Assembly: GCA_017631255.1 (NCBI GenBank)
Contig: JAGBTP010000024.1
Coordinates: 1-51,709 of the forward strand
Length of the DNA stretch: 51,709 nucleotides
Origin: Alistipes sp.
GTDB lineage: Bacteria; Bacteroidota; Bacteroidia; Bacteroidales; Rikenellaceae
Direction of reading: 5' to 3'
The position numbers and the translations under genes were made by a program. Positions within the stretch are counted from its first letter, which is position 1. Each line of letters opens with the position of its first letter. Below are positions 1-51,709 of this stretch, piece by piece. The notes beneath the pieces are model-generated. The model was not told the origin of the DNA. It saw only the letters and a list, made by a program, of their open reading frames with translations, and made no database searches.

Positions 1-1
1 C

Positions 2-127
2 ACCCTCGGTTATGTTGGTCTTAGTATTTTGTCGATGTTCCTTCTCTTCATTCCAATGCTTTGGTTGGTACCGTATTATCTGACCGTTTACGCTAAGTTT
101 TATGAGGAGATTAAGGCAACATATTAG
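2..127 (+). CDS. C-terminal fragment of a membrane protein
   Basis: An open frame enters from the left edge and stops at TAG 125-127. The 41 visible residues are a hydrophobic stretch (GYVGLSILSMFLLF, then PMLWLVPYYLTVYA) ending in a short charged tail (KFYEEIKATY). This is the shape of a last transmembrane helix with a short cytoplasmic tail. A perfect 12-bp hairpin follows 43 nt downstream, as expected at a gene end. The family cannot be named from this fragment. Confidence 0.6.
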   Translation, partial: TLGYVGLSILSMFLLFIPMLWLVPYYLTVYAKFYEEIKATY

Positions 128-169
128 TTGTGTTAAGTGCGGGCATCTTTTGCCTCTTAATCAAATAGA

Positions 170-203
170 CGGATGGGTAGTGCTAAAGGGTACTACCCAT
201 CCG
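170..203 (+). terminator. hairpin downstream of the edge gene
   Basis: Perfect 12-bp inverted repeat, CGGATGGGTAGT (170-181) and ACTACCCATCCG (192-203), with a 10-nt loop, followed by a modest T-rich stretch (CTTATATTAT). It lies between the membrane-protein fragment (+) and the end of rpoN (-), so it may serve both strands. Confidence 0.65.
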
Positions 204-281
204 CTTATATTATGAAGATGTAGCTCCTCTTGCTGCAAAAAAAGTTCCCTTATCAAAGAGCGGATTTGCGAATTTCATCCG

Positions 282-1715
282 CTAAATCTGCTTGCGCATA
301 CGGGCGACGGGGATGTCGAGCATCTCACGATATTTCGCTACGGTGCGGCGGGCGATGCAGTAGCCCTTGGCGTTGAGGATATCCATAAGATTCTCGTCCG
401 TAAGCGGGTGGCGCTTGTCCTCGTTGTCGATGCACTCGGCAAGGATGGTTTTAATCTCGTGGCTCGACACCTCCTCGCCCGAGGTGGTCTGCATACCCTC
501 GGAGAAGAGCGACTTGAGCAGGATGATGCCGAAGTGCGTCTGCACATACTTGCTATTAACCACGCGCGAGATGGTCGACACATCAAGCTCCGTGCGGTCG
601 GCGATATCCTTGAGAATCATAGGCTTGAGCTTGCTCTTGTCGCCATCGAGGAAGTAGTCGCGTTGGAACTCGAGAATGGTCTGCATCGTGCGCATAAGGG
701 TGTCGTGGCGCTGTTTGATAGCCGATATGAACCACTTGGCCGAGTCGATCTTCGACTTGACGAACTGCACCGCCTCCTTATCCTCGGCCTTGACGGTGCC
801 GTCGGGGGCGACCATATCGCGTATCATATCGCGATAGCGGCGTGAGATGCGCACCTCGGGGATGCCCGAAGTGTTGAGGCTCAGACGCATAGTGCCGTCG
901 CTCGTGTCGAGCAGGAAGTCGGGCGTGACATAGGGCGTGGCGTCGATACCCACATCGCTATACAAGTTGCCAGGCTTAGGCGAGAGGCTGCGGATGTGGT
1001 CGATGGCGTCGCGGAACTCATCCTCGCCAACACCGAGGCGCGCGATAAGGCGCTCGTAGTGCTTCTTGACGAAGGCCTCGAAGTGGTGGTTTATGATTTT
1101 GTGTGCCAGACGCTTAGCGTCGCTGTCGAGGTTCTGGCGCTGCATCTGGAGCGTGAGGCACTCCTGCAGCGTGCGGGCACCGATACCCGCGGGCTCGAGC
1201 TCCTGCACGATGCCAAGCACGCGCTCGATATCCTCGGCGCTAACATCCATACCTCGCGTGAAGGCGAGGTCGTCGCTCAGGGAGTTGATGTCGCGACGCA
1301 GGTAGCCGTCGTCGTCGATGCTGCCCACGATATATGCTGCTACCACCATATCCTCCTCGCTGAGCGAGCGGAAGCGTAGCTGCTCGATGAGCGACTCACC
1401 GAGTGAGTGGCCCTCGGTGATGTAGACGGGGCGCTGCTTGTCGTCCTTCGAGAAGTTGTTGACGCGTGCCTTGTAGGAGGGTGTGTCCTCCTCCTTGCCG
1501 AGGTACTCCTCTACTGATATGCGTTCGGGCAGCTCGTCGTTCTCGCTTGATGAGCTGTTTTCGGCATCCTCCTCCAACACGATATTCTCCTCGATCTCAC
1601 GCTTGATGCGCTCCTCGAGCTGCATCGTGGGGAGTTCCAGGAGTTTAATCATCTGTATCTGCTGCGGCGATATTTTGGTTTGCAGCGATATGGTTTGTTG
1701 AAGTCTGTTTGCCAT
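282..1715 (-). CDS. rpoN: RNA polymerase sigma-54 factor RpoN
   Basis: Sigma-54 directs RNA polymerase to -24/-12 promoters and needs AAA+ enhancer-binding activators to open them. The 477-residue protein has the family layout. Region I at the N-terminus is Gln/Leu-rich (QQTISLQTKISPQQIQMIKL) and makes activator contact. An acidic region II follows (residues ~40-80, EENIVLEEDAENSSSSENDE). Next come the core-binding domain and the C-terminal DNA-binding part with an RpoN box (ARRTVAKYREML). Length is normal. It lies 73 nt downstream of asnS on the same strand, but a hairpin with a T-rich tail separates them, so rpoN may have partly independent expression. No cognate enhancer-binding activator is seen in this window. 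Confidence 0.97.
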   Translation of the reverse strand: MANRLQQTISLQTKISPQQIQMIKLLELPTMQLEERIKREIEENIVLEEDAENSSSSENDELPERISVEEYLGKEEDTPSYKARVNNFSKDDKQRPVYITEGHSLGESLIEQLRFRSLSEEDMVVAAYIVGSIDDDGYLRRDINSLSDDLAFTRGMDVSAEDIERVLGIVQELEPAGIGARTLQECLTLQMQRQNLDSDAKRLAHKIINHHFEAFVKKHYERLIARLGVGEDEFRDAIDHIRSLSPKPGNLYSDVGIDATPYVTPDFLLDTSDGTMRLSLNTSGIPEVRISRRYRDMIRDMVAPDGTVKAEDKEAVQFVKSKIDSAKWFISAIKQRHDTLMRTMQTILEFQRDYFLDGDKSKLKPMILKDIADRTELDVSTISRVVNSKYVQTHFGIILLKSLFSEGMQTTSGEEVSSHEIKTILAECIDNEDKRHPLTDENLMDILNAKGYCIARRTVAKYREMLDIPVARMRKQI

Positions 1716-1748
1716 AAGTCTACCAATGTATAATATTAAAACAATAAA

Positions 1749-1769
1749 CGGTCGGCCAGAGGTCGACCG
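1749..1769 (-). terminator. hairpin between asnS and rpoN
   Basis: CGGTCG (1749-1754) pairs with CGACCG (1764-1769). On the minus strand the stem is followed by a T-rich run (TTTATTGTTTTAATATTA) just before the rpoN start. This is a plausible intrinsic terminator of asnS, possibly leaky. Confidence 0.5.
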
Positions 1770-1788
1770 CTTATTAGGCGTTTACGGC

Positions 1789-3177
1789 TTAGAACTCAGC
1801 GTTCTTTGGTGTACGAGGGAATGGAATCACATCGCGGATGTTAGCCATACCTGTAACGAAGAGCAACAAGCGCTCGAAGCCCAAGCCGAAGCCAGAGTGT
1901 GGCGCTGAACCCCAACGACGAGTGTCGAGGTACCACCAAAGCTCCTTGCGGCTCATACCTAACTCATCAACTCTTGCACAAAGCTTGCCAAAGTCGGCCT
2001 CACGCTCCGAACCACCGATGATTTCGCCAATCTGTGGGAACAATACATCCATAGCGCGTACGGTCTTGCCGTCCTCGTTCTGCTTCATATAGAAGGCCTT
2101 AATCTCCTTAGGGTAGTTGATAAGGATCACAGGGCGCTTGAAGTGCTCCTCAACGAGGTAGCGCTCGTGCTCCGACTGAAGGTCGCAACCCCAATCGCAA
2201 GGGAACTCGAACTTCTTGCCTGAGTTCTTCAAAATCTCGATACCGTCGGTATAGTTGAGGCGTACGAAGTCGTTGTCGAGGACGAACTGAAGGCGCTCCA
2301 AGAGGCCCTTGTCCCACATCTGGTTCATAAACTCAAGATCCTCGCGACAGTTCTCAAGCGCATAGCGGATGAGGTACTTGAGGAAGTCCTCCGCCAAGTC
2401 CATATCGTCCTGAAGCTCGTAGAAGGCCATCTCAGGCTCGATCATCCAGAACTCCGCCAAGTGGCGAGGTGTGTTAGAGTTCTCTGCACGGAAGGTAGGA
2501 CCAAAGGTGTAGATCTGACCGAGTGCCAAGGCACCAAGCTCACCCTCGAGCTGACCCGATACGGTGAGGCTGCAAGGCTTGCCGAAGAAGTCCTGTGAGT
2601 AGTCTACGGCGCCCTCCTCGGTGCGTGGTGGGTTGCTCATATCGAGGGTCGATACATTGAACATAGCACCTGCACCCTCGCAGTCCGATGCGGTGATGAG
2701 TGGAGTGTGGAGGTAGTAGAAGCCCTTGTCGTTGAAGTACTTGTGGATGGCATAGGCCATAGCGTGACGGATGCGGAGCACAGCACCGAAGGTGTTGGTA
2801 CGAGGACGAAGGTAGGCGATGTCGCGCAAGAACTCGAGCGAGTGTCCCTTCTTCTGAAGTGGGTATGTCTCAGGGTCGGCAGTGCCGTAGATCTCAATGC
2901 TGTCGGCCTGAACCTCTACGCCCTGGCCAGCGCCAAGTGATGCCACGAGCTTACCATCAACGCGAAGGCACGCGCCGGTGGTGATGCTCTTGAGCTGTGC
3001 CTCGTCGAACTTCGCAAGGTCTACAACGATCTGGATGTTACCCACACACGAGCCGTCGTTAAGAGCGATGAAGGCTACATTCTTGTTGCCTCGCTTTGTT
3101 CTTACCCAGCCCTTTACGGTGATCTCTCTGCCGTCGCCCTCGAGCTTGAGGATCTCGGCAATTCTAATAAGTCTCAT
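1789..3177 (-). CDS. asnS: asparaginyl-tRNA synthetase
   Basis: Charges tRNA-Asn with asparagine (class IIb aminoacyl-tRNA synthetase, cytoplasm). The protein of 462 residues has an N-terminal OB-fold anticodon-binding domain (about 15-110, [20 protein letters not shown]). The class II catalytic core carries motif 2 ([20 protein letters not shown]), and motif 3 near the C-terminus reads [10 protein letters not shown]. The TFRAENSNT signature distinguishes AsnRS from AspRS. Length is full and no break is visible. It starts at ATG 3177. A TAATTTTG -7 element (3242-3249, minus) lies about 65 nt upstream, and rpoN follows downstream. Confidence 0.98.
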
Positions 3178-3241
3178 AAGTTGCTATATTGTTTATCTAT
3201 TATTTGCTCTTGGTCGTTTGGCATAACGCCATAGTAGGTCA

Positions 3242-3249
3242 CAAAATTA
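3242..3249 (-). promoter_or_regulatory. -7 element for asnS
   Basis: The minus strand reads TAATTTTG, matching TAnnTTTG. No clear -33 element was found at the expected distance. It lies in the divergent region between asnS (-) and the GH2-like gene (+). Confidence 0.4.
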
Positions 3250-3290
3250 CTAAATTTTTTATAATCGGGCGGTAAATTCCCACTTTTTTA

Positions 3291-3298
3291 TACCTTTG
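3291..3298 (+). promoter_or_regulatory. -7 element for the GH2-like gene
   Basis: TACCTTTG matches TAnnTTTG, 25 nt before ATG 3324. No good -33 TTG is visible, so this is a partial promoter call. Confidence 0.45.
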
Positions 3299-3323
3299 TG
3301 TGCATATTTAGAGTTAATAGAGT

Positions 3324-4652
3324 ATGAGAACGATATATTTACTCCTGTTATCGGCGGTGCTATGCTCGCTCGCTGAGGTGTCGGCGCAGGCGCAGGCACG
3401 CGTCGCACGCTCCGAATTTATATGCTACGACAAGCGTGAGGATGCCAAGCGTGACCTCCGCACGGGCATAGATAAGCACATCGTCGTAGACCCACAGCTA
3501 AGCTTCGAGGCTGAGGAGGGTGCCGTGCGTGCCGTCTATGAGCAGAGCATCGAGGTGCCAGCCTCGTGGAACGACTACAACGCCTACCTCCATATGGAGA
3601 GCGTCGGGGGCGACTACACCCTCTTTATCAACGGCAAGCAGATAAGTGCACCCGTAGATAGGTTCACGCCTACGGAGTTCTTCATATCGCCATACCTGGA
3701 GCAGGGCGAGAATAGACTTGCGGTGGTCGTTGTCGACGAGCCCTATATGGGTGAGGTGGCTGAAGATATAACCGAGGTGCAGCGACAGAGGTTTACGAAT
3801 TGCTACATCTTTGCGCAGCGCAAGCTCGGCATCTACGACTTTCGTGTGCGCCTCGTGCCTGACTCGCTCGACCGCTTCGCGCAGCTGAGGCTCGATGTGG
3901 TGGTGGATAACGCCTTCTCGACAGACGAGACCATAGAGGTGGGATATGATATTTATGCTCCCGACGGCAAGCTGATGGATTACAGCGTCAACGGCCTGCC
4001 GATGGTGGGATATTCACGCGATACGCTGAGCTTTACACCGTGGATTTACCACTCGAATCCTAACCGCTGGACGCCGCAAAACCCTAAGCTATACGATCTT
4101 ATGCTATACATCAAGCGTAGTGGCATCCTCTGGGAGTATATACCGCTCAAGGTGGGCTTTGGCGACTACGGCTATACCGACGAGGGTGATATCACGGCAT
4201 TTGATAAGTCGCTAACGCTCAACAAGTCGCGTTATAATGCGGCGGCGGACAGGGCGACAACCGAGAAGGAGATTAAGGCGCTCAAGGCCAAGGGCATCAA
4301 CTGCCTCACGCCCGACTATCCGCAGCCTCGCTGGTACTACGATATTTGCGACAAGGTGGGCATCTATGTCATCGACTGCGCTGCCATATCGTCACCCTCG
4401 CGTGGCGATGACCGTGCTGTGGGTGGCACGCCAGCAAATGCGCCCTGGCTCCTGGATGACTACCTGAGACGCGTGGAGACGATGTATCGTCGTGCGCAGA
4501 ACCATATCTGCATCATCGCCTTCCGCCTTGCGGGCGACAGCTCGGGCAATGGCTACAACCTATACAAGGCATACGAGCTGCTAAAGAGCTACGACGACCC
4601 TCGCCCTATCATCTACGAAGGTGCTGATGGCGAGTGGAATAGCGACTTGTAG
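3324..4652 (+). CDS. truncated GH2-like secreted protein, probable pseudoenzyme
   Basis: A 442-residue protein with an N-terminal signal peptide (residues 1-21, ending VSAQA). Residues ~60-180 resemble the sugar-binding jelly roll of family 2 glycoside hydrolases. Residues ~185-280 resemble the immunoglobulin-like domain (NPNRWTPQNPKLYDLMLYIK). The rest matches only the first part of the TIM barrel. Segments align by eye with beta-galactosidase motifs but key residues have changed. The usual SHYP is TPDYPQP, VIDEANIE is VIDCAAIS, and the acid/base GNE-x-GxG is GDSSGNG (405-410), placing Ser406 where Glu is expected. The chain stops at YEGADGEWNSDL, before the nucleophile Glu region. The frame is open and a strong terminator follows. 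Probably a non-catalytic carbohydrate-binding or regulatory relative; function unknown. Confidence 0.75.
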   Translation: MRTIYLLLLSAVLCSLAEVSAQAQARVARSEFICYDKREDAKRDLRTGIDKHIVVDPQLSFEAEEGAVRAVYEQSIEVPASWNDYNAYLHMESVGGDYTLFINGKQISAPVDRFTPTEFFISPYLEQGENRLAVVVVDEPYMGEVAEDITEVQRQRFTNCYIFAQRKLGIYDFRVRLVPDSLDRFAQLRLDVVVDNAFSTDETIEVGYDIYAPDGKLMDYSVNGLPMVGYSRDTLSFTPWIYHSNPNRWTPQNPKLYDLMLYIKRSGILWEYIPLKVGFGDYGYTDEGDITAFDKSLTLNKSRYNAAADRATTEKEIKALKAKGINCLTPDYPQPRWYYDICDKVGIYVIDCAAISSPSRGDDRAVGGTPANAPWLLDDYLRRVETMYRRAQNHICIIAFRLAGDSSGNGYNLYKAYELLKSYDDPRPIIYEGADGEWNSDL

Positions 4653-4698
4653 GGGTGGAAATGTGAAGCTCGGTGCGAGCGCTAAGTATATAAATGAT

Positions 4699-4730
4699 AA
4701 GGGCTATCCTGCGTGGTGCGGATAGCCCTT
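4699..4730 (+). terminator. terminator of the GH2-like gene
   Basis: Perfect 11-bp stem AAGGGCTATCC (4699-4709) / GGATAGCCCTT (4720-4730) with a 10-nt loop, followed by a GT-rich tail (GTTGTGTGT). Confidence 0.75.
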
Positions 4731-4750
4731 GTTGTGTGTAGGCGTGCGCT

Positions 4751-4810
4751 GTCGCGTGCCTTGTTGCGTGCCTTGTTGCGTGCCTTGTTGCGTGCCTTGT
4801 CGCGTGCCTC
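4751..4810. repeat. 12-nt tandem repeat, five units
   Basis: Five adjacent units of GTTGCGTGCCTT (4751-4762, 4763-4774, 4775-4786, 4787-4798, 4799-4810). The middle three are identical and the outer two have single changes (GTC for GTT, CTC for CTT). The array ends 9 nt past the rlmH stop codon, so it lies in the 3' region of rlmH on the minus strand. No coding role is evident. Confidence 0.85.
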
Positions 4811-4819
4811 GTTGTTGCG

Positions 4820-5293
4820 CTACTCGTGGTGGTAGGGTTCGTTCTTGAGGATGGTGAAGGCACGGTAGAGCTGTTCGGTGAAGATGGCCCTGACGAGCTG
4901 GTGCGAGTAGGTCATACGCGAAAGAGAGAGCTTGCTATTTGCCCTGCCGTAGACCGCATCTGAGAAGCCATAGGGGCCACCGATGACAAAGACAAGGCGC
5001 TTGACACCCGACGACATACGACGCTGCAACTGCTCGGCAAACTCTATCGAACGCAGCTCGGCACCGTGCTCGTCGAGGAGCATAAGGTGGTCCGAGTCGC
5101 TCACAAGGCGCAGTATGGCCTCGCCCTCGAGGCGCTTCTGCTCGGCCTCGGACATCTTCTTGGTGTTGCGCACATCGGCAATGGTGGTGATGGCAAAGCG
5201 CACATAGTGGTTCAGGCGCTTGGTGTACATCGCAACCAGCGCCTCGACCTCCTTCATATCGGTCTTGCCAACAACAATCAGCTCTATATTCAT
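4820..5293 (-). CDS. rlmH: 23S rRNA (pseudouridine-1915-N3)-methyltransferase RlmH
   Basis: SPOUT-class methyltransferase that methylates pseudouridine 1915 in helix 69 of 23S rRNA on assembled ribosomes. Of its 157 residues, the start MNIELIVVGKT, the LLDEHG segment, the FVIGGPYGFS loop and the C-terminal MTYSHQLVRAIFTEQLYRA with ILKNEPYHH are the family signature and the SAM-binding trefoil knot. Length is full. It lies 57 nt downstream of a SUI1-family gene on the same strand, so the two may form a small translation-related transcription unit. A 12-nt tandem repeat follows its stop. Confidence 0.97.
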   Translation of the reverse strand: MNIELIVVGKTDMKEVEALVAMYTKRLNHYVRFAITTIADVRNTKKMSEAEQKRLEGEAILRLVSDSDHLMLLDEHGAELRSIEFAEQLQRRMSSGVKRLVFVIGGPYGFSDAVYGRANSKLSLSRMTYSHQLVRAIFTEQLYRAFTILKNEPYHHE

Positions 5294-5350
5294 CTGTGGT
5301 ATAGGTATTTTTATTTAGGGCCTCGGGTGTTCGGCTAAGTAGGTTGTGTG

Positions 5351-5692
5351 CTAACCGCCGGCCTTCTTACATTTGTAACCCGCCTTTACGAGCAACTCGA
5401 CGACACGGTCGCGGTGGTCGCCCTGGATGATAATCTCGCCATCCTTGGCCGTACCGCCTACGCCGCAACTCTTCTTGAGCTCCTTGCCCAGCGCCGCAAG
5501 GTCGTCGCTGCTGCCTACGAAGCCACGCACGACGGTGGCAACACGACCACCCTTGAGGCGGTCAAGCCATATCTTGAGGTTCTGCTGCTGGGGTGCGAGG
5601 GTGGTCTCCTCGGCCTCGGCTGTGGTCTCGTATCTAAAGTCGGGGTTGGTCGAAAAGACAACCCCAAGACGCTCCTTCCAATCGTTGGACAT
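5351..5692 (-). CDS. SUI1/YciH-family translation factor
   Basis: A 113-residue protein with a variable N-terminal third and a C-terminal SUI1/eIF1-like domain (about residues 38-110). Characteristic pieces are LKGGRVATVVRGF, LGKELKKSCGVGGTAKDGEI and IQGDHRDRVVELL. Bacterial YciH-type proteins bind the ribosome and are thought to affect initiation fidelity. The Gly-rich CGVGGTAK loop is intact. A TAACTTTG -7 element lies 65 nt upstream on the minus strand. rlmH follows after 57 nt. Confidence 0.93.
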   Translation of the reverse strand: MSNDWKERLGVVFSTNPDFRYETTAEAEETTLAPQQQNLKIWLDRLKGGRVATVVRGFVGSSDDLAALGKELKKSCGVGGTAKDGEIIIQGDHRDRVVELLVKAGYKCKKAGG

Positions 5693-5756
5693 ATCTCGAG
5701 TGGTTTAGTGGGTAACTATTTGCGGGCGAAACGAATCTTTTGCCCGCTGTCAGCTA

Positions 5757-5764
5757 CAAAGTTA
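5757..5764 (-). promoter_or_regulatory. -7 element for the SUI1 gene
   Basis: The minus strand reads TAACTTTG. A second, plus-strand box (TAACTTTA, 5777-5784) lies only 12 nt away and points at the DUF4435 gene, giving a tight divergent pair. Neither has a clear -33 element. Confidence 0.4.
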
Positions 5765-5776
5765 AGAAAATTTTTG

Positions 5777-5784
5777 TAACTTTA
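5777..5784 (+). promoter_or_regulatory. -7 element for the DUF4435 gene
   Basis: TAACTTTA is one base off TAnnTTTG and lies 5 nt before ATG 5789. If real, the mRNA would be nearly leaderless, or the true start lies slightly downstream. Confidence 0.3.
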
Positions 5785-5788
5785 CGAT

Positions 5789-6859
5789 ATGAAACCTAAG
5801 AAACGCTTTCACCGCCGACGCGATCTTACGGCATACAGCCCGACGCGATTGCCCGACATCCTCCCGCCAGAGGACGACCGTCACCTCGTGCGCGTATTCG
5901 TCGAGGGGTATGAGGATGTGGCATTCTGGCGTGGTATCTTCGACCATTTTCGCAACCCCTACCTGCGTTTCGAGATATCGGTGCCAAATCGCGACGACCT
6001 GCCAAAGGGTAAGAAGGTGCTTATGTCGATGATAGGTAAGACGCAGAAGGAGAGTGTGTTGCTGTGCGTCGATTCCGACTTCGACTACCTCTTCGATGGC
6101 GCTACGGAGCAGTCACGCGAGATACTCGAGGCGGAGAATATGTTTCATACCTATACCTACGCAACCGAGAACTACCTATGCTATGCGCCGTCGCTACACA
6201 ATGTCTGCGTCAAGGCGACGAAGAACGACACGCGCATCTTCGACTTCGTGCGTTTTATGGCCTCGTATTCGAGGATTATCTACCCGCTATTTTTGTGGTA
6301 TGTGCACTCGGCGCAGATGTCCAGCGAGCATATCTTCACGCTTGCCGAATTTCGTGCCTCGGTGCGCCTAAACTATGTCGATATTCGCCATAATGGCGAG
6401 GGTACGCTGGCGTGGCTGGAGCGTAATGTGGTGCGCAGATGTGAGGCACTGGAGCGCGATAATGGCGCTATAAAAGAGGATGTTAGCGCATTGGCGGGGA
6501 AACTTGCAAAGCGAGGCGTGGAGGCGGAGAACTGCTACCTCTTTATGCACGGCCACACGCTGATGGATAATGTTATGATGCCTCTTCTTTCGGCCGTGTG
6601 CGATAAGCTCAGGCAGCTATCCGTAGCCAAGATTCACAACTCGAAGGTCGAGGGTGTGGCGCTGAAAAACGAGTTGCAGAACTATACCAACACGCTGCGC
6701 TCGATACGCGATGTGCTGCTCGACAACGAGAACTACACCTCTTGCCCGCTATACAAGCGCCTGCGTGACGACATTCAGACCTATCTCGATGTGATGATTG
6801 GCCGCATCAAGGAGGAGCGCCCTCAGCCCGTAGTACTCAGGCATAACTTCGAACCATAG
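5789..6859 (+). CDS. DUF4435-family TOPRIM-like protein
   Basis: A 356-residue cytoplasmic protein resembling DUF4435, a family with a TOPRIM-like core found alone or beside AAA ATPases. The first TOPRIM-like motif is FVEGYEDVAFWR (Glu39, Asp43). The second is LLCVDSDFDYL (Asp95, Asp97, Asp99), which would bind metal. The segment TYATENYLC is also typical. The basic N-terminus (KPKKRFHRRR) suggests nucleic-acid contact. No partner ATPase lies next to it: its neighbours are SUI1 (divergent) and an AraC regulator. Function is unknown; a nuclease-like or nucleotide-handling role is inferred only from the fold. Three 33-34-nt tandem repeats start just after its stop. Confidence 0.8.
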   Translation: MKPKKRFHRRRDLTAYSPTRLPDILPPEDDRHLVRVFVEGYEDVAFWRGIFDHFRNPYLRFEISVPNRDDLPKGKKVLMSMIGKTQKESVLLCVDSDFDYLFDGATEQSREILEAENMFHTYTYATENYLCYAPSLHNVCVKATKNDTRIFDFVRFMASYSRIIYPLFLWYVHSAQMSSEHIFTLAEFRASVRLNYVDIRHNGEGTLAWLERNVVRRCEALERDNGAIKEDVSALAGKLAKRGVEAENCYLFMHGHTLMDNVMMPLLSAVCDKLRQLSVAKIHNSKVEGVALKNELQNYTNTLRSIRDVLLDNENYTSCPLYKRLRDDIQTYLDVMIGRIKEERPQPVVLRHNFEP

Positions 6860-6870
6860 CCCACCTACAG

Positions 6871-6996
6871 TCGTCGGAGTGGCGGCAGGTTGTGGTAAAA
6901 TCGTGCGTCGGCGTGGCGGAAATCGTGGTAAAATCGTGCGGCGGCGTGGCGGAAGGTTGTGGTAAAATCGTGCGGCGGCGTGGCGGCAAGTCGTGG
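6871..6996. repeat. 33-34-nt tandem repeat, three full copies plus a partial
   Basis: Each unit begins with a form of TGTGGTAAAATCGTGCG and continues GGCGTGGCGG. Full units start at 6891, 6924 and 6958. A partial copy (GGAGTGGCGGCAGG) precedes them at about 6876. Units differ by a few bases and by one nucleotide in length. The array starts within 15 nt of the DUF4435 stop and is non-coding. There are no unique spacers, so it is not CRISPR. Confidence 0.8.
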
Positions 6997-7136
6997 GTTG
7001 GTAGCGAGTTGTAGGCATCGTCTTATGTTATAATAGTGTCTCTTCTGTGGCAATTCCGAGTCGAAGGCGCTGCATCGAATAATGGAAAATCAGTCCAAAA
7101 ACATCTAAGGAAATATCCAAACAGCCGAGTTATTGC

Positions 7137-7159
7137 GTCTTTTTCGGGCCGAAAAAGAC
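7137..7159. promoter_or_regulatory. long perfect inverted repeat upstream of the AraC gene
   Basis: GTCTTTTTCGG (7137-7147) and CCGAAAAAGAC (7149-7159) form an almost uninterrupted palindrome around one central base. It lies 50 nt upstream of the AraC-gene promoter and about 280 nt past the DUF4435 stop. It could be an operator, or a bidirectional terminator since it has T and A runs in its arms. The sequence alone does not decide. Confidence 0.5.
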
Positions 7160-7209
7160 CTCAAAACAATAATTTTTACACACTTTATTAATATTTTTGC
7201 CCGAAAAAC

Positions 7210-7239
7210 TTGGACATTCAATTATTATGCGTATCTTTG
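7210..7239 (+). promoter_or_regulatory. promoter of the AraC-family gene
   Basis: TTG (7210-7212), 19 nt, TATCTTTG (7232-7239): a complete Bacteroidetes promoter. It leaves a leader of about 50 nt before ATG 7295. Confidence 0.75.
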
Positions 7240-7294
7240 TAAGACGAAATATATGTAAAAAATAGAGATATATTAACCTAAAAATTCGAGATAT

Positions 7295-8167
7295 ATGTCA
7301 AACCACTGTCCAGCTACTTGTCACTCATATGCCCTGGAGCCTGAAGCGGGATTCTCCCTGATTACCCTCAAGGAGGGTGATAAGTTGGTCTTTGAGCACG
7401 GTGACTTTAACCGCATTCTCTTCCTTACGAAGGGTAACTTCGAGATTACATCGGAGGAGCGTCGCGACTATGTGGTGCGCGAGGGTCACTTTGTGTTCTG
7501 CTTCCGTGCTTTCCACTACGAGATTACGGCTCTGAGCGATGTAGAGATTGTTAAGGCGCACTTCATTGCTGCTGGTGCGGCGTGCGATATGATTCCGTTT
7601 AATAGCATTGCCGGCAAGATCAAGAAGATAAACTACAAATTTACGCAGGTGGCAATGAACGAGCCTATGAACCTGCTGCTCGAGTCAATGAAGATGTACC
7701 TCGGCAATGCAATGCACTGTAACCACTTGCATAGCGCCAAGATTAAGGAGATGTTCGTCATCTTCAAGTTCTTCTACTCACCTCAGATTCAGCTCCGTAC
7801 ATTCTACAACCTCTTCGACCGTAACCAGTCGTTCGTGTCGCTCGTTCGAAACAACGCACCACGAGTTAAGACCGTAGAGGAGCTTGCCGACATCTGCGGT
7901 TTCAGCATTCAGCACTTTAATAATATGTTCAAGCAGGAGTTCCACGATACTCCTTACAGCTGGATGCAGAAGCAGCGCATCGTCGAGATTGAGCGTCTGC
8001 TTACCGAGACCAATGTGCCGCTTAAGAGCATCATCAAGATGTATAGCTTCACCAACCACGGTCACTTTGCACTCTTCTGCCGTAAGTACTTGAAAAAGAC
8101 GCCACTTAAGATTCGTAAGGAGGCGCGTGCTAAGCGTGATGCTCAGGTCGAGCAGGGCGCAGAGTAG
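7295..8167 (+). CDS. AraC-family transcriptional regulator
   Basis: A 290-residue cytoplasmic regulator. Residues ~1-120 form a cupin-like sensor domain (SLITLKEGDKLVFEHGDFNRI, with FCFRAFHYEI further on). Residues ~190-280 hold the paired helix-turn-helix of AraC proteins: first helix pair VEELADICGFSIQHFNNMFK, second pair PLKSIIKMYSFTNHGHFALF, then CRKYLKKTPLKIRK. It has a well-formed promoter and its own terminator, so it is monocistronic. The ligand and targets are not evident; neighbouring genes are not an obvious regulon. The perfect palindrome 50 nt upstream of its promoter could be an autoregulatory site (inference). Confidence 0.9.
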   Translation: MSNHCPATCHSYALEPEAGFSLITLKEGDKLVFEHGDFNRILFLTKGNFEITSEERRDYVVREGHFVFCFRAFHYEITALSDVEIVKAHFIAAGAACDMIPFNSIAGKIKKINYKFTQVAMNEPMNLLLESMKMYLGNAMHCNHLHSAKIKEMFVIFKFFYSPQIQLRTFYNLFDRNQSFVSLVRNNAPRVKTVEELADICGFSIQHFNNMFKQEFHDTPYSWMQKQRIVEIERLLTETNVPLKSIIKMYSFTNHGHFALFCRKYLKKTPLKIRKEARAKRDAQVEQGAE

Positions 8168-8300
8168 CGGTAGAGCTGCGTAGCCTGTGCCCAAATTATG
8201 GGGGGGGTGCGGTGGTGTCGCGGAGCATTCCAATGCGAGCGGGCGTGCATAACCGAACCGATGAGTAGGTGAGGGCTACGGCATACATATATATATTTAA

Positions 8301-8335
8301 TGGGCTGTCCATCGGTGTGGACAGCCCATATTTTT
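8301..8335 (+). terminator. terminator of the AraC-family gene
   Basis: Perfect 10-bp stem TGGGCTGTCC (8301-8310) / GGACAGCCCA (8319-8328) with an 8-nt loop, then TATTTTTG. The rest of the 8168-8418 gap holds only G-rich sequence (a run of seven G near 8200) and nothing else recognisable. Confidence 0.85.
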
Positions 8336-8418
8336 GTGTGTAGAGGTGCAAACTCCTTATGTGGCACCTTGCGCCGTTGCGAGGTTAGCCCCTGATATGG
8401 CGAAGTGCCGTTGTGAGG

Positions 8419-8769
8419 TTAGCCTCTGATGTAGTGGGGCATCTCCTCGGGGATCTCGAGCGAGAATTCGACAAGGCCACTGACCTCGCCACGCTCGTAC
8501 CACGGTGCCTGGTAGATGAGCTTGCGGAGTGTGCCCTTCTGGATGGTGTAGGCGTTGGTTGTGCCCTCGTTGATGAGGCGCTGGATAATCTCGCGTGAGC
8601 GCGTAGAGTGGCAGGGCAACATAGACTTGCCACGCACATCGCCATTGACATCAATGGAGCGTTTGTTCTGGTAGAGCACCACGCCGTCGAGGTCGCAAAC
8701 CGTGATGGCACAGCTGGTTAGGTTATCGCCCCAGGGGCAATTCTTGAAATCGAAATCGATGTTTAACAT
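8419..8769 (-). CDS. small stand-alone PAS-domain protein
   Basis: A 116-residue protein with no signal peptide. It looks like a single PAS domain: the core strand pair (AITVCDLDGVVLYQNKRSID), the loop GKSMLPCHS, the helix SREIIQRLINEG, and the final strands TLRKLIYQAPWYERGEVSGL and VEFSLEIP. There is no output domain. It starts 23 nt downstream of the RelA/SpoT gene and is probably the last gene of that long minus-strand run. A sensory or partner role beside the (p)ppGpp synthetase is attractive, but it is only inferred from position. Confidence 0.8.
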   Translation of the reverse strand: MLNIDFDFKNCPWGDNLTSCAITVCDLDGVVLYQNKRSIDVNGDVRGKSMLPCHSTRSREIIQRLINEGTTNAYTIQKGTLRKLIYQAPWYERGEVSGLVEFSLEIPEEMPHYIRG

Positions 8770-8792
8770 AGCTATCTGAGTTTTGGGTTAGA

Positions 8793-11012
8793 CTAATTTA
8801 CGCGATATACATTCCTCACGCCCTTGACGCGACGCAGCGAGTGGAGCAGCATCTCCACGACGCCGACGCTCGGTACCTCGACGGTGAGCTGTGCCGTGGC
8901 AGTGCCGTCGCCCTTGGGGTTGAAGTTGATGCCTCGCACTGAGAGCTTGAGCTCCTTGCTCGCAACATCCATAATCGTCGTGGCGATGCCCGGAATGTCG
9001 GCAGCCGATATGGCTACGGTGATGCGGAAGGCACCCTGTGCACCATCACGCCAGCGGGCGTCGATGACACGGTAGGGGTAGCGCTCACGCATACGGCGTG
9101 CGTTGGGGCAGTCCGAGCGGTGGATGGTGATGCCCGAACTGATAGTGATGAAGCCGAAGATGTCGTCGCCCTTAATCGGGTTGCAGCACTTGCCCAGCTT
9201 ATACTCTATATTATTAATAGTGTCGTCGATAATAAGGGCATCGGCACGCGGTGCGGCGGTCTCGCCACGCTCCTCCTTGAGGCGCAGCTTGCGCTCCTCG
9301 ACCTCGGCGGCAGCCTGTCGGCGCTGCTCGTCGGCCTGGCCCGAAAGCCACTGCTGGAGGATATCCTTAATCTGTGAGGCGTCGATCTTCTGGTCGGCGA
9401 TGGCGACATAGAGCTCGTTGCCCGTACGAATCTTGAGGTACTTGCATAGGTAGGCGACGGCCTCGTCGATGGCGATGTCGAGCTTCCAATTCTTCAGTTT
9501 GCGCTCCAGCTCCTCACGACCCAGACGGGCGTGCTTGAGGCGCTCCTCACGGAGGTAGAGGCGTATCTTGCTGCGCGCCTTCTGCGTCACACAGATGTTG
9601 AGCCAGTCGGCCTTAGGGGTCTGGTCCTTGCGCGTGATGACCTCGCAGATGTCGCCATTGTGCAGCGGCTCCTTAATAGGCACAACCTTGCCGCCAACCT
9701 TACCGCCCGTACATATAGCACCGAGCGAGGTGTGGATGTCGAAGGCGAAGTCGAGCACCGTAGCTCCCTCGGGTAGCTTGCGGATATCGCCCGTAGGGGT
9801 GAAGACAAATATCTCTCCCTCAGATGGTTTGGCGTCGAAGCGGCGGGCAATAGACTCCGAAGGCGTATCCTCGAGCAGCTCGCGCAGCCTGCCAAGCCAC
9901 TCCTCAGCGCCCATACCGCCCTGCTTGACACCCTTATAGCGCCAGTGTGCTGCGATACCACGCTCAGCAACCTCGTCCATACGCTCGGTACGAATCTGTA
10001 CCTCCACCCAGCGGCCATCCTTGGTGACGACGGTGGTGTGGAGCGACTCGTAGCCGTTCGACTTGGGGATAGAGATCCAGTCGCGCATACGCTTAGGGTT
10101 GGGCGTGTAGAGCGAGGTGACATCGGAGTAGACGGTCCAGCAGAGCTGCTTCTCGTTCTCCAGCGGGCAGTCGATGATGATGCGCAGGGCGAAGATGTCG
10201 TAGACGCCCTTGAAGCCCACCTGCTGCTTCTTCATCTTCTGGTATATCGAAAATACGGACTTGGTGCGGCTCTTGATGTAGTACTTGATGCCGTCGGCAT
10301 CGAGCATCTTGCGCACAGGAGCGAGGAACTCCTCGATGAAGGCCATACGCTCTGCCTCGCTCTCCTTGAGTTCGGTGACGATGTGGGTGTAAGCCTCTGG
10401 CTCGATGTATTTTAGCGATAAATCTTCAAGCTCGCTCTTGATAGAGTATAGACCGAGTTTGTGGGCTATCTCGGCATATAGGTTGAGGCTCTCCCAGCTC
10501 TTGGCCAGGCGCTTCTTTTCGGGAAACATATCGAGCGAGCGCATAACCTCGAGTCTGTCTGCCAGCTTGACGAGGATGACGCGTGGGTCGTCGGAGTACG
10601 ACACAATCATATCGCGGAAATCCGAGGCCTGCTCCTTCGAGCGCTTGAGCTTGATGTCCGAAATCTTACATAGCGAGATGGCGATGCCCAGCACCTCGTC
10701 GCCATAGTCGGTGCGTATGGTGCGGCTTATCTCCTCAAGCCTATCGCTCTGCTCCTGCACCGCAATGCGCACAACATCGTGGATGAGGGCGGCGATGGTG
10801 GAGTTACGGCCAAGGCCAATGTTCTCAGCGACGATGCGTGCCATCGAGACGCTATGGTCGAGCATAGGGCTGCCGTCGTAGCGCTCACGCCCCGCAAGCT
10901 CACGCTCGGCAAAGGCAAGGGCGCTGTCGACCATCGTCTGCGTTGTGGTGGAGAACTGCGAGGCTATGTAGCCGCGAAAATCGGCGTAACGGTCTAATAT
11001 TGAGCTGTTCAT
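8793..11012 (-). CDS. relA: long RelA/SpoT homologue, probably synthetase-only
   Basis: (p)ppGpp metabolism enzyme of 739 residues with the long-RSH layout: HD domain (~45-200), synthetase (~245-365), TGS (~400-465, FVFTPTGDIRKLPEGATVLD), and a C-terminal zinc-finger/ACT part (KCCNPIKGDDIFGFIT, ACT at ~660-739). The synthetase keeps its key parts: RTKSVFSIYQKM, YDIFALR (Asp272), NGYESLH and VEVQIRT (Glu337). The HD domain keeps His53 and His78-Asp79. However, the HDxxED motif reads HDVVRI (Arg82-Ile83), and the RLHNMR motif reads RLEVMR (Glu155-Val156). These changes predict loss of ppGpp hydrolysis, so the call is a synthetase. It follows the methyltransferase gene by 21 nt and precedes the PAS gene by 23 nt. 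Confidence 0.93.
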   Translation of the reverse strand: MNSSILDRYADFRGYIASQFSTTTQTMVDSALAFAERELAGRERYDGSPMLDHSVSMARIVAENIGLGRNSTIAALIHDVVRIAVQEQSDRLEEISRTIRTDYGDEVLGIAISLCKISDIKLKRSKEQASDFRDMIVSYSDDPRVILVKLADRLEVMRSLDMFPEKKRLAKSWESLNLYAEIAHKLGLYSIKSELEDLSLKYIEPEAYTHIVTELKESEAERMAFIEEFLAPVRKMLDADGIKYYIKSRTKSVFSIYQKMKKQQVGFKGVYDIFALRIIIDCPLENEKQLCWTVYSDVTSLYTPNPKRMRDWISIPKSNGYESLHTTVVTKDGRWVEVQIRTERMDEVAERGIAAHWRYKGVKQGGMGAEEWLGRLRELLEDTPSESIARRFDAKPSEGEIFVFTPTGDIRKLPEGATVLDFAFDIHTSLGAICTGGKVGGKVVPIKEPLHNGDICEVITRKDQTPKADWLNICVTQKARSKIRLYLREERLKHARLGREELERKLKNWKLDIAIDEAVAYLCKYLKIRTGNELYVAIADQKIDASQIKDILQQWLSGQADEQRRQAAAEVEERKLRLKEERGETAAPRADALIIDDTINNIEYKLGKCCNPIKGDDIFGFITISSGITIHRSDCPNARRMRERYPYRVIDARWRDGAQGAFRITVAISAADIPGIATTIMDVASKELKLSVRGINFNPKGDGTATAQLTVEVPSVGVVEMLLHSLRRVKGVRNVYRVN

Positions 11013-11033
11013 ATATCGTACTATGTTTTGTCG

Positions 11034-11807
11034 TTAGTCTTTGCGTACCACCACGATGTCGTCGTTGGCGGTGGCGTAGAGCCTCATCTCCTCGGCGCTG
11101 AGTAGCCCGCTGGGCGTGATGCGCTCGACGCTAAAGCCCGCCTCCTCGAGGCGGTGGTCGTAGTCGCGTCCGTAGATGCGGCGGTGGTCGTACTGGCCGA
11201 AGATGGCGGTGCGTGCCGCAGGGTCGGTGATGCTGTCGTCCTCGAATGTCACCTCGCGTGACCTATCTTCGGGCACCACCATTATGCCCCACCCTCCGGG
11301 GCGCAGCACGCGGTAAAGCTCACGCATAGCGAGGCGGTCGTCGGCGATATGCTCGAAGAGGTGGTTGCAGATGGCCACATCTACCGAGGCGTCGGCGAGA
11401 GGTATCTGCTGCACATCGAAGTGCATATCGGCAAGGGGCGACTCAAGGTCGGCCGTGATGTAGCGCTCAGGGTAGGCGGCGTAGAGCCTGCGGAAGTGGC
11501 GCATAAGCGATAGCTCAGGGGCGATATGCAGGATGCGGGGGTGGCTATCGAGTAGTGCGGTGTGGCGCGTGATGTAGAGCCAGATAGCCCTATGTCGTTC
11601 GAGCGAGAGGCAGCGGGGGCAGAGGGCATCCTCGCGCGTGCGCACATAGCCGTAGCTGAGAAAGCGACGGCGCTCCGTGCCACAGAGGGGGCAGCGGCGA
11701 CCTCGACCTATGTAGGCGATGCCGAGGAGGGGTACGGCCCAGGTGGCGACGCGCTGCAACAGGCGGCGAGGTATATGGTTGAGTATCCAGCGGATAAGCC
11801 CCTTCAT
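11034..11807 (-). CDS. zinc-ribbon SAM-dependent methyltransferase
   Basis: A 257-residue protein with an N-terminal hydrophobic or amphipathic segment (RRLLQRVATWAVPLLGIAYI). A four-cysteine knuckle follows (CPLC at ~40, CPRC at ~63). The rest is a class I methyltransferase fold: motif I region ILHIAPELSLMRHF, acidic strand YITADLES, VDVAICNHLFEHI (motif IV) and LYRVLRPGGWGIMVVPED. The classical GxGxG is replaced by HIAPE, seen in some Bacteroidetes relatives. The substrate is unknown. It is packed between xseB (12 nt upstream) and relA (21 nt downstream) in the same transcription direction. Confidence 0.85.
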   Translation of the reverse strand: MKGLIRWILNHIPRRLLQRVATWAVPLLGIAYIGRGRRCPLCGTERRRFLSYGYVRTREDALCPRCLSLERHRAIWLYITRHTALLDSHPRILHIAPELSLMRHFRRLYAAYPERYITADLESPLADMHFDVQQIPLADASVDVAICNHLFEHIADDRLAMRELYRVLRPGGWGIMVVPEDRSREVTFEDDSITDPAARTAIFGQYDHRRIYGRDYDHRLEEAGFSVERITPSGLLSAEEMRLYATANDDIVVVRKD

Positions 11808-11819
11808 TGCTCGTGGGTG

Positions 11820-12023
11820 TTATTGGTTGATAATATCCTTAAGGTCGGCAGCGGTCTTAGTGAGTTGCTCACGACAGATGTCGATGAGCTCCTTGGCGCG
11901 CTTAACGGCGTCGGCAAGCTCGTTGACACTCAGCTCGCCACTGCGCAGCTTGGCAAGTATCTGTTCCAGCTGGCCAATGGCCTCGGCGTAGGGGATATCT
12001 CTCTTGGTTGCTTTTTTAGCCAT
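11820..12023 (-). CDS. xseB: exodeoxyribonuclease VII small subunit
   Basis: A 67-residue helical protein that joins XseA in exonuclease VII, which degrades single-stranded DNA into oligonucleotides. The family pattern is clear: YAEAIGQLEQILAKLRSGEL, then LADAVKRAKELIDICREQL. Length is normal. It starts 20 nt after the xseA stop, the standard xseA-xseB arrangement. Confidence 0.95.
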   Translation of the reverse strand: MAKKATKRDIPYAEAIGQLEQILAKLRSGELSVNELADAVKRAKELIDICREQLTKTAADLKDIINQ

Positions 12024-12043
12024 AACTTATTATGTTTCAGATG

Positions 12044-13321
12044 TTAATTCTTTAGTTTTATGTCCCGAATATCGGCGCTTAGTACTCCGTCGCTAAGCTC
12101 CACCTCGATGCTCTCTCCTATGTTCGCGCCTGCCGCCGTGGTGATATAACGCGCGCCGCTACGCAGTGCCGCAAAGCCGAGGCGGAGGATGTTGTCAATC
12201 TCGTAGCTCTCGACCACGCGTGCAGCACTATCGAGGCGTGCGCTTTCACGGTTAAGGAACATCGTTGCCTCGCTAAGTATCGAGCTTTCAAGTGATTGTA
12301 TATGGCGCTCGTGGTTGTGTACCACATCCTTGGCCAGGGCATATAGCTCGTTGCTATGCTGCATAATGCGGAGGCTCTCGTCGTTGAGCAGGCGCGTGAC
12401 AATGCCCTCAATCTCGAGCGATATGGTATCAAGGAGCGTTGCCTCGCCATCAGCCCACTCGACAAGTGTCGTAGCTACTACCGTAGGGGTCTTGCAACTC
12501 GTGTGGGCGACCATATCAACAACCGAGATATCCTTGTCGTGGCCTATGCCCGCAATAATGGGCAGCGGGAACTGCGCCGTATGCGAGGCTATGCGGTAGG
12601 AGTCGAAGAGGGCGAGGTCGCTGCGAGAGCCGCCACCACGGATGATGACGACGGCATCGAACTCCTCCTCGCGTGCAGCGATGTTGCCCAGGGCGGCGAT
12701 AACGCTATCCTCGGCAATATCGCCCTGCATAAGGCTCTCGAAAAGGGTGAGGCTAAAGCGATAGGGTGAGCGGCTTAGCTCGCGCACAAAGTCCTGATAA
12801 CCAGCAGCGGTAGCGCTCGACACCACGGCAAGGCGTAGCGTGGGGCGAGGGAGGGGCAGCTCGTGGTTCATATCCCAGACACCATCGGCCTCGAGGCGGG
12901 CGATGGTCTCACGACGGCGGCGCTCTACCTCACCGAGGGTATAGCTTGGGTCGAGGTCTATAATCTGGAGCGAGAAGCCGTAGGCCTCGTGGTAGGTGAC
13001 AACGACGCGCACAAGCACCTTGATGCCCTCGGCGAGAGGTGTGCTCGTAGCGCGCTCGAACATCGTGGCAATGGACTCATAGGCGCTACGCCATATCACG
13101 GCGCGTGCCGAGGCGCGTGGTGCACCCTCGCCAGTGCCCTTCTCGACGAGGTTGAGGTAGCAGTGGCCTGAGCGGTTGAGCTTGAGCTCCGAGATCTCGG
13201 CACTAACCCACAGAGGGTCGCTAAAGCGGCTCTCGAGGCTCGTACGCACCATACGCAGCAGGTCGTAAAGCGTGAGCGAGGCCTGCGGCGAGGTGGGGAT
13301 ATGTAGCTTGCTCTCGGTCAT
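12044..13321 (-). CDS. xseA: exodeoxyribonuclease VII large subunit
   Basis: Catalytic subunit of exonuclease VII. The protein has 425 residues. The N-terminal OB-fold (~15-110) contains LWVSAEISELKLNRSGHCYL. The central catalytic domain has SSATAAGYQDFVREL and the highly conserved RGGGSRSDLALFDSY, followed by AGIGHDKDISVVDMVAH. A long coiled-coil (~290-390) and a C-terminal segment follow. No residue loss is evident. xseB follows by 20 nt; the TonB-plug-like gene lies 18 nt upstream on the same strand. Confidence 0.96.
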   Translation of the reverse strand: MTESKLHIPTSPQASLTLYDLLRMVRTSLESRFSDPLWVSAEISELKLNRSGHCYLNLVEKGTGEGAPRASARAVIWRSAYESIATMFERATSTPLAEGIKVLVRVVVTYHEAYGFSLQIIDLDPSYTLGEVERRRRETIARLEADGVWDMNHELPLPRPTLRLAVVSSATAAGYQDFVRELSRSPYRFSLTLFESLMQGDIAEDSVIAALGNIAAREEEFDAVVIIRGGGSRSDLALFDSYRIASHTAQFPLPIIAGIGHDKDISVVDMVAHTSCKTPTVVATTLVEWADGEATLLDTISLEIEGIVTRLLNDESLRIMQHSNELYALAKDVVHNHERHIQSLESSILSEATMFLNRESARLDSAARVVESYEIDNILRLGFAALRSGARYITTAAGANIGESIEVELSDGVLSADIRDIKLKN

Positions 13322-13339
13322 TGGCGGTAGTGTGATGTG

Positions 13340-13885
13340 TTATCGGATAATGAGCTCCACCTCTTTTAGTGCCATCTTGCCCTTGGGTAGCTGGATGTTC
13401 ACCAGATGGGTGCTCTCAACAGTCGCGCCATTGCGCTCGGCAGGACTCCAGAGAGGGGCTATACATATAGCCTTGCGAACTTTTCTGAGAAATTCCAATG
13501 AGGTGGCTTCCAACACCTCGCTGATTGTCGCCTTGCCCTCCTTAGTGACTACGATGCGTAGCGAGACGCGCTCGGTGGGCATAGTGTCGCCCCACTTGAT
13601 GTGGTCGGCAAGGTAGTTGGTGAAGTTATCGTAGTCGCCGTGCGAGAACGAGGCAGGGGTGTCGTAGCGTAGCGTGACGAGGATGACACCATCGGAGGCG
13701 TCAGGGCCCCACTTGGCAATGGTATCCTCATCGGCGGGGAGAACATCGATGCGCTCGATATCCTCGTGAGGGATATGCTTGATGCTCGGAACAATCGCGC
13801 CATTAACCACATAGAGCGGCTCACGCGCCAAAAGTGGAGTGGCGGTGAGAAGGATGGTGGCAAGGAGTGCGATGACGGTGCGCAT
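13340..13885 (-). CDS. small secreted TonB-plug-like/TonB-C-like protein
   Basis: A 181-residue protein with a signal peptide (MRTVIALLATILLTATPLLA, mature start about residue 21). Residues ~22-75 resemble a miniature TonB-dependent-receptor plug: PLYVVNGAIV, IPHEDIERIDVLPADE, then ASDGVILVTLRY, but no barrel follows. Residues ~95-165 look like a TonB C-terminal fold (VSLRIVVTKEGKATISEVLE, then KVRKAICIAPLWSPA). A periplasmic partner of TonB systems is plausible but not shown. It is 72 nt past DUF2490 and 18 nt before xseA, so it may be co-transcribed with either. Confidence 0.7.
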   Translation of the reverse strand: MRTVIALLATILLTATPLLAREPLYVVNGAIVPSIKHIPHEDIERIDVLPADEDTIAKWGPDASDGVILVTLRYDTPASFSHGDYDNFTNYLADHIKWGDTMPTERVSLRIVVTKEGKATISEVLEATSLEFLRKVRKAICIAPLWSPAERNGATVESTHLVNIQLPKGKMALKEVELIIR

Positions 13886-13957
13886 AGTGTCGTGGTGTAT
13901 GGCGTGATAACGCGTTAATATACTGAATGTTGTCTATGAGTATCGTGCCCAGCGGGT

Positions 13958-14755
13958 CTAAAGTTTGAACTTGTAGCTGATGCCGAAGATATGGCGAAAC
14001 TCGTTCTCCTGGAGGTAGCCCTTGAGGTCGCCCTTGTTGGCCTTATAGTCGATATTATAGCCACGGTCGTAGTCGAAGTAGTAGTAGAAGTCGAGGCGGT
14101 GGTTACGCGTGATGCGCAGCTTGGCGCCCACACCTGCGCGGTAGCGCGTGATATAGTTATCGGTGCGTAGCGGTGCGGCCTTGAAGTTGGCAACAACGGC
14201 GGGGGCGTTGAGCGTGTTGTGGAGCTCGAAGAGGATGTATGGCGTCCAGCCCGTGTGGCGGATGCTGTACTCGGCCATAAGGCGTGAGCGGAGGATGATT
14301 TCGGGGTTCATCTTCTCGTAGCGGTTGACCGAGTCGGTGCGGAAGGTGGTCTGCACCCTCTCGCGCAGTGACAGCTCAACACGGCCCAGCTTGACCTTGC
14401 CCTCGAGGTTGAGGTTGGCACGATGGCGCGGCTTGTCCCACGACTTCTTGGTGTGGTCGTGGCTGTTGATGAGGATATAGTCGGCGCCGATGTCGAAGTA
14501 TTTGCACACCTCGTAGTTAAGGCCCACGGTTGTCTGCATACGGTCCACAGAGCCGAGGTCGTTATTTAGGCGGAGCTGAATGCCTGCCTCCAAGGATAGG
14601 TCCTTAGCCACCTCCCACTCGAAGGCGCCCTCGATGCGGGCGCGGAAGTCGTTGCTTGACACGGTGCCAGGGGCGGGGACATCCTGTGCCGTGGCGGTAG
14701 TCAGGGTGATGATGGCGGTAGCAAGGGTGGCGATATTGCGTAGTAATCGTTTCAT
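13958..14755 (-). CDS. DUF2490 outer-membrane protein
   Basis: A 265-residue protein from ATG 14755, preferred over an upstream ATG at 14782 because it gives a clean signal peptide (MKRLLRNIATLATAIITL...TATAQ) and avoids overlap with the preceding gene. The mature part is a beta-rich sequence of alternating strands (LEAGIQLRLNNDLGSVDRMQ, FDIGADYILI, RANLNLEGKV, LRERVQTTF) ending in FGISYKFKL, a terminal aromatic/aliphatic pattern typical of outer-membrane barrels. DUF2490 proteins commonly sit with DUF4956 and VTC genes, as here. Function is unknown; a link to surface or polyphosphate physiology is inferred from context. Confidence 0.85.
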   Translation of the reverse strand: MKRLLRNIATLATAIITLTTATAQDVPAPGTVSSNDFRARIEGAFEWEVAKDLSLEAGIQLRLNNDLGSVDRMQTTVGLNYEVCKYFDIGADYILINSHDHTKKSWDKPRHRANLNLEGKVKLGRVELSLRERVQTTFRTDSVNRYEKMNPEIILRSRLMAEYSIRHTGWTPYILFELHNTLNAPAVVANFKAAPLRTDNYITRYRAGVGAKLRITRNHRLDFYYYFDYDRGYNIDYKANKGDLKGYLQENEFRHIFGISYKFKL

Positions 14756-14765
14756 AGTTAGTGTG

Positions 14766-15515
14766 TTAGTTGTTAAATGCATTCTTCTCGTTTATCTTGA
14801 GCGTAGGCTCGGTCATCGCAACCTCGTCCTTCGAGGGGGTGTAGTAGACCTTCAGGAAGGCGACATCGCGAAGGAAGTCGACATTGCCAACATCGACCCT
14901 GCTCACCTTATGTCCGAGGCGCTGCTCGAGGTCGGCGATAAGCTCCTTGCGTCTATCGGGGCGGATGAGCTCGATACGCTCGTAGCAGACCAGCTTCGAG
15001 GCCTCGCGCTTGCGCAAGATGCCGTACTCAAGCACGGTGAGGAGCAAGAGGATGAGCGTGTTGGCAAGGAGTAGTTCGGCGTAAGAGACCATAAGGTTAC
15101 TACCGTTGATTACGGCTACGGCAATAGAGAGGAAGAGGTAGGTCATCTCGCGAATTGGTACCATCTCAGTGCGGTAGCGCATAATGCCAAATATCATAAA
15201 GAGGCCAAGGCCGATGCTAACATCGATGCCGACGCTCTTCATAAAGAAGAGGAGCATAAAGACCGCAGCCGAAAAGAGCGTGAGCGTAACCGAAAACTCC
15301 TTGCGGCGGCTCTTTGGGTAGTAGAAGAGCCAGGCGATGGCGGTGGTGATGACGAGGTTGAAGAAGAATTGCAGGCACAGCTGCTGCACCGACACGGTGT
15401 CGCAGAGCTGGATGCCAAGAAATGTGGCGCCAACCTCCTGACCTGAGCCGGTGAGTAGGGCTATCTCCTCGTCGAAGAGGCTGGGGTTGTTGATAGGTTC
15501 GTTGATGCTAATCAT
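14766..15515 (-). CDS. DUF4956 multi-pass membrane protein
   Basis: A 249-residue inner-membrane protein with about four to five hydrophobic helices between residues ~45 and 165 (FFFNLVITTAIAWLFYY, LTLFSAAVFMLLFFMKSVG, GLGLFMIFGIMRYR, TYLFLSIAVAVINGS, LLLANTLILLLLTVLEYGIL). A soluble C-terminal domain (~170-249) is of the ACT-like alpha/beta kind (CYERIELIRPDRRKELIADL). The segment MRYRTEMVPIREMTYLF is the conserved DUF4956 loop. It lies 12 nt after the VTC gene and 10 nt before DUF2490. The trio recurs in Bacteroidetes and is thought to be linked to polyphosphate or phosphate handling (family knowledge plus inference). Confidence 0.88.
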   Translation of the reverse strand: MISINEPINNPSLFDEEIALLTGSGQEVGATFLGIQLCDTVSVQQLCLQFFFNLVITTAIAWLFYYPKSRRKEFSVTLTLFSAAVFMLLFFMKSVGIDVSIGLGLFMIFGIMRYRTEMVPIREMTYLFLSIAVAVINGSNLMVSYAELLLANTLILLLLTVLEYGILRKREASKLVCYERIELIRPDRRKELIADLEQRLGHKVSRVDVGNVDFLRDVAFLKVYYTPSKDEVAMTEPTLKINEKNAFNN

Positions 15516-15527
15516 TATGGTGGTGGT

Positions 15528-16415
15528 TTATACGGTTATATTGTTAATTATCACTCTGTTATAGCCGATGCGCTTCTCGATTGTGCGCAGCTTTTGTTGC
15601 ATCCTATTTCGCTTGATGCCCTCGACCGTAAGCGAGGTGCCGAGGCAGTACTTGCTAATCTTGAGGGGCTGGATGCGCAGCGACGATAGTATGCGCTTGA
15701 TGGCAGAGGTTGCTGTGCCCTCCTGCTTGATCTCGACGATGGCCATACCGCGCACCGCTGCGCTGCGACCCGAACGCACATCCTCGTAGCGCAGGTCGAG
15801 GTCGATGGTGATGCGCTCTGTAAGCTCGTGGTTCACAAGGGTGATGCGCGTGAAGTGCGTCGCAAGGGCGGGGCTTAGCTCCGTAAGCGCATAGCGGGCA
15901 CTACTCTCAAAGAACGCGACGGCAGCCGAATTATTACTAAAGTTGAACAGCTCCGAGGTCTCAATCTCCACGCGGCGCTTGCTCGTGCGGCCACGGTTGC
16001 TCTTATTCTTAATCTCGAGGTAGGTGACGCCACTTTCGGCATAGTGGCGCGTGCGTACCTTCTGGCGCGTGAGCTGGCGGTTGTGGTGGGCGATGTACAT
16101 AGCGCGCTCAGCGGTGTCGTAGTAGAGGGTGTCGTAGCGGGCAGCGCACTTGTCGTCGATAACTTGCACCCTAAAGCCCTCATTTGCAGCGCACTGCAAC
16201 ACAGCTAAAACCTCCTCCTCGCTGAGTACATACTTAGTGTCGACACGGTTCATCAGCTTGACACCACGCATCTGGTCGAGTGTGATGGGTGCCATTGTGC
16301 GTAGCAAGGTGTGGTCACGCAGGGTGGCAAATGTTAGGGACTCCTGAGTCGCAGTATCGCTAACCTTATCTGTCCCGTTCGCTGCTGAATCGTATGTCGA
16401 AAGGGTCTCGTTCAT
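15528..16415 (-). CDS. VTC-domain protein, putative polyphosphate polymerase
   Basis: A 295-residue cytoplasmic protein with a VTC/CYTH-type tunnel domain, which in yeast Vtc4 makes polyphosphate from ATP. Expected basic and acidic residues of the tunnel are visible: MNRVDTKYVLS, YDTLYYDT, RQKVRTRHY, TYLEIKNKSNRGRTSKRR, ITIDLDLRYED and MAIVEIKQEG, plus a final KISKYCLGTSL. The N-terminal 30 residues are polar and variable. It follows the YD-repeat gene by only 2 nt and is followed by DUF4956, so its product may act at the inner membrane with that protein (inference). Confidence 0.88.
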   Translation of the reverse strand: MNETLSTYDSAANGTDKVSDTATQESLTFATLRDHTLLRTMAPITLDQMRGVKLMNRVDTKYVLSEEEVLAVLQCAANEGFRVQVIDDKCAARYDTLYYDTAERAMYIAHHNRQLTRQKVRTRHYAESGVTYLEIKNKSNRGRTSKRRVEIETSELFNFSNNSAAVAFFESSARYALTELSPALATHFTRITLVNHELTERITIDLDLRYEDVRSGRSAAVRGMAIVEIKQEGTATSAIKRILSSLRIQPLKISKYCLGTSLTVEGIKRNRMQQKLRTIEKRIGYNRVIINNITV

Positions 16416-16417
16416 AG

Positions 16418-16843
16418 CTACTCGAAGATATACTCGAATTGGCGGTAGGAGTTGAGCGTGCCGTTGGCGTTGTAGTTGAGGCGGCGTGTGCAGCGGCCCT
16501 GGCTGTCGTACTCGAACTTACGCACCTTGTTAATCTTGTTGCGCTCGTTGTAGATAACCTCCTGCGTAAGCTGTCCCTGCGCGTTGTAGGTGTACTCGGC
16601 ACGCCACGACAGTGTACGACCAAAGTCGCCATACTCGCTCTCCTCGATGAGCTGGCCCTGAGCGTTATATACCTCGATATGGTCCACCCACTTATTACGG
16701 CCATCGGGCGTGGTCTTCCACTCCTTGACCGTCAGCCTCTTACCCTCGGTGCGAGCTATTGTGCTGCGTTCGGGGTAGTCGGCAGAGGCGGCAGTGAGGG
16801 AACATATTGCCGCGAGGGTGATGATTAGATATCTAAGTTGCAT
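16418..16843 (-). CDS. secreted YD-repeat-like protein
   Basis: A 141-residue protein with a signal peptide (MQLRYLIITLAAICSLTAASA). The mature part consists of about four short beta-hairpin repeats of the YD/RHS type: EVYNAQGQLIEESEYGD, YTYNAQGQLTQEVIYNE, FEYDSQGRCTRRLNYNA and a last NGTLNSYRQFEY. Such repeats normally form carbohydrate- or protein-binding sheets. It ends 2 nt before the VTC gene, so the two are almost certainly co-transcribed, making it the first gene of the polyphosphate-type module. Its role there is unknown. Confidence 0.75.
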   Translation of the reverse strand: MQLRYLIITLAAICSLTAASADYPERSTIARTEGKRLTVKEWKTTPDGRNKWVDHIEVYNAQGQLIEESEYGDFGRTLSWRAEYTYNAQGQLTQEVIYNERNKINKVRKFEYDSQGRCTRRLNYNANGTLNSYRQFEYIFE

Positions 16844-16866
16844 AGTCGTTAGTCGTAATCTGTACT

Positions 16867-16907
16867 AAAAACAAAAGTAGCCAACCCCTGTGGAGAGTCT
16901 GGCTACC
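16867..16907 (-). terminator. terminator of prfA
   Basis: On the minus strand the stem GTAGCCA / TGGCTAC (plus-strand arms 16877-16883 and 16900-16906) is followed by TTTTGTTTTTAG. It separates prfA from the downstream YD-VTC module. Confidence 0.8.
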
Positions 16908-16949
16908 TTCGTGTGGTTATACCCTAAGAGAGTCTCTCCTCTCGATATG

Positions 16950-18035
16950 CTACAACTCGCTCTCCTTGAGACGCTCAGCGTTCTCAGCTACGATGAGCTG
17001 GTCGATGACATCCTGAATGTCGCCATCCATAAATGCCGAAAGGTTGTAAATCGTGTAGTTGATGCGGTGGTCGGTGATTCGGCCCTGTGGGTAGTTGTAG
17101 GTGCGAATCTTAGCAGAGCGGTCACCCGTCGACACCATAGTCTTACGCTTCGATGCAATCTCGTCGAGGTACTTCGAGTACTCGAGGTTGAAGACACGCG
17201 TACGAAGCTCCTCGAACGCCTTGTCGAAGTTCTTGAGCTGCGACTTCTGGTCCTGACACTGCACGACGATACCCGTAGGGATGTGGGTAAGGCGGATAGC
17301 CGAATAGGTGGTGTTGACAGACTGACCACCAGGACCCGAGGCACAGAAGATATCCTTACGGATGTCGTTCATCGAGATCTCGATATCGAACTCCTCAGCC
17401 TCTGGGAGTACCGCTACGGATGCTGCTGAGGTGTGTACACGACCCTGCGTCTCGGTCTGTGGCACGCGCTGCACGCGGTGAACACCCGACTCGTACTTGA
17501 GGGTACCATAAACGCTCTGGCCCGTAACCTTGAGCACAACCTCCTTGTAGCCACCCGCAGCACCGTCCGATGCCGAGGTGATCTCGTAGCGCCAGCCCTT
17601 CGACTCGATATACTTGGTGTACATACGGAGCAGGTCGCCAGCAAAGATTGCCGCCTCGTCGCCACCGGTACCACCACGAATCTCGACGATAGCGTTCTTG
17701 TCGTCCTGTGGGTCCTTGGGGATAAGGAGGAGCTTGATGTCGGCCTCCATCTTCTCGATTGCGGGCTCGAGGGTAGCAATCTCCTCACGCGCGATCTCGC
17801 GGAACTCCTCGTCCTTCTCGTTTGCGAGTACATCCTTAGCCTCAGCGAGGTTGGCGATGGCTGTGCGGAAGCGCTCCGAGGTCTCGATGATAGGCTCGAG
17901 CTCCTTGTACTCCTTGGTGAGCTGGATGAACTGCTTTACATCGGCAATTACCTCAGGGTCAGTAAGTTTCTGACCAATCTCCTCGTACTTGAGCTTGAGA
18001 CCGTCGAGACGAATTAGTATCGAATTATCTGCCAT
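16950..18035 (-). CDS. prfA: peptide chain release factor 1
   Basis: RF1 reads UAA and UAG stop codons and triggers peptide release. It is a 361-residue protein of normal length. The N-terminal helical domain (~1-110) is followed by the stop-codon reading domain with the RF1-type P-x-T tripeptide (RVPQTETQGRVH, here PQT). The catalytic loop is SGPGGQSVNTT near residue 235, where GGQ reaches the peptidyl-transferase centre. RTYNYPQGRITDHRIN is also conserved. It has its own promoter (minus, 18062-18093) and terminator, so it is monocistronic. Its upstream flank is the left edge of the phage-derived island. Confidence 0.98.
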   Translation of the reverse strand: MADNSILIRLDGLKLKYEEIGQKLTDPEVIADVKQFIQLTKEYKELEPIIETSERFRTAIANLAEAKDVLANEKDEEFREIAREEIATLEPAIEKMEADIKLLLIPKDPQDDKNAIVEIRGGTGGDEAAIFAGDLLRMYTKYIESKGWRYEITSASDGAAGGYKEVVLKVTGQSVYGTLKYESGVHRVQRVPQTETQGRVHTSAASVAVLPEAEEFDIEISMNDIRKDIFCASGPGGQSVNTTYSAIRLTHIPTGIVVQCQDQKSQLKNFDKAFEELRTRVFNLEYSKYLDEIASKRKTMVSTGDRSAKIRTYNYPQGRITDHRINYTIYNLSAFMDGDIQDVIDQLIVAENAERLKESEL

Positions 18036-18061
18036 ATTCTATGCTTTATTTTATTTCCGCG

Positions 18062-18093
18062 CAAATATAGCGAAAATTTTTCGGAAAAGCCAA
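18062..18093 (-). promoter_or_regulatory. promoter of prfA
   Basis: Minus strand: TTG (complement of 18091-18093), 21 nt, TATATTTG (complement of 18062-18069). It ends 27 nt before the prfA start. Confidence 0.65.
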
Positions 18094-18203
18094 CAATCGA
18101 CCACGAAAAAAAAGTGAGGCGAGGGTCGAGGTGTTAAATTGTTGCAAATCAAATAATTTAATTTTTGAGAGAAAATTAATGTAAAAATATTTAACTAAAA
18201 CTC

Positions 18204-18234
18204 TTGACAAGGGCTCTTTGATGTTGTATATTTG
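18204..18234 (+). promoter_or_regulatory. promoter of the capsid/portal island
   Basis: TTG (18204-18206), 20 nt, TATATTTG (18227-18234): a full match to the host vegetative promoter. It leaves a long leader of about 240 nt before ATG 18481, which contains a terminator-like hairpin. Confidence 0.75.
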
Positions 18235-18394
18235 CACTGTCAAACATTGCTTAACGGCGTAATCAGAGTTTAGGGTTATTAACAGTAAATGGCGAAGGGA
18301 GGTGTTTTGTGGTGGGTGAGTAAAGTAGTATAAATTAGTATTATATAGGTGTGTGTCCGGAATTATTAACTTTTAATTAACATAATTATAAACA

Positions 18395-18447
18395 CTTCGA
18401 CGGCCTGACCTGAGATAGGGTGCAGGGTCGTGTCGAGGGGAGTTTTT
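18395..18447 (+). terminator. leader hairpin with U-tract before the island's first gene
   Basis: CTTCGAC (18395-18401) pairs with GTCGAGG (18432-18438) with one G-U. The inner helices are CCTG (18404-18407) / CAGG (18423-18426) and CCT / AGG. Five T follow at 18443-18447. It lies 34 nt before the start codon and is arranged like an attenuator. A dedicated regulator is not visible. Confidence 0.45.
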
Positions 18448-18480
18448 GCACTAAAATCTTGGAATTAAAATATTTAACTT

Positions 18481-19434
18481 ATGAAGTTTACGACTATACC
18501 TGAAAATGGCTCTTCGTGGCGTGGAAAGTTGGTCTACGCCATCGATTGCGAGTCGGAGGTGGGGCAGGATATTGAGGTGGTGGTGGCCGATGGCACGCTT
18601 GGCCTCAGGGCGTCGTTCAACCTCTACAATGTCACCACTGCGGAGTTCGACATCGCCCCCTATCTGAGGCGTATGGTGAGCGAGCAGCCTACGGCAAATG
18701 TCGAGAGTCTCGCGTGGTCGTCGGCAGCGATGCTGGTGGTGGTGAGTGTGGGTGGCGTAAGTTCGCAGTCACGCCTATACTATCGTGAGGCCATCGACGC
18801 TACGGCGGCGCAGGTGCTCTCAACGCTCAGCGAGAGGGTGGCGATGGCGCAGAACGAGACGCTGCGACTGAGCCTCTTTGCTCTGCGTACGGCGGAGGTG
18901 AGGGTGACGACATACTTGCCGATGGAGCGCACCAAAATATTCACGCTACGCACCTATGGCCGTACGGTGGAGTTCACCTTGCCGCTCGGTGCGTACAGCG
19001 TCGGCAGCACGATAAGGATAGAGTTTGTATGCGACGATGTACGCCTTAAGGTGCTAAGTATCAACATTGTCAAGCGTGAGGCCTCGGCGCGACAGCTTGT
19101 CTGGTACAATGAGCGAGGTGGTGTGGAGTTCTACACCTTTCCGCGCAGCGTGAGGCGCTACTACCGTGCCAAGGAGGGTGCGGGGGCGCAGGGCGAGCAG
19201 CTCTTGCAGTCGAGGTGCGTGGTGCGCCGCCTGCTATCGGCATACGAGGGTGCTGAGGAGATGGAGCGCATAGCCGAGATGATATTTGCGCCAGCGTTGT
19301 ACCTCGCTAAGGAGGGTGAGTGTGAGAGGCTTGAGATTGGTGAGCGCGTGGTGGAGTTCGACGACGAGGGCGGCATTAAGCAGCTTAGGCTCGACATTTA
19401 CGAGCCGTGGAGAGGAGGTGGGCTATGCAGTTAA
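18481..19434 (+). CDS. phage tail-associated structural protein (putative)
   Basis: A 317-residue protein with no signal peptide or membrane segment. It is beta-rich throughout (for example IEVVVADGTLGLRASFNLYN and VRVTTYLPMERTKIFTLR). A segment near residues 205-222 (RQLVWYNERGGVEFYTFPRS) matches a W-N-x-x-G-G-x-x-x-Y-x-F pattern that I associate with tail-tip proteins of Bacteroidetes siphophages; this is recall, not a search. The gene is first in the island and overlaps the next gene by 10 nt, indicating translational coupling. Precise function is unknown. The alternative is another virion surface protein. Confidence 0.55.
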   Translation: MKFTTIPENGSSWRGKLVYAIDCESEVGQDIEVVVADGTLGLRASFNLYNVTTAEFDIAPYLRRMVSEQPTANVESLAWSSAAMLVVVSVGGVSSQSRLYYREAIDATAAQVLSTLSERVAMAQNETLRLSLFALRTAEVRVTTYLPMERTKIFTLRTYGRTVEFTLPLGAYSVGSTIRIEFVCDDVRLKVLSINIVKREASARQLVWYNERGGVEFYTFPRSVRRYYRAKEGAGAQGEQLLQSRCVVRRLLSAYEGAEEMERIAEMIFAPALYLAKEGECERLEIGERVVEFDDEGGIKQLRLDIYEPWRGGGLCS

Positions 19435-21743
19435 CCATTGATGGCGTGGCGCTCAATCTGGCATCTGAGGATGTACGGTTGCCGCTATTTAACGCCTCGA
19501 AGCTACGCAGCGTGGAGGCGTGGCGCGAGGGCGCGAGGGTGGAGCTGCGCGTGGCAGCAACGGCAGCGGCGGTAGAGCTCTTTGGCAATGCGGAGGAGCT
19601 GCACAAGGGGGCAAAATTCAACGACACATACCACCGAGGCGTGCTGACGATAGATGGTGTGAGGGTGATTGAGGGTGTGGTGTCGCTGCTGGGCGTGGAG
19701 CGGGATAACTGCACGCGCTACCGCATCGCAATCCGTTCGGGTGGTGCCGACTGGGCCGATAGTGCGGCACTGACGATGCTCGTGGATAGCGACATAGAGT
19801 CGCAGCGCGTGATGGACCTTGGGTCGATAGTCGAGTCGTGGAGCGACGATGGTGCGGTGCGTATGCTGCCGATGTTTCGTGATAGCTACCCCGAGGCGGA
19901 GGATACGGGGCTATACATAGCGCAGCACACGCTCCTGCCGCAGGAGTACCACCCCTTCATCTCGGTGCGGGCGATTATCGACAGTGTGGTCGGGGGCAAT
20001 GGCTACGAGTTGCGTAGTCGCTTTCTCGACACGGCGATGGCTAAGAAGCTGATGCTCAGTGGTGCGTATAAGCGTGTGGAGTGCGCTCAGGCCAATGCCA
20101 CGATGGGTTTTAAGGCTATGCGCTCGACGACGGCGACGGCGGCAGCCTCGCAGATAGGTCGTGTAGATGCCTGGGGTAGTGCGGGTGGCTCGTACCTCGG
20201 TTATGTGGTTGACACGGTGGATGCGACGACGGTGTGCGACGACGGCACGCTCTGCTCCGAGGCCTACTCTACGGGTGGCTGCTTCCGCTTCGAGGCGGGG
20301 AGACCCGAGTTCTATCCGCGTAGGGAGGTGAGCGTTGCCTTCGACATCCATCTGCGCTACACGACAGACTATCGTATGGTCTCGTCAAAGAGGTTGATGG
20401 GCTTCGATAGGCTCTACTTGGGCAACGAATGCTATGTCGATGTGGAGCTGAGGAACCACTATCGTGACCTGCGAAGCGAGGTGATGAGTGGCATAGAGTA
20501 TCGTCTGGTAATCTTTGACTACGACCCCGAAAGTCTCTATATGTTAGGTGGTTATGGCGAGATCACGGGACCTGAGACGGTGGTGGTATTTGACGAGGGG
20601 TGTGCGACGACGGCGACGCTATATGCCAAGGCCAAAGGGGGTAGGAACTATCAGATTTACTTTGGCGACTGGGCGCTCTATGGTGGCTATGTGGCGATGG
20701 AGGGTAGGCGCGAGGTTAACATCACCATTCGCACGCCATACGAGACCCTCACGCCCACCTCGCCCAAGGTGTTTGACCAGCTATACTTCTACGGCGCAGA
20801 GCAGGGTATGCAGCTAACGCTACACGCAGGGTGCAGCATAGTCCCCATCTTCGGTGCGGCGGCGGGGTATGGCGAGAGCCTCGAGTTTCGTGATGTGGCA
20901 AACCACGCGATAACGCAGGCGCAGTTGCTCGATGCCGTGGCACATATGTTTAACCTGCGCATATACTCGCACGAGGCGTCGCGTCGCCTATATGTCGAGC
21001 CGTATGACGACTTTTATGATGGTGAGGTTGTGGATTGGCGTGATAGGCAGCTTGATGACGGGGTGGAGATTGAGGAGTGTGCCGCCGATAGCTTTATGGT
21101 GACGACGCTCAGCTACCAGCCCTCCGATGGTGCTACGGCACGCCTTACAGAGGGTGATAGTGCGCTGGGGGCGTGGAGCGACCACTTTGAGAGCTATGCC
21201 GCAAAGCAGAGCGTCGACCTGAGGCTCAACCCCTGTCTGGTGGCGACGGCGTCGATGTGTGGAGCTGTGGGTGTGGCGCCCTCGGCAGAGGTGATGATGG
21301 TGGGCGAGAGGGATGTGGTCGACGGCGAGGACTATGTTGCACCACGCATCGCCCTATACCACGGCATTGTGGCTCTTGCAAAGGGTGAGTGGTGGCCCAC
21401 ATCGGGCAATGCGGAGGGCTATCCGCTGGTGGCGTTCCACAGTGCGGCAATGGGCGAGAGCCTCTGTTTCGAGGATAGGGATGGGTGCCGAGGGCTGCAC
21501 GCATACTACGACAAGGAGCTTGAGGAGCAGCATACGCGTGAGATGTTGACTACCTCGTTGCGCCTCCCCGTAGCCGACTATGTGGCACTCTTTGACCCCG
21601 ATGCCGAGGGTGCTACGATACGCTCGCGCTTCAGGCTCAGTGTGGGTGGCAACAGCTCGATATTCCGCCTTGAGGAGATGCTCGCCTACGATGCTGCTAA
21701 GGGCGTGGCGAGGTGTCGCTTCCAGAGACTAACATCTGACTAA
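19425..21743 (+). CDS. large phage tail/baseplate-hub-like protein (putative)
   Basis: The start at ATG 19425 is chosen over an in-frame GTG at 19407 because a purine-rich site (GGAGAGGAGG) lies just before it. The product has 772 residues, is beta-rich and has no signal peptide. Near residues 500-545 it contains TQAQLLDAVAHMFNLRIYSH followed by RRLYVEPYDDFYDGEVVDW, a pattern I associate with tail-hub proteins of Bacteroidetes phages (recall, not searched). A tail-tip or adsorption role is inferred. It overlaps the upstream gene by 10 nt and lies 34 nt before the protease gene. No tape-measure gene precedes it, unlike usual siphophage tail modules. Confidence 0.55.
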   Translation: MQLTIDGVALNLASEDVRLPLFNASKLRSVEAWREGARVELRVAATAAAVELFGNAEELHKGAKFNDTYHRGVLTIDGVRVIEGVVSLLGVERDNCTRYRIAIRSGGADWADSAALTMLVDSDIESQRVMDLGSIVESWSDDGAVRMLPMFRDSYPEAEDTGLYIAQHTLLPQEYHPFISVRAIIDSVVGGNGYELRSRFLDTAMAKKLMLSGAYKRVECAQANATMGFKAMRSTTATAAASQIGRVDAWGSAGGSYLGYVVDTVDATTVCDDGTLCSEAYSTGGCFRFEAGRPEFYPRREVSVAFDIHLRYTTDYRMVSSKRLMGFDRLYLGNECYVDVELRNHYRDLRSEVMSGIEYRLVIFDYDPESLYMLGGYGEITGPETVVVFDEGCATTATLYAKAKGGRNYQIYFGDWALYGGYVAMEGRREVNITIRTPYETLTPTSPKVFDQLYFYGAEQGMQLTLHAGCSIVPIFGAAAGYGESLEFRDVANHAITQAQLLDAVAHMFNLRIYSHEASRRLYVEPYDDFYDGEVVDWRDRQLDDGVEIEECAADSFMVTTLSYQPSDGATARLTEGDSALGAWSDHFESYAAKQSVDLRLNPCLVATASMCGAVGVAPSAEVMMVGERDVVDGEDYVAPRIALYHGIVALAKGEWWPTSGNAEGYPLVAFHSAAMGESLCFEDRDGCRGLHAYYDKELEEQHTREMLTTSLRLPVADYVALFDPDAEGATIRSRFRLSVGGNSSIFRLEEMLAYDAAKGVARCRFQRLTSD

Positions 21744-21777
21744 TAACAAATTAACAACCTAAAACCAACCAACTAAG

Positions 21778-22653
21778 ATGAACAATATTATCAAGATTAA
21801 GAACGAGGTGGACTGTGCCGTCATCGACATTGAGGGCACTATCGGCGTGGCGGAGGAGTGGCAGTTTGGTGACCACGACAGCTATGTGGCTACCTACGAG
21901 CGATTCAAGGAGAGCGTAATGCGCATTGCCGATGTGGAGCATCGTGAGATTCGTGTTAACATCCGCTCTACGGGTGGCAGTGTTCACGACGCGCTGCTCA
22001 TATACGAGGCGCTGCGTGCTACGGGGGCGAAGGTGGTGACCTGCTGCTACGGCTACACCGCCTCGGCAGCAACCATCGTGGCGCAGGCGGCGAGCGTGGG
22101 GTGTCGTCTTGTGGCGCCCTCGTCGCTCTACCTGATTCATAACTCGATAGCCTCGATTGAGGGTAATGTAGAGGAGCTGCGTGCCGAGATCGAGATGTTG
22201 CAGAAGACCGACGAGCGCATTGCGGGCATCTACGCCTCGCGTTCGGGTCGCACCGTGGAGCAGATGGCGGCGCTGATGAGCGAAAATGGTGGTCGTGGTC
22301 GCTGGCTATCACCCGAGGAGGCTATTGCCGAGGGCTTGGTCGATGCCATCGACGAGGAGAGGTCGGAGAGTGGTGGTAGCCCCTCGATTGCTGAGCGTGC
22401 CAAGCGTGGCGTGAAGGCGTTGCTCCGCTCGCTTGGTGTGGGTGTCGATGCCGATGTGCGCGACAAGGTCTTTGATCGTGTGAATGACCGCAAGCGCGCA
22501 GTGGAGAGCTCGATAATCGCCATCGAGGAGGCGCAGCGAGGCGTGGCACGCACAGAGACGAAGAGCGTCAACGACCCCGACCCCGTCGACATCAAGCACG
22601 ACCCTCGCACGATGGCATACGATGCCGACATTCGCAGCATCCGCAGAAGATAA
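21778..22653 (+). CDS. ClpP-class head-maturation protease
   Basis: A 291-residue protein whose first ~195 residues are a ClpP/crotonase-fold serine protease of the phage prohead type. Substrate-strand region: VNIRSTGGSVHDALLIYEAL. Catalytic Ser96 lies in YGYTASAATIVAQAAS, His121 in SSLYLIHNSIAS. An Asp in the following helix (QKTDERIAGIYASRSGRT, probably Asp145) completes the triad. WLSPEEAIAEGLVDAI closes the domain. The polar C-terminal ~95 residues could act as a scaffold or be cleaved (inference). It sits directly upstream of the capsid gene, the usual arrangement for protease and shell. All catalytic residues are intact. Confidence 0.85.
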   Translation: MNNIIKIKNEVDCAVIDIEGTIGVAEEWQFGDHDSYVATYERFKESVMRIADVEHREIRVNIRSTGGSVHDALLIYEALRATGAKVVTCCYGYTASAATIVAQAASVGCRLVAPSSLYLIHNSIASIEGNVEELRAEIEMLQKTDERIAGIYASRSGRTVEQMAALMSENGGRGRWLSPEEAIAEGLVDAIDEERSESGGSPSIAERAKRGVKALLRSLGVGVDADVRDKVFDRVNDRKRAVESSIIAIEEAQRGVARTETKSVNDPDPVDIKHDPRTMAYDADIRSIRRR

Positions 22654-22824
22654 GGGTGCGCGTGGTGAGGGGCATAGGCGTGTGTGCCAAGCAGAGCGAA
22701 AACATATTACAAACCTTTAGAACGGCTCGACAAGCGGTGCCCGCTAAGGCTCGATGCCACCGCCCATAACGCGATGATAAATCGCAGATAAACAACAACT
22801 AACAATCTAAAAACTTTACAAACT

Positions 22825-23793
22825 ATGGGACTTATTGAAAATCCAAAGGCCTACACCGGCCGTGACCTCGAAACCATCTTCTTCCGCCCAATGTTTACGG
22901 GCCAGAACGCCGAACAGCTCGGTATTCGTGTGATGTATAATATGCCTGTGCCCACGACGATTCAGATGTGGAGTCCACGCGCCGATGTCTTGCAGAGCTA
23001 CGCTGCGGGCTGGACAGGTGGCGAGGGCGCGCACATCCAGCAAAAGACCCTCGAACTGAAGCGTATGAAGGCCGAGGTGGGCTTCTCGGCATCGGACTAC
23101 TTCCAGCAGGTATATGAGCTTATCGTGGGTCGTGCCGATGTCAACCTCGACGACCTTACGGGTACGGAGCTCGAACAGGCAGAGACCGAGATGTTTCGTG
23201 CCGCCATTTCAGAGAGCTTGCGTGTGATGATGTGGATTGGTGACCAGACAAAGAGCTCGTACTCGTTGATGGATGGCTTCTTCACGCTGGCGAACAAGTA
23301 CAGCGCAGCGACGACGCTCAATGTGGTGCAGGCACCGGGCGACGGCGTCAACGCAAGCAATGTGGTGGCCTTCCTTAACGAGATGTGGGTCAACGCCTCG
23401 CCAGAGCTTAAGTCGCTCAAGGGTGACGGCAACTTGGTGTTCTTCGTGACTACGGATATTTATGACGCCTACGAGCAGTACCTCGATAGTCACCACGCCG
23501 ATGGTGCATACACTGACCTTGTGTCGGGTCGTCGTGAGCTCTACTACCACGGCGTGAAGCTCGTAGATGCGGGCGTGACGAAGTATATCGCACAGCGTGG
23601 CGATGCAACAACCTCGCACTGCATCCTCACCGACCGCCGCAACTTCGTGCTTGCGGTAAATACGGCCGATTACCCAGGCTCCGAGGTGCGTATGTGGTAC
23701 AATCCCGACATTATGGAGAACCGCCAGCGTGCCATCTTTATGGCGGGTGCCGAGATCCTCGACGAGGAGCTTATGGTGCTGGCTAAGTTCTAA
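22825..23793 (+). CDS. major capsid protein (HK97-type, putative)
   Basis: A 322-residue protein with no signal or membrane segment, preceded by the protease and followed by the portal. Features consistent with a capsid protein are the N-terminal arm (ENPKAYTGRDLETIFFRPMF), a long helix with E-loop-like charged stretch (HIQQKTLELKRMKAEVGFSA), VFFVTTDIYDAYEQYL in the middle, and a C-terminal WYNPDIMENRQRAIFMAGAE resembling the end of an A-domain. No N-terminal scaffold (delta) region is obvious. The call rests mostly on position and length. A 171-nt gap with no recognised signal precedes it; the start has an A-rich upstream region rather than a Shine-Dalgarno site. Confidence 0.72.
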   Translation: MGLIENPKAYTGRDLETIFFRPMFTGQNAEQLGIRVMYNMPVPTTIQMWSPRADVLQSYAAGWTGGEGAHIQQKTLELKRMKAEVGFSASDYFQQVYELIVGRADVNLDDLTGTELEQAETEMFRAAISESLRVMMWIGDQTKSSYSLMDGFFTLANKYSAATTLNVVQAPGDGVNASNVVAFLNEMWVNASPELKSLKGDGNLVFFVTTDIYDAYEQYLDSHHADGAYTDLVSGRRELYYHGVKLVDAGVTKYIAQRGDATTSHCILTDRRNFVLAVNTADYPGSEVRMWYNPDIMENRQRAIFMAGAEILDEELMVLAKF

Positions 23794-23828
23794 GTAAATC
23801 AGGATGTTAACCGTTAAATCGTTGAGTT

Positions 23829-25049
23829 ATGTCAGAGAAGATAGCAACGCGTGTGACATCCATCTCCAACCGCTCCGAGCCACTTCTTGGCTCGGGTGGC
23901 GGGGGTGTCGCATCGCTGGGCGAGGTGTGGCGTTGGGGTAGTGATAATATGCTGCCGTATGCCCTCTCGCTCCTGGCGCGCCGCTCGGTGGCGCACCGAA
24001 GAATTATTAACGACAAGGCCGACTACATCGCTGGCAAGGGCGTGGTGTGCGACGAGCGTAACCTGCTGCTTAGCAGCTTTGTGCAGAGCGTCAATGGCGA
24101 GGGAGATACGCTGCGCAGCATCGTAGCGCGTCTGGCGATGGACGAGGCGATGTTCGGCAATGCCTTCCTTGAGGTGGTGACAAATGCCGACCGTGAGTTC
24201 CTGAGCCTATACCATATCGACGCCTCGAAGTGTCGCATTGCGGGGGACTCGCAAAGTGTCGTATTGCACCATAATTGGGCCGCGTTCAACAAGGCTGAGG
24301 CGCAGAGCATAGCGCTCTATCCGCGATTCGAGGAGATGGAGGATGGCACGATGCGCACGGTGGTGCATTACAAGGACTACGAGCCGATGTTCTCGCACTA
24401 TGGCGTGGCACCCTATGTGGCGGGTCTCGATGCGGCGGCCATAGTCTACAAAACCGACCGATGGAACATCTCGCGTATCGACAACTCGTTCCAGCTTTCG
24501 GGTGTGATGCTCCTCGACGGCGTGGTGGATAGCGAGGCTGAGGCCGACCGTATGGTGCGCCTTGCCGAGGAGAAGTTTGGTGGCAAGCCTGGTCAGGTGC
24601 TCTTCGTGCTGCGCGACGGCGAGGCGGCAGATAGCAACTCATCGCGCTTCGTGCCTATCGACACAAGTTCGGATGGCGATTGGCATAGCCTCCACGCACA
24701 GGCCGAATCAGACCTTGTGGTGGCGCACTCGTGGTTCCGCTCGCTCAGTGGCTTGGACTACGCGTCGGGATTCTCCTCGGAGCGCATACTCCACGAGTAC
24801 GAGGTGGCGCTAAACACCGTAATCCTACCCAAGCAGGCGCAGTTGCTCGAGCCTATACGCCGCATCGTGGGCGATGTGCTGGGCATAGATGCCTCATCGC
24901 TCGATATTGTTAACCGCCCACCCTCGCGTACAAAGCCGTCATATATGCGTATCTGGGAGGCACGCAAGCTCGACGGCTTGGACTACGATGAGAATAGTGC
25001 TGAGCAGCAGCGTTACCTTGCGGAGTTGGGTTCGAGGTATGGCGAGTAG
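23829..25049 (+). CDS. phage portal protein
   Basis: A 406-residue protein, within the usual range for portals. Expected parts are visible: the N-terminal wing (WGSDNMLPYALSLLARRSVA), the helix RRIINDKADYIAGKGV, the FGNAFLEVV and LYHIDASKCRI strands, the clip region, SGLDYASGFSSERILHEYEV (stem helix) and NTVILPKQAQLLEPIRRI leading to the crown. The portal forms the dodecameric DNA gate at one capsid vertex and normally docks the terminase. No terminase gene is present here, which makes an intact portal notable. It lies 35 nt after the capsid gene; the connector gene follows by 59 nt. Confidence 0.85.
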   Translation: MSEKIATRVTSISNRSEPLLGSGGGGVASLGEVWRWGSDNMLPYALSLLARRSVAHRRIINDKADYIAGKGVVCDERNLLLSSFVQSVNGEGDTLRSIVARLAMDEAMFGNAFLEVVTNADREFLSLYHIDASKCRIAGDSQSVVLHHNWAAFNKAEAQSIALYPRFEEMEDGTMRTVVHYKDYEPMFSHYGVAPYVAGLDAAAIVYKTDRWNISRIDNSFQLSGVMLLDGVVDSEAEADRMVRLAEEKFGGKPGQVLFVLRDGEAADSNSSRFVPIDTSSDGDWHSLHAQAESDLVVAHSWFRSLSGLDYASGFSSERILHEYEVALNTVILPKQAQLLEPIRRIVGDVLGIDASSLDIVNRPPSRTKPSYMRIWEARKLDGLDYDENSAEQQRYLAELGSRYGE

Positions 25050-25108
25050 AGACCAGGAGACCTGAGTAGTAATATGTTAGAGATGTGTAATGTGTAAAGC
25101 GAAATGTT

Positions 25109-25567
25109 ATGAATACGACAATTAACCCCGATCAGGTGGTGGAGCTGGCCTTTGGCTCGGCATATACCATAACCTCGTCGAAGATCACCTCGCTCGATAT
25201 CCTTACGGCGGAGACGCGCTACCTCTTGCCCATCGTTGGTGAGGAGCTCTATGCCGCTATCCTTGCGGGTGATTATGGTGCTCTGAAGGAGGAGTATGTG
25301 GCGCCACTCGTTGCGGCGTGGACGCGCTACCTCGTTGAGCCGCAGATACCTGAGCGTTGCGGTAGTGATACGAGGGGCGACTTTACGGAGGCGGACTATA
25401 TGCTCAACAGCAACATCATCCGTCGCCTCAAGGTGTCGGCGTCGACCCTATCGCGTCGCCTGACCAACTACCTCAATGCTCACGCTGCGGAGTTTGAGGA
25501 GTATAACCCGAATAATAACCCTCTAAACCACTGTGTGATGTATGGCGGCGTTGTACAAGTATATTAG
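25109..25567 (+). CDS. head-tail connector-like protein
   Basis: A 152-residue, mainly helical protein (VVELAFGSAYTITSSKITSL, LLPIVGEELYAAILAGDYGA, EYVAPLVAAWTRYLVEPQIP, TLSRRLTNYLNAHAAEFEEY). The pattern resembles the Bacteroidetes phage family DUF6712 of adaptor proteins that sit between portal and tail (family recall). The position right after the portal supports this. It ends in NHCVMYGGVVQVY and overlaps the holin gene by 26 nt. Confidence in phage origin is good, in exact role moderate. Confidence 0.65.
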   Translation: MNTTINPDQVVELAFGSAYTITSSKITSLDILTAETRYLLPIVGEELYAAILAGDYGALKEEYVAPLVAAWTRYLVEPQIPERCGSDTRGDFTEADYMLNSNIIRRLKVSASTLSRRLTNYLNAHAAEFEEYNPNNNPLNHCVMYGGVVQVY

Positions 25568-25967
25568 TGCCGTTGTGCTCTCGCTCTGCGGTTTGCTGTG
25601 CCCCATTGCGCCGCTTATCGCCGCCACCACGCTATTCGTGGTCATCGACTTCATTACGGGCATCCTCGCCTCGCGTGTCGTGGCGCGTCGTGAGGGGCAG
25701 ATGTGGTGGTTCGAGAGTCGCAAGGCGTGGCGTACGGTGGCAAAGGCGGGATTTGTGGCGGTGGCAATAGTGATGATGTGGATTATCGACCACCACCTGT
25801 TGCAGTTTATGCAGCTCAACCTTGCTAATCTCTTTGCGGGCTTTGTCTGCGGCGTGGAGCTATGGTCGTTCCTGGAGAATGCTGCGACGATAAGCCGCTC
25901 GCCACTCTTCGATTGGCTGGGGCGCTGGGTCAAAAGGCGTGTAACGAAGGAGGTAGATAATGAGTAG
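25542..25967 (+). CDS. phage holin-like membrane protein
   Basis: A 141-residue protein with three hydrophobic segments: YISAVVLSLCGLLCPIAPLI followed by TTLFVVIDFITGILASRVV, VAKAGFVAVAIVMMWII, and LANLFAGFVCGVELWSFLEN. The core VVIDFITGILAS followed by a charged loop is typical of the phage holin families found in Bacteroidetes phages. Its basic C-terminal tail (GRWVKRRVTKEV) also fits. Holins time the release of the lytic enzyme across the inner membrane. The start overlaps the connector gene by 26 nt and its end overlaps the lysozyme-like gene by 8 nt, so the two lysis genes are translationally coupled. Confidence 0.82.
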   Translation: MAALYKYISAVVLSLCGLLCPIAPLIAATTLFVVIDFITGILASRVVARREGQMWWFESRKAWRTVAKAGFVAVAIVMMWIIDHHLLQFMQLNLANLFAGFVCGVELWSFLENAATISRSPLFDWLGRWVKRRVTKEVDNE

Positions 25968-26373
25968 AGGACTGAGGAACTGCAATCCAGGAAATATCCG
26001 CCGCTCACGCACAAGGTACGAGGGTGAGGTGGTGCCGAGTGGGGATAGTCAGTTTAAGCAGTTTGAGAGTATGGGCTATGGTTATCGCGCGATGTTTGTG
26101 TTGCTCGACACCTATCGCCGTCGCTATGGCCTTACGACCATTCGTCAGATGCTCAACCGCTACGCCCCGCCAGCGGAGAACTTCACCGAGGGGTATGTGC
26201 GTCTTGTGTCGCAGCAGACGGGGATAGCGCCAGACGAGTGTCTCGATACGCGCTCGCAGCGTGATATGGTGCCTATGGTTGCGGCGATGTCGCGCGTGGA
26301 GAATGGCGTGGCAGCGGTTATGGCCGATGTCGAGCAGGGGTGGCAACTCTTTGCGGCAGGGCTGAAGCCATAG
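25960..26373 (+). CDS. P5-family lysozyme-like endolysin
   Basis: A 137-residue protein without a signal peptide. It begins RGLRNCNPGNIRRSRTRYEG, the characteristic start of the structural protein P5 family, and continues FKQFESMGYGYRAMFVLLDT, TIRQMLNRYAPPAENFTEGY and a final helix. This family is thought to carry a muralytic (transglycosylase-like) domain (family knowledge). Here it follows a holin directly (8-nt overlap at ATGAGTAG), so the pair reads as a lysis cassette. The U-tract hairpin 90 nt downstream marks the end of the island. Confidence 0.82.
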   Translation: MSRGLRNCNPGNIRRSRTRYEGEVVPSGDSQFKQFESMGYGYRAMFVLLDTYRRRYGLTTIRQMLNRYAPPAENFTEGYVRLVSQQTGIAPDECLDTRSQRDMVPMVAAMSRVENGVAAVMADVEQGWQLFAAGLKP

Positions 26374-26387
26374 TTGGGTGGCGGCTC

Positions 26388-26401
26388 TTTGCGGCCGCAA
26401 A
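26388..26401. repeat. 14-bp perfect palindrome after the lysin gene
   Basis: TTTGCGGCCGCAAA reads the same on both strands. The bases CTCTTTGCGGC at 26386-26396 also occur inside the lysin gene at 26347-26357, forming a short direct repeat 39 nt apart. Possibly a protein-binding site or a relic of a duplication. Confidence 0.5.
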
Positions 26402-26463
26402 TGAAAAAAATAGTCGGGCGCAGGGCGGTGTGCTGCGCTCAAGGTTTAGGATTAGTGTGTGGG

Positions 26464-26502
26464 GAGGTTGTGTGGCGCGAGCTGCTCGACCTCTCCTTTT
26501 TT
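26464..26502 (+). terminator. terminator at the end of the island
   Basis: GAGGT (26464-26468) pairs with ACCTC (26489-26493), with an inner CGAG/CTCG hairpin, then TCC and six T (26497-26502). A second inverted repeat overlaps it: CCTCTC and T6 at 26490-26502 against A7 and GAGAGG up to 26520. The region could therefore terminate both strands. Confidence 0.65.
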
Positions 26503-26523
26503 GTAAAAAAAGTAGAGAGGAAC

Positions 26524-26553
26524 TTGAATATTGGGTAAAAATTCGTAAATTTG
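26524..26553 (+). promoter_or_regulatory. promoter of the SDR-sialidase genes
   Basis: TTG (26524-26526), 19 nt, TAAATTTG (26546-26553): a complete promoter. It begins 22 nt after the island terminator, so the genes downstream are a separate unit. Confidence 0.75.
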
Positions 26554-26558
26554 CGTAT

Positions 26559-26580
26559 TGTACCGCCTGCGTGCGGTACA
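26559..26580 (+). promoter_or_regulatory. hairpin at the predicted 5' end of the SDR transcript
   Basis: Perfect 8-bp inverted repeat TGTACCGC (26559-26566) / GCGGTACA (26573-26580) with a 6-nt loop, starting 6 nt past the -7 element. In DNA it could be an operator; in RNA it would be a 5'-terminal stem. Confidence 0.55.
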
Positions 26581-26616
26581 GTGAGTAAAGCTACAAACGA
26601 TTAACACAATAAGACT

Positions 26617-27360
26617 ATGAAACGAATACTTGTTACAGGAGCCACTTCGGGCATCGGTCGTGCTACGGCATTGCGCTTGGCAGCACCCGACACAGAGATT
26701 ATAATCACAGGTCGTCGCAAAGAGCGCCTCGAGGTGCTCAAGGGCGAGATTGAGGCTAAGGGTGCGGCGTGCCAGCTGCTCCACTTCGATGTGCGCAGCG
26801 AGGCCGAGTGCATCGAGTACCTCAAGCCACTCGGCAGGGTGGATGTGCTTATCAACAACGCAGGTCTTGCCGCAGGTCTGGAGCATATCGACAAGGGTGA
26901 CTCGGCAGATTGGGATGCGATGATCGACACCAATGTCAAGGGCTTGCTCTATGTGACTAAGATTATCAGCGGTGCGATGGTTGAGGCTGCTCAGGGTGGC
27001 CATATCATCAACATCGGCTCTATCGCTGGTACCGAGCCATATGAGAATGGTGCCGTCTACTGCGCGTCGAAGCACGCCGTACACGCCATCTCGCAGGCTA
27101 TGCGTGCCGACCTCCTTTCGGCAGGCATCAAGGTGGGTGAGGTGCGCCCAGGTATGGTCGAGACGGAGTTCTCGGAGGTGCGCTTCCACGGTGATAAGGA
27201 GCGTGCTGATGGCGTATATCGTGGCGTGGAGCCCCTCAAGGGCGAGGATATAGCTGAGGCTATCTACTGGATGCTCAACTTGCCAGCACATATGAATGTC
27301 AACGATATCGTGCTTATGCCTACTTGTCAGGCGGGCGCATACTACACTTATCGTAAATAG
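26617..27360 (+). CDS. short-chain dehydrogenase/reductase (YdfG-like)
   Basis: A 247-residue cytoplasmic NAD(P)-dependent oxidoreductase. Rossmann motif TGATSGIGRATAL at residues ~7-19. GRRKERLEVL at the next strand suggests NADP preference. HFDVRS, then NNAGLAAGLEHI, the active-site GSIAG...YCASKHA (Ser, Tyr, Lys in order), and RPGMVETEFSEVRFHGD follow. This last segment and the C-terminal NVNDIVLMPTCQA resemble the YdfG group, which acts on 3-hydroxy acids such as serine or 3-hydroxypropionate. The substrate here is not proven. It has its own promoter and precedes the sialidase gene by 8 nt. Confidence 0.92.
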   Translation: MKRILVTGATSGIGRATALRLAAPDTEIIITGRRKERLEVLKGEIEAKGAACQLLHFDVRSEAECIEYLKPLGRVDVLINNAGLAAGLEHIDKGDSADWDAMIDTNVKGLLYVTKIISGAMVEAAQGGHIINIGSIAGTEPYENGAVYCASKHAVHAISQAMRADLLSAGIKVGEVRPGMVETEFSEVRFHGDKERADGVYRGVEPLKGEDIAEAIYWMLNLPAHMNVNDIVLMPTCQAGAYYTYRK

Positions 27361-27368
27361 TTCGTCCT

Positions 27369-28712
27369 ATGAGAAATATGTTGTTGCTTCTCCTTGCCGC
27401 TGCCTTCGGCATCTCGACTATGGCGTGCGGCTGCACCAAGGCAAATGAGGGTGAGCCTACGCCAGCACCAGAGCCGGCAAAGCCTGCGGCTGAACGCTTC
27501 GAGGTGTTCCCGCTGCTCGACCCTAACTCTATACCATACCGCATCCCTGCACTTGCAGTGACAAACGATGGTACGCTTGTGGCAATCTCGGACTTCCGCC
27601 ATAGCGGCACCGATATCGGCGTTACGAACTATGGTCGTATCGACCTGCACTACCGCCTAAGCTACGACAATGGTAACACCTGGACTGAGGTGATGCCTCT
27701 TATCGAGGGTAAGGGTGCCGATGCGACAGACTTTATGAGTGTGGGCTATGGCGACCCCTGCATCGTGGCAGATAGAGAGTCGAGCCGTGTGCTTATGCTC
27801 TCGTGTGCGGGCAATGTCTCGTTCCAGAACGGCACGCGCCAGAACCACCAGTGCATCGCCCGCTTTTATAGCGATGATGGTGGCAAAACTTGGAGCGCAC
27901 CAGAGGATATCGCTGAGAGCATCTATGCGCAGTTCGACGCGTCGACATACGGCCCTGTGAGGTCGATGTTCGTGGCGTCGGGACGCATTATGCAGAGTAG
28001 CACGGTTAAGGTGGGTGCTTACTACCGCCTCTACTGCGCTGTGCTTGTGCGAGATAAGGGTGCAAAGCATATGAACTATGTCCTCTACTCTGACGACTTT
28101 GGTGGTAGCTGGACGGTGCTTGGCGACATCAACACTCCTGCGGTCTACAATACTGCCGACGAGCCTAAGGTCGAGGAGCTGCCTAATGGCAATATCCTCC
28201 TCAGCTCACGCTATACCGGTGGCCGCTACTACAATGTCTACACCTTCAGCGATGTAGCCTCGGCTGCGGGTAGCTGGGATACGGCGCAGTTCTCTGGCGC
28301 AAGCAACAATGGCGTTGCGGCCAAGGATAACTCGACCAATGGCGAGCTTATGGTGCTGCCCGTAGTGCGCGTTGCGGATAACGAGCCTATGCACCTGCTG
28401 TTGCAGTCGTTGCCCCTCGGTCCCGACCGCAAGAATGTGGGTATCTACTACAAGGAGCTTGCCGACGAGCTGGACTACATCTCGCCACATATGATTGCCC
28501 CAGAGTGGACGGGCGTGAAGCAGATTACCACCCTCAACTCGGCATACTCGACAATGGCTTGGCAGAAGGATAACCGCCTTGGCTTCCTCTACGAGGAGGA
28601 GACGCACGGCAAGAGCAACTACGCCTACGGTGGCTATACCATCGTCTACGAGTGCCTTGAGGTGGAGACCATCACCGATGGCAAGTACAAATACAGAGAT
28701 ACGGATAAATAG
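27369..28712 (+). CDS. exo-alpha-sialidase, probable lipoprotein
   Basis: Cleaves terminal sialic acids from glycans (GH33). A 447-residue protein with an N-terminal signal ending STMAC (Cys20, probable lipidation) and an acidic, Pro-rich linker (EGEPTPAPEPAKPAAE). The catalytic six-blade propeller begins with the arginine of YRIPALA. SDFRHSGTDIG carries the Asp expected for acid/base. Asp-boxes are SYDNGNTW, SDDGGKTW and SDDFGGSW. DEPKVEELPNGN provides the Glu partner, and a late Tyr in LNSAYSTMAW is likely the nucleophile. All look intact. It lies 8 nt after the SDR gene and 22 nt before apt. It would release sialic acid at the cell surface, feeding amino-sugar use. Confidence 0.92.
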   Translation: MRNMLLLLLAAAFGISTMACGCTKANEGEPTPAPEPAKPAAERFEVFPLLDPNSIPYRIPALAVTNDGTLVAISDFRHSGTDIGVTNYGRIDLHYRLSYDNGNTWTEVMPLIEGKGADATDFMSVGYGDPCIVADRESSRVLMLSCAGNVSFQNGTRQNHQCIARFYSDDGGKTWSAPEDIAESIYAQFDASTYGPVRSMFVASGRIMQSSTVKVGAYYRLYCAVLVRDKGAKHMNYVLYSDDFGGSWTVLGDINTPAVYNTADEPKVEELPNGNILLSSRYTGGRYYNVYTFSDVASAAGSWDTAQFSGASNNGVAAKDNSTNGELMVLPVVRVADNEPMHLLLQSLPLGPDRKNVGIYYKELADELDYISPHMIAPEWTGVKQITTLNSAYSTMAWQKDNRLGFLYEEETHGKSNYAYGGYTIVYECLEVETITDGKYKYRDTDK

Positions 28713-28734
28713 AGTTTTCCCATAGCAAACAGTT

Positions 28735-29295
28735 ATGAAAGAGGTACTTAAGTATTACAAGGATTTTCCAAAGGAGGGCATCGTCTTTGTCGACATCATC
28801 CCTTATCTTCAGAATAAGAGCATCTTCAAGCAGCTCATCGCCCAGGTGGCTGCTGCCTGCACCGCACCTACCATCATCGCCCCTGAGGCGCGTGGCTTTC
28901 TCTTCGCTGCGCCGCTGCTCACCGAGGCCGAGGGCGTGGAGAACATCATCCCTGTGCGCAAGAGTGGCAAGCTGCCCTTCGCTGAGGGTGACCTGCGTGA
29001 GGTGGTGATCGAGAAGGAGTACGGCTCGGATAAGCTCTACTACCGCCTCAGCGACATTGCGGCGGGTAGGGTCAATGGCGATGTTTTTGAGGTTACGATT
29101 CTCGACGATGTGCTGGCTACGGGTGGCACCGCCGAGGGTCTTGCCGAGTCGCTCGAGGCGTGCAAAATCAACCTTGATGGCAAGGAGTACGGCGTTAAGG
29201 TTAAGGAGTTCGTCTTCATTGTCGAGATCGCAGAGCTTGGTGGCAAGGCACGCCTCGAGAGGTTGGCTCCTGTGCGCTCGATAGCGGTAATATAG
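28735..29295 (+). CDS. apt: adenine phosphoribosyltransferase
   Basis: Purine salvage enzyme: adenine plus PRPP to AMP. The protein has 186 residues. FPKEGIVFVDIIPYLQN at the N-terminus is the Apt start, PEARGFLFAAPLL follows, VRKSGKLPF is the flexible loop, and VTILDDVLATGGTAEGL is the PRPP-binding motif. The C-terminal half is slightly longer than in the E. coli-type enzyme, with an insertion (CKINLDGKEYGVKVKEFVFI). It follows the sialidase gene by 22 nt and precedes recG by 70 nt, so it may be read from the SDR promoter. Confidence 0.93.
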   Translation: MKEVLKYYKDFPKEGIVFVDIIPYLQNKSIFKQLIAQVAAACTAPTIIAPEARGFLFAAPLLTEAEGVENIIPVRKSGKLPFAEGDLREVVIEKEYGSDKLYYRLSDIAAGRVNGDVFEVTILDDVLATGGTAEGLAESLEACKINLDGKEYGVKVKEFVFIVEIAELGGKARLERLAPVRSIAVI

Positions 29296-29365
29296 GGCTA
29301 AATAGCATAATTTTTGGCGAGGTAGTAGCCAATAAACCAAAGATATAGCTAATTGTGAGGTTGGT

Positions 29366-31489
29366 ATGGCAGGGGTGTTGGACCGCGAGGTTAAATACTT
29401 GAGTGGCGTCGGCGAGGCGCGTGCTCGGCTCCTTGAGCGCGAGGTGGGGGTGCGCACTATTGGCGACCTGCTGCTTCGCTTTCCGTACCGCTATATCGAC
29501 CGCTCGCGCCTCTTCACCATCGGCGAGATTGACGAAAGTCTCGAGTCGACATATGTGCAGCTGCGCTGCCGCGTGGTGGGTAAGTCTTATATCGGCGAGG
29601 GCGCCAAGGCACGCTTTACAGTGGAGGTGACCGACCCCACGGGTGCGGCGGAGCTCACCTGGTTCCGCGGCGCTAAGTGGATTGAGAAGCGCATAGAGTT
29701 AAATCGCGAATATGTGGTCTTTGGCCGCCCGCAGATATTCAAGGGTCGTGTGAGCCTTGTGCATCCCGAGGTGGAGGCGGTGGAGGTGGCGCTCTCGCGC
29801 AAGGTGGAGAGCAACTTTCAGGGCATCTATTCCACCACGGAGCGACTGTCGCAGGCTATATCGGTAAAGATGATGCACACGCTGGTGCACAACGCGTGGC
29901 AACTTGTGGCCTCGAGTGGTGAGGCCTTTCCCGACCCGCTGAGCGACGATATGCGGCGCCGTCACGCCCTGATGCCGCTGCGCGAGGCGATGTACAACAT
30001 CCACTTCCCGCAGTCGGCCGAAAGACTCAAGCAGGCGCAGTCCCGCCTTAAGTTCGACGAGCTGCTGGGCGTGCAACTCACGATACAAGCTCGCCGCACC
30101 TCGCGCCATAAGCGTGGCGGAGGCTTCCTCTTTCCGCGTGTGGGTGAGGCGTTTAACACCTTCTATCGCGAGAAGATGCCCTTCGCACTTACGGGGGCGC
30201 AGCAGAGGGTGATTAAGGAGATTCGTGCCGATATGATTTCGGGGCGACAGATGAACCGCCTCTTGCAGGGCGATGTCGGTAGCGGCAAGACGATGGTGGC
30301 CTTTATGTCGATGCTTCTGGCCCGTGACAATGGCTTCCAGTCCTGCATTATGGCACCTACGGAGATTCTCGCACGCCAGCACTACGCCAATATGGCGCGT
30401 ATGGCCGAGGGACTCGGTACGCGCATAGCCATACTCACCGGCTCGTCCAAGGCCAAGGAGCGTCGTGCAGCCCTTGAGGGCATAGCGTCGGGCGAGGTAG
30501 ATATCCTCGTAGGCACGCACGCGCTGCTTGAGGATAGGGTGCAGTTTGCAAATCTGGGCTATGTGGTTATCGACGAGCAGCACCGCTTCGGCGTCGAGCA
30601 GCGCGCAAAGCTATGGACCAAGAACCAGCAGCCGCCACATATCCTGGTGATGACAGCAACGCCCATTCCGCGCACGCTGGCGATGACGCTATATGGCGAC
30701 CTTGAGGTGTCGGTCATCGACGAGCTGCCCCCAGGGCGTAAGCCTATCCGCACATACCACTACTACGATGCCTCGCGCCTGAGGATGTTTGGCTTCCTGA
30801 GGCAGGAGATCGAAAAGGGTAGGCAGGTGTATATCGTCTATCCGCTCATCAAGGAGTCGGAGAAGATGGACTACAAGGATTTGTACGACGGCTTTGAGTC
30901 TATATCGCGTGACTTCCCGCTGCCCAAGTACCGCATCACGGTGTGCCACGGTAAGATGAAGCCCGAGGACAAGGATGCCGCTATGGCGCAGTTCAAGCGC
31001 GGTGAGGCCGACATCCTTATCGCCACCTCGGTCATCGAGGTGGGTGTTGATGTGCCTAACGCCTCGGTGATGGTCATCGAGTCGGCCGAAAGGTTTGGCC
31101 TCTCGCAGCTGCACCAGCTACGAGGTCGTGTGGGTCGTGGTGCTGAGCAGTCCTACTGCATACTTATGTCGGGCGACAAGCTGTCGAAGGATGGCAGGGC
31201 GCGCCTTGAGGCTATGTGTAGCACCAACGACGGCTTCCGCCTCTCGGAACTCGACCTCAAGTTACGCGGTGCGGGCGACATCCACGGCACGCAGCAGAGT
31301 GGCGATGCCTTTGAACTAAATATTGCTAACCTGGCCACCGACAGCCAGATAATGGAGATTACGCGCGACGAGGCGCTGGCCATATTGAGTAGCGATGCCA
31401 CCCTCGAGCGTGCGGAAAATGCGGGGCTGCGCCGCCTGAGGGACAAGCACCGCAAGCGTAACTATGTCGACTTTTCGGATATTTCCTGA
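29366..31489 (+). CDS. recG: ATP-dependent DNA helicase RecG
   Basis: Branch-migration helicase that remodels stalled forks and Holliday junctions. The 707-residue protein has an N-terminal wedge/OB domain (~50-150, LRCRVVGKSYIGEGAKARFT). The helicase core has Walker A GDVGSGKTMVAF (~residue 302), DEQH box VVIDEQHRFGVEQR (~402), motif III MTATPIPRTLAMT, and RecG-specific motifs in domain 2 (ATSVIEVGVDVPNASVMVIE, HQLRGRVGRG). The TRG motif region at the C-terminus (LKLRGAGDIHGTQQSG) is present. Length is normal; ATG 29366 gives the standard start. Confidence 0.98.
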   Translation: MAGVLDREVKYLSGVGEARARLLEREVGVRTIGDLLLRFPYRYIDRSRLFTIGEIDESLESTYVQLRCRVVGKSYIGEGAKARFTVEVTDPTGAAELTWFRGAKWIEKRIELNREYVVFGRPQIFKGRVSLVHPEVEAVEVALSRKVESNFQGIYSTTERLSQAISVKMMHTLVHNAWQLVASSGEAFPDPLSDDMRRRHALMPLREAMYNIHFPQSAERLKQAQSRLKFDELLGVQLTIQARRTSRHKRGGGFLFPRVGEAFNTFYREKMPFALTGAQQRVIKEIRADMISGRQMNRLLQGDVGSGKTMVAFMSMLLARDNGFQSCIMAPTEILARQHYANMARMAEGLGTRIAILTGSSKAKERRAALEGIASGEVDILVGTHALLEDRVQFANLGYVVIDEQHRFGVEQRAKLWTKNQQPPHILVMTATPIPRTLAMTLYGDLEVSVIDELPPGRKPIRTYHYYDASRLRMFGFLRQEIEKGRQVYIVYPLIKESEKMDYKDLYDGFESISRDFPLPKYRITVCHGKMKPEDKDAAMAQFKRGEADILIATSVIEVGVDVPNASVMVIESAERFGLSQLHQLRGRVGRGAEQSYCILMSGDKLSKDGRARLEAMCSTNDGFRLSELDLKLRGAGDIHGTQQSGDAFELNIANLATDSQIMEITRDEALAILSSDATLERAENAGLRRLRDKHRKRNYVDFSDIS

Positions 31490-31555
31490 CGGGAGGCATA
31501 TGATGACGAGCAGAAGTAGCGTTAAATAGAGTATAAACATAAACATAGAATTAGA

Positions 31556-32851
31556 ATGGCACTTATTAGATGTAAGAGTTGTGGTAATCCCGTGTCGAGC
31601 AAGTCGAAGCTATGCCCTATATGTGGCGCGGCGCTTGCCGAGGAGACACCTCAGGTTACTACCATCGCAGACCAGGCCGAGGGCAGCACACCCAAGACCC
31701 TGAACGATATCATCGCAGAGCGTAATGCCCAGCGCACGCTCAACGATACCCACTCCGAGGAGCGCATCCCCGTAGTAGAGGAGCGCATCCCCGTAGTAGA
31801 GGAGCGCGAGGTTCCTACCCCTACGCCTGCACCTACCCCCACCCCTGCGCCTACACCAAGGCCCACGGCAACATATACGCCCACGCCCGAACCTCCGCAC
31901 TATGATGGTGGCAATGGCGGTGGCTACGATGCTGAGTACGACGATCTAAGGGCTGAGATTGAGCGCAACAACCGCTCGCTCAAGGGCTACAAAATGGTGG
32001 CGCTGGTGCTCCTTATTCTCCTTATCCCTGCCGCATACTTTGGCGTGAGCTACGGCCTTAAGACCAAGGCCATAGAGGCCGACTATGCTATTGTCGAGTC
32101 GGCACGCCAGCTCTTCGAGGAGCAGAATACTATACTTCAGCGTGATGCGGAGAGCCTCGTGGCTGAGCTTGAGAGCCTCAAGGATCAGAACGACACGATG
32201 CTTGTCAAGTACCAGGAGGCGGTGGTTATGCTCGAGCAGTTACAGAAGGAGAAGACCTACAACTACAACCAGCTGGCCAAGTACAAGCGTGAGGTGGAGA
32301 CCCTCCGTGGCGTGATGAAGGGCTACCTCAAGCAGATTGACTCGCTCAATACCATCAACAGCAGCCTCCAGGCGCAGAATGTGGCATACAAGAAGGAGAT
32401 AACCACAGCCCAGCTGCGTGCCGATGTTGCCGAGGAGAAGGCCTCGGAGCTCAATACCAAGGTGCGTATTGGTGCTGTCATCCGTGCCAGCGGCATCCGT
32501 ATGTCGACCCTCAACGATAAGTCTAAGGTCGTGCGCCGCATCAAGCAGGCATCACGCCTCCGTGTCGACTTCGAACTCACCGCCAACGAGCTTGCTGAAC
32601 CAGGCGAGAAGAGTATATATATATGTATAACCTCACCCGACGGCTATATGCTCGCATCAAACGATATGATCCTCTTCACCTTCGAGGGCGAGGAGATGAT
32701 GGCATCTGCCGTCCGCAAGGTCGACTACGAGAACCAGTCTGTCCCCGTCAGCATCTTCTACGACGGTGCCGCCTTCGACAAGGGTACCTACAAGGTAGAC
32801 ATCTACATTGATGGACGACATAGTGGTTCGCAGGAGCACTACTTCGAGTAG
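31556..32851 (+). CDS. zinc-ribbon, Pro-rich, coiled-coil membrane protein
   Basis: A 431-residue protein in five parts. Residues 1-25 form a zinc ribbon (CKSCGNP, CPICGA). Residues ~30-90 are acidic and polar with a repeat EERIPVVEERIPVVEER. Residues ~85-115 are a Pro/Thr-rich spacer (TPAPTPTPAPTPRPTATY). A single membrane helix lies near 142-163 (MVALVLLILLIPAAYFGVSY). Residues ~170-305 form a long coiled coil (ARQLFEEQNTILQRDAESLV). The rest is a beta-rich C-terminal domain (~310-431, IYICITSPDGYMLAS). The N-terminus is cytoplasmic and the coiled coil and C-domain are periplasmic (inference). A 21-nt tandem duplication encodes the repeated RIPVVEE. Function is unknown; neighbours do not explain it. 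Confidence 0.82.
   Translation: MALIRCKSCGNPVSSKSKLCPICGAALAEETPQVTTIADQAEGSTPKTLNDIIAERNAQRTLNDTHSEERIPVVEERIPVVEEREVPTPTPAPTPTPAPTPRPTATYTPTPEPPHYDGGNGGGYDAEYDDLRAEIERNNRSLKGYKMVALVLLILLIPAAYFGVSYGLKTKAIEADYAIVESARQLFEEQNTILQRDAESLVAELESLKDQNDTMLVKYQEAVVMLEQLQKEKTYNYNQLAKYKREVETLRGVMKGYLKQIDSLNTINSSLQAQNVAYKKEITTAQLRADVAEEKASELNTKVRIGAVIRASGIRMSTLNDKSKVVRRIKQASRLRVDFELTANELAEPGEKSIYICITSPDGYMLASNDMILFTFEGEEMMASAVRKVDYENQSVPVSIFYDGAAFDKGTYKVDIYIDGRHSGSQEHYFE
31757..31798 (+). repeat. 21-nt in-frame tandem duplication
   Basis: Two identical copies of a 21-nt unit (31757-31777 and 31778-31798), followed by a partial third (GAGGAGCGCGAG). Each encodes EERIPVV. Exact identity at all positions points to a recent slippage event or phase-variable length. 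Confidence 0.85.
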
Positions 32852-33117
32852 AAGTCGTCTAATTGGGCTACTTTCTCGTTGTGCTTGTGTTCGAAATGCT
32901 CATTTACCTTAAGTAAACTCCGCTTTCTCACACAGCGCACGCCTAAAATTAGCTCCAATTATACAACTTCTTAGTGGGCTACTTTCTCGTTGTGCTTGTG
33001 TTCGAAATGCTAACGCATAAAAAAATACCTACAATCCCTCTAAATCCCCCTTTGATAAGGGGGACTTGGGTGGGGGAAGAGTAGGCCTAAAATCAACTCA
33101 AATTATATAACTTCTGA
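32852..33117. repeat. dimeric palindromic intergenic repeat, locus A
   Basis: Two tandem copies of a ~120-nt unit (32852-32972 and 32973-33117). Copy A1 is complete: TCTAATTGGGCTACTTTC, then AAATGCTCATTTACCTT, AAGTAAACTCCGC, then GCGCACGCCTAAAATTAG and ATTATACAACTTCTTAG. In copy A2 the segment after AAATGCT is replaced by about 72 nt of different sequence (33012-33083) carrying CCCCCTTTGATAAGGGGG. The unit is an imperfect hairpin centred on TTTAC(C)TTAAGTAAA. The same dimer occurs at 36847-37070. Confidence 0.85.
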
Positions 33118-33200
33118 GTGGTTGATGTGGTGCAACTAATACAAATAAGTACCCCCACCGCAGAAAAACAAGCAAACTAAAACCTAAACACAGATTCAAA

Positions 33201-33890
33201 ATGAAGCGTTCCGATCTCTACTTTGCCATTGTGATGTTGGCAATATTCCTTCCATTCTTCCTGTCGTCTGACCTCTATATGTGGTACAAGGCGTTCAACG
33301 CTGCGCACCCTATGGTGATGGCATTTGCTAAGTTCGCCCTTCTATCGACACTCGGTGAGATGCTCGGCTGCCGCATAAGCACCGGCAACTACACAACGCC
33401 TACCTTCGGTGTCCTGCCCCGTATGGTGGTGTGGGGTCTGCTCGGTATGGCAATATCGATGGCGATGACCGTATTTTCGGCCGGCATACCAGCCTTCATC
33501 ACAAATATGGGTGGCGCTGACCTCGTAGCCGGATTCTATGCCGAGGGTCTTAGCTGGGGTAAGTTCGTGGTGGCACTCGCAATCTCGGTGATGATGAACA
33601 CCTTTTTCGCACCCGTATTTATGACCTTCCACAAGATTACCGATGCTCACATTGCGGAGTGCGGTGGCTCGCTCAAGGCACTCGTTACGCCTATCCCTAT
33701 GCAGCGCCTAATCAAGGGTGTAAACTGGGATGTGCAGTGGGGCTTCATCTTCAAGAAGACCATTCCGCTCTTCTGGTACCCAGCCCACACAATCACCTTT
33801 ATGTTGCCTGGTGAGCTGCGTGTGCTCTTTGCGGCACTTTTGGGCGTTGCGCTTGGTGTTATTTTGGCAATCGGCCTGAAGAAGAAATAG
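33201..33890 (+). CDS. multi-pass integral membrane protein, unknown function
   Basis: A 229-residue protein with roughly five to six hydrophobic segments: FAIVMLAIFLPFFLSSDLYM, VMAFAKFALLSTLGEMLG, MVVWGLLGMAISMAMTVF, FVVALAISVMMNTFFAPVFM, and LFAALLGVALGVILAIGL at the end. The late loop (WDVQWGFIFKKTIPLFWYPA) is faintly like Mpv17/PMP22-type proteins; this is an impression only. It has no signal peptide beyond the first helix. It stands alone: repeat locus A lies upstream with no clear promoter, and the rubrerythrin gene has its own promoter downstream. I do not recognise the family with confidence. Confidence 0.75.
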   Translation: MKRSDLYFAIVMLAIFLPFFLSSDLYMWYKAFNAAHPMVMAFAKFALLSTLGEMLGCRISTGNYTTPTFGVLPRMVVWGLLGMAISMAMTVFSAGIPAFITNMGGADLVAGFYAEGLSWGKFVVALAISVMMNTFFAPVFMTFHKITDAHIAECGGSLKALVTPIPMQRLIKGVNWDVQWGFIFKKTIPLFWYPAHTITFMLPGELRVLFAALLGVALGVILAIGLKKK

Positions 33891-33953
33891 GCTGATAATC
33901 AGCGTATATAAGTGCGCCTTATGCTGCTATAAGAAATCATTAAGGAAAAACTA

Positions 33954-33983
33954 TTGCAGAGTAAAAAAAAGCGCTTATATTTG
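33954..33983 (+). promoter_or_regulatory. promoter of the reverse rubrerythrin gene
   Basis: TTG (33954-33956), 19 nt, TATATTTG (33976-33983): a complete promoter with a leader of about 62 nt. It suggests strong expression. Confidence 0.8.
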
Positions 33984-34051
33984 CACTCGGAAACAGAAAT
34001 AAAACCAATAAAAACAAATATAAATATTAACACCTTAAAACTAATAAGATT

Positions 34052-34609
34052 ATGGCAAAGAAGTTCATTTGTTCAGTATGCGGATATATTCACGAGGGTA
34101 ACGAGGCTCCAGATCAGTGCCCATTGTGCAAGGTAGGTAAGGATAAGTTCAACGAGATGCAGGAGGAGGGTAAGGCTCTTGAGTTCGTAACAGAGCACAA
34201 GATCGGCGACGGTAAGGTTGACCACCCTGAGATTTTGGAGGGACTCAACAACCACTTTATGGGTGAGTGCACCGAGGTGGGTATGTACCTCGCAATGAGC
34301 CGTCAGGCTGACCGTGAGGGTTATCCTGAGATCGCTGAGGCCTTCAAGCGCTACGCTTTCGAGGAGGCAGAGCACGCATCTAAGTTCGCTGAGCTTTTGG
34401 GCGACTGCGTATGGGATACAAAGACCAACCTCGAGAAGCGTATGAACGCTGAGAGCGGTGCTTGTGCCGACAAGATGCGCATCGCAGCACTCGCAAAGCA
34501 GAACAACTACGACGCTATCCACGACACCGTTCACGAGATGGCTAAGGATGAGGCTCGCCACGGTAAGGGCTTCGAGGGTCTCTACAAGCGTTACTTCGGC
34601 AACAAGTAG
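34052..34609 (+). CDS. reverse rubrerythrin
   Basis: A 185-residue non-haem di-iron peroxidase of anaerobes, reducing hydrogen peroxide with electrons from NADH through a rubredoxin centre. The rubredoxin-like domain is at the N-terminus ([10 protein letters not shown] and CPLCKVG), ahead of the four-helix di-iron domain, the opposite of classical rubrerythrin; hence 'reverse'. Iron ligands lie in [26 protein letters not shown] (ExxH) and ...[13 protein letters not shown] (ExxH). Both halves look complete. It is monocistronic, with its own promoter and terminator. It probably protects this anaerobe during oxygen exposure. Confidence 0.95.
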
Positions 34610-34646
34610 TGGTACGCAATACTGAGAATTATAGATTATAATAGTC

Positions 34647-34690
34647 GTTAGGGGCTGCCGGTCTTAGGATCGTGCAGCCCTAACTTTTTA
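34647..34690 (+). terminator. terminator of the rubrerythrin gene
   Basis: GTTAGGGGCTGC (34647-34658) pairs with GCAGCCCTAAC (34674-34684) with one bulged G; TTTTTATTT follows. Strong intrinsic terminator. Confidence 0.85.
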
Positions 34691-34816
34691 TTTCGGTGGG
34701 GTGTGGCGCTGTGTTGTAGTGGCCGCCTCTGGCTCGCTGTACTCGGCGATGGCCATAATTTGTGGTGCGGGGGCGAGAAATGGGATATATAGGGCACATA
34801 TTTGGAAATTTTTTTA

Positions 34817-34824
34817 TATCTTTG
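34817..34824 (+). promoter_or_regulatory. -7 element for the NagB-LmbE fusion gene
   Basis: TATCTTTG, 71 nt before ATG 34896. The -33 element is not at the usual distance (TTTG at 34801 is 12 nt away), so the gene may need an activator. Confidence 0.45.
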
Positions 34825-34895
34825 AAACGAATATGTGCATAGCCGACATCGACGGCCGCACGAAACAGGATTGATGAGATAAAACTATATAGCGT

Positions 34896-36845
34896 ATGAA
34901 CAACAAATACCAACTTCCAAAGGATGGTGGACTTATCAAGGACTATGCTCCAAAGGATATTATCCATCGCTATGAGCGTATGGCCACACGCGTATTCGAG
35001 AACGAGTACCACGGTGTGCAGTATGTTGCCGATACCATCTGCCGTATGGTGCGCACGCATAGCGAGAAGGCCTCGGCACGCGACATCTACGAGGAGCTAC
35101 CACCCTTTGTGCTTGGACTAACTACGGGTCACACGCCGCTGGGCCTCTATCGCGAGCTGGTGAAGCGTCATCAGGCGGGCGAGATATCGTTCCATAATGT
35201 GGCGGTCTACTCGCTCGACGAGTTCTATCCAATTCGCCGCACCGAGCAGCAGAGCCGTAACTTCAGAATACACGACGAGTTCCTCAAGTATATCGACATC
35301 CGCCCCGAGAATGTCCATATTCCCGATGGTACCATCTCGGAGAAGGATGTGTCGGAGTACTGCGCCGCCTTCGATAAGTCTATCCGCAAGATCGACCTTA
35401 TGATCATCGGCTTTGGCGAGGAGGGTCAGATTGGCTTCAACGAGCCTGGCTCATACGCCAAGTCGCACACCCGCCTTGTCGAGCTGTCGCATAACTCACG
35501 CAAGGTGCAGTCGAGCCTCTTCTATGGCCTCGAGAACACGCCTAAGATGGCTATAACAATGGGTATCGGCACCATTATGCGTGCCGACCGCATCGTGCTT
35601 ATGGCCTGGGGCGAGGATAAGGCAAGAGCCGTGCAGCAGATTGTCGAGGGCGACATTACCGACCGCGTACCTGCGAGCCACTTGCAGGAGCACCCCAACA
35701 TCGAGCTTGTCATCGACGAGAATGCTGCTGAGAAGCTCACACGCGAGCTAACACCTTGGCTCGTAGGTCCTTGCGATTGGACTCCTAAGTTCGTGCGCAA
35801 GGCTGTGGTATGGCTTTGTGGCATCGTGAATAAGCCTATCCTTAAGCTCACATACAAGGACTACATCGAGAATTCACTCGGTCAGCTCCTCGAGAAGTGC
35901 GGTTCGTACGACCAGATTAACATCCGCGTATTCAACGACTTGCAGCATACCATCACGGGCTGGCCTGGTGGCAAACCTAATGTCGACGACTCTACGCGCC
36001 CTGCGCCATCGTTGCCATACCCTAAGCGTGTGATTATCTTCTCGCCACACCCCGACGACGATGTTATCTCTATGGGCGGTACCTTCATCCGCCTCGTGGA
36101 TCAGGGTCACGATGTGCACGTGGCATACCAGACATCGGGTAATGTTGCCGTTCACGACGATGTGGTGCTCCAGAATGTCGATACGGCCAAGGAGCTGGGT
36201 CTGGGCGACACCTTCAGCGAGGTGTGCAATGTCATCGCTACCAAGAAGCGTGGTAAGCCCGAACCTCGTAAACTCCTCGATATCAAGGGTGCCATCCGTC
36301 GTGCCGAGGCGCGTGCTGCGGTGCGCTCCTTCGGTCTCGATCCCGACACCAATGCCCACTTCCTCAACCTCCCATTTTACGAGACGGGCGGTATCAAGAA
36401 GGGTGCCCTCACATCTAAGGATATCGACATCATTGTCAAGCTACTGCGTGAGGTGCGTCCTCACCAGATATACGCCGCTGGCGACCTTGCCGACCCACAC
36501 GGCACACACCGCACCTGTATGGAGGCCATCCTCGAGGCCCTCGATGTCACCAAGGATGACGACTGGCGCACCGAGTGCCACCTCTGGCTCTACCGTGGTG
36601 CCTGGATGGAGTGGAACCTCGGTATGGTGGATATGGCAGTGCCCCTCTCACCCGACGAGATGCTCAAAAAGCGCCACGCCATCTATCGCCACCTATCCCA
36701 GAAGGACATCGTCCCCTTCCCTGGCAGCGATACTCGTGAGTTCTGGCAGCGCGCCGAGGAGCGCACACAGAACACCGCCAAGCTATACGACAAGCTCGGA
36801 ATGGCGGAGTATCAGGCGATTGAGGTTTTTGTGAAAATGTTCTAA
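34896..36845 (+). CDS. NagB-like/LmbE-like fusion protein with altered NagB catalytic motif
   Basis: A 649-residue two-domain protein. Residues ~20-300 are a glucosamine-6-phosphate deaminase/isomerase (NagB) fold: GLTTGHTPLGLYREL, YSLDEFYPI and GFGEEGQIGFNEPGS (172-186). Canonical NagB has [13 protein letters not shown]. Here Glu176 replaces Asp and Gln178 replaces the catalytic His. Residues ~375-600 are a PIG-L/LmbE deacetylase-type domain with zinc motif HPDDD (385-389) and DPHGTH (533-538), intact. Fusion proteins of this layout are common in Bacteroidetes and annotated as glucosamine-6-phosphate deaminase. With the altered motif, deamination is uncertain. A canonical NagB lies 302 nt downstream. 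An N-acetylglucosamine- or sialic-acid-related role is inferred. Confidence 0.88.
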   Translation: MNNKYQLPKDGGLIKDYAPKDIIHRYERMATRVFENEYHGVQYVADTICRMVRTHSEKASARDIYEELPPFVLGLTTGHTPLGLYRELVKRHQAGEISFHNVAVYSLDEFYPIRRTEQQSRNFRIHDEFLKYIDIRPENVHIPDGTISEKDVSEYCAAFDKSIRKIDLMIIGFGEEGQIGFNEPGSYAKSHTRLVELSHNSRKVQSSLFYGLENTPKMAITMGIGTIMRADRIVLMAWGEDKARAVQQIVEGDITDRVPASHLQEHPNIELVIDENAAEKLTRELTPWLVGPCDWTPKFVRKAVVWLCGIVNKPILKLTYKDYIENSLGQLLEKCGSYDQINIRVFNDLQHTITGWPGGKPNVDDSTRPAPSLPYPKRVIIFSPHPDDDVISMGGTFIRLVDQGHDVHVAYQTSGNVAVHDDVVLQNVDTAKELGLGDTFSEVCNVIATKKRGKPEPRKLLDIKGAIRRAEARAAVRSFGLDPDTNAHFLNLPFYETGGIKKGALTSKDIDIIVKLLREVRPHQIYAAGDLADPHGTHRTCMEAILEALDVTKDDDWRTECHLWLYRGAWMEWNLGMVDMAVPLSPDEMLKKRHAIYRHLSQKDIVPFPGSDTREFWQRAEERTQNTAKLYDKLGMAEYQAIEVFVKMF

Positions 36846-36846
36846 T

Positions 36847-37070
36847 GGAAGTAGTCTAATTTGGTTGCTTTGGCGTTGCACTCGCACTTAAGATGCTCAT
36901 TTACTTCAAGTAAACTCCGCTCTTTCGTGCTTCGTGCGCCTAAAATCAACTCAAATTATACAACTTCTTAGTGGGTTGCTTTGGCGTTGCACTCGCACTT
37001 AAGATGCTCATTTACTTCAAGTAAACTCCGCTTTCTCACACTGCGCACGCCTAAAATTAGCTCCAATTAT
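36847..37070. repeat. dimeric palindromic intergenic repeat, locus B
   Basis: Two complete tandem copies (36847-36970 and 36971-37070) of the family at 32852-33117. Unit landmarks: GGTTGCTTTGGCGTTGCACT, AAGATGCTCATTTACTTC, AAGTAAACTCCGC, GCGC(A)CGCCTAAAAT and CAAATTATACAACTTCTTAG. The arms around TTTACTT / AAGTAAA form an imperfect hairpin of about 33 nt per arm. It fills most of the gap between the two NagB-domain genes. Confidence 0.87.
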
Positions 37071-37147
37071 AGAGCCTCTATATGTGCCGCTTAGGTGCAA
37101 TAGTTGCACTGCGTGAACGAACAAAATAAAACAACTACAATAAAGCT

Positions 37148-37930
37148 ATGAGAGTAATCATCAAAGACACCTCTGCGGAGGTGGCAGTATGGGCGGCACG
37201 ATACATCGTCGATGCCATCAATGCCAAGGCAGCTACGACCAATGCACCATTCGTGCTGGGTCTGCCTACGGGTTCAACACCACTCGAGACTTACAAGGAG
37301 CTCATCCGTCTGCATCGTGCGGGCGAGGTGTCGTTCCGTAATGTCGTGACATTCAATATGGACGAGTACATCGGCCTGGCTGAGGATCATCCTGAGAGCT
37401 ATCACTCGTTTATGTGGACCAACTTCTTCTCGCACATCGACATCGAGGCGAGCAATGTACACATTCTCAACGGCAACGCCCCCGACCTCGAGGCTGAGTG
37501 CGAGGCATATGAGGCCTCTATCGTGGCTGCGGGAGGCATCGACCTCTTTATGGGTGGCGTAGGCGAGGATGGCCACATTGCCTTCAACGAGCCATTCTCA
37601 TCGCTCCAGTCGCGCACACGCATCAAGACCCTCACGCCCGACACTATTGCCGTGAACTCACGCTTCTTCGGTGGCGACATCTCGCAGGTGCCAACGCAGG
37701 CCCTCACCGTGGGCGTAGCGACAATCCTCTCAGCTCGCACCGTCCTCATCCTTGCGACAGGTGCCAAGAAGGCGCGAGCACTCCGTCACGCTATCGAGGG
37801 CGGCTACAACCACCAGTGGACCCTCTCAGCTCTCCAGACACACCCTCGTGGTATCATCGTCTGCGACGACCGTGCTGCCGAGGAGCTTCGCGTGGCGACA
37901 TACCGCTACTTCAAGAATTTGGAGAAGTAG
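37148..37930 (+). CDS. nagB: glucosamine-6-phosphate deaminase
   Basis: Converts glucosamine-6-phosphate to fructose-6-phosphate and ammonia, the last step of amino-sugar breakdown. The 260-residue protein matches the canonical hexameric-type enzyme. Seen are [59 protein letters not shown] (catalytic Asp and His intact), [22 protein letters not shown] and [16 protein letters not shown]. Length is normal. It follows the NagB-LmbE fusion by 302 nt, most of it repeat locus B. A short inverted repeat GTGCAA-TAG-TTGCAC (37095-37109) lies 38 nt upstream of the start and might be regulatory. Confidence 0.97.
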
Positions 37931-37951
37931 GCAACTTAATACCAAACGAAA

Positions 37952-37985
37952 ATGGGGCTATCCGCATATTGCTGGATAGTCCCAT
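37952..37985 (+). terminator. terminator between nagB and cca (convergent)
   Basis: ATGGGGCTATCC (37952-37963) pairs with GGATAGTCCCAT (37974-37985) with one mismatch; TTATCTATT follows. It lies between convergent genes and could act on both strands. Confidence 0.65.
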
Positions 37986-38046
37986 TTATCTATTGTATGC
38001 TACTCCTAAGCGGAGTTCTTATCTCTACTTTGCCCCCCCCCTCTCG

Positions 38047-39444
38047 TTACTCAGGTTTTACGATGCCTCGTTTTGTAGCCTCCTCCTCCATTAGGCGGTA
38101 GGCGGCGTCGTAGTCGTTGGGTATGATACCGTCGAGAATGGCGTTCTTGATGACCTCCTTAATCTCGCCGATGACGCTCGACGGGGGTAGGTTGTAGGTC
38201 TTCATAATCAGGTCGCCCGTAATCGGTGGCTGGAAGTTGCGCACCCTATCGCGCTCCTCAAGGTCACGCATCTTTGCCCTCACAAGCTCGAAGTTCTTGA
38301 GGTAGAGACGCACCTTGTTGTCATTACCCGAGGTGATATCTGCCTCGCAGAGGGTCATCAGCTTGTCGATGTCGTCACCCGCCTCGAAGAGCAGGCGGCG
38401 CACCGCAGAGTCGGTAACCAGGTCCTCGGAGAGGACGATGGGGCGCATATGCAGGAAGACCATCTTCTGAACGAAGCGCATCGGCTCGTTCATCGGCAGT
38501 CGTAGGCGGCGGAATATCTGTGGCACGATCTTCGAGCCAACGGCCTCGTGCTGGTGGAATGTCCAGCCCTGACGCGCGTCGTACTCCTTGGTCTGGGGCT
38601 TGCCGATGTCGTGCAGCAGTGCTGCCCAGCGCAGCCATAGGTCGTCCGTGCGCTTTGCGATGTTATCAAGCACCTTCATCGTATGCTCGAAGTTGTCCTT
38701 ATGTCCGTGTTTGCCTCGTCGCTCCACGCCCGCCATACGATCAAGCTCCGGAAGTACATACTTCAAAAGGCCCGATACGCGCATAAGCGTGAGACCGATA
38801 GAGGGCACAGGCGACTCCATTATCTTGTTGAGCTCGACGATGATACGCTCCTTGGTGATGATGTTTATGCGCTCAGCCTGACGGCAGATACCGTCGAAGG
38901 TGTCGTCGTCGATGTCGAAGCCAAGCTGCGAGGCAAACCTTACGGCACGCATCATTCTCAGCGGGTCGTCCGAGAAGGTCTTATCTGGCTCGCAGGGGGT
39001 GCGGATGATACAGTCCTCGAGGTCGTCCATACCACCAAAGGGGTCGACAAGCTCGCCGAAGTTGTGGCCATTTACTGACCACGCCATTGCGTTGATAGTG
39101 AAGTCTCTACGGCGCTGGTCATCCTCCAGGGTGCCAGGCTCGACAAGGGGGTTACGCGACTGGCGCGTGTAGCTCTCTTTGCGTGCTCCGACGAACTCCA
39201 CCTCGGTATCTTTCCAGCGCAGCATAGCGGTGCCATAGGTGCGGTAGATGGTGAGCTTTGCGCCCAGCCTCTTAGCCAGCTCCTCGGCAACGGCGACGCC
39301 GCTACCCACGACCACCACATCGATATCCGACGAGGGGCGGTGCAGGTAGTAGTCACGCACATAGCCACCGACAACATAGGCCTCGAGGCCCATACTGTCG
39401 ACAACGGCGGTTATGTGTTGGAATATCGGGTTCTTAAGTGGCAT
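38047..39444 (-). CDS. cca: tRNA nucleotidyltransferase/poly(A) polymerase-family protein with HD domain
   Basis: Class II nucleotidyltransferase that adds or repairs the CCA end of tRNAs. A 465-residue protein. The N-terminal catalytic domain has YVVGGYVRDYYL and SDIDVVVVGSG (metal-binding aspartates), and RDFTINAMAWSVNG. The following SDDPLRMMRAVRFASQLGF is the conserved head-neck region. An HD domain has LRWAALLHDIGKPQTKEY and HQHEAVGSKIV. It ends in an extended helical tail. The HD motif is intact, suggesting phosphohydrolase activity as well. The gene starts 3 nt after the pdxJ stop, so the two are co-transcribed. Confidence 0.93.
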   Translation of the reverse strand: MPLKNPIFQHITAVVDSMGLEAYVVGGYVRDYYLHRPSSDIDVVVVGSGVAVAEELAKRLGAKLTIYRTYGTAMLRWKDTEVEFVGARKESYTRQSRNPLVEPGTLEDDQRRRDFTINAMAWSVNGHNFGELVDPFGGMDDLEDCIIRTPCEPDKTFSDDPLRMMRAVRFASQLGFDIDDDTFDGICRQAERINIITKERIIVELNKIMESPVPSIGLTLMRVSGLLKYVLPELDRMAGVERRGKHGHKDNFEHTMKVLDNIAKRTDDLWLRWAALLHDIGKPQTKEYDARQGWTFHQHEAVGSKIVPQIFRRLRLPMNEPMRFVQKMVFLHMRPIVLSEDLVTDSAVRRLLFEAGDDIDKLMTLCEADITSGNDNKVRLYLKNFELVRAKMRDLEERDRVRNFQPPITGDLIMKTYNLPPSSVIGEIKEVIKNAILDGIIPNDYDAAYRLMEEEATKRGIVKPE

Positions 39445-39447
39445 TCT

Positions 39448-40182
39448 CTACTCGTTATTGTTCTGTGCGCGACGGATGCAACGCTGGTATGTCTCAACGG
39501 TGTTCTCCAAGCCCCAATAGAGGGCGTCGCTGATGAGGGCGTGGCCGATAGATACCTCGTCAACCCAAGGTATGCGCTCGATGAAGTACTGCAAATTCTC
39601 GGTGCTGAGGTCGTGACCAGCGTTGAGACCAAGGCCTACACGGCGTGCCTCCTCTGCCGCTGCGACATAGGGTGCAATGGCCTCCTCGCGGTTGGCAGCA
39701 TAGCCCGAGGCGTAGGCCTCGGTGTATAGCTCCACGCGGTCGGCACCACACTCCTTGGCTGCCGTAACCATCTCAACCACAGGGTCTACGAAGATGGATA
39801 CGCGGATGCCCGCCTTGTGGAAACGCTCCGACATCTGACGCAAGAAGTCGCGATGCTTGATGGTGTCCCAGCCTGCCGACGAGGTGATTGCATCCTCGGC
39901 ATCGGGCACGAGTGTCACCTGCGCAGGGCGCACCTCCTCGACAAGCTCGCAGAAGCTCTCGATAGGATTACCCTCCACATTTAGCTCGGTGGCGATGTTG
40001 GCCTTCAGCTCACGCACATCGGAGTAGCGGATGTGGCGTGCATCGGGGCGAGGGTGTACGGTGATGCCGTCGGCACCGAAGCGCTCGATGTCGAGGGCCG
40101 CCTTGAGTAGGTTGGGCACATTGCCGCCACGCGAGTTGCGCACCACGGCAATCTTATTGATGTTTACGCTTAATTTTGTCAT
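39448..40182 (-). CDS. pdxJ: pyridoxine 5'-phosphate synthase
   Basis: Condenses 1-deoxyxylulose 5-phosphate with 3-amino-2-oxopropyl phosphate to pyridoxine 5'-phosphate (DXP-dependent vitamin B6 route). The 244-residue TIM barrel starts LSVNINKIAVVRNSRGGN. Signatures GADGITVHPRPDARHI, RPAQVTLVPDAEDAITSSAG and GADRVELYTEAYASGYA follow, then GLGLNAGHDLSTENLQYF and the C-terminal VSIGHALISDALYWGL. All fit. A minus-strand TAACTTTG box lies 123 nt upstream, next to the divergent nadK promoter. Linked to cca by 3 nt. Confidence 0.97.
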   Translation of the reverse strand: MTKLSVNINKIAVVRNSRGGNVPNLLKAALDIERFGADGITVHPRPDARHIRYSDVRELKANIATELNVEGNPIESFCELVEEVRPAQVTLVPDAEDAITSSAGWDTIKHRDFLRQMSERFHKAGIRVSIFVDPVVEMVTAAKECGADRVELYTEAYASGYAANREEAIAPYVAAAEEARRVGLGLNAGHDLSTENLQYFIERIPWVDEVSIGHALISDALYWGLENTVETYQRCIRRAQNNNE

Positions 40183-40268
40183 ATTTTTCTGTTACTTATT
40201 TGCCAATATTGCCATTCGAGAATGGCTCGTTTACAACGATATTAGTACAAGAATTGTGGTCTCAAGTG

Positions 40269-40298
40269 TTGAAACTTCAATACTATTTGTTATCTTTG
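40269..40298 (+). promoter_or_regulatory. promoter of nadK
   Basis: TTG (40269-40271), 19 nt, TATCTTTG (40291-40298): a complete promoter, 37 nt before ATG 40336. Confidence 0.78.
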
Positions 40299-40304
40299 CG
40301 ATAG

Positions 40305-40336
40305 CAAAGTTACGATTTTTTTTCTTACCGACACAA
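40305..40336 (-). promoter_or_regulatory. promoter of pdxJ-cca (divergent)
   Basis: Minus strand: TTG (complement of 40334-40336), 21 nt, TAACTTTG (complement of 40305-40312). It overlaps the nadK leader, so the two units may interfere. Confidence 0.5.
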
Positions 40337-41208
40337 TGAACATAATACTTTTTTCGCGTAAGCAGGTAAACCATCGTCCTGAGCAGCTCAGGGAGCTATT
40401 CGCCACCCTCGCACGATTGGGCATCGACTACTCTATAAATGAGGACTTTGCCTCGGTCGTAAAGCAACTCATAGACCTCGACATCGCCCCCGAACGAGTC
40501 TATGGTGCGCGTGCCGTGGGGTCGGATGATGATGTTATGGTCACCTACGGTGGCGACGGCACACTCCTCGATGCTGTGCAGCTGCTGCCCTCGAGCGAAA
40601 TCTTGGTCGTTGGCATCAACTGCGGCCGTCTGGGCTACCTGACGGCGGATAACGGCGATGGCATTGCCGACCTCATTGAGCGCATAGCGAGGGGCGATAT
40701 TGCTTACCAGCGACGCGATATGATTCATATCGAGGGCGATATTGACGGTCTGGATAGCCCTCTGGCACTCAACGAGATAGCATTGCACCGTGGTGGCGCC
40801 TCGATGATATCTATCGAGACCTTCGTCGATGATAAACGCGTTGCCACATACCACGGTGATGGCCTTGTGGTGTCGACACCTACGGGCTCTACGGCATACT
40901 CGCTCAGCGCTGGTGGCCCTGTTGTCGACCCGATGTGTAACTGCTTGATTCTGTCGCCCTTGGCACCGCATAATCTGACGATGCGCCCTGTGGTGGTGCC
41001 CAACAATATAACCATCCGCCTGCACCTGCTCTCGCGTGGCAGCGAGGTGATGCTTTCGGCCGATAATCGCACCTACCGCCTTCAGGATGGTGCAACAATA
41101 ATCGTGCGTCGTGCAGAGAGGCAACTTAAATTGGCTACGCCGCATAATAATACATTCTACGACGCGTTAAGAGAGAAGATGATGTGGGGCGTCGATAGCC
41201 GCCAATAG
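40336..41208 (+). CDS. nadK: NAD kinase
   Basis: Phosphorylates NAD to NADP using ATP. The 290-residue protein has the GGDGTLLDA motif (~74-82), LVVGINCGRLGYLTADN, LALNEIALHRGGASMISIE, and YHGDGLVVSTPTGSTAYSLS (~175-194). SGGP-like AGGPVVDP and SALAPHNL-like LSPLAPHNLTMRP follow. All are standard. It has its own promoter and diverges from pdxJ. uppS follows after 184 nt, with its own promoter candidate. Confidence 0.97.
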   Translation: MNIILFSRKQVNHRPEQLRELFATLARLGIDYSINEDFASVVKQLIDLDIAPERVYGARAVGSDDDVMVTYGGDGTLLDAVQLLPSSEILVVGINCGRLGYLTADNGDGIADLIERIARGDIAYQRRDMIHIEGDIDGLDSPLALNEIALHRGGASMISIETFVDDKRVATYHGDGLVVSTPTGSTAYSLSAGGPVVDPMCNCLILSPLAPHNLTMRPVVVPNNITIRLHLLSRGSEVMLSADNRTYRLQDGATIIVRRAERQLKLATPHNNTFYDALREKMMWGVDSRQ

Positions 41209-41315
41209 TCCAAATCGAGGAGTTGGTGCGCGATTTCTATGGCGCCGCATAGCGTTGATATTTAGCGGTATAGCCTTGTGCGTAGCGTGTGCGCGAGAAA
41301 AATATCAGCCAAGGA

Positions 41316-41347
41316 TTGTGTTTTGTGAAGATAAATGATTACATTTG
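41316..41347 (+). promoter_or_regulatory. promoter of uppS-bamA
   Basis: TTG (41316-41318), 21 nt, TACATTTG (41340-41347). Its position rules out the in-frame TTG at 41345 as a start and supports ATG 41393. Confidence 0.6.
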
Positions 41348-41392
41348 CAAGATTTTACACGCACTGCGTGTAGGAAGCAAGTAGCGATAATT

Positions 41393-42115
41393 ATGAGCAA
41401 GCGAGTAACGATACCTACCCACATAGCCATCATTATGGATGGCAATGGCCGCTGGGCTAAGCAGCGTGGCAAGGAGCGCTACGAGGGTCACCTTGCGGGC
41501 GTTAAGTCGGTGCGCACCGTCGTTGAGGCGGCAGCGAGGGCGGGTGTCAAGTACTTGACGCTCTATGCCTTCTCGACCGAAAATTGGGGTCGCCCAACGG
41601 CTGAGGTCGATGCCATTATGGAGCTCTTCTGCCGTACGGTTGTCGGCGAGGGTGAGACCTTAGCGGCGCAGGGCGTGAGGGTCAAGATTATGGGTGAGCG
41701 CACGCGTTTCTCCGCTACGGTGCTCGAGATGATTGACCGCATCGAGACCACCACAGCAGCGGGAGATAGGCTGACCTTAGTGTTGGCGTTCAACTACTCG
41801 TCGCGCAGGGAGATGGTGCTGGCGATGCAGAGCCTTGCTGAGCGTGTTGCTGCGGGCCAGATGCGTGCCGAGGATATCGACGAGGAGGCTGTTGCGGCGT
41901 CGCTGATGACCAATGGCATCCCCGATCCCGACCTCATTATCCGCACCAGCGGCGAGTGCCGTCTGAGCAACTTCCTATTGTGGCAGGCGTCGTATGCCGA
42001 GTTCTACTTCCCTGAGGTGCTGTGGCCCGACTTCGATGAGAGGGCCTTTGCCGAGGCTCTTGAGGCCTATGCGGGGCGAGATAGACGCTACGGATTAGTC
42101 AAAGATGAAAGTTAA
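41393..42115 (+). CDS. uppS: undecaprenyl diphosphate synthase
   Basis: Cis-prenyltransferase making C55-PP from FPP and IPP, the lipid carrier for peptidoglycan and surface glycans. ATG 41393 is chosen because an in-frame TTG at 41345 overlaps the predicted -7 element. This gives 240 residues, starting MSKRVTIPTHIAIIMDGNGR. The catalytic HIAIIMDGNGRWAK (Asp), LTLYAFSTENWGRP, NYSSRREMVLAMQ and DPDLIIRTSGECRLSNFLLW all fit. bamA starts 7 nt after its stop, so they are co-transcribed, a typical Bacteroidetes order. Confidence 0.96.
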   Translation: MSKRVTIPTHIAIIMDGNGRWAKQRGKERYEGHLAGVKSVRTVVEAAARAGVKYLTLYAFSTENWGRPTAEVDAIMELFCRTVVGEGETLAAQGVRVKIMGERTRFSATVLEMIDRIETTTAAGDRLTLVLAFNYSSRREMVLAMQSLAERVAAGQMRAEDIDEEAVAASLMTNGIPDPDLIIRTSGECRLSNFLLWQASYAEFYFPEVLWPDFDERAFAEALEAYAGRDRRYGLVKDES

Positions 42116-42122
42116 GTGAGGA

Positions 42123-44681
42123 ATGAAATATACGAAGATACTTCTTTTCGCCATAGCAATGCTGCTACTTGCTGCCGTCGATGTGCGTGCGCAGGTAGCT
42201 TCGTCGCGTTACACCATTGGCGATGACGCAAACAACGAGATTGTCGACACCGTCGACTTCGACCTCAGCGCTCCCGTAGTTACGGAGGACGATGGCAAGC
42301 TATACTACATACGCAAGATTAACCTCCACGGTGTCAAGTACCTGAATCATAGTATCCTCAAGGCGTCGGCAGGATTGCAGGAGGGTGACTCGTTGTACCT
42401 GCCCAGCAAGTTCATCTCGAACGCTATGCAGCGCCTGTGGTCACCTCGTTACTTCTCCAATATCCAGATTGGTGCCAGCATCGAGGGTGACTCGCTCGAC
42501 CTCGAGGTATTCCTCAAGGAGCGCGCCCGCATCCTCAAGTGGGATATTAAGGGCGTTACCAAGTCAAAGTCCAAGACCTTGATGGAGGAGGTACTTAAGT
42601 TGCGCCGCAACACCGAGCTCTCGGACTATGTCATCGACAAGAATGTCAAGCTGATTAAAGAGCACTATGCCGAGAAGGGCTTCCGCACCTGCGAGGTCGA
42701 TGTCAAGATTACGAACGACTCGGTCTATGAGCAGTGCGTCAATGTCACTTTCGACATCGACCGTGGTCCTAAGGTGAGGGTTGGCGTCATCAACTTCGAG
42801 GGCAACGAGGCCTTCGACGACAAGCGTCTGCGCCGAACATTCAAGAAGACACATCAGAAGAGCATCCTCTTCTTCCAGAACCGTAAGCTCCTCAAGGATG
42901 AGTACGAGAATGATAAGGAGCTCTTGCTCGACTTCTATAACTCGCGTGGTTACCGTAATGCCACAATCCTCAAGGACTCAGTATATTACATCGACGAGGA
43001 GACCCTGGGTATCGACATCGAGGTATCGGAGGGTAACAAATACTACATCCGCAACATTAATTGGGTGGGTAACTCGGTTTATCCTACCGACCAGCTCGCT
43101 ACGATGTTTGGCGTGCAGAGCGGCGATGTCTACGACAAGAAGTCGATGCACAAGCGACTCGGTATCGGCAAGGAGATGAACCCTGAGGAGATGTCTATCT
43201 CGTCACTCTACAACAACAACGGCTACCTGATGTCGCAGATCGAGCCAGCGGAGATTGTCGTGGGTCCTGATTCGCTCGATCTTGAGATTCGTATTTTCGA
43301 GGGAAAGCCTTTTACTATCAATAATGTAGGCATCTCGGGTAATATGCGTGTCGACGACGAGGTTATTCGTCGTGAGCTCTATGTGCGCCCTGGCGACCTC
43401 TACAACCGTGCCCTGCTGATGCAGACTATGCGTACGCTGATGGGCTTGGGTCACTTCGACGAGCAGGCTATCATCCCCGATGTGCAGCCCGTATCGGACG
43501 AGCTTGTGGATATCAACTGGCCACTTCAGGAGAAGGCGTCGGACCAGTTCAACATCGCAGGTGGTTGGGGTTCTGGTACCTTTGTGGGTAGCATCGGCGT
43601 GACGCTCAACAACCTCTCGATTCGCAACTTCTTCAAAAAGGGCGCCTGGAGACCATACCCTTCGGGCCAGAACCAGAAGCTCTCAATTTCGGGACAGACA
43701 AACGGAACATACTATAAGGCCCTCTCGCTCAGCTTCACCGACCCTTGGCTCGGTGGTAAGCGCCCTAACTCATTCTCGATTTCGGGTTATATCTCGGAGC
43801 AGAACGATGCCTACTATGTATGGCAGAACGCAAGTATGTACTACCGCTCGGTGGGTCTGTTCGTCGGCCTCGGTAAGCGCTTGCAGTGGCCCGACCCATA
43901 TTTCACCTTCTACGGCGAGCTGGGATATCAGCGCTACGGCTTGAAGGGCTGGAGTTCGTTCATTCTCAGCGACGGTAATGCTAATACGCTCTCGTTGAAG
44001 CTCGTCTTGCAGCGCTCCTCTGTCGATGCGCCATTCTTCTCGCGCTCGGGTTCTGACTTCTCAATCTCGGTGCAGGCTACGCCTCCATTCTCGGCGTGGG
44101 ATGGTGTCGACTATGCCGATAGCTCTCTCTCGGATCAGGACCGCTACCGCTGGATTGAGTTCCATAAGTGGCTGCTCAAGGGCCGTTGGTACTTCCCGCT
44201 GACGCGTGACCAGAACCTGGTGCTTATGCTGGGTGCTGAGATGGGTTACTTGGGTCACTATAATAAGAATAAAGTGTCGCCTTTCGAGCGATTCGAGATT
44301 GGTGGTGACGGTATGTCGGGTTATAACATCTACGGTGTCGACATCATCGCGTTGCGTGGTTACGAGGATGGTGCTCTCGACCCATCGCAGTACTACTCAG
44401 TGGCTTATAACAAGTACACCGTCGAGCTCCGCTATCCCGTTATCCTGAAGCCTAACTCGTCAATCTATGTGCTTGGCTTCCTTGAGGGCGGTAATGGTTT
44501 CAACTCGTGGAAGGAGTTTTCGCCATTCAAGATTAAGCGTTCGGCGGGTGTGGGTGTGCGTCTCTACCTCCCTGTTGTAGGTATGCTCGGTATCGACTGG
44601 GGTTACGGCTTCGACGCCCCTTATGGCTCGACAAAGCGCAGTGGCTCGCAGTTCCATTTCGTTATGGGTCAGCAATTCTAA
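42123..44681 (+). CDS. bamA: outer-membrane assembly factor BamA
   Basis: Omp85-family insertase that folds beta-barrel proteins into the outer membrane. The 852-residue protein has a signal peptide (MKYTKILLFAIAMLLLAAVDVRAQ). Five POTRA domains span ~55-440 (for example IRKINLHGVKYLNHSILKAS, VGVINFEGNEAFDDKRLRRT, RNINWVGNSVYPTDQLATMF). A 16-strand barrel follows to the C-terminal phenylalanine (QFHFVMGQQF). The barrel lid-lock signature appears near SAGVGVRLYLPVVGMLGIDW. Length is normal for Bacteroidetes. It follows uppS by 7 nt and precedes two OmpH/Skp genes. Confidence 0.97.
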   Translation: MKYTKILLFAIAMLLLAAVDVRAQVASSRYTIGDDANNEIVDTVDFDLSAPVVTEDDGKLYYIRKINLHGVKYLNHSILKASAGLQEGDSLYLPSKFISNAMQRLWSPRYFSNIQIGASIEGDSLDLEVFLKERARILKWDIKGVTKSKSKTLMEEVLKLRRNTELSDYVIDKNVKLIKEHYAEKGFRTCEVDVKITNDSVYEQCVNVTFDIDRGPKVRVGVINFEGNEAFDDKRLRRTFKKTHQKSILFFQNRKLLKDEYENDKELLLDFYNSRGYRNATILKDSVYYIDEETLGIDIEVSEGNKYYIRNINWVGNSVYPTDQLATMFGVQSGDVYDKKSMHKRLGIGKEMNPEEMSISSLYNNNGYLMSQIEPAEIVVGPDSLDLEIRIFEGKPFTINNVGISGNMRVDDEVIRRELYVRPGDLYNRALLMQTMRTLMGLGHFDEQAIIPDVQPVSDELVDINWPLQEKASDQFNIAGGWGSGTFVGSIGVTLNNLSIRNFFKKGAWRPYPSGQNQKLSISGQTNGTYYKALSLSFTDPWLGGKRPNSFSISGYISEQNDAYYVWQNASMYYRSVGLFVGLGKRLQWPDPYFTFYGELGYQRYGLKGWSSFILSDGNANTLSLKLVLQRSSVDAPFFSRSGSDFSISVQATPPFSAWDGVDYADSSLSDQDRYRWIEFHKWLLKGRWYFPLTRDQNLVLMLGAEMGYLGHYNKNKVSPFERFEIGGDGMSGYNIYGVDIIALRGYEDGALDPSQYYSVAYNKYTVELRYPVILKPNSSIYVLGFLEGGNGFNSWKEFSPFKIKRSAGVGVRLYLPVVGMLGIDWGYGFDAPYGSTKRSGSQFHFVMGQQF

Positions 44682-44713
44682 GCAGTGGTGGCAATATATT
44701 TGAAATAAATTCG

Positions 44714-44721
44714 TATATTTG
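44714..44721 (+). promoter_or_regulatory. -7 element for the first skp gene
   Basis: TATATTTG 28 nt before ATG 44750. The upstream TTG is only 11 nt away, so the -33 is weak. Confidence 0.4.
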
Positions 44722-44749
44722 TGATTGGAACTATTAAAACTTATTGGAT

Positions 44750-45256
44750 ATGAAAAGATTTTTTATTGCAGTCGTTGCTATGATGCTCACCGCTGGTGCA
44801 GCTATGGCGCAGAACTATATGGTCGTTGATAGCGAGAAGGTCTTTAAGTCGCTTGCCGAGTATAACAACGCCCTCGAGCAGATAGAGTCACTATCGGCGC
44901 AGTACCAGAAGCAGGTGGATGCTAAGTTTGCTGAGGTGGAGAAGATGTACAATACCTATATGCAGCAGCGCGCGTCGCTTTCAGCTTCGGTGCAGCAGCA
45001 GCGTGAGAAGCAGATTCTTGATAGCGAGGCGGCAGCTACGGAGTACCAGCAGTCGCTCTTCGGCACCGATGGTGAGCTTATGAAGAAGCGTATGGAGCTC
45101 ATCCAGCCTATCCAGAAGAGGGTGTTCAGCACCTTGGAGAGCTTCGCGAAGCAGAATGGCTACGACCTTGTTATCGACATCTCGGCTAATCCTACCGTGC
45201 TCTACTACTCGGAGAAGGTGAACTTTACCGATAAGATTATCGAGGCGCTTAAGTAA
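44750..45256 (+). CDS. OmpH/Skp periplasmic chaperone 1
   Basis: Skp-type holdase that carries unfolded outer-membrane proteins to BamA. The ATG at 44750 is preferred to the in-frame TTG at 44744, giving 168 residues. Signal peptide MKRFFIAVVAMMLTAGAAMA. The mature part begins with the conserved beta strand (YMVVDSEKVFKSLAEYNNAL), then long helical arms (ESLSAQYQKQVDAKFAEVEK, SVQQQREKQILDSEAAATEY) and returns with YDLVIDISANPTVLYYSEKV. It lies 68 nt after bamA; a second family member follows. Confidence 0.93.
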   Translation: MKRFFIAVVAMMLTAGAAMAQNYMVVDSEKVFKSLAEYNNALEQIESLSAQYQKQVDAKFAEVEKMYNTYMQQRASLSASVQQQREKQILDSEAAATEYQQSLFGTDGELMKKRMELIQPIQKRVFSTLESFAKQNGYDLVIDISANPTVLYYSEKVNFTDKIIEALK

Positions 45257-45316
45257 TATCGGCGCACGACGATACGATGTAAGACATTTAATAAGAACAA
45301 ATTATAGATTTTCAAG

Positions 45317-45853
45317 ATGAAGAAGTTTCTAAAACTGACCCTCGCCGTGGTGCTTGTCCTTAGCTCATCATCGGTGTTTGCACAGAAGTTTGGCCGTGTT
45401 GACTTGGCTGCTGTTGTTTCTAATATGGCTGAGTTCAAGGAGGCGCAGACCAACCTCGAGGCCTATGGTCGTGATTTGCAGGACCAGCTCGAGCAGATTC
45501 AGGTTGAGTTCAATACCTTGTACGCTGACTATGAGAAGAATGTAGCTACTTATAACGACTCTGTACGCCAGCTCAAGGAGCGTGAGCTTACCGAGCTTCA
45601 GCAGCGTTTCCAGGACTTCCAGCAGATTGCACAGCAGGATATGCAGCGCAAGGAGGCAGAGATTATGAATCCTATCTACGAGAAGGCTAACGAGGCTGTT
45701 AAGAAGATTGCATCTGCGGGCGGCTATATCGCCGTGTTCAGCACTGCGGGCGACCAGCCATCATCTGCGGGCCTTGCATACTTCGACCCTGCGGCTCTCA
45801 CCGACATCACTCCTGAGGTGAAGAAGGAGCTCGGCATTGTCGACGCACAGTAG
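45317..45853 (+). CDS. OmpH/Skp periplasmic chaperone 2
   Basis: Second Skp-type chaperone, 178 residues. Signal peptide MKKFLKLTLAVVLVLSSSSVFA. The core strand FGRVDLAAVVSNMAEFKEA, coiled-coil arms (LQDQLEQIQVEFNTLYADYE, RELTELQQRFQDFQQIAQQD) and the return strand GGYIAVFSTAGDQP are all present. The C-terminus (DITPEVKKELGI) is typical. It begins 60 nt after the first skp gene. Tandem Skp genes after bamA are common in Bacteroidetes. A strong terminator follows. Confidence 0.93.
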   Translation: MKKFLKLTLAVVLVLSSSSVFAQKFGRVDLAAVVSNMAEFKEAQTNLEAYGRDLQDQLEQIQVEFNTLYADYEKNVATYNDSVRQLKERELTELQQRFQDFQQIAQQDMQRKEAEIMNPIYEKANEAVKKIASAGGYIAVFSTAGDQPSSAGLAYFDPAALTDITPEVKKELGIVDAQ

Positions 45854-45909
45854 TGGCCTGCGGGTGCACCTATTATATATATAGGTGTCGACCCATAGCT
45901 TAAACAAAC

Positions 45910-45942
45910 GAGGTGTACCCATAGGGGTGCACCTCATTTTTT
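45910..45942 (+). terminator. terminator of the bamA-skp-skp run
   Basis: GAGGTGTACCC (45910-45920) pairs with GGGTGCACCTC (45925-45935), one G-U, then ATTTTTTG. An upstream AT-rich hairpin (ACCTAT / ATAGGT, about 45867-45886) precedes it. Confidence 0.85.
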
Positions 45943-46082
45943 GTTGCGATAGGTGAACATCTGTGCCCTTTTGCAGCATCCTAAATGAGTGTACGACAAG
46001 TACGACATATCCGAGCTCTCTTCTTGTCGAGGAGCATCTGCCGCTCCTAACAACAAATGGAGCCCCGTCTATTGCAAGATAC

Positions 46083-46134
46083 AAAAAATGCGTGCTACGC
46101 AAACCGTCTCGCTGGGAGAGGTGGCGTAGCACGC
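46083..46134 (-). terminator. minus-strand hairpin 3 of the non-coding locus
   Basis: Perfect 11-bp stem: plus-strand arms GCGTGCTACGC (46090-46100) and GCGTAGCACGC (46124-46134). On the minus strand it is followed by ATTTTTTG. A strong intrinsic terminator with an inner TCTC/GAGA helix. Confidence 0.75.
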
Positions 46135-46208
46135 GGACACACTCAAATATTACATTAACCAAATATATCGTCACTCTTCTCGGCTAAGCCTCGGATGTAG
46201 CTTGGTTC

Positions 46209-46241
46209 AAAAAGACTCTCGTTACAATGCTCGCGAGAGCC
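46209..46241 (-). terminator. minus-strand hairpin 2 of the non-coding locus
   Basis: Plus-strand arms GACTCTCG (46214-46221) and CGAGAGCC (46234-46241) pair in the minus-strand RNA with one G-U; five U follow. Confidence 0.55.
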
Positions 46242-46257
46242 ACACACTCGGCAGAGG

Positions 46258-46299
46258 AAAAAACCAAAAAACACCGCACGCCGTAGCCTCCTTGCGGTG
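46258..46299 (-). terminator. minus-strand hairpin 1 of the non-coding locus
   Basis: Plus-strand arms CACCGCA (46272-46278) and TGCGGTG (46293-46299). On the minus strand the tail is TTTTTTGGTTTTTT. One arm also pairs in an alternative hairpin with 46313-46320. Confidence 0.65.
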
Positions 46300-46336
46300 G
46301 CGACATAAGTGCGTCGCACCCCCACCTTTGTTAATG

Positions 46337-46368
46337 CAAAGTTAAGCTAAGGATGACAACCAAGCAAA
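46337..46368 (-). promoter_or_regulatory. promoter of the non-coding locus
   Basis: Minus strand: TTTG (complement of 46365-46368), 20 nt, TAACTTTG (complement of 46337-46344). A full match to the vegetative consensus with no annotated gene downstream. Confidence 0.65.
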
Positions 46369-46383
46369 TTTTAGGGCTAAAAA

Positions 46384-46480
46384 GATTTCTCCAGGCACTT
46401 TGTAACTCCCTGAAAACCAGCGTGTTGAAAAACGAGATTTTTCAAAATTTTCTCCTGCCTGATAATCAGCAAGTTACGAG
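46384..46480. repeat. imperfect intergenic direct repeat
   Basis: Two related segments about 60 nt apart: CTCCAGGCAC...CTGAAAACCAGCGTGTT and CTCCTGCCTGATAATCAGCAAGTT. It lies between the regulator gene's 3' end and the non-coding locus promoter. Its appearance suggests a dispersed intergenic repeat, but only this copy is in the window. Confidence 0.35.
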
Positions 46481-46533
46481 GATGGTGTAGATGGGGTGGG
46501 GAATGGTGAGGTAAGTGGCTGAAATATAGGCAA

Positions 46534-48234
46534 TTACCTGTCTGAGATAGCGGCGATAAGCTGCTCGGCATCTTTTGCCTCCGAATTCTTGATTTTTGTC
46601 TTGATGCGATACTTTATCTTCGACAGAGCAACGGGGTTGCTGTCGACAAAGATGCAAATGGCGCGTGACGAGAACCCCGCATAGCTATATAACGCAACTT
46701 TAAGTTCGCGCTCGTTGAGCTTAGGGCACTGGCTTCTGAGCTTCGACATAAGTCCACTGCGGCAGCTATCGACGAGCGTCTCGAGCTCGTGGAGGCGCAC
46801 CTCGTCGCTCTTAATAGCCTCGATGGTCTGGCGCACCTGCTCGAATACCTTGGTGGCGTGACGCGCAGTATCGCTATGGTCGTAGTATGTCTCGCAGAGC
46901 GAGTTGAGGTCCCTCAGGCGGTCGTTGTAGAGTCTATCTACGGCATTGCTCAGTGGCGCCTGCGTATCCTGACGCGTGAGCTGTAACTCGTGGATGGTCT
47001 CGATGTAGTGCTGTATGTCGCGCTTCTGCTGGCGGCGACGGAGCAGCATAATCGTGAGGAGCGTCAGCACGATGAAGAGTATCAGTGCGTAGAGGCTTAC
47101 GATACGGTGGCGTATGATGCGAATCTCCTGCTCGTCGCGCAGACGCGAGAGCTTGAGCAGGTCGATTTGGTAGTTCATAACGGGCTGCTCGGAGGCACTA
47201 AGTAAGTCGCTATTGAGGTGTTTGTATATCTCCTCGAGCCAATAGATGGTCTGCTCAGCGTCGCCCATATTGCGGCTAATGAGATAGTTAGCCCTCACCA
47301 CAGCATACTCGTCGCACTGCGGGTGCTGCTCAGCCATAGCGAGGTACTTGCGTGCCGACGCGAAGTCGCCGTCGTTCGAAGCCTCGATGGCGCACATAGC
47401 GTAGTAGTGCGACAGGAACCAAAACGCGCAGTCGTACTGATTGAATAGGTCTATTACCTCGCCGAAGCACTCCTTGTCGTCAACGAGGATATACAACTCG
47501 CACATCTCGTGCAGTATGGCGCAGAGGAGGTCGAGGTTCTGCACCTCTATGGCGTAGTCGCGTGCCTCGATAAAGAGCTTCTCGGCACGCTCGGTCTGCT
47601 GCATCTTAACCGCCGCCTGACCCATATTATACAGTGTGTAGTGTATATGGTAGGGCAGCTCGGCAAGGCGGAAGCAGTCGAGTGCCTTGGAGTAGGAGTC
47701 GTAGCTGTTGTGGTATAGGAAGCTGGCGCGATATATGTCGCCCATTGTTCTGTGTGTCAGGCCCTCGAGGCGCTTGTTGTTGGATATGCGCAGCGGCTTG
47801 AGTGCCTTGTTGAGCGAGAGTATAGCCTCGGCATTACGACCCGCAAGGTTGAGTGCCAGACCGTGCTGGTAGTGGGCGCGTGAGTACTCGTTGCAGAAGT
47901 TCTTGCCACCGTGCTCGTAGTAGTCTACGGCGATGCTGGTGAGCGAGTCGGAGCTTATGAGGCTGCGGTTGTAGTACAACGCCTCGCTGTACACCAGGGC
48001 GTAGCGTGCCATCATAGCGTCGCCCTCAATCTCCTCACGGTCGATGGATGCCATTAGCTCGATAGCCCTCTTTGGCTCGTTGGGGGCTAAGGCCTCGGCC
48101 TCGTTGATGGTTGCGGTGATTTGGTCGTTGGTGTTGCACGCAACGAGGAGCAGAAACGAGATGCAAAGGGTTGCGCCATAGGTCATTAGCCTGTGGCGAA
48201 GGATGCTGCATAGCAGCGAGGTTATCTTATACAT
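46534..48234 (-). CDS. TPR/transmembrane/HTH regulator
   Basis: The start is taken at ATG 48234 because a -7 element (48251-48258) sits just upstream, excluding longer starts. It gives 566 residues. N-terminal signal with a lipobox-like LLLVAC (Cys33). Residues ~40-370 are tetratricopeptide-type helices (ARYALVYSEALYYNRSLISS, YSKALDCFRLAELPYHIHYT, ARKYLAMAEQHPQCDEYAVV). A single membrane helix lies near 375-395 (LYALILFIVLTLLTIMLL), followed by a coiled-coil linker and a C-terminal LuxR-like helix-turn-helix (LNERELKVALYSYAGFSSRA, NPVALSKIKYRIKTKIKN). The layout suggests a periplasmic sensor with cytoplasmic DNA-binding output, as in Bacteroidetes TPR regulators. If Cys33 is really lipidated, the topology needs checking. 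Target genes are unknown; pulA lies upstream on the same strand. Confidence 0.82.
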   Translation of the reverse strand: MYKITSLLCSILRHRLMTYGATLCISFLLLVACNTNDQITATINEAEALAPNEPKRAIELMASIDREEIEGDAMMARYALVYSEALYYNRSLISSDSLTSIAVDYYEHGGKNFCNEYSRAHYQHGLALNLAGRNAEAILSLNKALKPLRISNNKRLEGLTHRTMGDIYRASFLYHNSYDSYSKALDCFRLAELPYHIHYTLYNMGQAAVKMQQTERAEKLFIEARDYAIEVQNLDLLCAILHEMCELYILVDDKECFGEVIDLFNQYDCAFWFLSHYYAMCAIEASNDGDFASARKYLAMAEQHPQCDEYAVVRANYLISRNMGDAEQTIYWLEEIYKHLNSDLLSASEQPVMNYQIDLLKLSRLRDEQEIRIIRHRIVSLYALILFIVLTLLTIMLLRRRQQKRDIQHYIETIHELQLTRQDTQAPLSNAVDRLYNDRLRDLNSLCETYYDHSDTARHATKVFEQVRQTIEAIKSDEVRLHELETLVDSCRSGLMSKLRSQCPKLNERELKVALYSYAGFSSRAICIFVDSNPVALSKIKYRIKTKIKNSEAKDAEQLIAAISDR

Positions 48235-48250
48235 TGCCCGTTTCACGATA

Positions 48251-48258
48251 CAAATATA
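48251..48258 (-). promoter_or_regulatory. -7 element for the TPR/HTH regulator
   Basis: The minus strand reads TATATTTG, 17 nt before ATG 48234. No clear -33 TTG. Confidence 0.45.
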
Positions 48259-48354
48259 GCAATATTTAATTGAATAACCATTTTTACATAACGAAATTGT
48301 CACCTTTCCCCCCCCCTCGCTGGAAGTGTGGGGAGGGTATGGCGTGGGTCCAAG

Positions 48355-48582
48355 GGGCAAGGCGTGAAGGAGTGGGACGGCGTGGTTGAAGAAGGGGACG
48401 GCGTAGTTGAAGGAGTGGGACGGCGTGAAGTAGTGGACGGCGTGTGGGAGGAAGGGGCGTGGTTGAAGGAGGAAGAGGTGTGAAGGAGTGGGACGGAGTG
48501 ATGGGGCGGGGAGGAGTGTGTTAATCGGGGTGCGGGTGCTGCGGCGGGGAGGAGTGAGTTAATCGAGGTGCGGGTGCTGCGG
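48355..48582. repeat. G-rich degenerate repeats between pulA and the regulator
   Basis: Degenerate units of the type GGACGGCGTGGTTGAAG and GAAGGAGTGGGACGG recur from 48355 to 48500. They are followed by two 38-nt near-identical tandem units (48507-48544 and 48545-48582; shared GTTAATCG and GTGCGGGTGCTGCGGC). The 417-nt gap 48235-48651 holds only these repeats, a promoter box and the pulA terminator. Confidence 0.75.
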
Positions 48583-48589
48583 CGTGCAG

Positions 48590-48625
48590 TAATAAAAAAA
48601 AGAGCCACTCACGATGGAGTGGCTC
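48590..48625 (-). terminator. terminator of pulA
   Basis: Minus strand: stem GAGCCACTC / GAGTGGCTC (arms 48617-48625 and 48602-48610), 6-nt loop, then TTTTTTTTATT. Strong. Confidence 0.88.
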
Positions 48626-48651
48626 CTTAGTATAGTGTTACAAATATGCCG

Positions 48652-50622
48652 TTAGTACTCAGCGAGGATGATGCCACTGATAGGTGCAACGGTGATCTTG
48701 CCCTTTGTGGCGTTGTACTCGCCCATACCGTTAGGCACGACTGTGGTGCCGTCGCAAACCCACTTATAGGTGCCCTTAGGAATCTTGAACTCGACAGCCT
48801 CGCGTGAGCCGTTCATTAGCACCACGATGCGCTTAGCTGCGTCGATGCCCTCGAGGTTATGGAGCTCGAAGCCAACGGCAGCATCGTTCTTATGCTCGAT
48901 GAAAGCGAGGTGGTTGCGCACAGCCTCGGCATTGCCCAACGAGAATGCGGGGTGTGCCTTGCGCAGTGCGATGAGGCCCTTATGGAACGCCACAAGGTCG
49001 GCATACTCGCTCTTGAGCGACCAGTCGATAGCGTTATACTTATCTGGCAGGTTATAGGTGTTCTTCTCACCCAACTTCGAGCGGTACATCTCCTCGCCGC
49101 AGAAGATGAATGGTATGCCCTGCGAGGTGAAGACGCCAAACTGCGCAAGGCGCACCATCTGCAGACGCTCAGCCTCCGTGGCCTCGGGTGCGAGGTGCTC
49201 CATACGGTCGCGTAGGTTGTGGTCGTCGTGGCAGCTGACATAGCTGATATGCTGTCGTGGCGATGCGCACCACGCCGCCTCGCTATGCTTAACATCGGGG
49301 TGCTCGATGCCGCCCACAAGGCCGAACTTAAGCGCCTCCTTGTTGCCCGCTACGCCGTGTACAAAGCCGCCCTGCGAGAGGTCAAGTGTGCCACGCAGCG
49401 CATTGCGGATGTCGTCCGAAAATGCCGCCACGCCAGGCATACGGTGTGTGTAGCGCTTGAAGGCGAGCTTCGACTCGTCGTATAGTGGTGCCTGCGCTGC
49501 CCAGCCCTCGCCATAGAGTAGGATGTCGGGGTTGAGCGCTGCGAGACGCTCACGGATGAGGTTCATAGTCTCGATGTCGTGGATGGCCATAAGGTCGAAG
49601 CGGAAGCCGTCGATGTGGTACTCCTTGACCCAATACTCGAGCGACTCGACCATATACTTACGCATCATAGGGCGCTCGCTGGCCGTCTCGTTGCCACAGC
49701 CCGAACCATCGGCAAACGAGCCATCGGCACGCATACGGTAGAAGTAGCCAGGTACGGTGAGCTCGAAGCCGCAGTTCTCGGTGTTGGTGGTGTGGTTATA
49801 TACCACATCGAGCACCACCGCAAGGCCTGCATCGTGCATAGCCTTGACCAAGGTCTTAAGCTCACGAATACGGGTTTCGGGTGTGGCGGCGTCGGTCGCG
49901 TAGGTACCCTCTGGTGCGTTGTAGTTCTTAGGCTCGTAGCCCCAATTATATTGGTCCGTAGGCTTCGACTCGTCGATAGAACCGAAGTCGGCCGTAGGCA
50001 ATAGGTGGATGTGTGTATAGCCCATCTCAACGAGGTGGTCAAGGCCCGTAGCAAGACCCTCGGCGGAGCGTGTACCTCGCTCAGCCATACCGAGATACTT
50101 GCCCGCATAGCTGCTACCTGCCGAGGCGTGTGCCGTCATATCGCGGTAGTGCATCTCGTAAATCACAATGTCCGAAGGCTTGATCTTAGGTGCCACATCC
50201 TCTGCCCAGCCCTCAGGGTCGGTGTCACGCATATCCACGACAGCGCCACGGTTACCATTGACATCGAGTGCGCGCGCGAAAATGCCCGCAGTCTCACGCA
50301 GAGCCTTGCCCTCGATGGTTACCTGAAAGGCGTAGTAGCGGCCCTTGTGGTCGCCCTCCACGGTGGCACGCCATAGCCCGCGCTGGGCAGGCGTCATCGC
50401 CACCTCGGTAGCCAATGTATTGCCGTCGTAGAGTCGTACCACCACGCCCTCGGCCTCGGGTGACCATAGCTCGAAGGTGGTAGCCTCAGGGGTGTAGCTC
50501 ATCTCCTGGATTGGGGTCTCTGGGATGGCCATCTCCGTCTCCTCGTTAGTTGCGGAACAAGCCGAGGTTGCTATGGCAGCGCAGAGCGCTATGCCACGCA
50601 AGAAAATCGTTTTGATGCTCAT
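48652..50622 (-). CDS. pulA: type I pullulanase lipoprotein
   Basis: Debranching enzyme (GH13) cutting alpha-1,6 links in pullulan, starch and glycogen fragments. ATG 50622 is chosen because it opens a lipoprotein signal (MSIKTIFLRGIALCAAIATS, lipid Cys22). The product has 656 residues. An N-terminal CBM48-like domain (~50-140, FELWSPEAEGVVVRLYDGNT) precedes the barrel. Type I signature YNWGYEPKNYNAPEGTY (region I is VVLDVVYNHT), DGFRFDLMAIHD (nucleophile Asp), LYGEGWAAQ (acid/base Glu), and SYVSCHDDHNLRDR follow, then a C-terminal beta domain. All catalytic residues are present. Surface lipidation fits starch or glycogen foraging. The regulator gene lies 417 nt downstream. Confidence 0.93.
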   Translation of the reverse strand: MSIKTIFLRGIALCAAIATSACSATNEETEMAIPETPIQEMSYTPEATTFELWSPEAEGVVVRLYDGNTLATEVAMTPAQRGLWRATVEGDHKGRYYAFQVTIEGKALRETAGIFARALDVNGNRGAVVDMRDTDPEGWAEDVAPKIKPSDIVIYEMHYRDMTAHASAGSSYAGKYLGMAERGTRSAEGLATGLDHLVEMGYTHIHLLPTADFGSIDESKPTDQYNWGYEPKNYNAPEGTYATDAATPETRIRELKTLVKAMHDAGLAVVLDVVYNHTTNTENCGFELTVPGYFYRMRADGSFADGSGCGNETASERPMMRKYMVESLEYWVKEYHIDGFRFDLMAIHDIETMNLIRERLAALNPDILLYGEGWAAQAPLYDESKLAFKRYTHRMPGVAAFSDDIRNALRGTLDLSQGGFVHGVAGNKEALKFGLVGGIEHPDVKHSEAAWCASPRQHISYVSCHDDHNLRDRMEHLAPEATEAERLQMVRLAQFGVFTSQGIPFIFCGEEMYRSKLGEKNTYNLPDKYNAIDWSLKSEYADLVAFHKGLIALRKAHPAFSLGNAEAVRNHLAFIEHKNDAAVGFELHNLEGIDAAKRIVVLMNGSREAVEFKIPKGTYKWVCDGTTVVPNGMGEYNATKGKITVAPISGIILAEY

Positions 50623-50666
50623 ATTAGTAGTGTTTTTTTGTGTGTCGTACCACGATGGGGGTACTA

Positions 50667-50674
50667 CAAATTTA
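50667..50674 (-). promoter_or_regulatory. -7 element for pulA
   Basis: The minus strand reads TAAATTTG, 45 nt before ATG 50622. The -33 is not at the usual distance, so an activator may be needed. Confidence 0.42.
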
Positions 50675-50715
50675 CAACTATTTTCGCAAACTCCTATGGT
50701 TTCATTTTTTTTTCT

Positions 50716-50723
50716 TATCTTTA
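50716..50723 (+). promoter_or_regulatory. -7 element for the barrel-protein gene
   Basis: TATCTTTA, one base off consensus, 60 nt before ATG 50784. Low-confidence call in a divergent region with pulA. Confidence 0.3.
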
Positions 50724-50783
50724 CCACGATTATTTGCACATTGTGGCACTGCGCCACACTAACTACGGTAAACATACATAACT

Positions 50784-51428
50784 ATGAATAGATTTTTTCT
50801 TCTTCTGGCAATGGTCGTAATGGCACTTCCCGCAGCGGCAATGTCACCAGCGGGTAGCTACGACGAGGAGCTCTATGGCCGTAATAAGAGACAGGTTACG
50901 GTGAAGCCTCAGTTCGAGGTCAACGCTGGCTTCATTACGGGTGGTAAGCTCGAGACCAAGAACTTAGGTAAGGTTAAGACCAACCTCTCACGCCCCTCGC
51001 TCGAGGTTGTGGGCGGTGTGCGCCTCGGTAAGTTCGTCTTCGCTGGCGTGGGTACGGGTGTGCAGTACGCCTATGGCGAGTGTAGCCTCATCGAGATCTT
51101 CACCGACGCACCCGACTCGTGGGGTATGGTGACAATACCTATCTACGCCAATGTCAGGGGCTATGTGCCTACGCGTATAATACTTAAGCCCTATGTCTCG
51201 GTCTGCATTGGTGGTCAGGTTGTTGCCACCTCGAACTTCAGCCAGGAGGGCTATGGCAAGATTAATGGCGGTATAATGATGAAGTTCGGTGCGGGCTTAA
51301 ACATCTCGAAGTTCAACTTTGCTATGGGTATGGCGGCTCAGAACATCGAGTGGGTTGACGAATGGGGCGATACCAACTTCAAGGCCGGCAACCACGCCTT
51401 CTATATCGAGGCCGGCGTGACATTCTAA
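50784..51428 (+). CDS. outer-membrane beta-barrel protein
   Basis: A 214-residue protein with signal peptide MNRFFLLLAMVVMALPAAAM. The mature part has a run of alternating beta strands: QFEVNAGFITGGKLETKN, SLEVVGGVRLGKFVFAGVGT, MVTIPIYANVRGYVP, LKPYVSVCIGGQVVATS, INGGIMMKFGAGLNISKFNF. It ends in NHAFYIEAGVTF, with a C-terminal phenylalanine as in barrels inserted by BamA. It resembles small eight-strand outer-membrane proteins of Bacteroidetes; the exact function is unknown. It diverges from pulA and has its own terminator. Confidence 0.82.
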   Translation: MNRFFLLLAMVVMALPAAAMSPAGSYDEELYGRNKRQVTVKPQFEVNAGFITGGKLETKNLGKVKTNLSRPSLEVVGGVRLGKFVFAGVGTGVQYAYGECSLIEIFTDAPDSWGMVTIPIYANVRGYVPTRIILKPYVSVCIGGQVVATSNFSQEGYGKINGGIMMKFGAGLNISKFNFAMGMAAQNIEWVDEWGDTNFKAGNHAFYIEAGVTF

Positions 51429-51460
51429 GGAGGCTTGGCGCGAACTTGCAATAAAACAAT

Positions 51461-51495
51461 ATAGGCTGCTCCGATGGGGCAGCCTATAATTTTAT
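51461..51495 (+). terminator. terminator of the barrel-protein gene
   Basis: ATAGGCTGCTCC (51461-51472) pairs with GGGCAGCCTAT (51477-51487) with one bulge; AATTTTATG follows. Confidence 0.7.
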
Positions 51496-51594
51496 GCTCG
51501 TGGTTGAACGCGAAGCTTTATCTTTTGCGGTTATGTAACGCCCGCCCTTTACGCCAATGTCGTGCGGGTGGGTGCGCCGCTCCTGCTTGTTGTA

Positions 51595-51709
51595 TTACTT
51601 CGTCCTGACAAAGCGGAGAGAGTGGGGGGTTGTCTGCTTGATGATGATGCGCTCGTCGAAGGCATAGCGGTGGTAGAGCTCGTCGGTGTAGTAGCGGATG
51701 GTGACCATC
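51595..51709 (-). CDS. C-terminal fragment of an unidentified gene
   Basis: An open minus-strand frame stops at TAA (51595-51597) and runs off the right edge. The 37 visible codons give TIRYYTDELYHRYAFDERII, then IKQTTPHSLRFVRTK. An ATG lies at 51708 but is more likely internal. The pattern looks like a beta-rich soluble domain end; the family is not recognisable. Confidence 0.45.
   Translation of the reverse strand, partial: MVTIRYYTDELYHRYAFDERIIIKQTTPHSLRFVRTK

Follow-up and report, generated by a model that had tools for sequence, protein, structure and literature searches.

Among the systems described so far, FpGTA of Faecalibacterium is the closest in architecture to the locus reported here. 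In the part of PMC12946183 covered here, this gene transfer agent (GTA) of a gut bacterium is encoded by two unlinked loci (about 125 kb apart in one FpGTA strain), includes lysis genes, is described as near-ubiquitous in its genus and has a TerS without an obvious DNA-binding domain. FpGTA is likely short-tailed (podovirus-like), and its particles and packaged DNA have been shown. RcGTA and its relatives (Rhodogtaviriformidae) are presented, in the part of PMC9662315 covered, as multi-locus, vertically inherited and derived from tailed phages. According to the sections of PMC7947584 considered, the TerS of RcGTA shows no specificity in its DNA binding, and RcGTA has retained a tape measure and a tail.

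The element of the family Rikenellaceae described in this work resembles FpGTA in its gut host, its two unlinked loci, its wide presence, its lysis genes, its likely reduced tail and a protein at the TerS position without a recognised domain. It resembles RcGTA in its multi-locus, vertically inherited and tailed-phage-derived nature and, in view of the unspecific TerS of RcGTA, in the replacement of the classical TerS beside TerL. It differs from FpGTA, as far as the covered part of PMC12946183 goes, in several respects. FpGTA belongs to Bacillota and groups the terminase with the head operon and the lysis genes with the second operon, whereas in Rikenellaceae the head and lysis genes (where present) lie together and the terminase lies apart; moreover, the Rikenellaceae element is known from genes alone. 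RcGTA belongs to another phylum and differs by its tape measure and tail. We propose, with a probability of about 70%, that the cassette analyzed here makes up half of a phage-derived element of Rikenellaceae which has been exapted, is inherited mainly vertically, occupies two loci and is most likely a gene transfer agent.

The window is the whole stretch of DNA that was analyzed (51,709 nucleotides of an Alistipes sp. contig). It contains eight intact, tightly packed plus-strand ORFs at 18481-26373, flanked by the divergent prfA gene on one side and by an SDR gene on the other. The features are as follows.

18204-18234, plus strand: promoter, TTGACA -33 box and TATATTTG -7 box with 17-nt spacing
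18227-18480, plus strand: leader of 254 nt, TTAT..ACA motifs at 18276-18284 and 18386-18394
18481-19434, plus strand: P1, 317 aa, phage tail/baseplate-like by position, fastest-evolving gene of the cassette
19407-21743, plus strand: P2, 778 aa counted from the first GTG (likely start, the ATG at 19425), tail hub/adhesin-like
21778-22653, plus strand: ClpP-class prohead protease, 291 aa, PF00574 (1.8e-29) and phrog_94, Ser96/His121
22825-23793, plus strand: major capsid protein candidate, 322 aa, phrog_1623 (2e-5), 47% identical to the capsid of the G006 prophage
23829-25049, plus strand: portal protein, 406 aa, PF04860 (5.7e-10) and phrog_11226 (1e-19)
25109-25567, plus strand: DUF6712-like head-tail connector candidate, 152 aa, PF20459 below the cut-off in the window
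25542-25967, plus strand: holin, 141 aa, PF05105 (1.9e-13)
25960-26373, plus strand: lysin, 137 aa, phrog_873 endolysin (1e-41)

A previous sequence-only reading of this DNA had called eight consecutive, open and packed genes, for two tail-like proteins, a ClpP-class protease with intact Ser96/His121, a capsid protein, a portal, a connector, a holin and a lysin. The eight ORFs were confirmed, and profile HMM searches matched the protease, capsid, portal, holin and lysin to families. The protease matched PF00574, and its residues Ser96 and His121 are invariant in 77/77 sequences; phrog_1623 was matched by 12 of the 13 members of the capsid alignment. The connector call held in part: the window protein reached 18.7 bits against DUF6712, under the cut-off of 25, but a relative (locus L180) matched at 2e-12. 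Profile searches with P1 and P2 gave no family match above the cut-off, but both can be called tail-like because their homologues precede the tape measure in a prophage of another genome, G006. There, the P2 homologue is the gene before the tape measure (23% identity over 316 aa, E 1.9e-21), and P1 is linked to the prophage solely via intermediate Alistipes sequences. PDB sequence searches with profiles of P1, P2, the capsid, the portal, the connector and the tube-like protein introduced below returned nothing credible.

The same reading had found no terminase and had suggested a search for an unlinked one. The absence is true of the island, but TerL is encoded on another contig of the window's genome (C13, positions 10028-11554). 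It is preceded by a 96-aa ORF and is divergent from an S24 repressor gene, and this trio was found again across genera; the repressors of G097 and G102 are themselves divergent in sequence and may be non-orthologous, and at some TerL loci no 96-aa protein was detected. Motifs PPQHGKS and ILDD and residues D350, D353 and D482 are near-invariant in 43 TerLs. When TerL was compared with the PDB, one terminase chain was obtained (8dgc, E 0.0025), ranked below two epimerase entries at 0.001. The 96-aa protein occupies the TerS position without a recognised domain, where the G006 prophage has a TerS of family PF03592. Among 26 S24 repressors, Ala101 is kept in 24 and Gly102, Ser137 and Lys180 in 25 each, a combination of Ala-Gly, Ser and Lys which is the signature of self-cleaving LexA/CI repressors. 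In the TerL promoter regions, CAAAGTTAA was present with at most one mismatch in 24/26 (1.3 in shuffles) and TTCAANNNTTGAA, also with at most one mismatch, in 21/26 (0.7 expected from shuffles), at a common position in 17/26; the window's TerL promoter fits the TTCAANNNTTGAA palindrome only at an uncommon position.

TerL is present in 58/61 Alistipes genomes, 96/100 genomes of the family and 94/98 near-complete ones. The gene is split in two in G008, G155, G125 and G152, and a stop was counted within it in G071, G082 and G090. The distance between portal and TerL forms a wide range: 2.5 kb in G097, 2-3 kb in G111, G124 and G091, 8 kb in G146 and 10 kb in G112 (TerL being downstream in these two), 11-12 kb in G121, G154 and G142, 18 kb in G140, 0.2 Mb in G092, 0.75 Mb in G133 and 2.6 Mb in G180. 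In G168, portal and TerL lie at 1.26 and 3.27 Mb of a 3.38 Mb contig; with this gap of 2.0 Mb (1.36 Mb if circular), which exceeds 1 Mb, the two loci would probably not fit into one head.

The distribution of the cassette was followed with the portal profile, which matched 131 of 150 Rikenellaceae genomes, 95 of the 99 that are near-complete (at least 90% complete for this count) and 17 of 22 genera, with a single match row per genome in all but 4 of the 131. Alistipes genomes, the window's own included, were positive in 35 of 37 cases, the two misses being 74% and 71% complete. Outside the family, the portal was found in 1/24 genomes of other families, and an order-wide sample gave 5/159, of which two are Rikenellaceae; the other three (3/157) match less strongly, at E 7e-84 for the best and about 4e-17 after it. 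On the basis of these three samples, the cassette is close to fixation in a single family. A total of 257 portal relatives were found in named genomes, nearly all labelled Alistipes or Rikenellaceae; the best 80 of these 257 are the named loci (L112-L191) used below, and the closest among them come from gut MAGs of ruminants. Isolate records with portal relatives include Alistipes sp. An66, Marseille-P5061, CHKCI003 and A. montrealensis. Some short viral contigs of IMG/VR also seem to be pieces of the cassette. Its position on the chromosome varies, with prfA divergently upstream of the cassette in 26 of the 61 loci with enough sequence.

Among the 80 named loci (best 80 of 257), the gene order is never violated and all eight genes were detected in 54. 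Of the other 26, nine are cases in which the fetched sequence stops too early, and two are weak tblastn matches for which the HMM recovers the gene; the last 15 have sufficient room, but holin and/or lysin was detected neither by tblastn nor by HMM. Thus, the head genes form the constant part and the lysis genes are not universal. For every detected gene, an open ORF spans the match, with one exception that is cut by a sequence end. Seven ORFs are shorter than 80% of the median length, six of them at sequence ends; the seventh, P2 of locus L116, is shortened away from an end. Locus L152 looks degraded, with short P2 and protease pieces only and neither holin nor lysin. Over the family, 12 portal match rows count an internal stop, and the portal of G148 consists of two overlapping pieces. 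Pseudogenes were considered for genera g31 and g32; in the two of the 12 rows that were checked, the portals of G111 and G124, the aligned core 28-400 shows no stop.

As distant pairs gave saturated dN/dS values, selection was estimated on close pairs. The filter removed portal pairs with dS >= 0.8 or dN >= 0.1 as well as gene pairs with dS outside 0.02-1.2 or with <=60 codons, which left 84 close pairs (portal dS < 0.8, dN < 0.1) and, according to gene presence, 48 to 84 pairs per gene (48 for P1). The median omega values were 0.39 for P1, 0.28 for P2, 0.18 for the protease, 0.24 for the capsid, 0.11 for the portal, 0.31 for the connector, 0.20 for the holin and 0.24 for the lysin, compared with 0.02 for prfA (5 pairs). 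Values of at least 0.5 were obtained in 7/84 connector, 6/70 holin and 1/48 P1 pairs, the highest being 1.35 (connector). The cassette genes are therefore mostly under purifying selection, and the dN/dS check proposed in the sequence-only reading gave values mostly well below 1.

These data bear directly on the explanation that the cassette is what chance has left of a decaying prophage. It lacks many of the genes that a complete phage has, P2 of L116 is short, L152 is degraded and some portal and TerL matches are split or carry stops, all of which would be expected of such a remnant. Against this, 95 of 99 near-complete genomes of the family carry the portal, the median omega values are 0.11-0.39, the catalytic residues are kept and nearly all loci have full-length ORFs, sequence ends excepted. 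Pseudogenes, an omega near 1 and a sporadic presence were thus not observed, L152 and L116 being the exceptions, and we consider chance retention very improbable. The observations that had been named in advance as speaking against a retained function, namely occurrence in one strain next to pseudogenes in others, a dN/dS close to 1 or a recently reduced prophage, are not true in general either, apart from the degraded appearance of L152.

Genome G006 contains its own copy of the cassette and, on contig C31, a separate related prophage; it is the one genome in which such a prophage with TerL and portal on one contig was found. The prophage encodes TerS (PF03592), TerL, three small genes, P1-like and P2-like proteins, a tape measure (phrog_167), the protease, the capsid, a 171-aa protein, the portal, the connector and fibre-like genes. 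The IMG/VR phage L197 carries P2, a tape measure, a 91-aa protein, the protease, the capsid, a 172-aa protein and the portal. Both share with the window the order P2-(tape measure)-protease-capsid-(171/172-aa protein)-portal, the tape measure being theirs. The G006 prophage, whose capsid and portal are 47% and 48% identical to those of the window, further differs by its classical TerS and TerL in one piece and by its tail-fibre-like genes, and both phages were seen in single records whereas the cassette is family-wide. Since they have the same order, tail-before-head is ancestral: what had been taken for a reversal of the common arrangement is the order of this phage family, and a rearrangement as its cause is rejected.

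In a tree of 33 + 5 portals, which takes in 19 of the 80 named loci, 32 Rikenellaceae portals and the IMG/VR cassette contig L196 form one clade (support 0.93), apart from five phage portals. For TerL, the phage records ranked highest were those of the B40-8 group of Bacteroides fragilis siphophages, with 47-48% identity across 89% of the query. For the window portal, 112 phage records matched, namely 108 from Streptomyces (21-24% identity among the matches listed), 2 from Yersinia and 2 faecal scaffolds; none of the 112 is named as a Bacteroides phage.

Tail genes appear to have been lost stepwise. In G121 (genus g44), about 14 kb contain TerL, a neck-like protein (n137), P1, P2, a 100-aa ORF, an 88-aa protein, the protease, the capsid, a tube-like protein and the portal, with an unrelated-looking gene separating TerL from n137. 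Here, "tube-like" and "neck-like" are labels by position, given to proteins without a family or PDB match. Among the 80 loci (best 80 of 257, some of them cut), 10 have n137, 13 have the tube-like protein and 55 have the 88-aa protein, whose place is taken by the 91-aa protein in L197. The protease reading frame of G022 includes the 88-aa domain, and G064 looks similar. The tape measure of the G006 prophage was found in one of 12 genomes, G006 itself. In genera other than Alistipes, ORFs of 100-250 aa with a C-terminal VYVLESDIT..AQ stand at the tape-measure position; as true tape measures they were rejected, since they gave 0.1 bits on the G006 protein against 5.5 for the top shuffled control, and their identity rests on position.

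In the window's genome, which is 86% complete, profile searches detected no tape measure, tube-like or neck-like protein, in agreement with the sequence-only reading, which had noted no tape measure or tail tube in the island. Relocation of the missing tail genes elsewhere in this genome was rejected as well: the profiles of the 88-aa, tube-like, neck-like (n137) and tape-measure-position proteins, four in all, gave no match in it at E <= 0.1. A functional siphovirus-type tail, in the sense of an encoded tape measure and tail tube, was not found there, barring unrecognised or unassembled genes. Particle delivery would consequently need an unusual mechanism or unrecognised genes.

The tail loss is an argument for an exapted head device without gene transfer, whose particle, whether it packages DNA or is free of it, would serve altruistic lysis, DNA release or the killing of competitors. 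The window's clade has kept its head and motor genes but has lost those for the tape measure, tube-like and neck-like proteins. The fastest evolution of P1, with the connector and P2 next, would also fit a killing adhesin, and some relatives lack lysis genes. On the other hand, the packaging ATPase/nuclease and the portal are both under selection, which argues for DNA loading. A tailocin would retain the tail and lose the head and terminase, and the gene set kept here is the opposite one. Overall, we regard a device of this type as unlikely, if worth keeping in mind. A more specific form of the GTA reading, to which we give somewhat less than an even chance, is that Rikenellaceae harbour the first GTA of Bacteroidota and that in Alistipes the stepwise loss of tape measure, tube and neck would have left a selected tail-less GTA or DNA-export capsule, whose nearly tailless head an unlinked, SOS-type-repressed terminase would fill with chromosomal DNA.

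Inheritance was examined with portal, TerL and RecG trees of 19 Alistipes genomes. Portal and RecG share 12/16 splits with one supported conflict (Mantel r 0.86), TerL and RecG 9/16 splits with 4 supported conflict pairs (Mantel r 0.86), and portal and TerL 7/16 splits with three supported conflicts. Over the three comparisons, Mantel r was 0.77-0.86, and 0/2000 permutations were as high. This pattern is one of mainly vertical descent with some exchange, mostly of TerL near the window's clade.

The sequence-only reading had also considered a satellite that borrows the terminase and tail of a helper, and the cassette itself does lack a terminase and a long tail. However, nearly all near-complete genomes sampled have their own TerL, the cassette is nearly fixed rather than patchy and mainly vertically inherited, and the related prophage with TerL and portal, found in G006 alone, is not a constant helper. 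No integrase-like family was detected among 10 flanking proteins scanned (8 in the window and the 2 neighbours of TerL), as had been noted for the island. Neither trait of a PICI-like satellite, an integrase (flanks only) or a patchy presence, was seen, and a satellite is hardly credible.

GTA membership was judged against the six-point definition in the covered part of PMC9662315, three points of which are borne out by the genes. Tailed-phage ancestry is seen in the portal, protease, TerL, holin, lysin and capsid families and in the homologous prophage. The element is endogenised and, as is often the case, multi-locus, with portal and TerL apart and the flanks free of integrase. It has co-diversified mostly vertically, the supported conflicts with RecG being 1 split pair for the portal and 4 for TerL. 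The other three points of the definition concern an element too large or dispersed to be packaged whole in its own particles, on which the wide portal-TerL gap of G168 bears, a particle content of mostly random host DNA, and the delivery of that DNA to other cells.

The proposal of the sequence-only reading that the genes are retained for a function, as a domesticated or GTA-like particle, is supported by the family-wide presence, the dN/dS values mostly well below 1, the portal tree close to RecG and the unlinked terminase. It is weakened by the degraded L152 and the lysis genes undetected in 15/80 loci (best 80 of 257), by stops or splits in portal and TerL and the TerL-RecG conflicts, and by the lack of a detectable tape measure, tube or neck. 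Taken together, the results point to a real, nearly family-wide, selected, two-locus packaging element of phage origin, which, by the function that we infer for it, is most likely GTA-like and tail-reduced.

According to this GTA-like reading, locus 1, in the window, would make the head, that is a protease-matured capsid, a portal, a connector and two adhesin- or hub-like tail proteins, here together with holin and lysin. Locus 2, on contig C13, would make the packaging motor, TerL, with the 96-aa protein in the TerS position. Upon DNA damage or another signal, the S24 repressor would be cleaved and TerL freed from repression, and the head operon may be turned on through the promoter and the repeat-bearing leader in front of it. 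TerL, which does not have the related phage's classical TerS as a neighbour, would then fill the heads unspecifically with chromosomal DNA. Holin and lysin would burst the producing cell, and P1/P2 could attach the tail-reduced particle to kin.

In the portion of PMC12946183 covered, Rikenellaceae are among the most abundant families in the total faecal DNA of three donors; the particle fractions are dominated by other families, a difference which the authors call not significant, and GTA-like packaging is mainly attributed to Ruminococcaceae. As no evident Rikenellaceae particle signal appears in that portion, a strong constitutive production in those three donors is disfavoured. Among the literature matches listed, from the phylum down to Alistipes, no report of a Bacteroidota GTA locus was found (subscription papers and most preprints were outside this scope). 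Within the literature covered, the Rikenellaceae element is therefore the first GTA-like element found for Bacteroidota. The guts of animals and humans commonly harbour Alistipes and other members of its family, according to host records and the same part of PMC12946183, and a family-wide DNA-packaging element would give Bacteroidota a built-in route of gene flow, one that prophage surveys may file as an "incomplete prophage". The graded series, which runs from a phage over linked clusters to a pair of unlinked loci lacking a tape measure, lends itself to asking which phage parts a taming host keeps. The idea is directly testable, as isolates carrying the cassette exist (e.g. Alistipes An66 and A. 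montrealensis).

At the 5' end of the head operon, the vegetative-type promoter predicted earlier was confirmed at 18204-18232, where TTGACA-17-TATATT matches 11 of the 12 sigma-70 consensus bases; the terminator said to close the cluster was not, the scan giving no terminator-like site at the 3' end. A TTGAC-like box and TANNTTTG were found upstream of P1 in 55 of the 68 Alistipes loci having P1. An operator common to the head and TerL promoters was considered, the 10-mer GTTAAGCAAT being inverted between the two promoter regions of the window's genome, and was rejected, since, among the core promoters compared by eye, something similar was seen in close sister species only. An attenuator noticed by eye in the leader was likewise not confirmed by the fold scan of 12 leaders, in which z ranged from -5.2 to +1.0 with no consistent structure. 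The first gene starts at 18481, behind the leader of about 254 nt. Of the 29 relatives that are linked to prfA and have a detected promoter, 28 have leaders of 240-259 nt and one has a leader of 218 nt. The sequence TTAT[CT]AACA occurs 63 times in 11,129 nt of 45 leaders, compared with 35 times in the rest of 44 of these loci (1,712,442 nt, both strands), a density about 280-fold higher in the leaders. The broader motif TTAT..ACA, which resembles a DnaA box, was seen 94 times in leaders for 3.4 expected; it is directional, since its reverse complement occurs at chance level (2 seen, 2.2 expected).

One genome, G006, carried both the domesticated cassette and a related prophage. The latter lay on contig C31 at positions 15001-75000 (fetched as loci L091-L093) and encoded a tape measure, TerS/TerL and fibre-like genes. 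Two full-length portal matches were found in another genome, G182, on contigs C22 and C84, which could reflect either a second element or contamination.

At the position of a tape measure, flanked by P2 and the 88-aa gene, ORFs 100-250 aa long were observed in seven fetched loci (L235, L236, L237, L239, L180, L230 and L228); their bodies were variable and their C-terminal motif, VYVLESDIT..AQ..V, was conserved. In locus L247, the ORF at this position was fused to P2. No such ORF was detected in any of the Alistipes cassette loci scanned.

The cassette copy at L152:7000-12100 looked degraded, P2 and the protease being represented by short pieces only, and neither the holin nor the lysin was detected in this interval. 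At L116:6156-7703, the P2 ORF measured just 515 aa despite not lying at a sequence end; a frameshift or an assembly error is possible.

Short contigs filed as viral (IMG/VR L032-L034 and L192-L196, together with L256 (MT838805.1) and L257 (MT838736.1), two unverified scaffolds from human faeces, Mexico) displayed a 49-70% match to the cassette portal. These contigs may be host cassette DNA.

In the S24/ter96 intergenic regions of L101-L110 and L229-L240, the palindrome TTCAANNNTTGAA and CAAAGTTAA lay around the TerL promoter and were conserved across genera. Upstream of the head-operon -33 box, an inverted repeat with the general pattern TTTTTCCA-N7-TGGAAAAA was recognized by eye in many Alistipes loci (L150-L187); it resembles an activator site.

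Beyond the cassette, the window encoded a secreted sialidase-like protein with BNR repeats (PF13088, 7.5e-11) at 27369-28712, downstream of the SDR gene.
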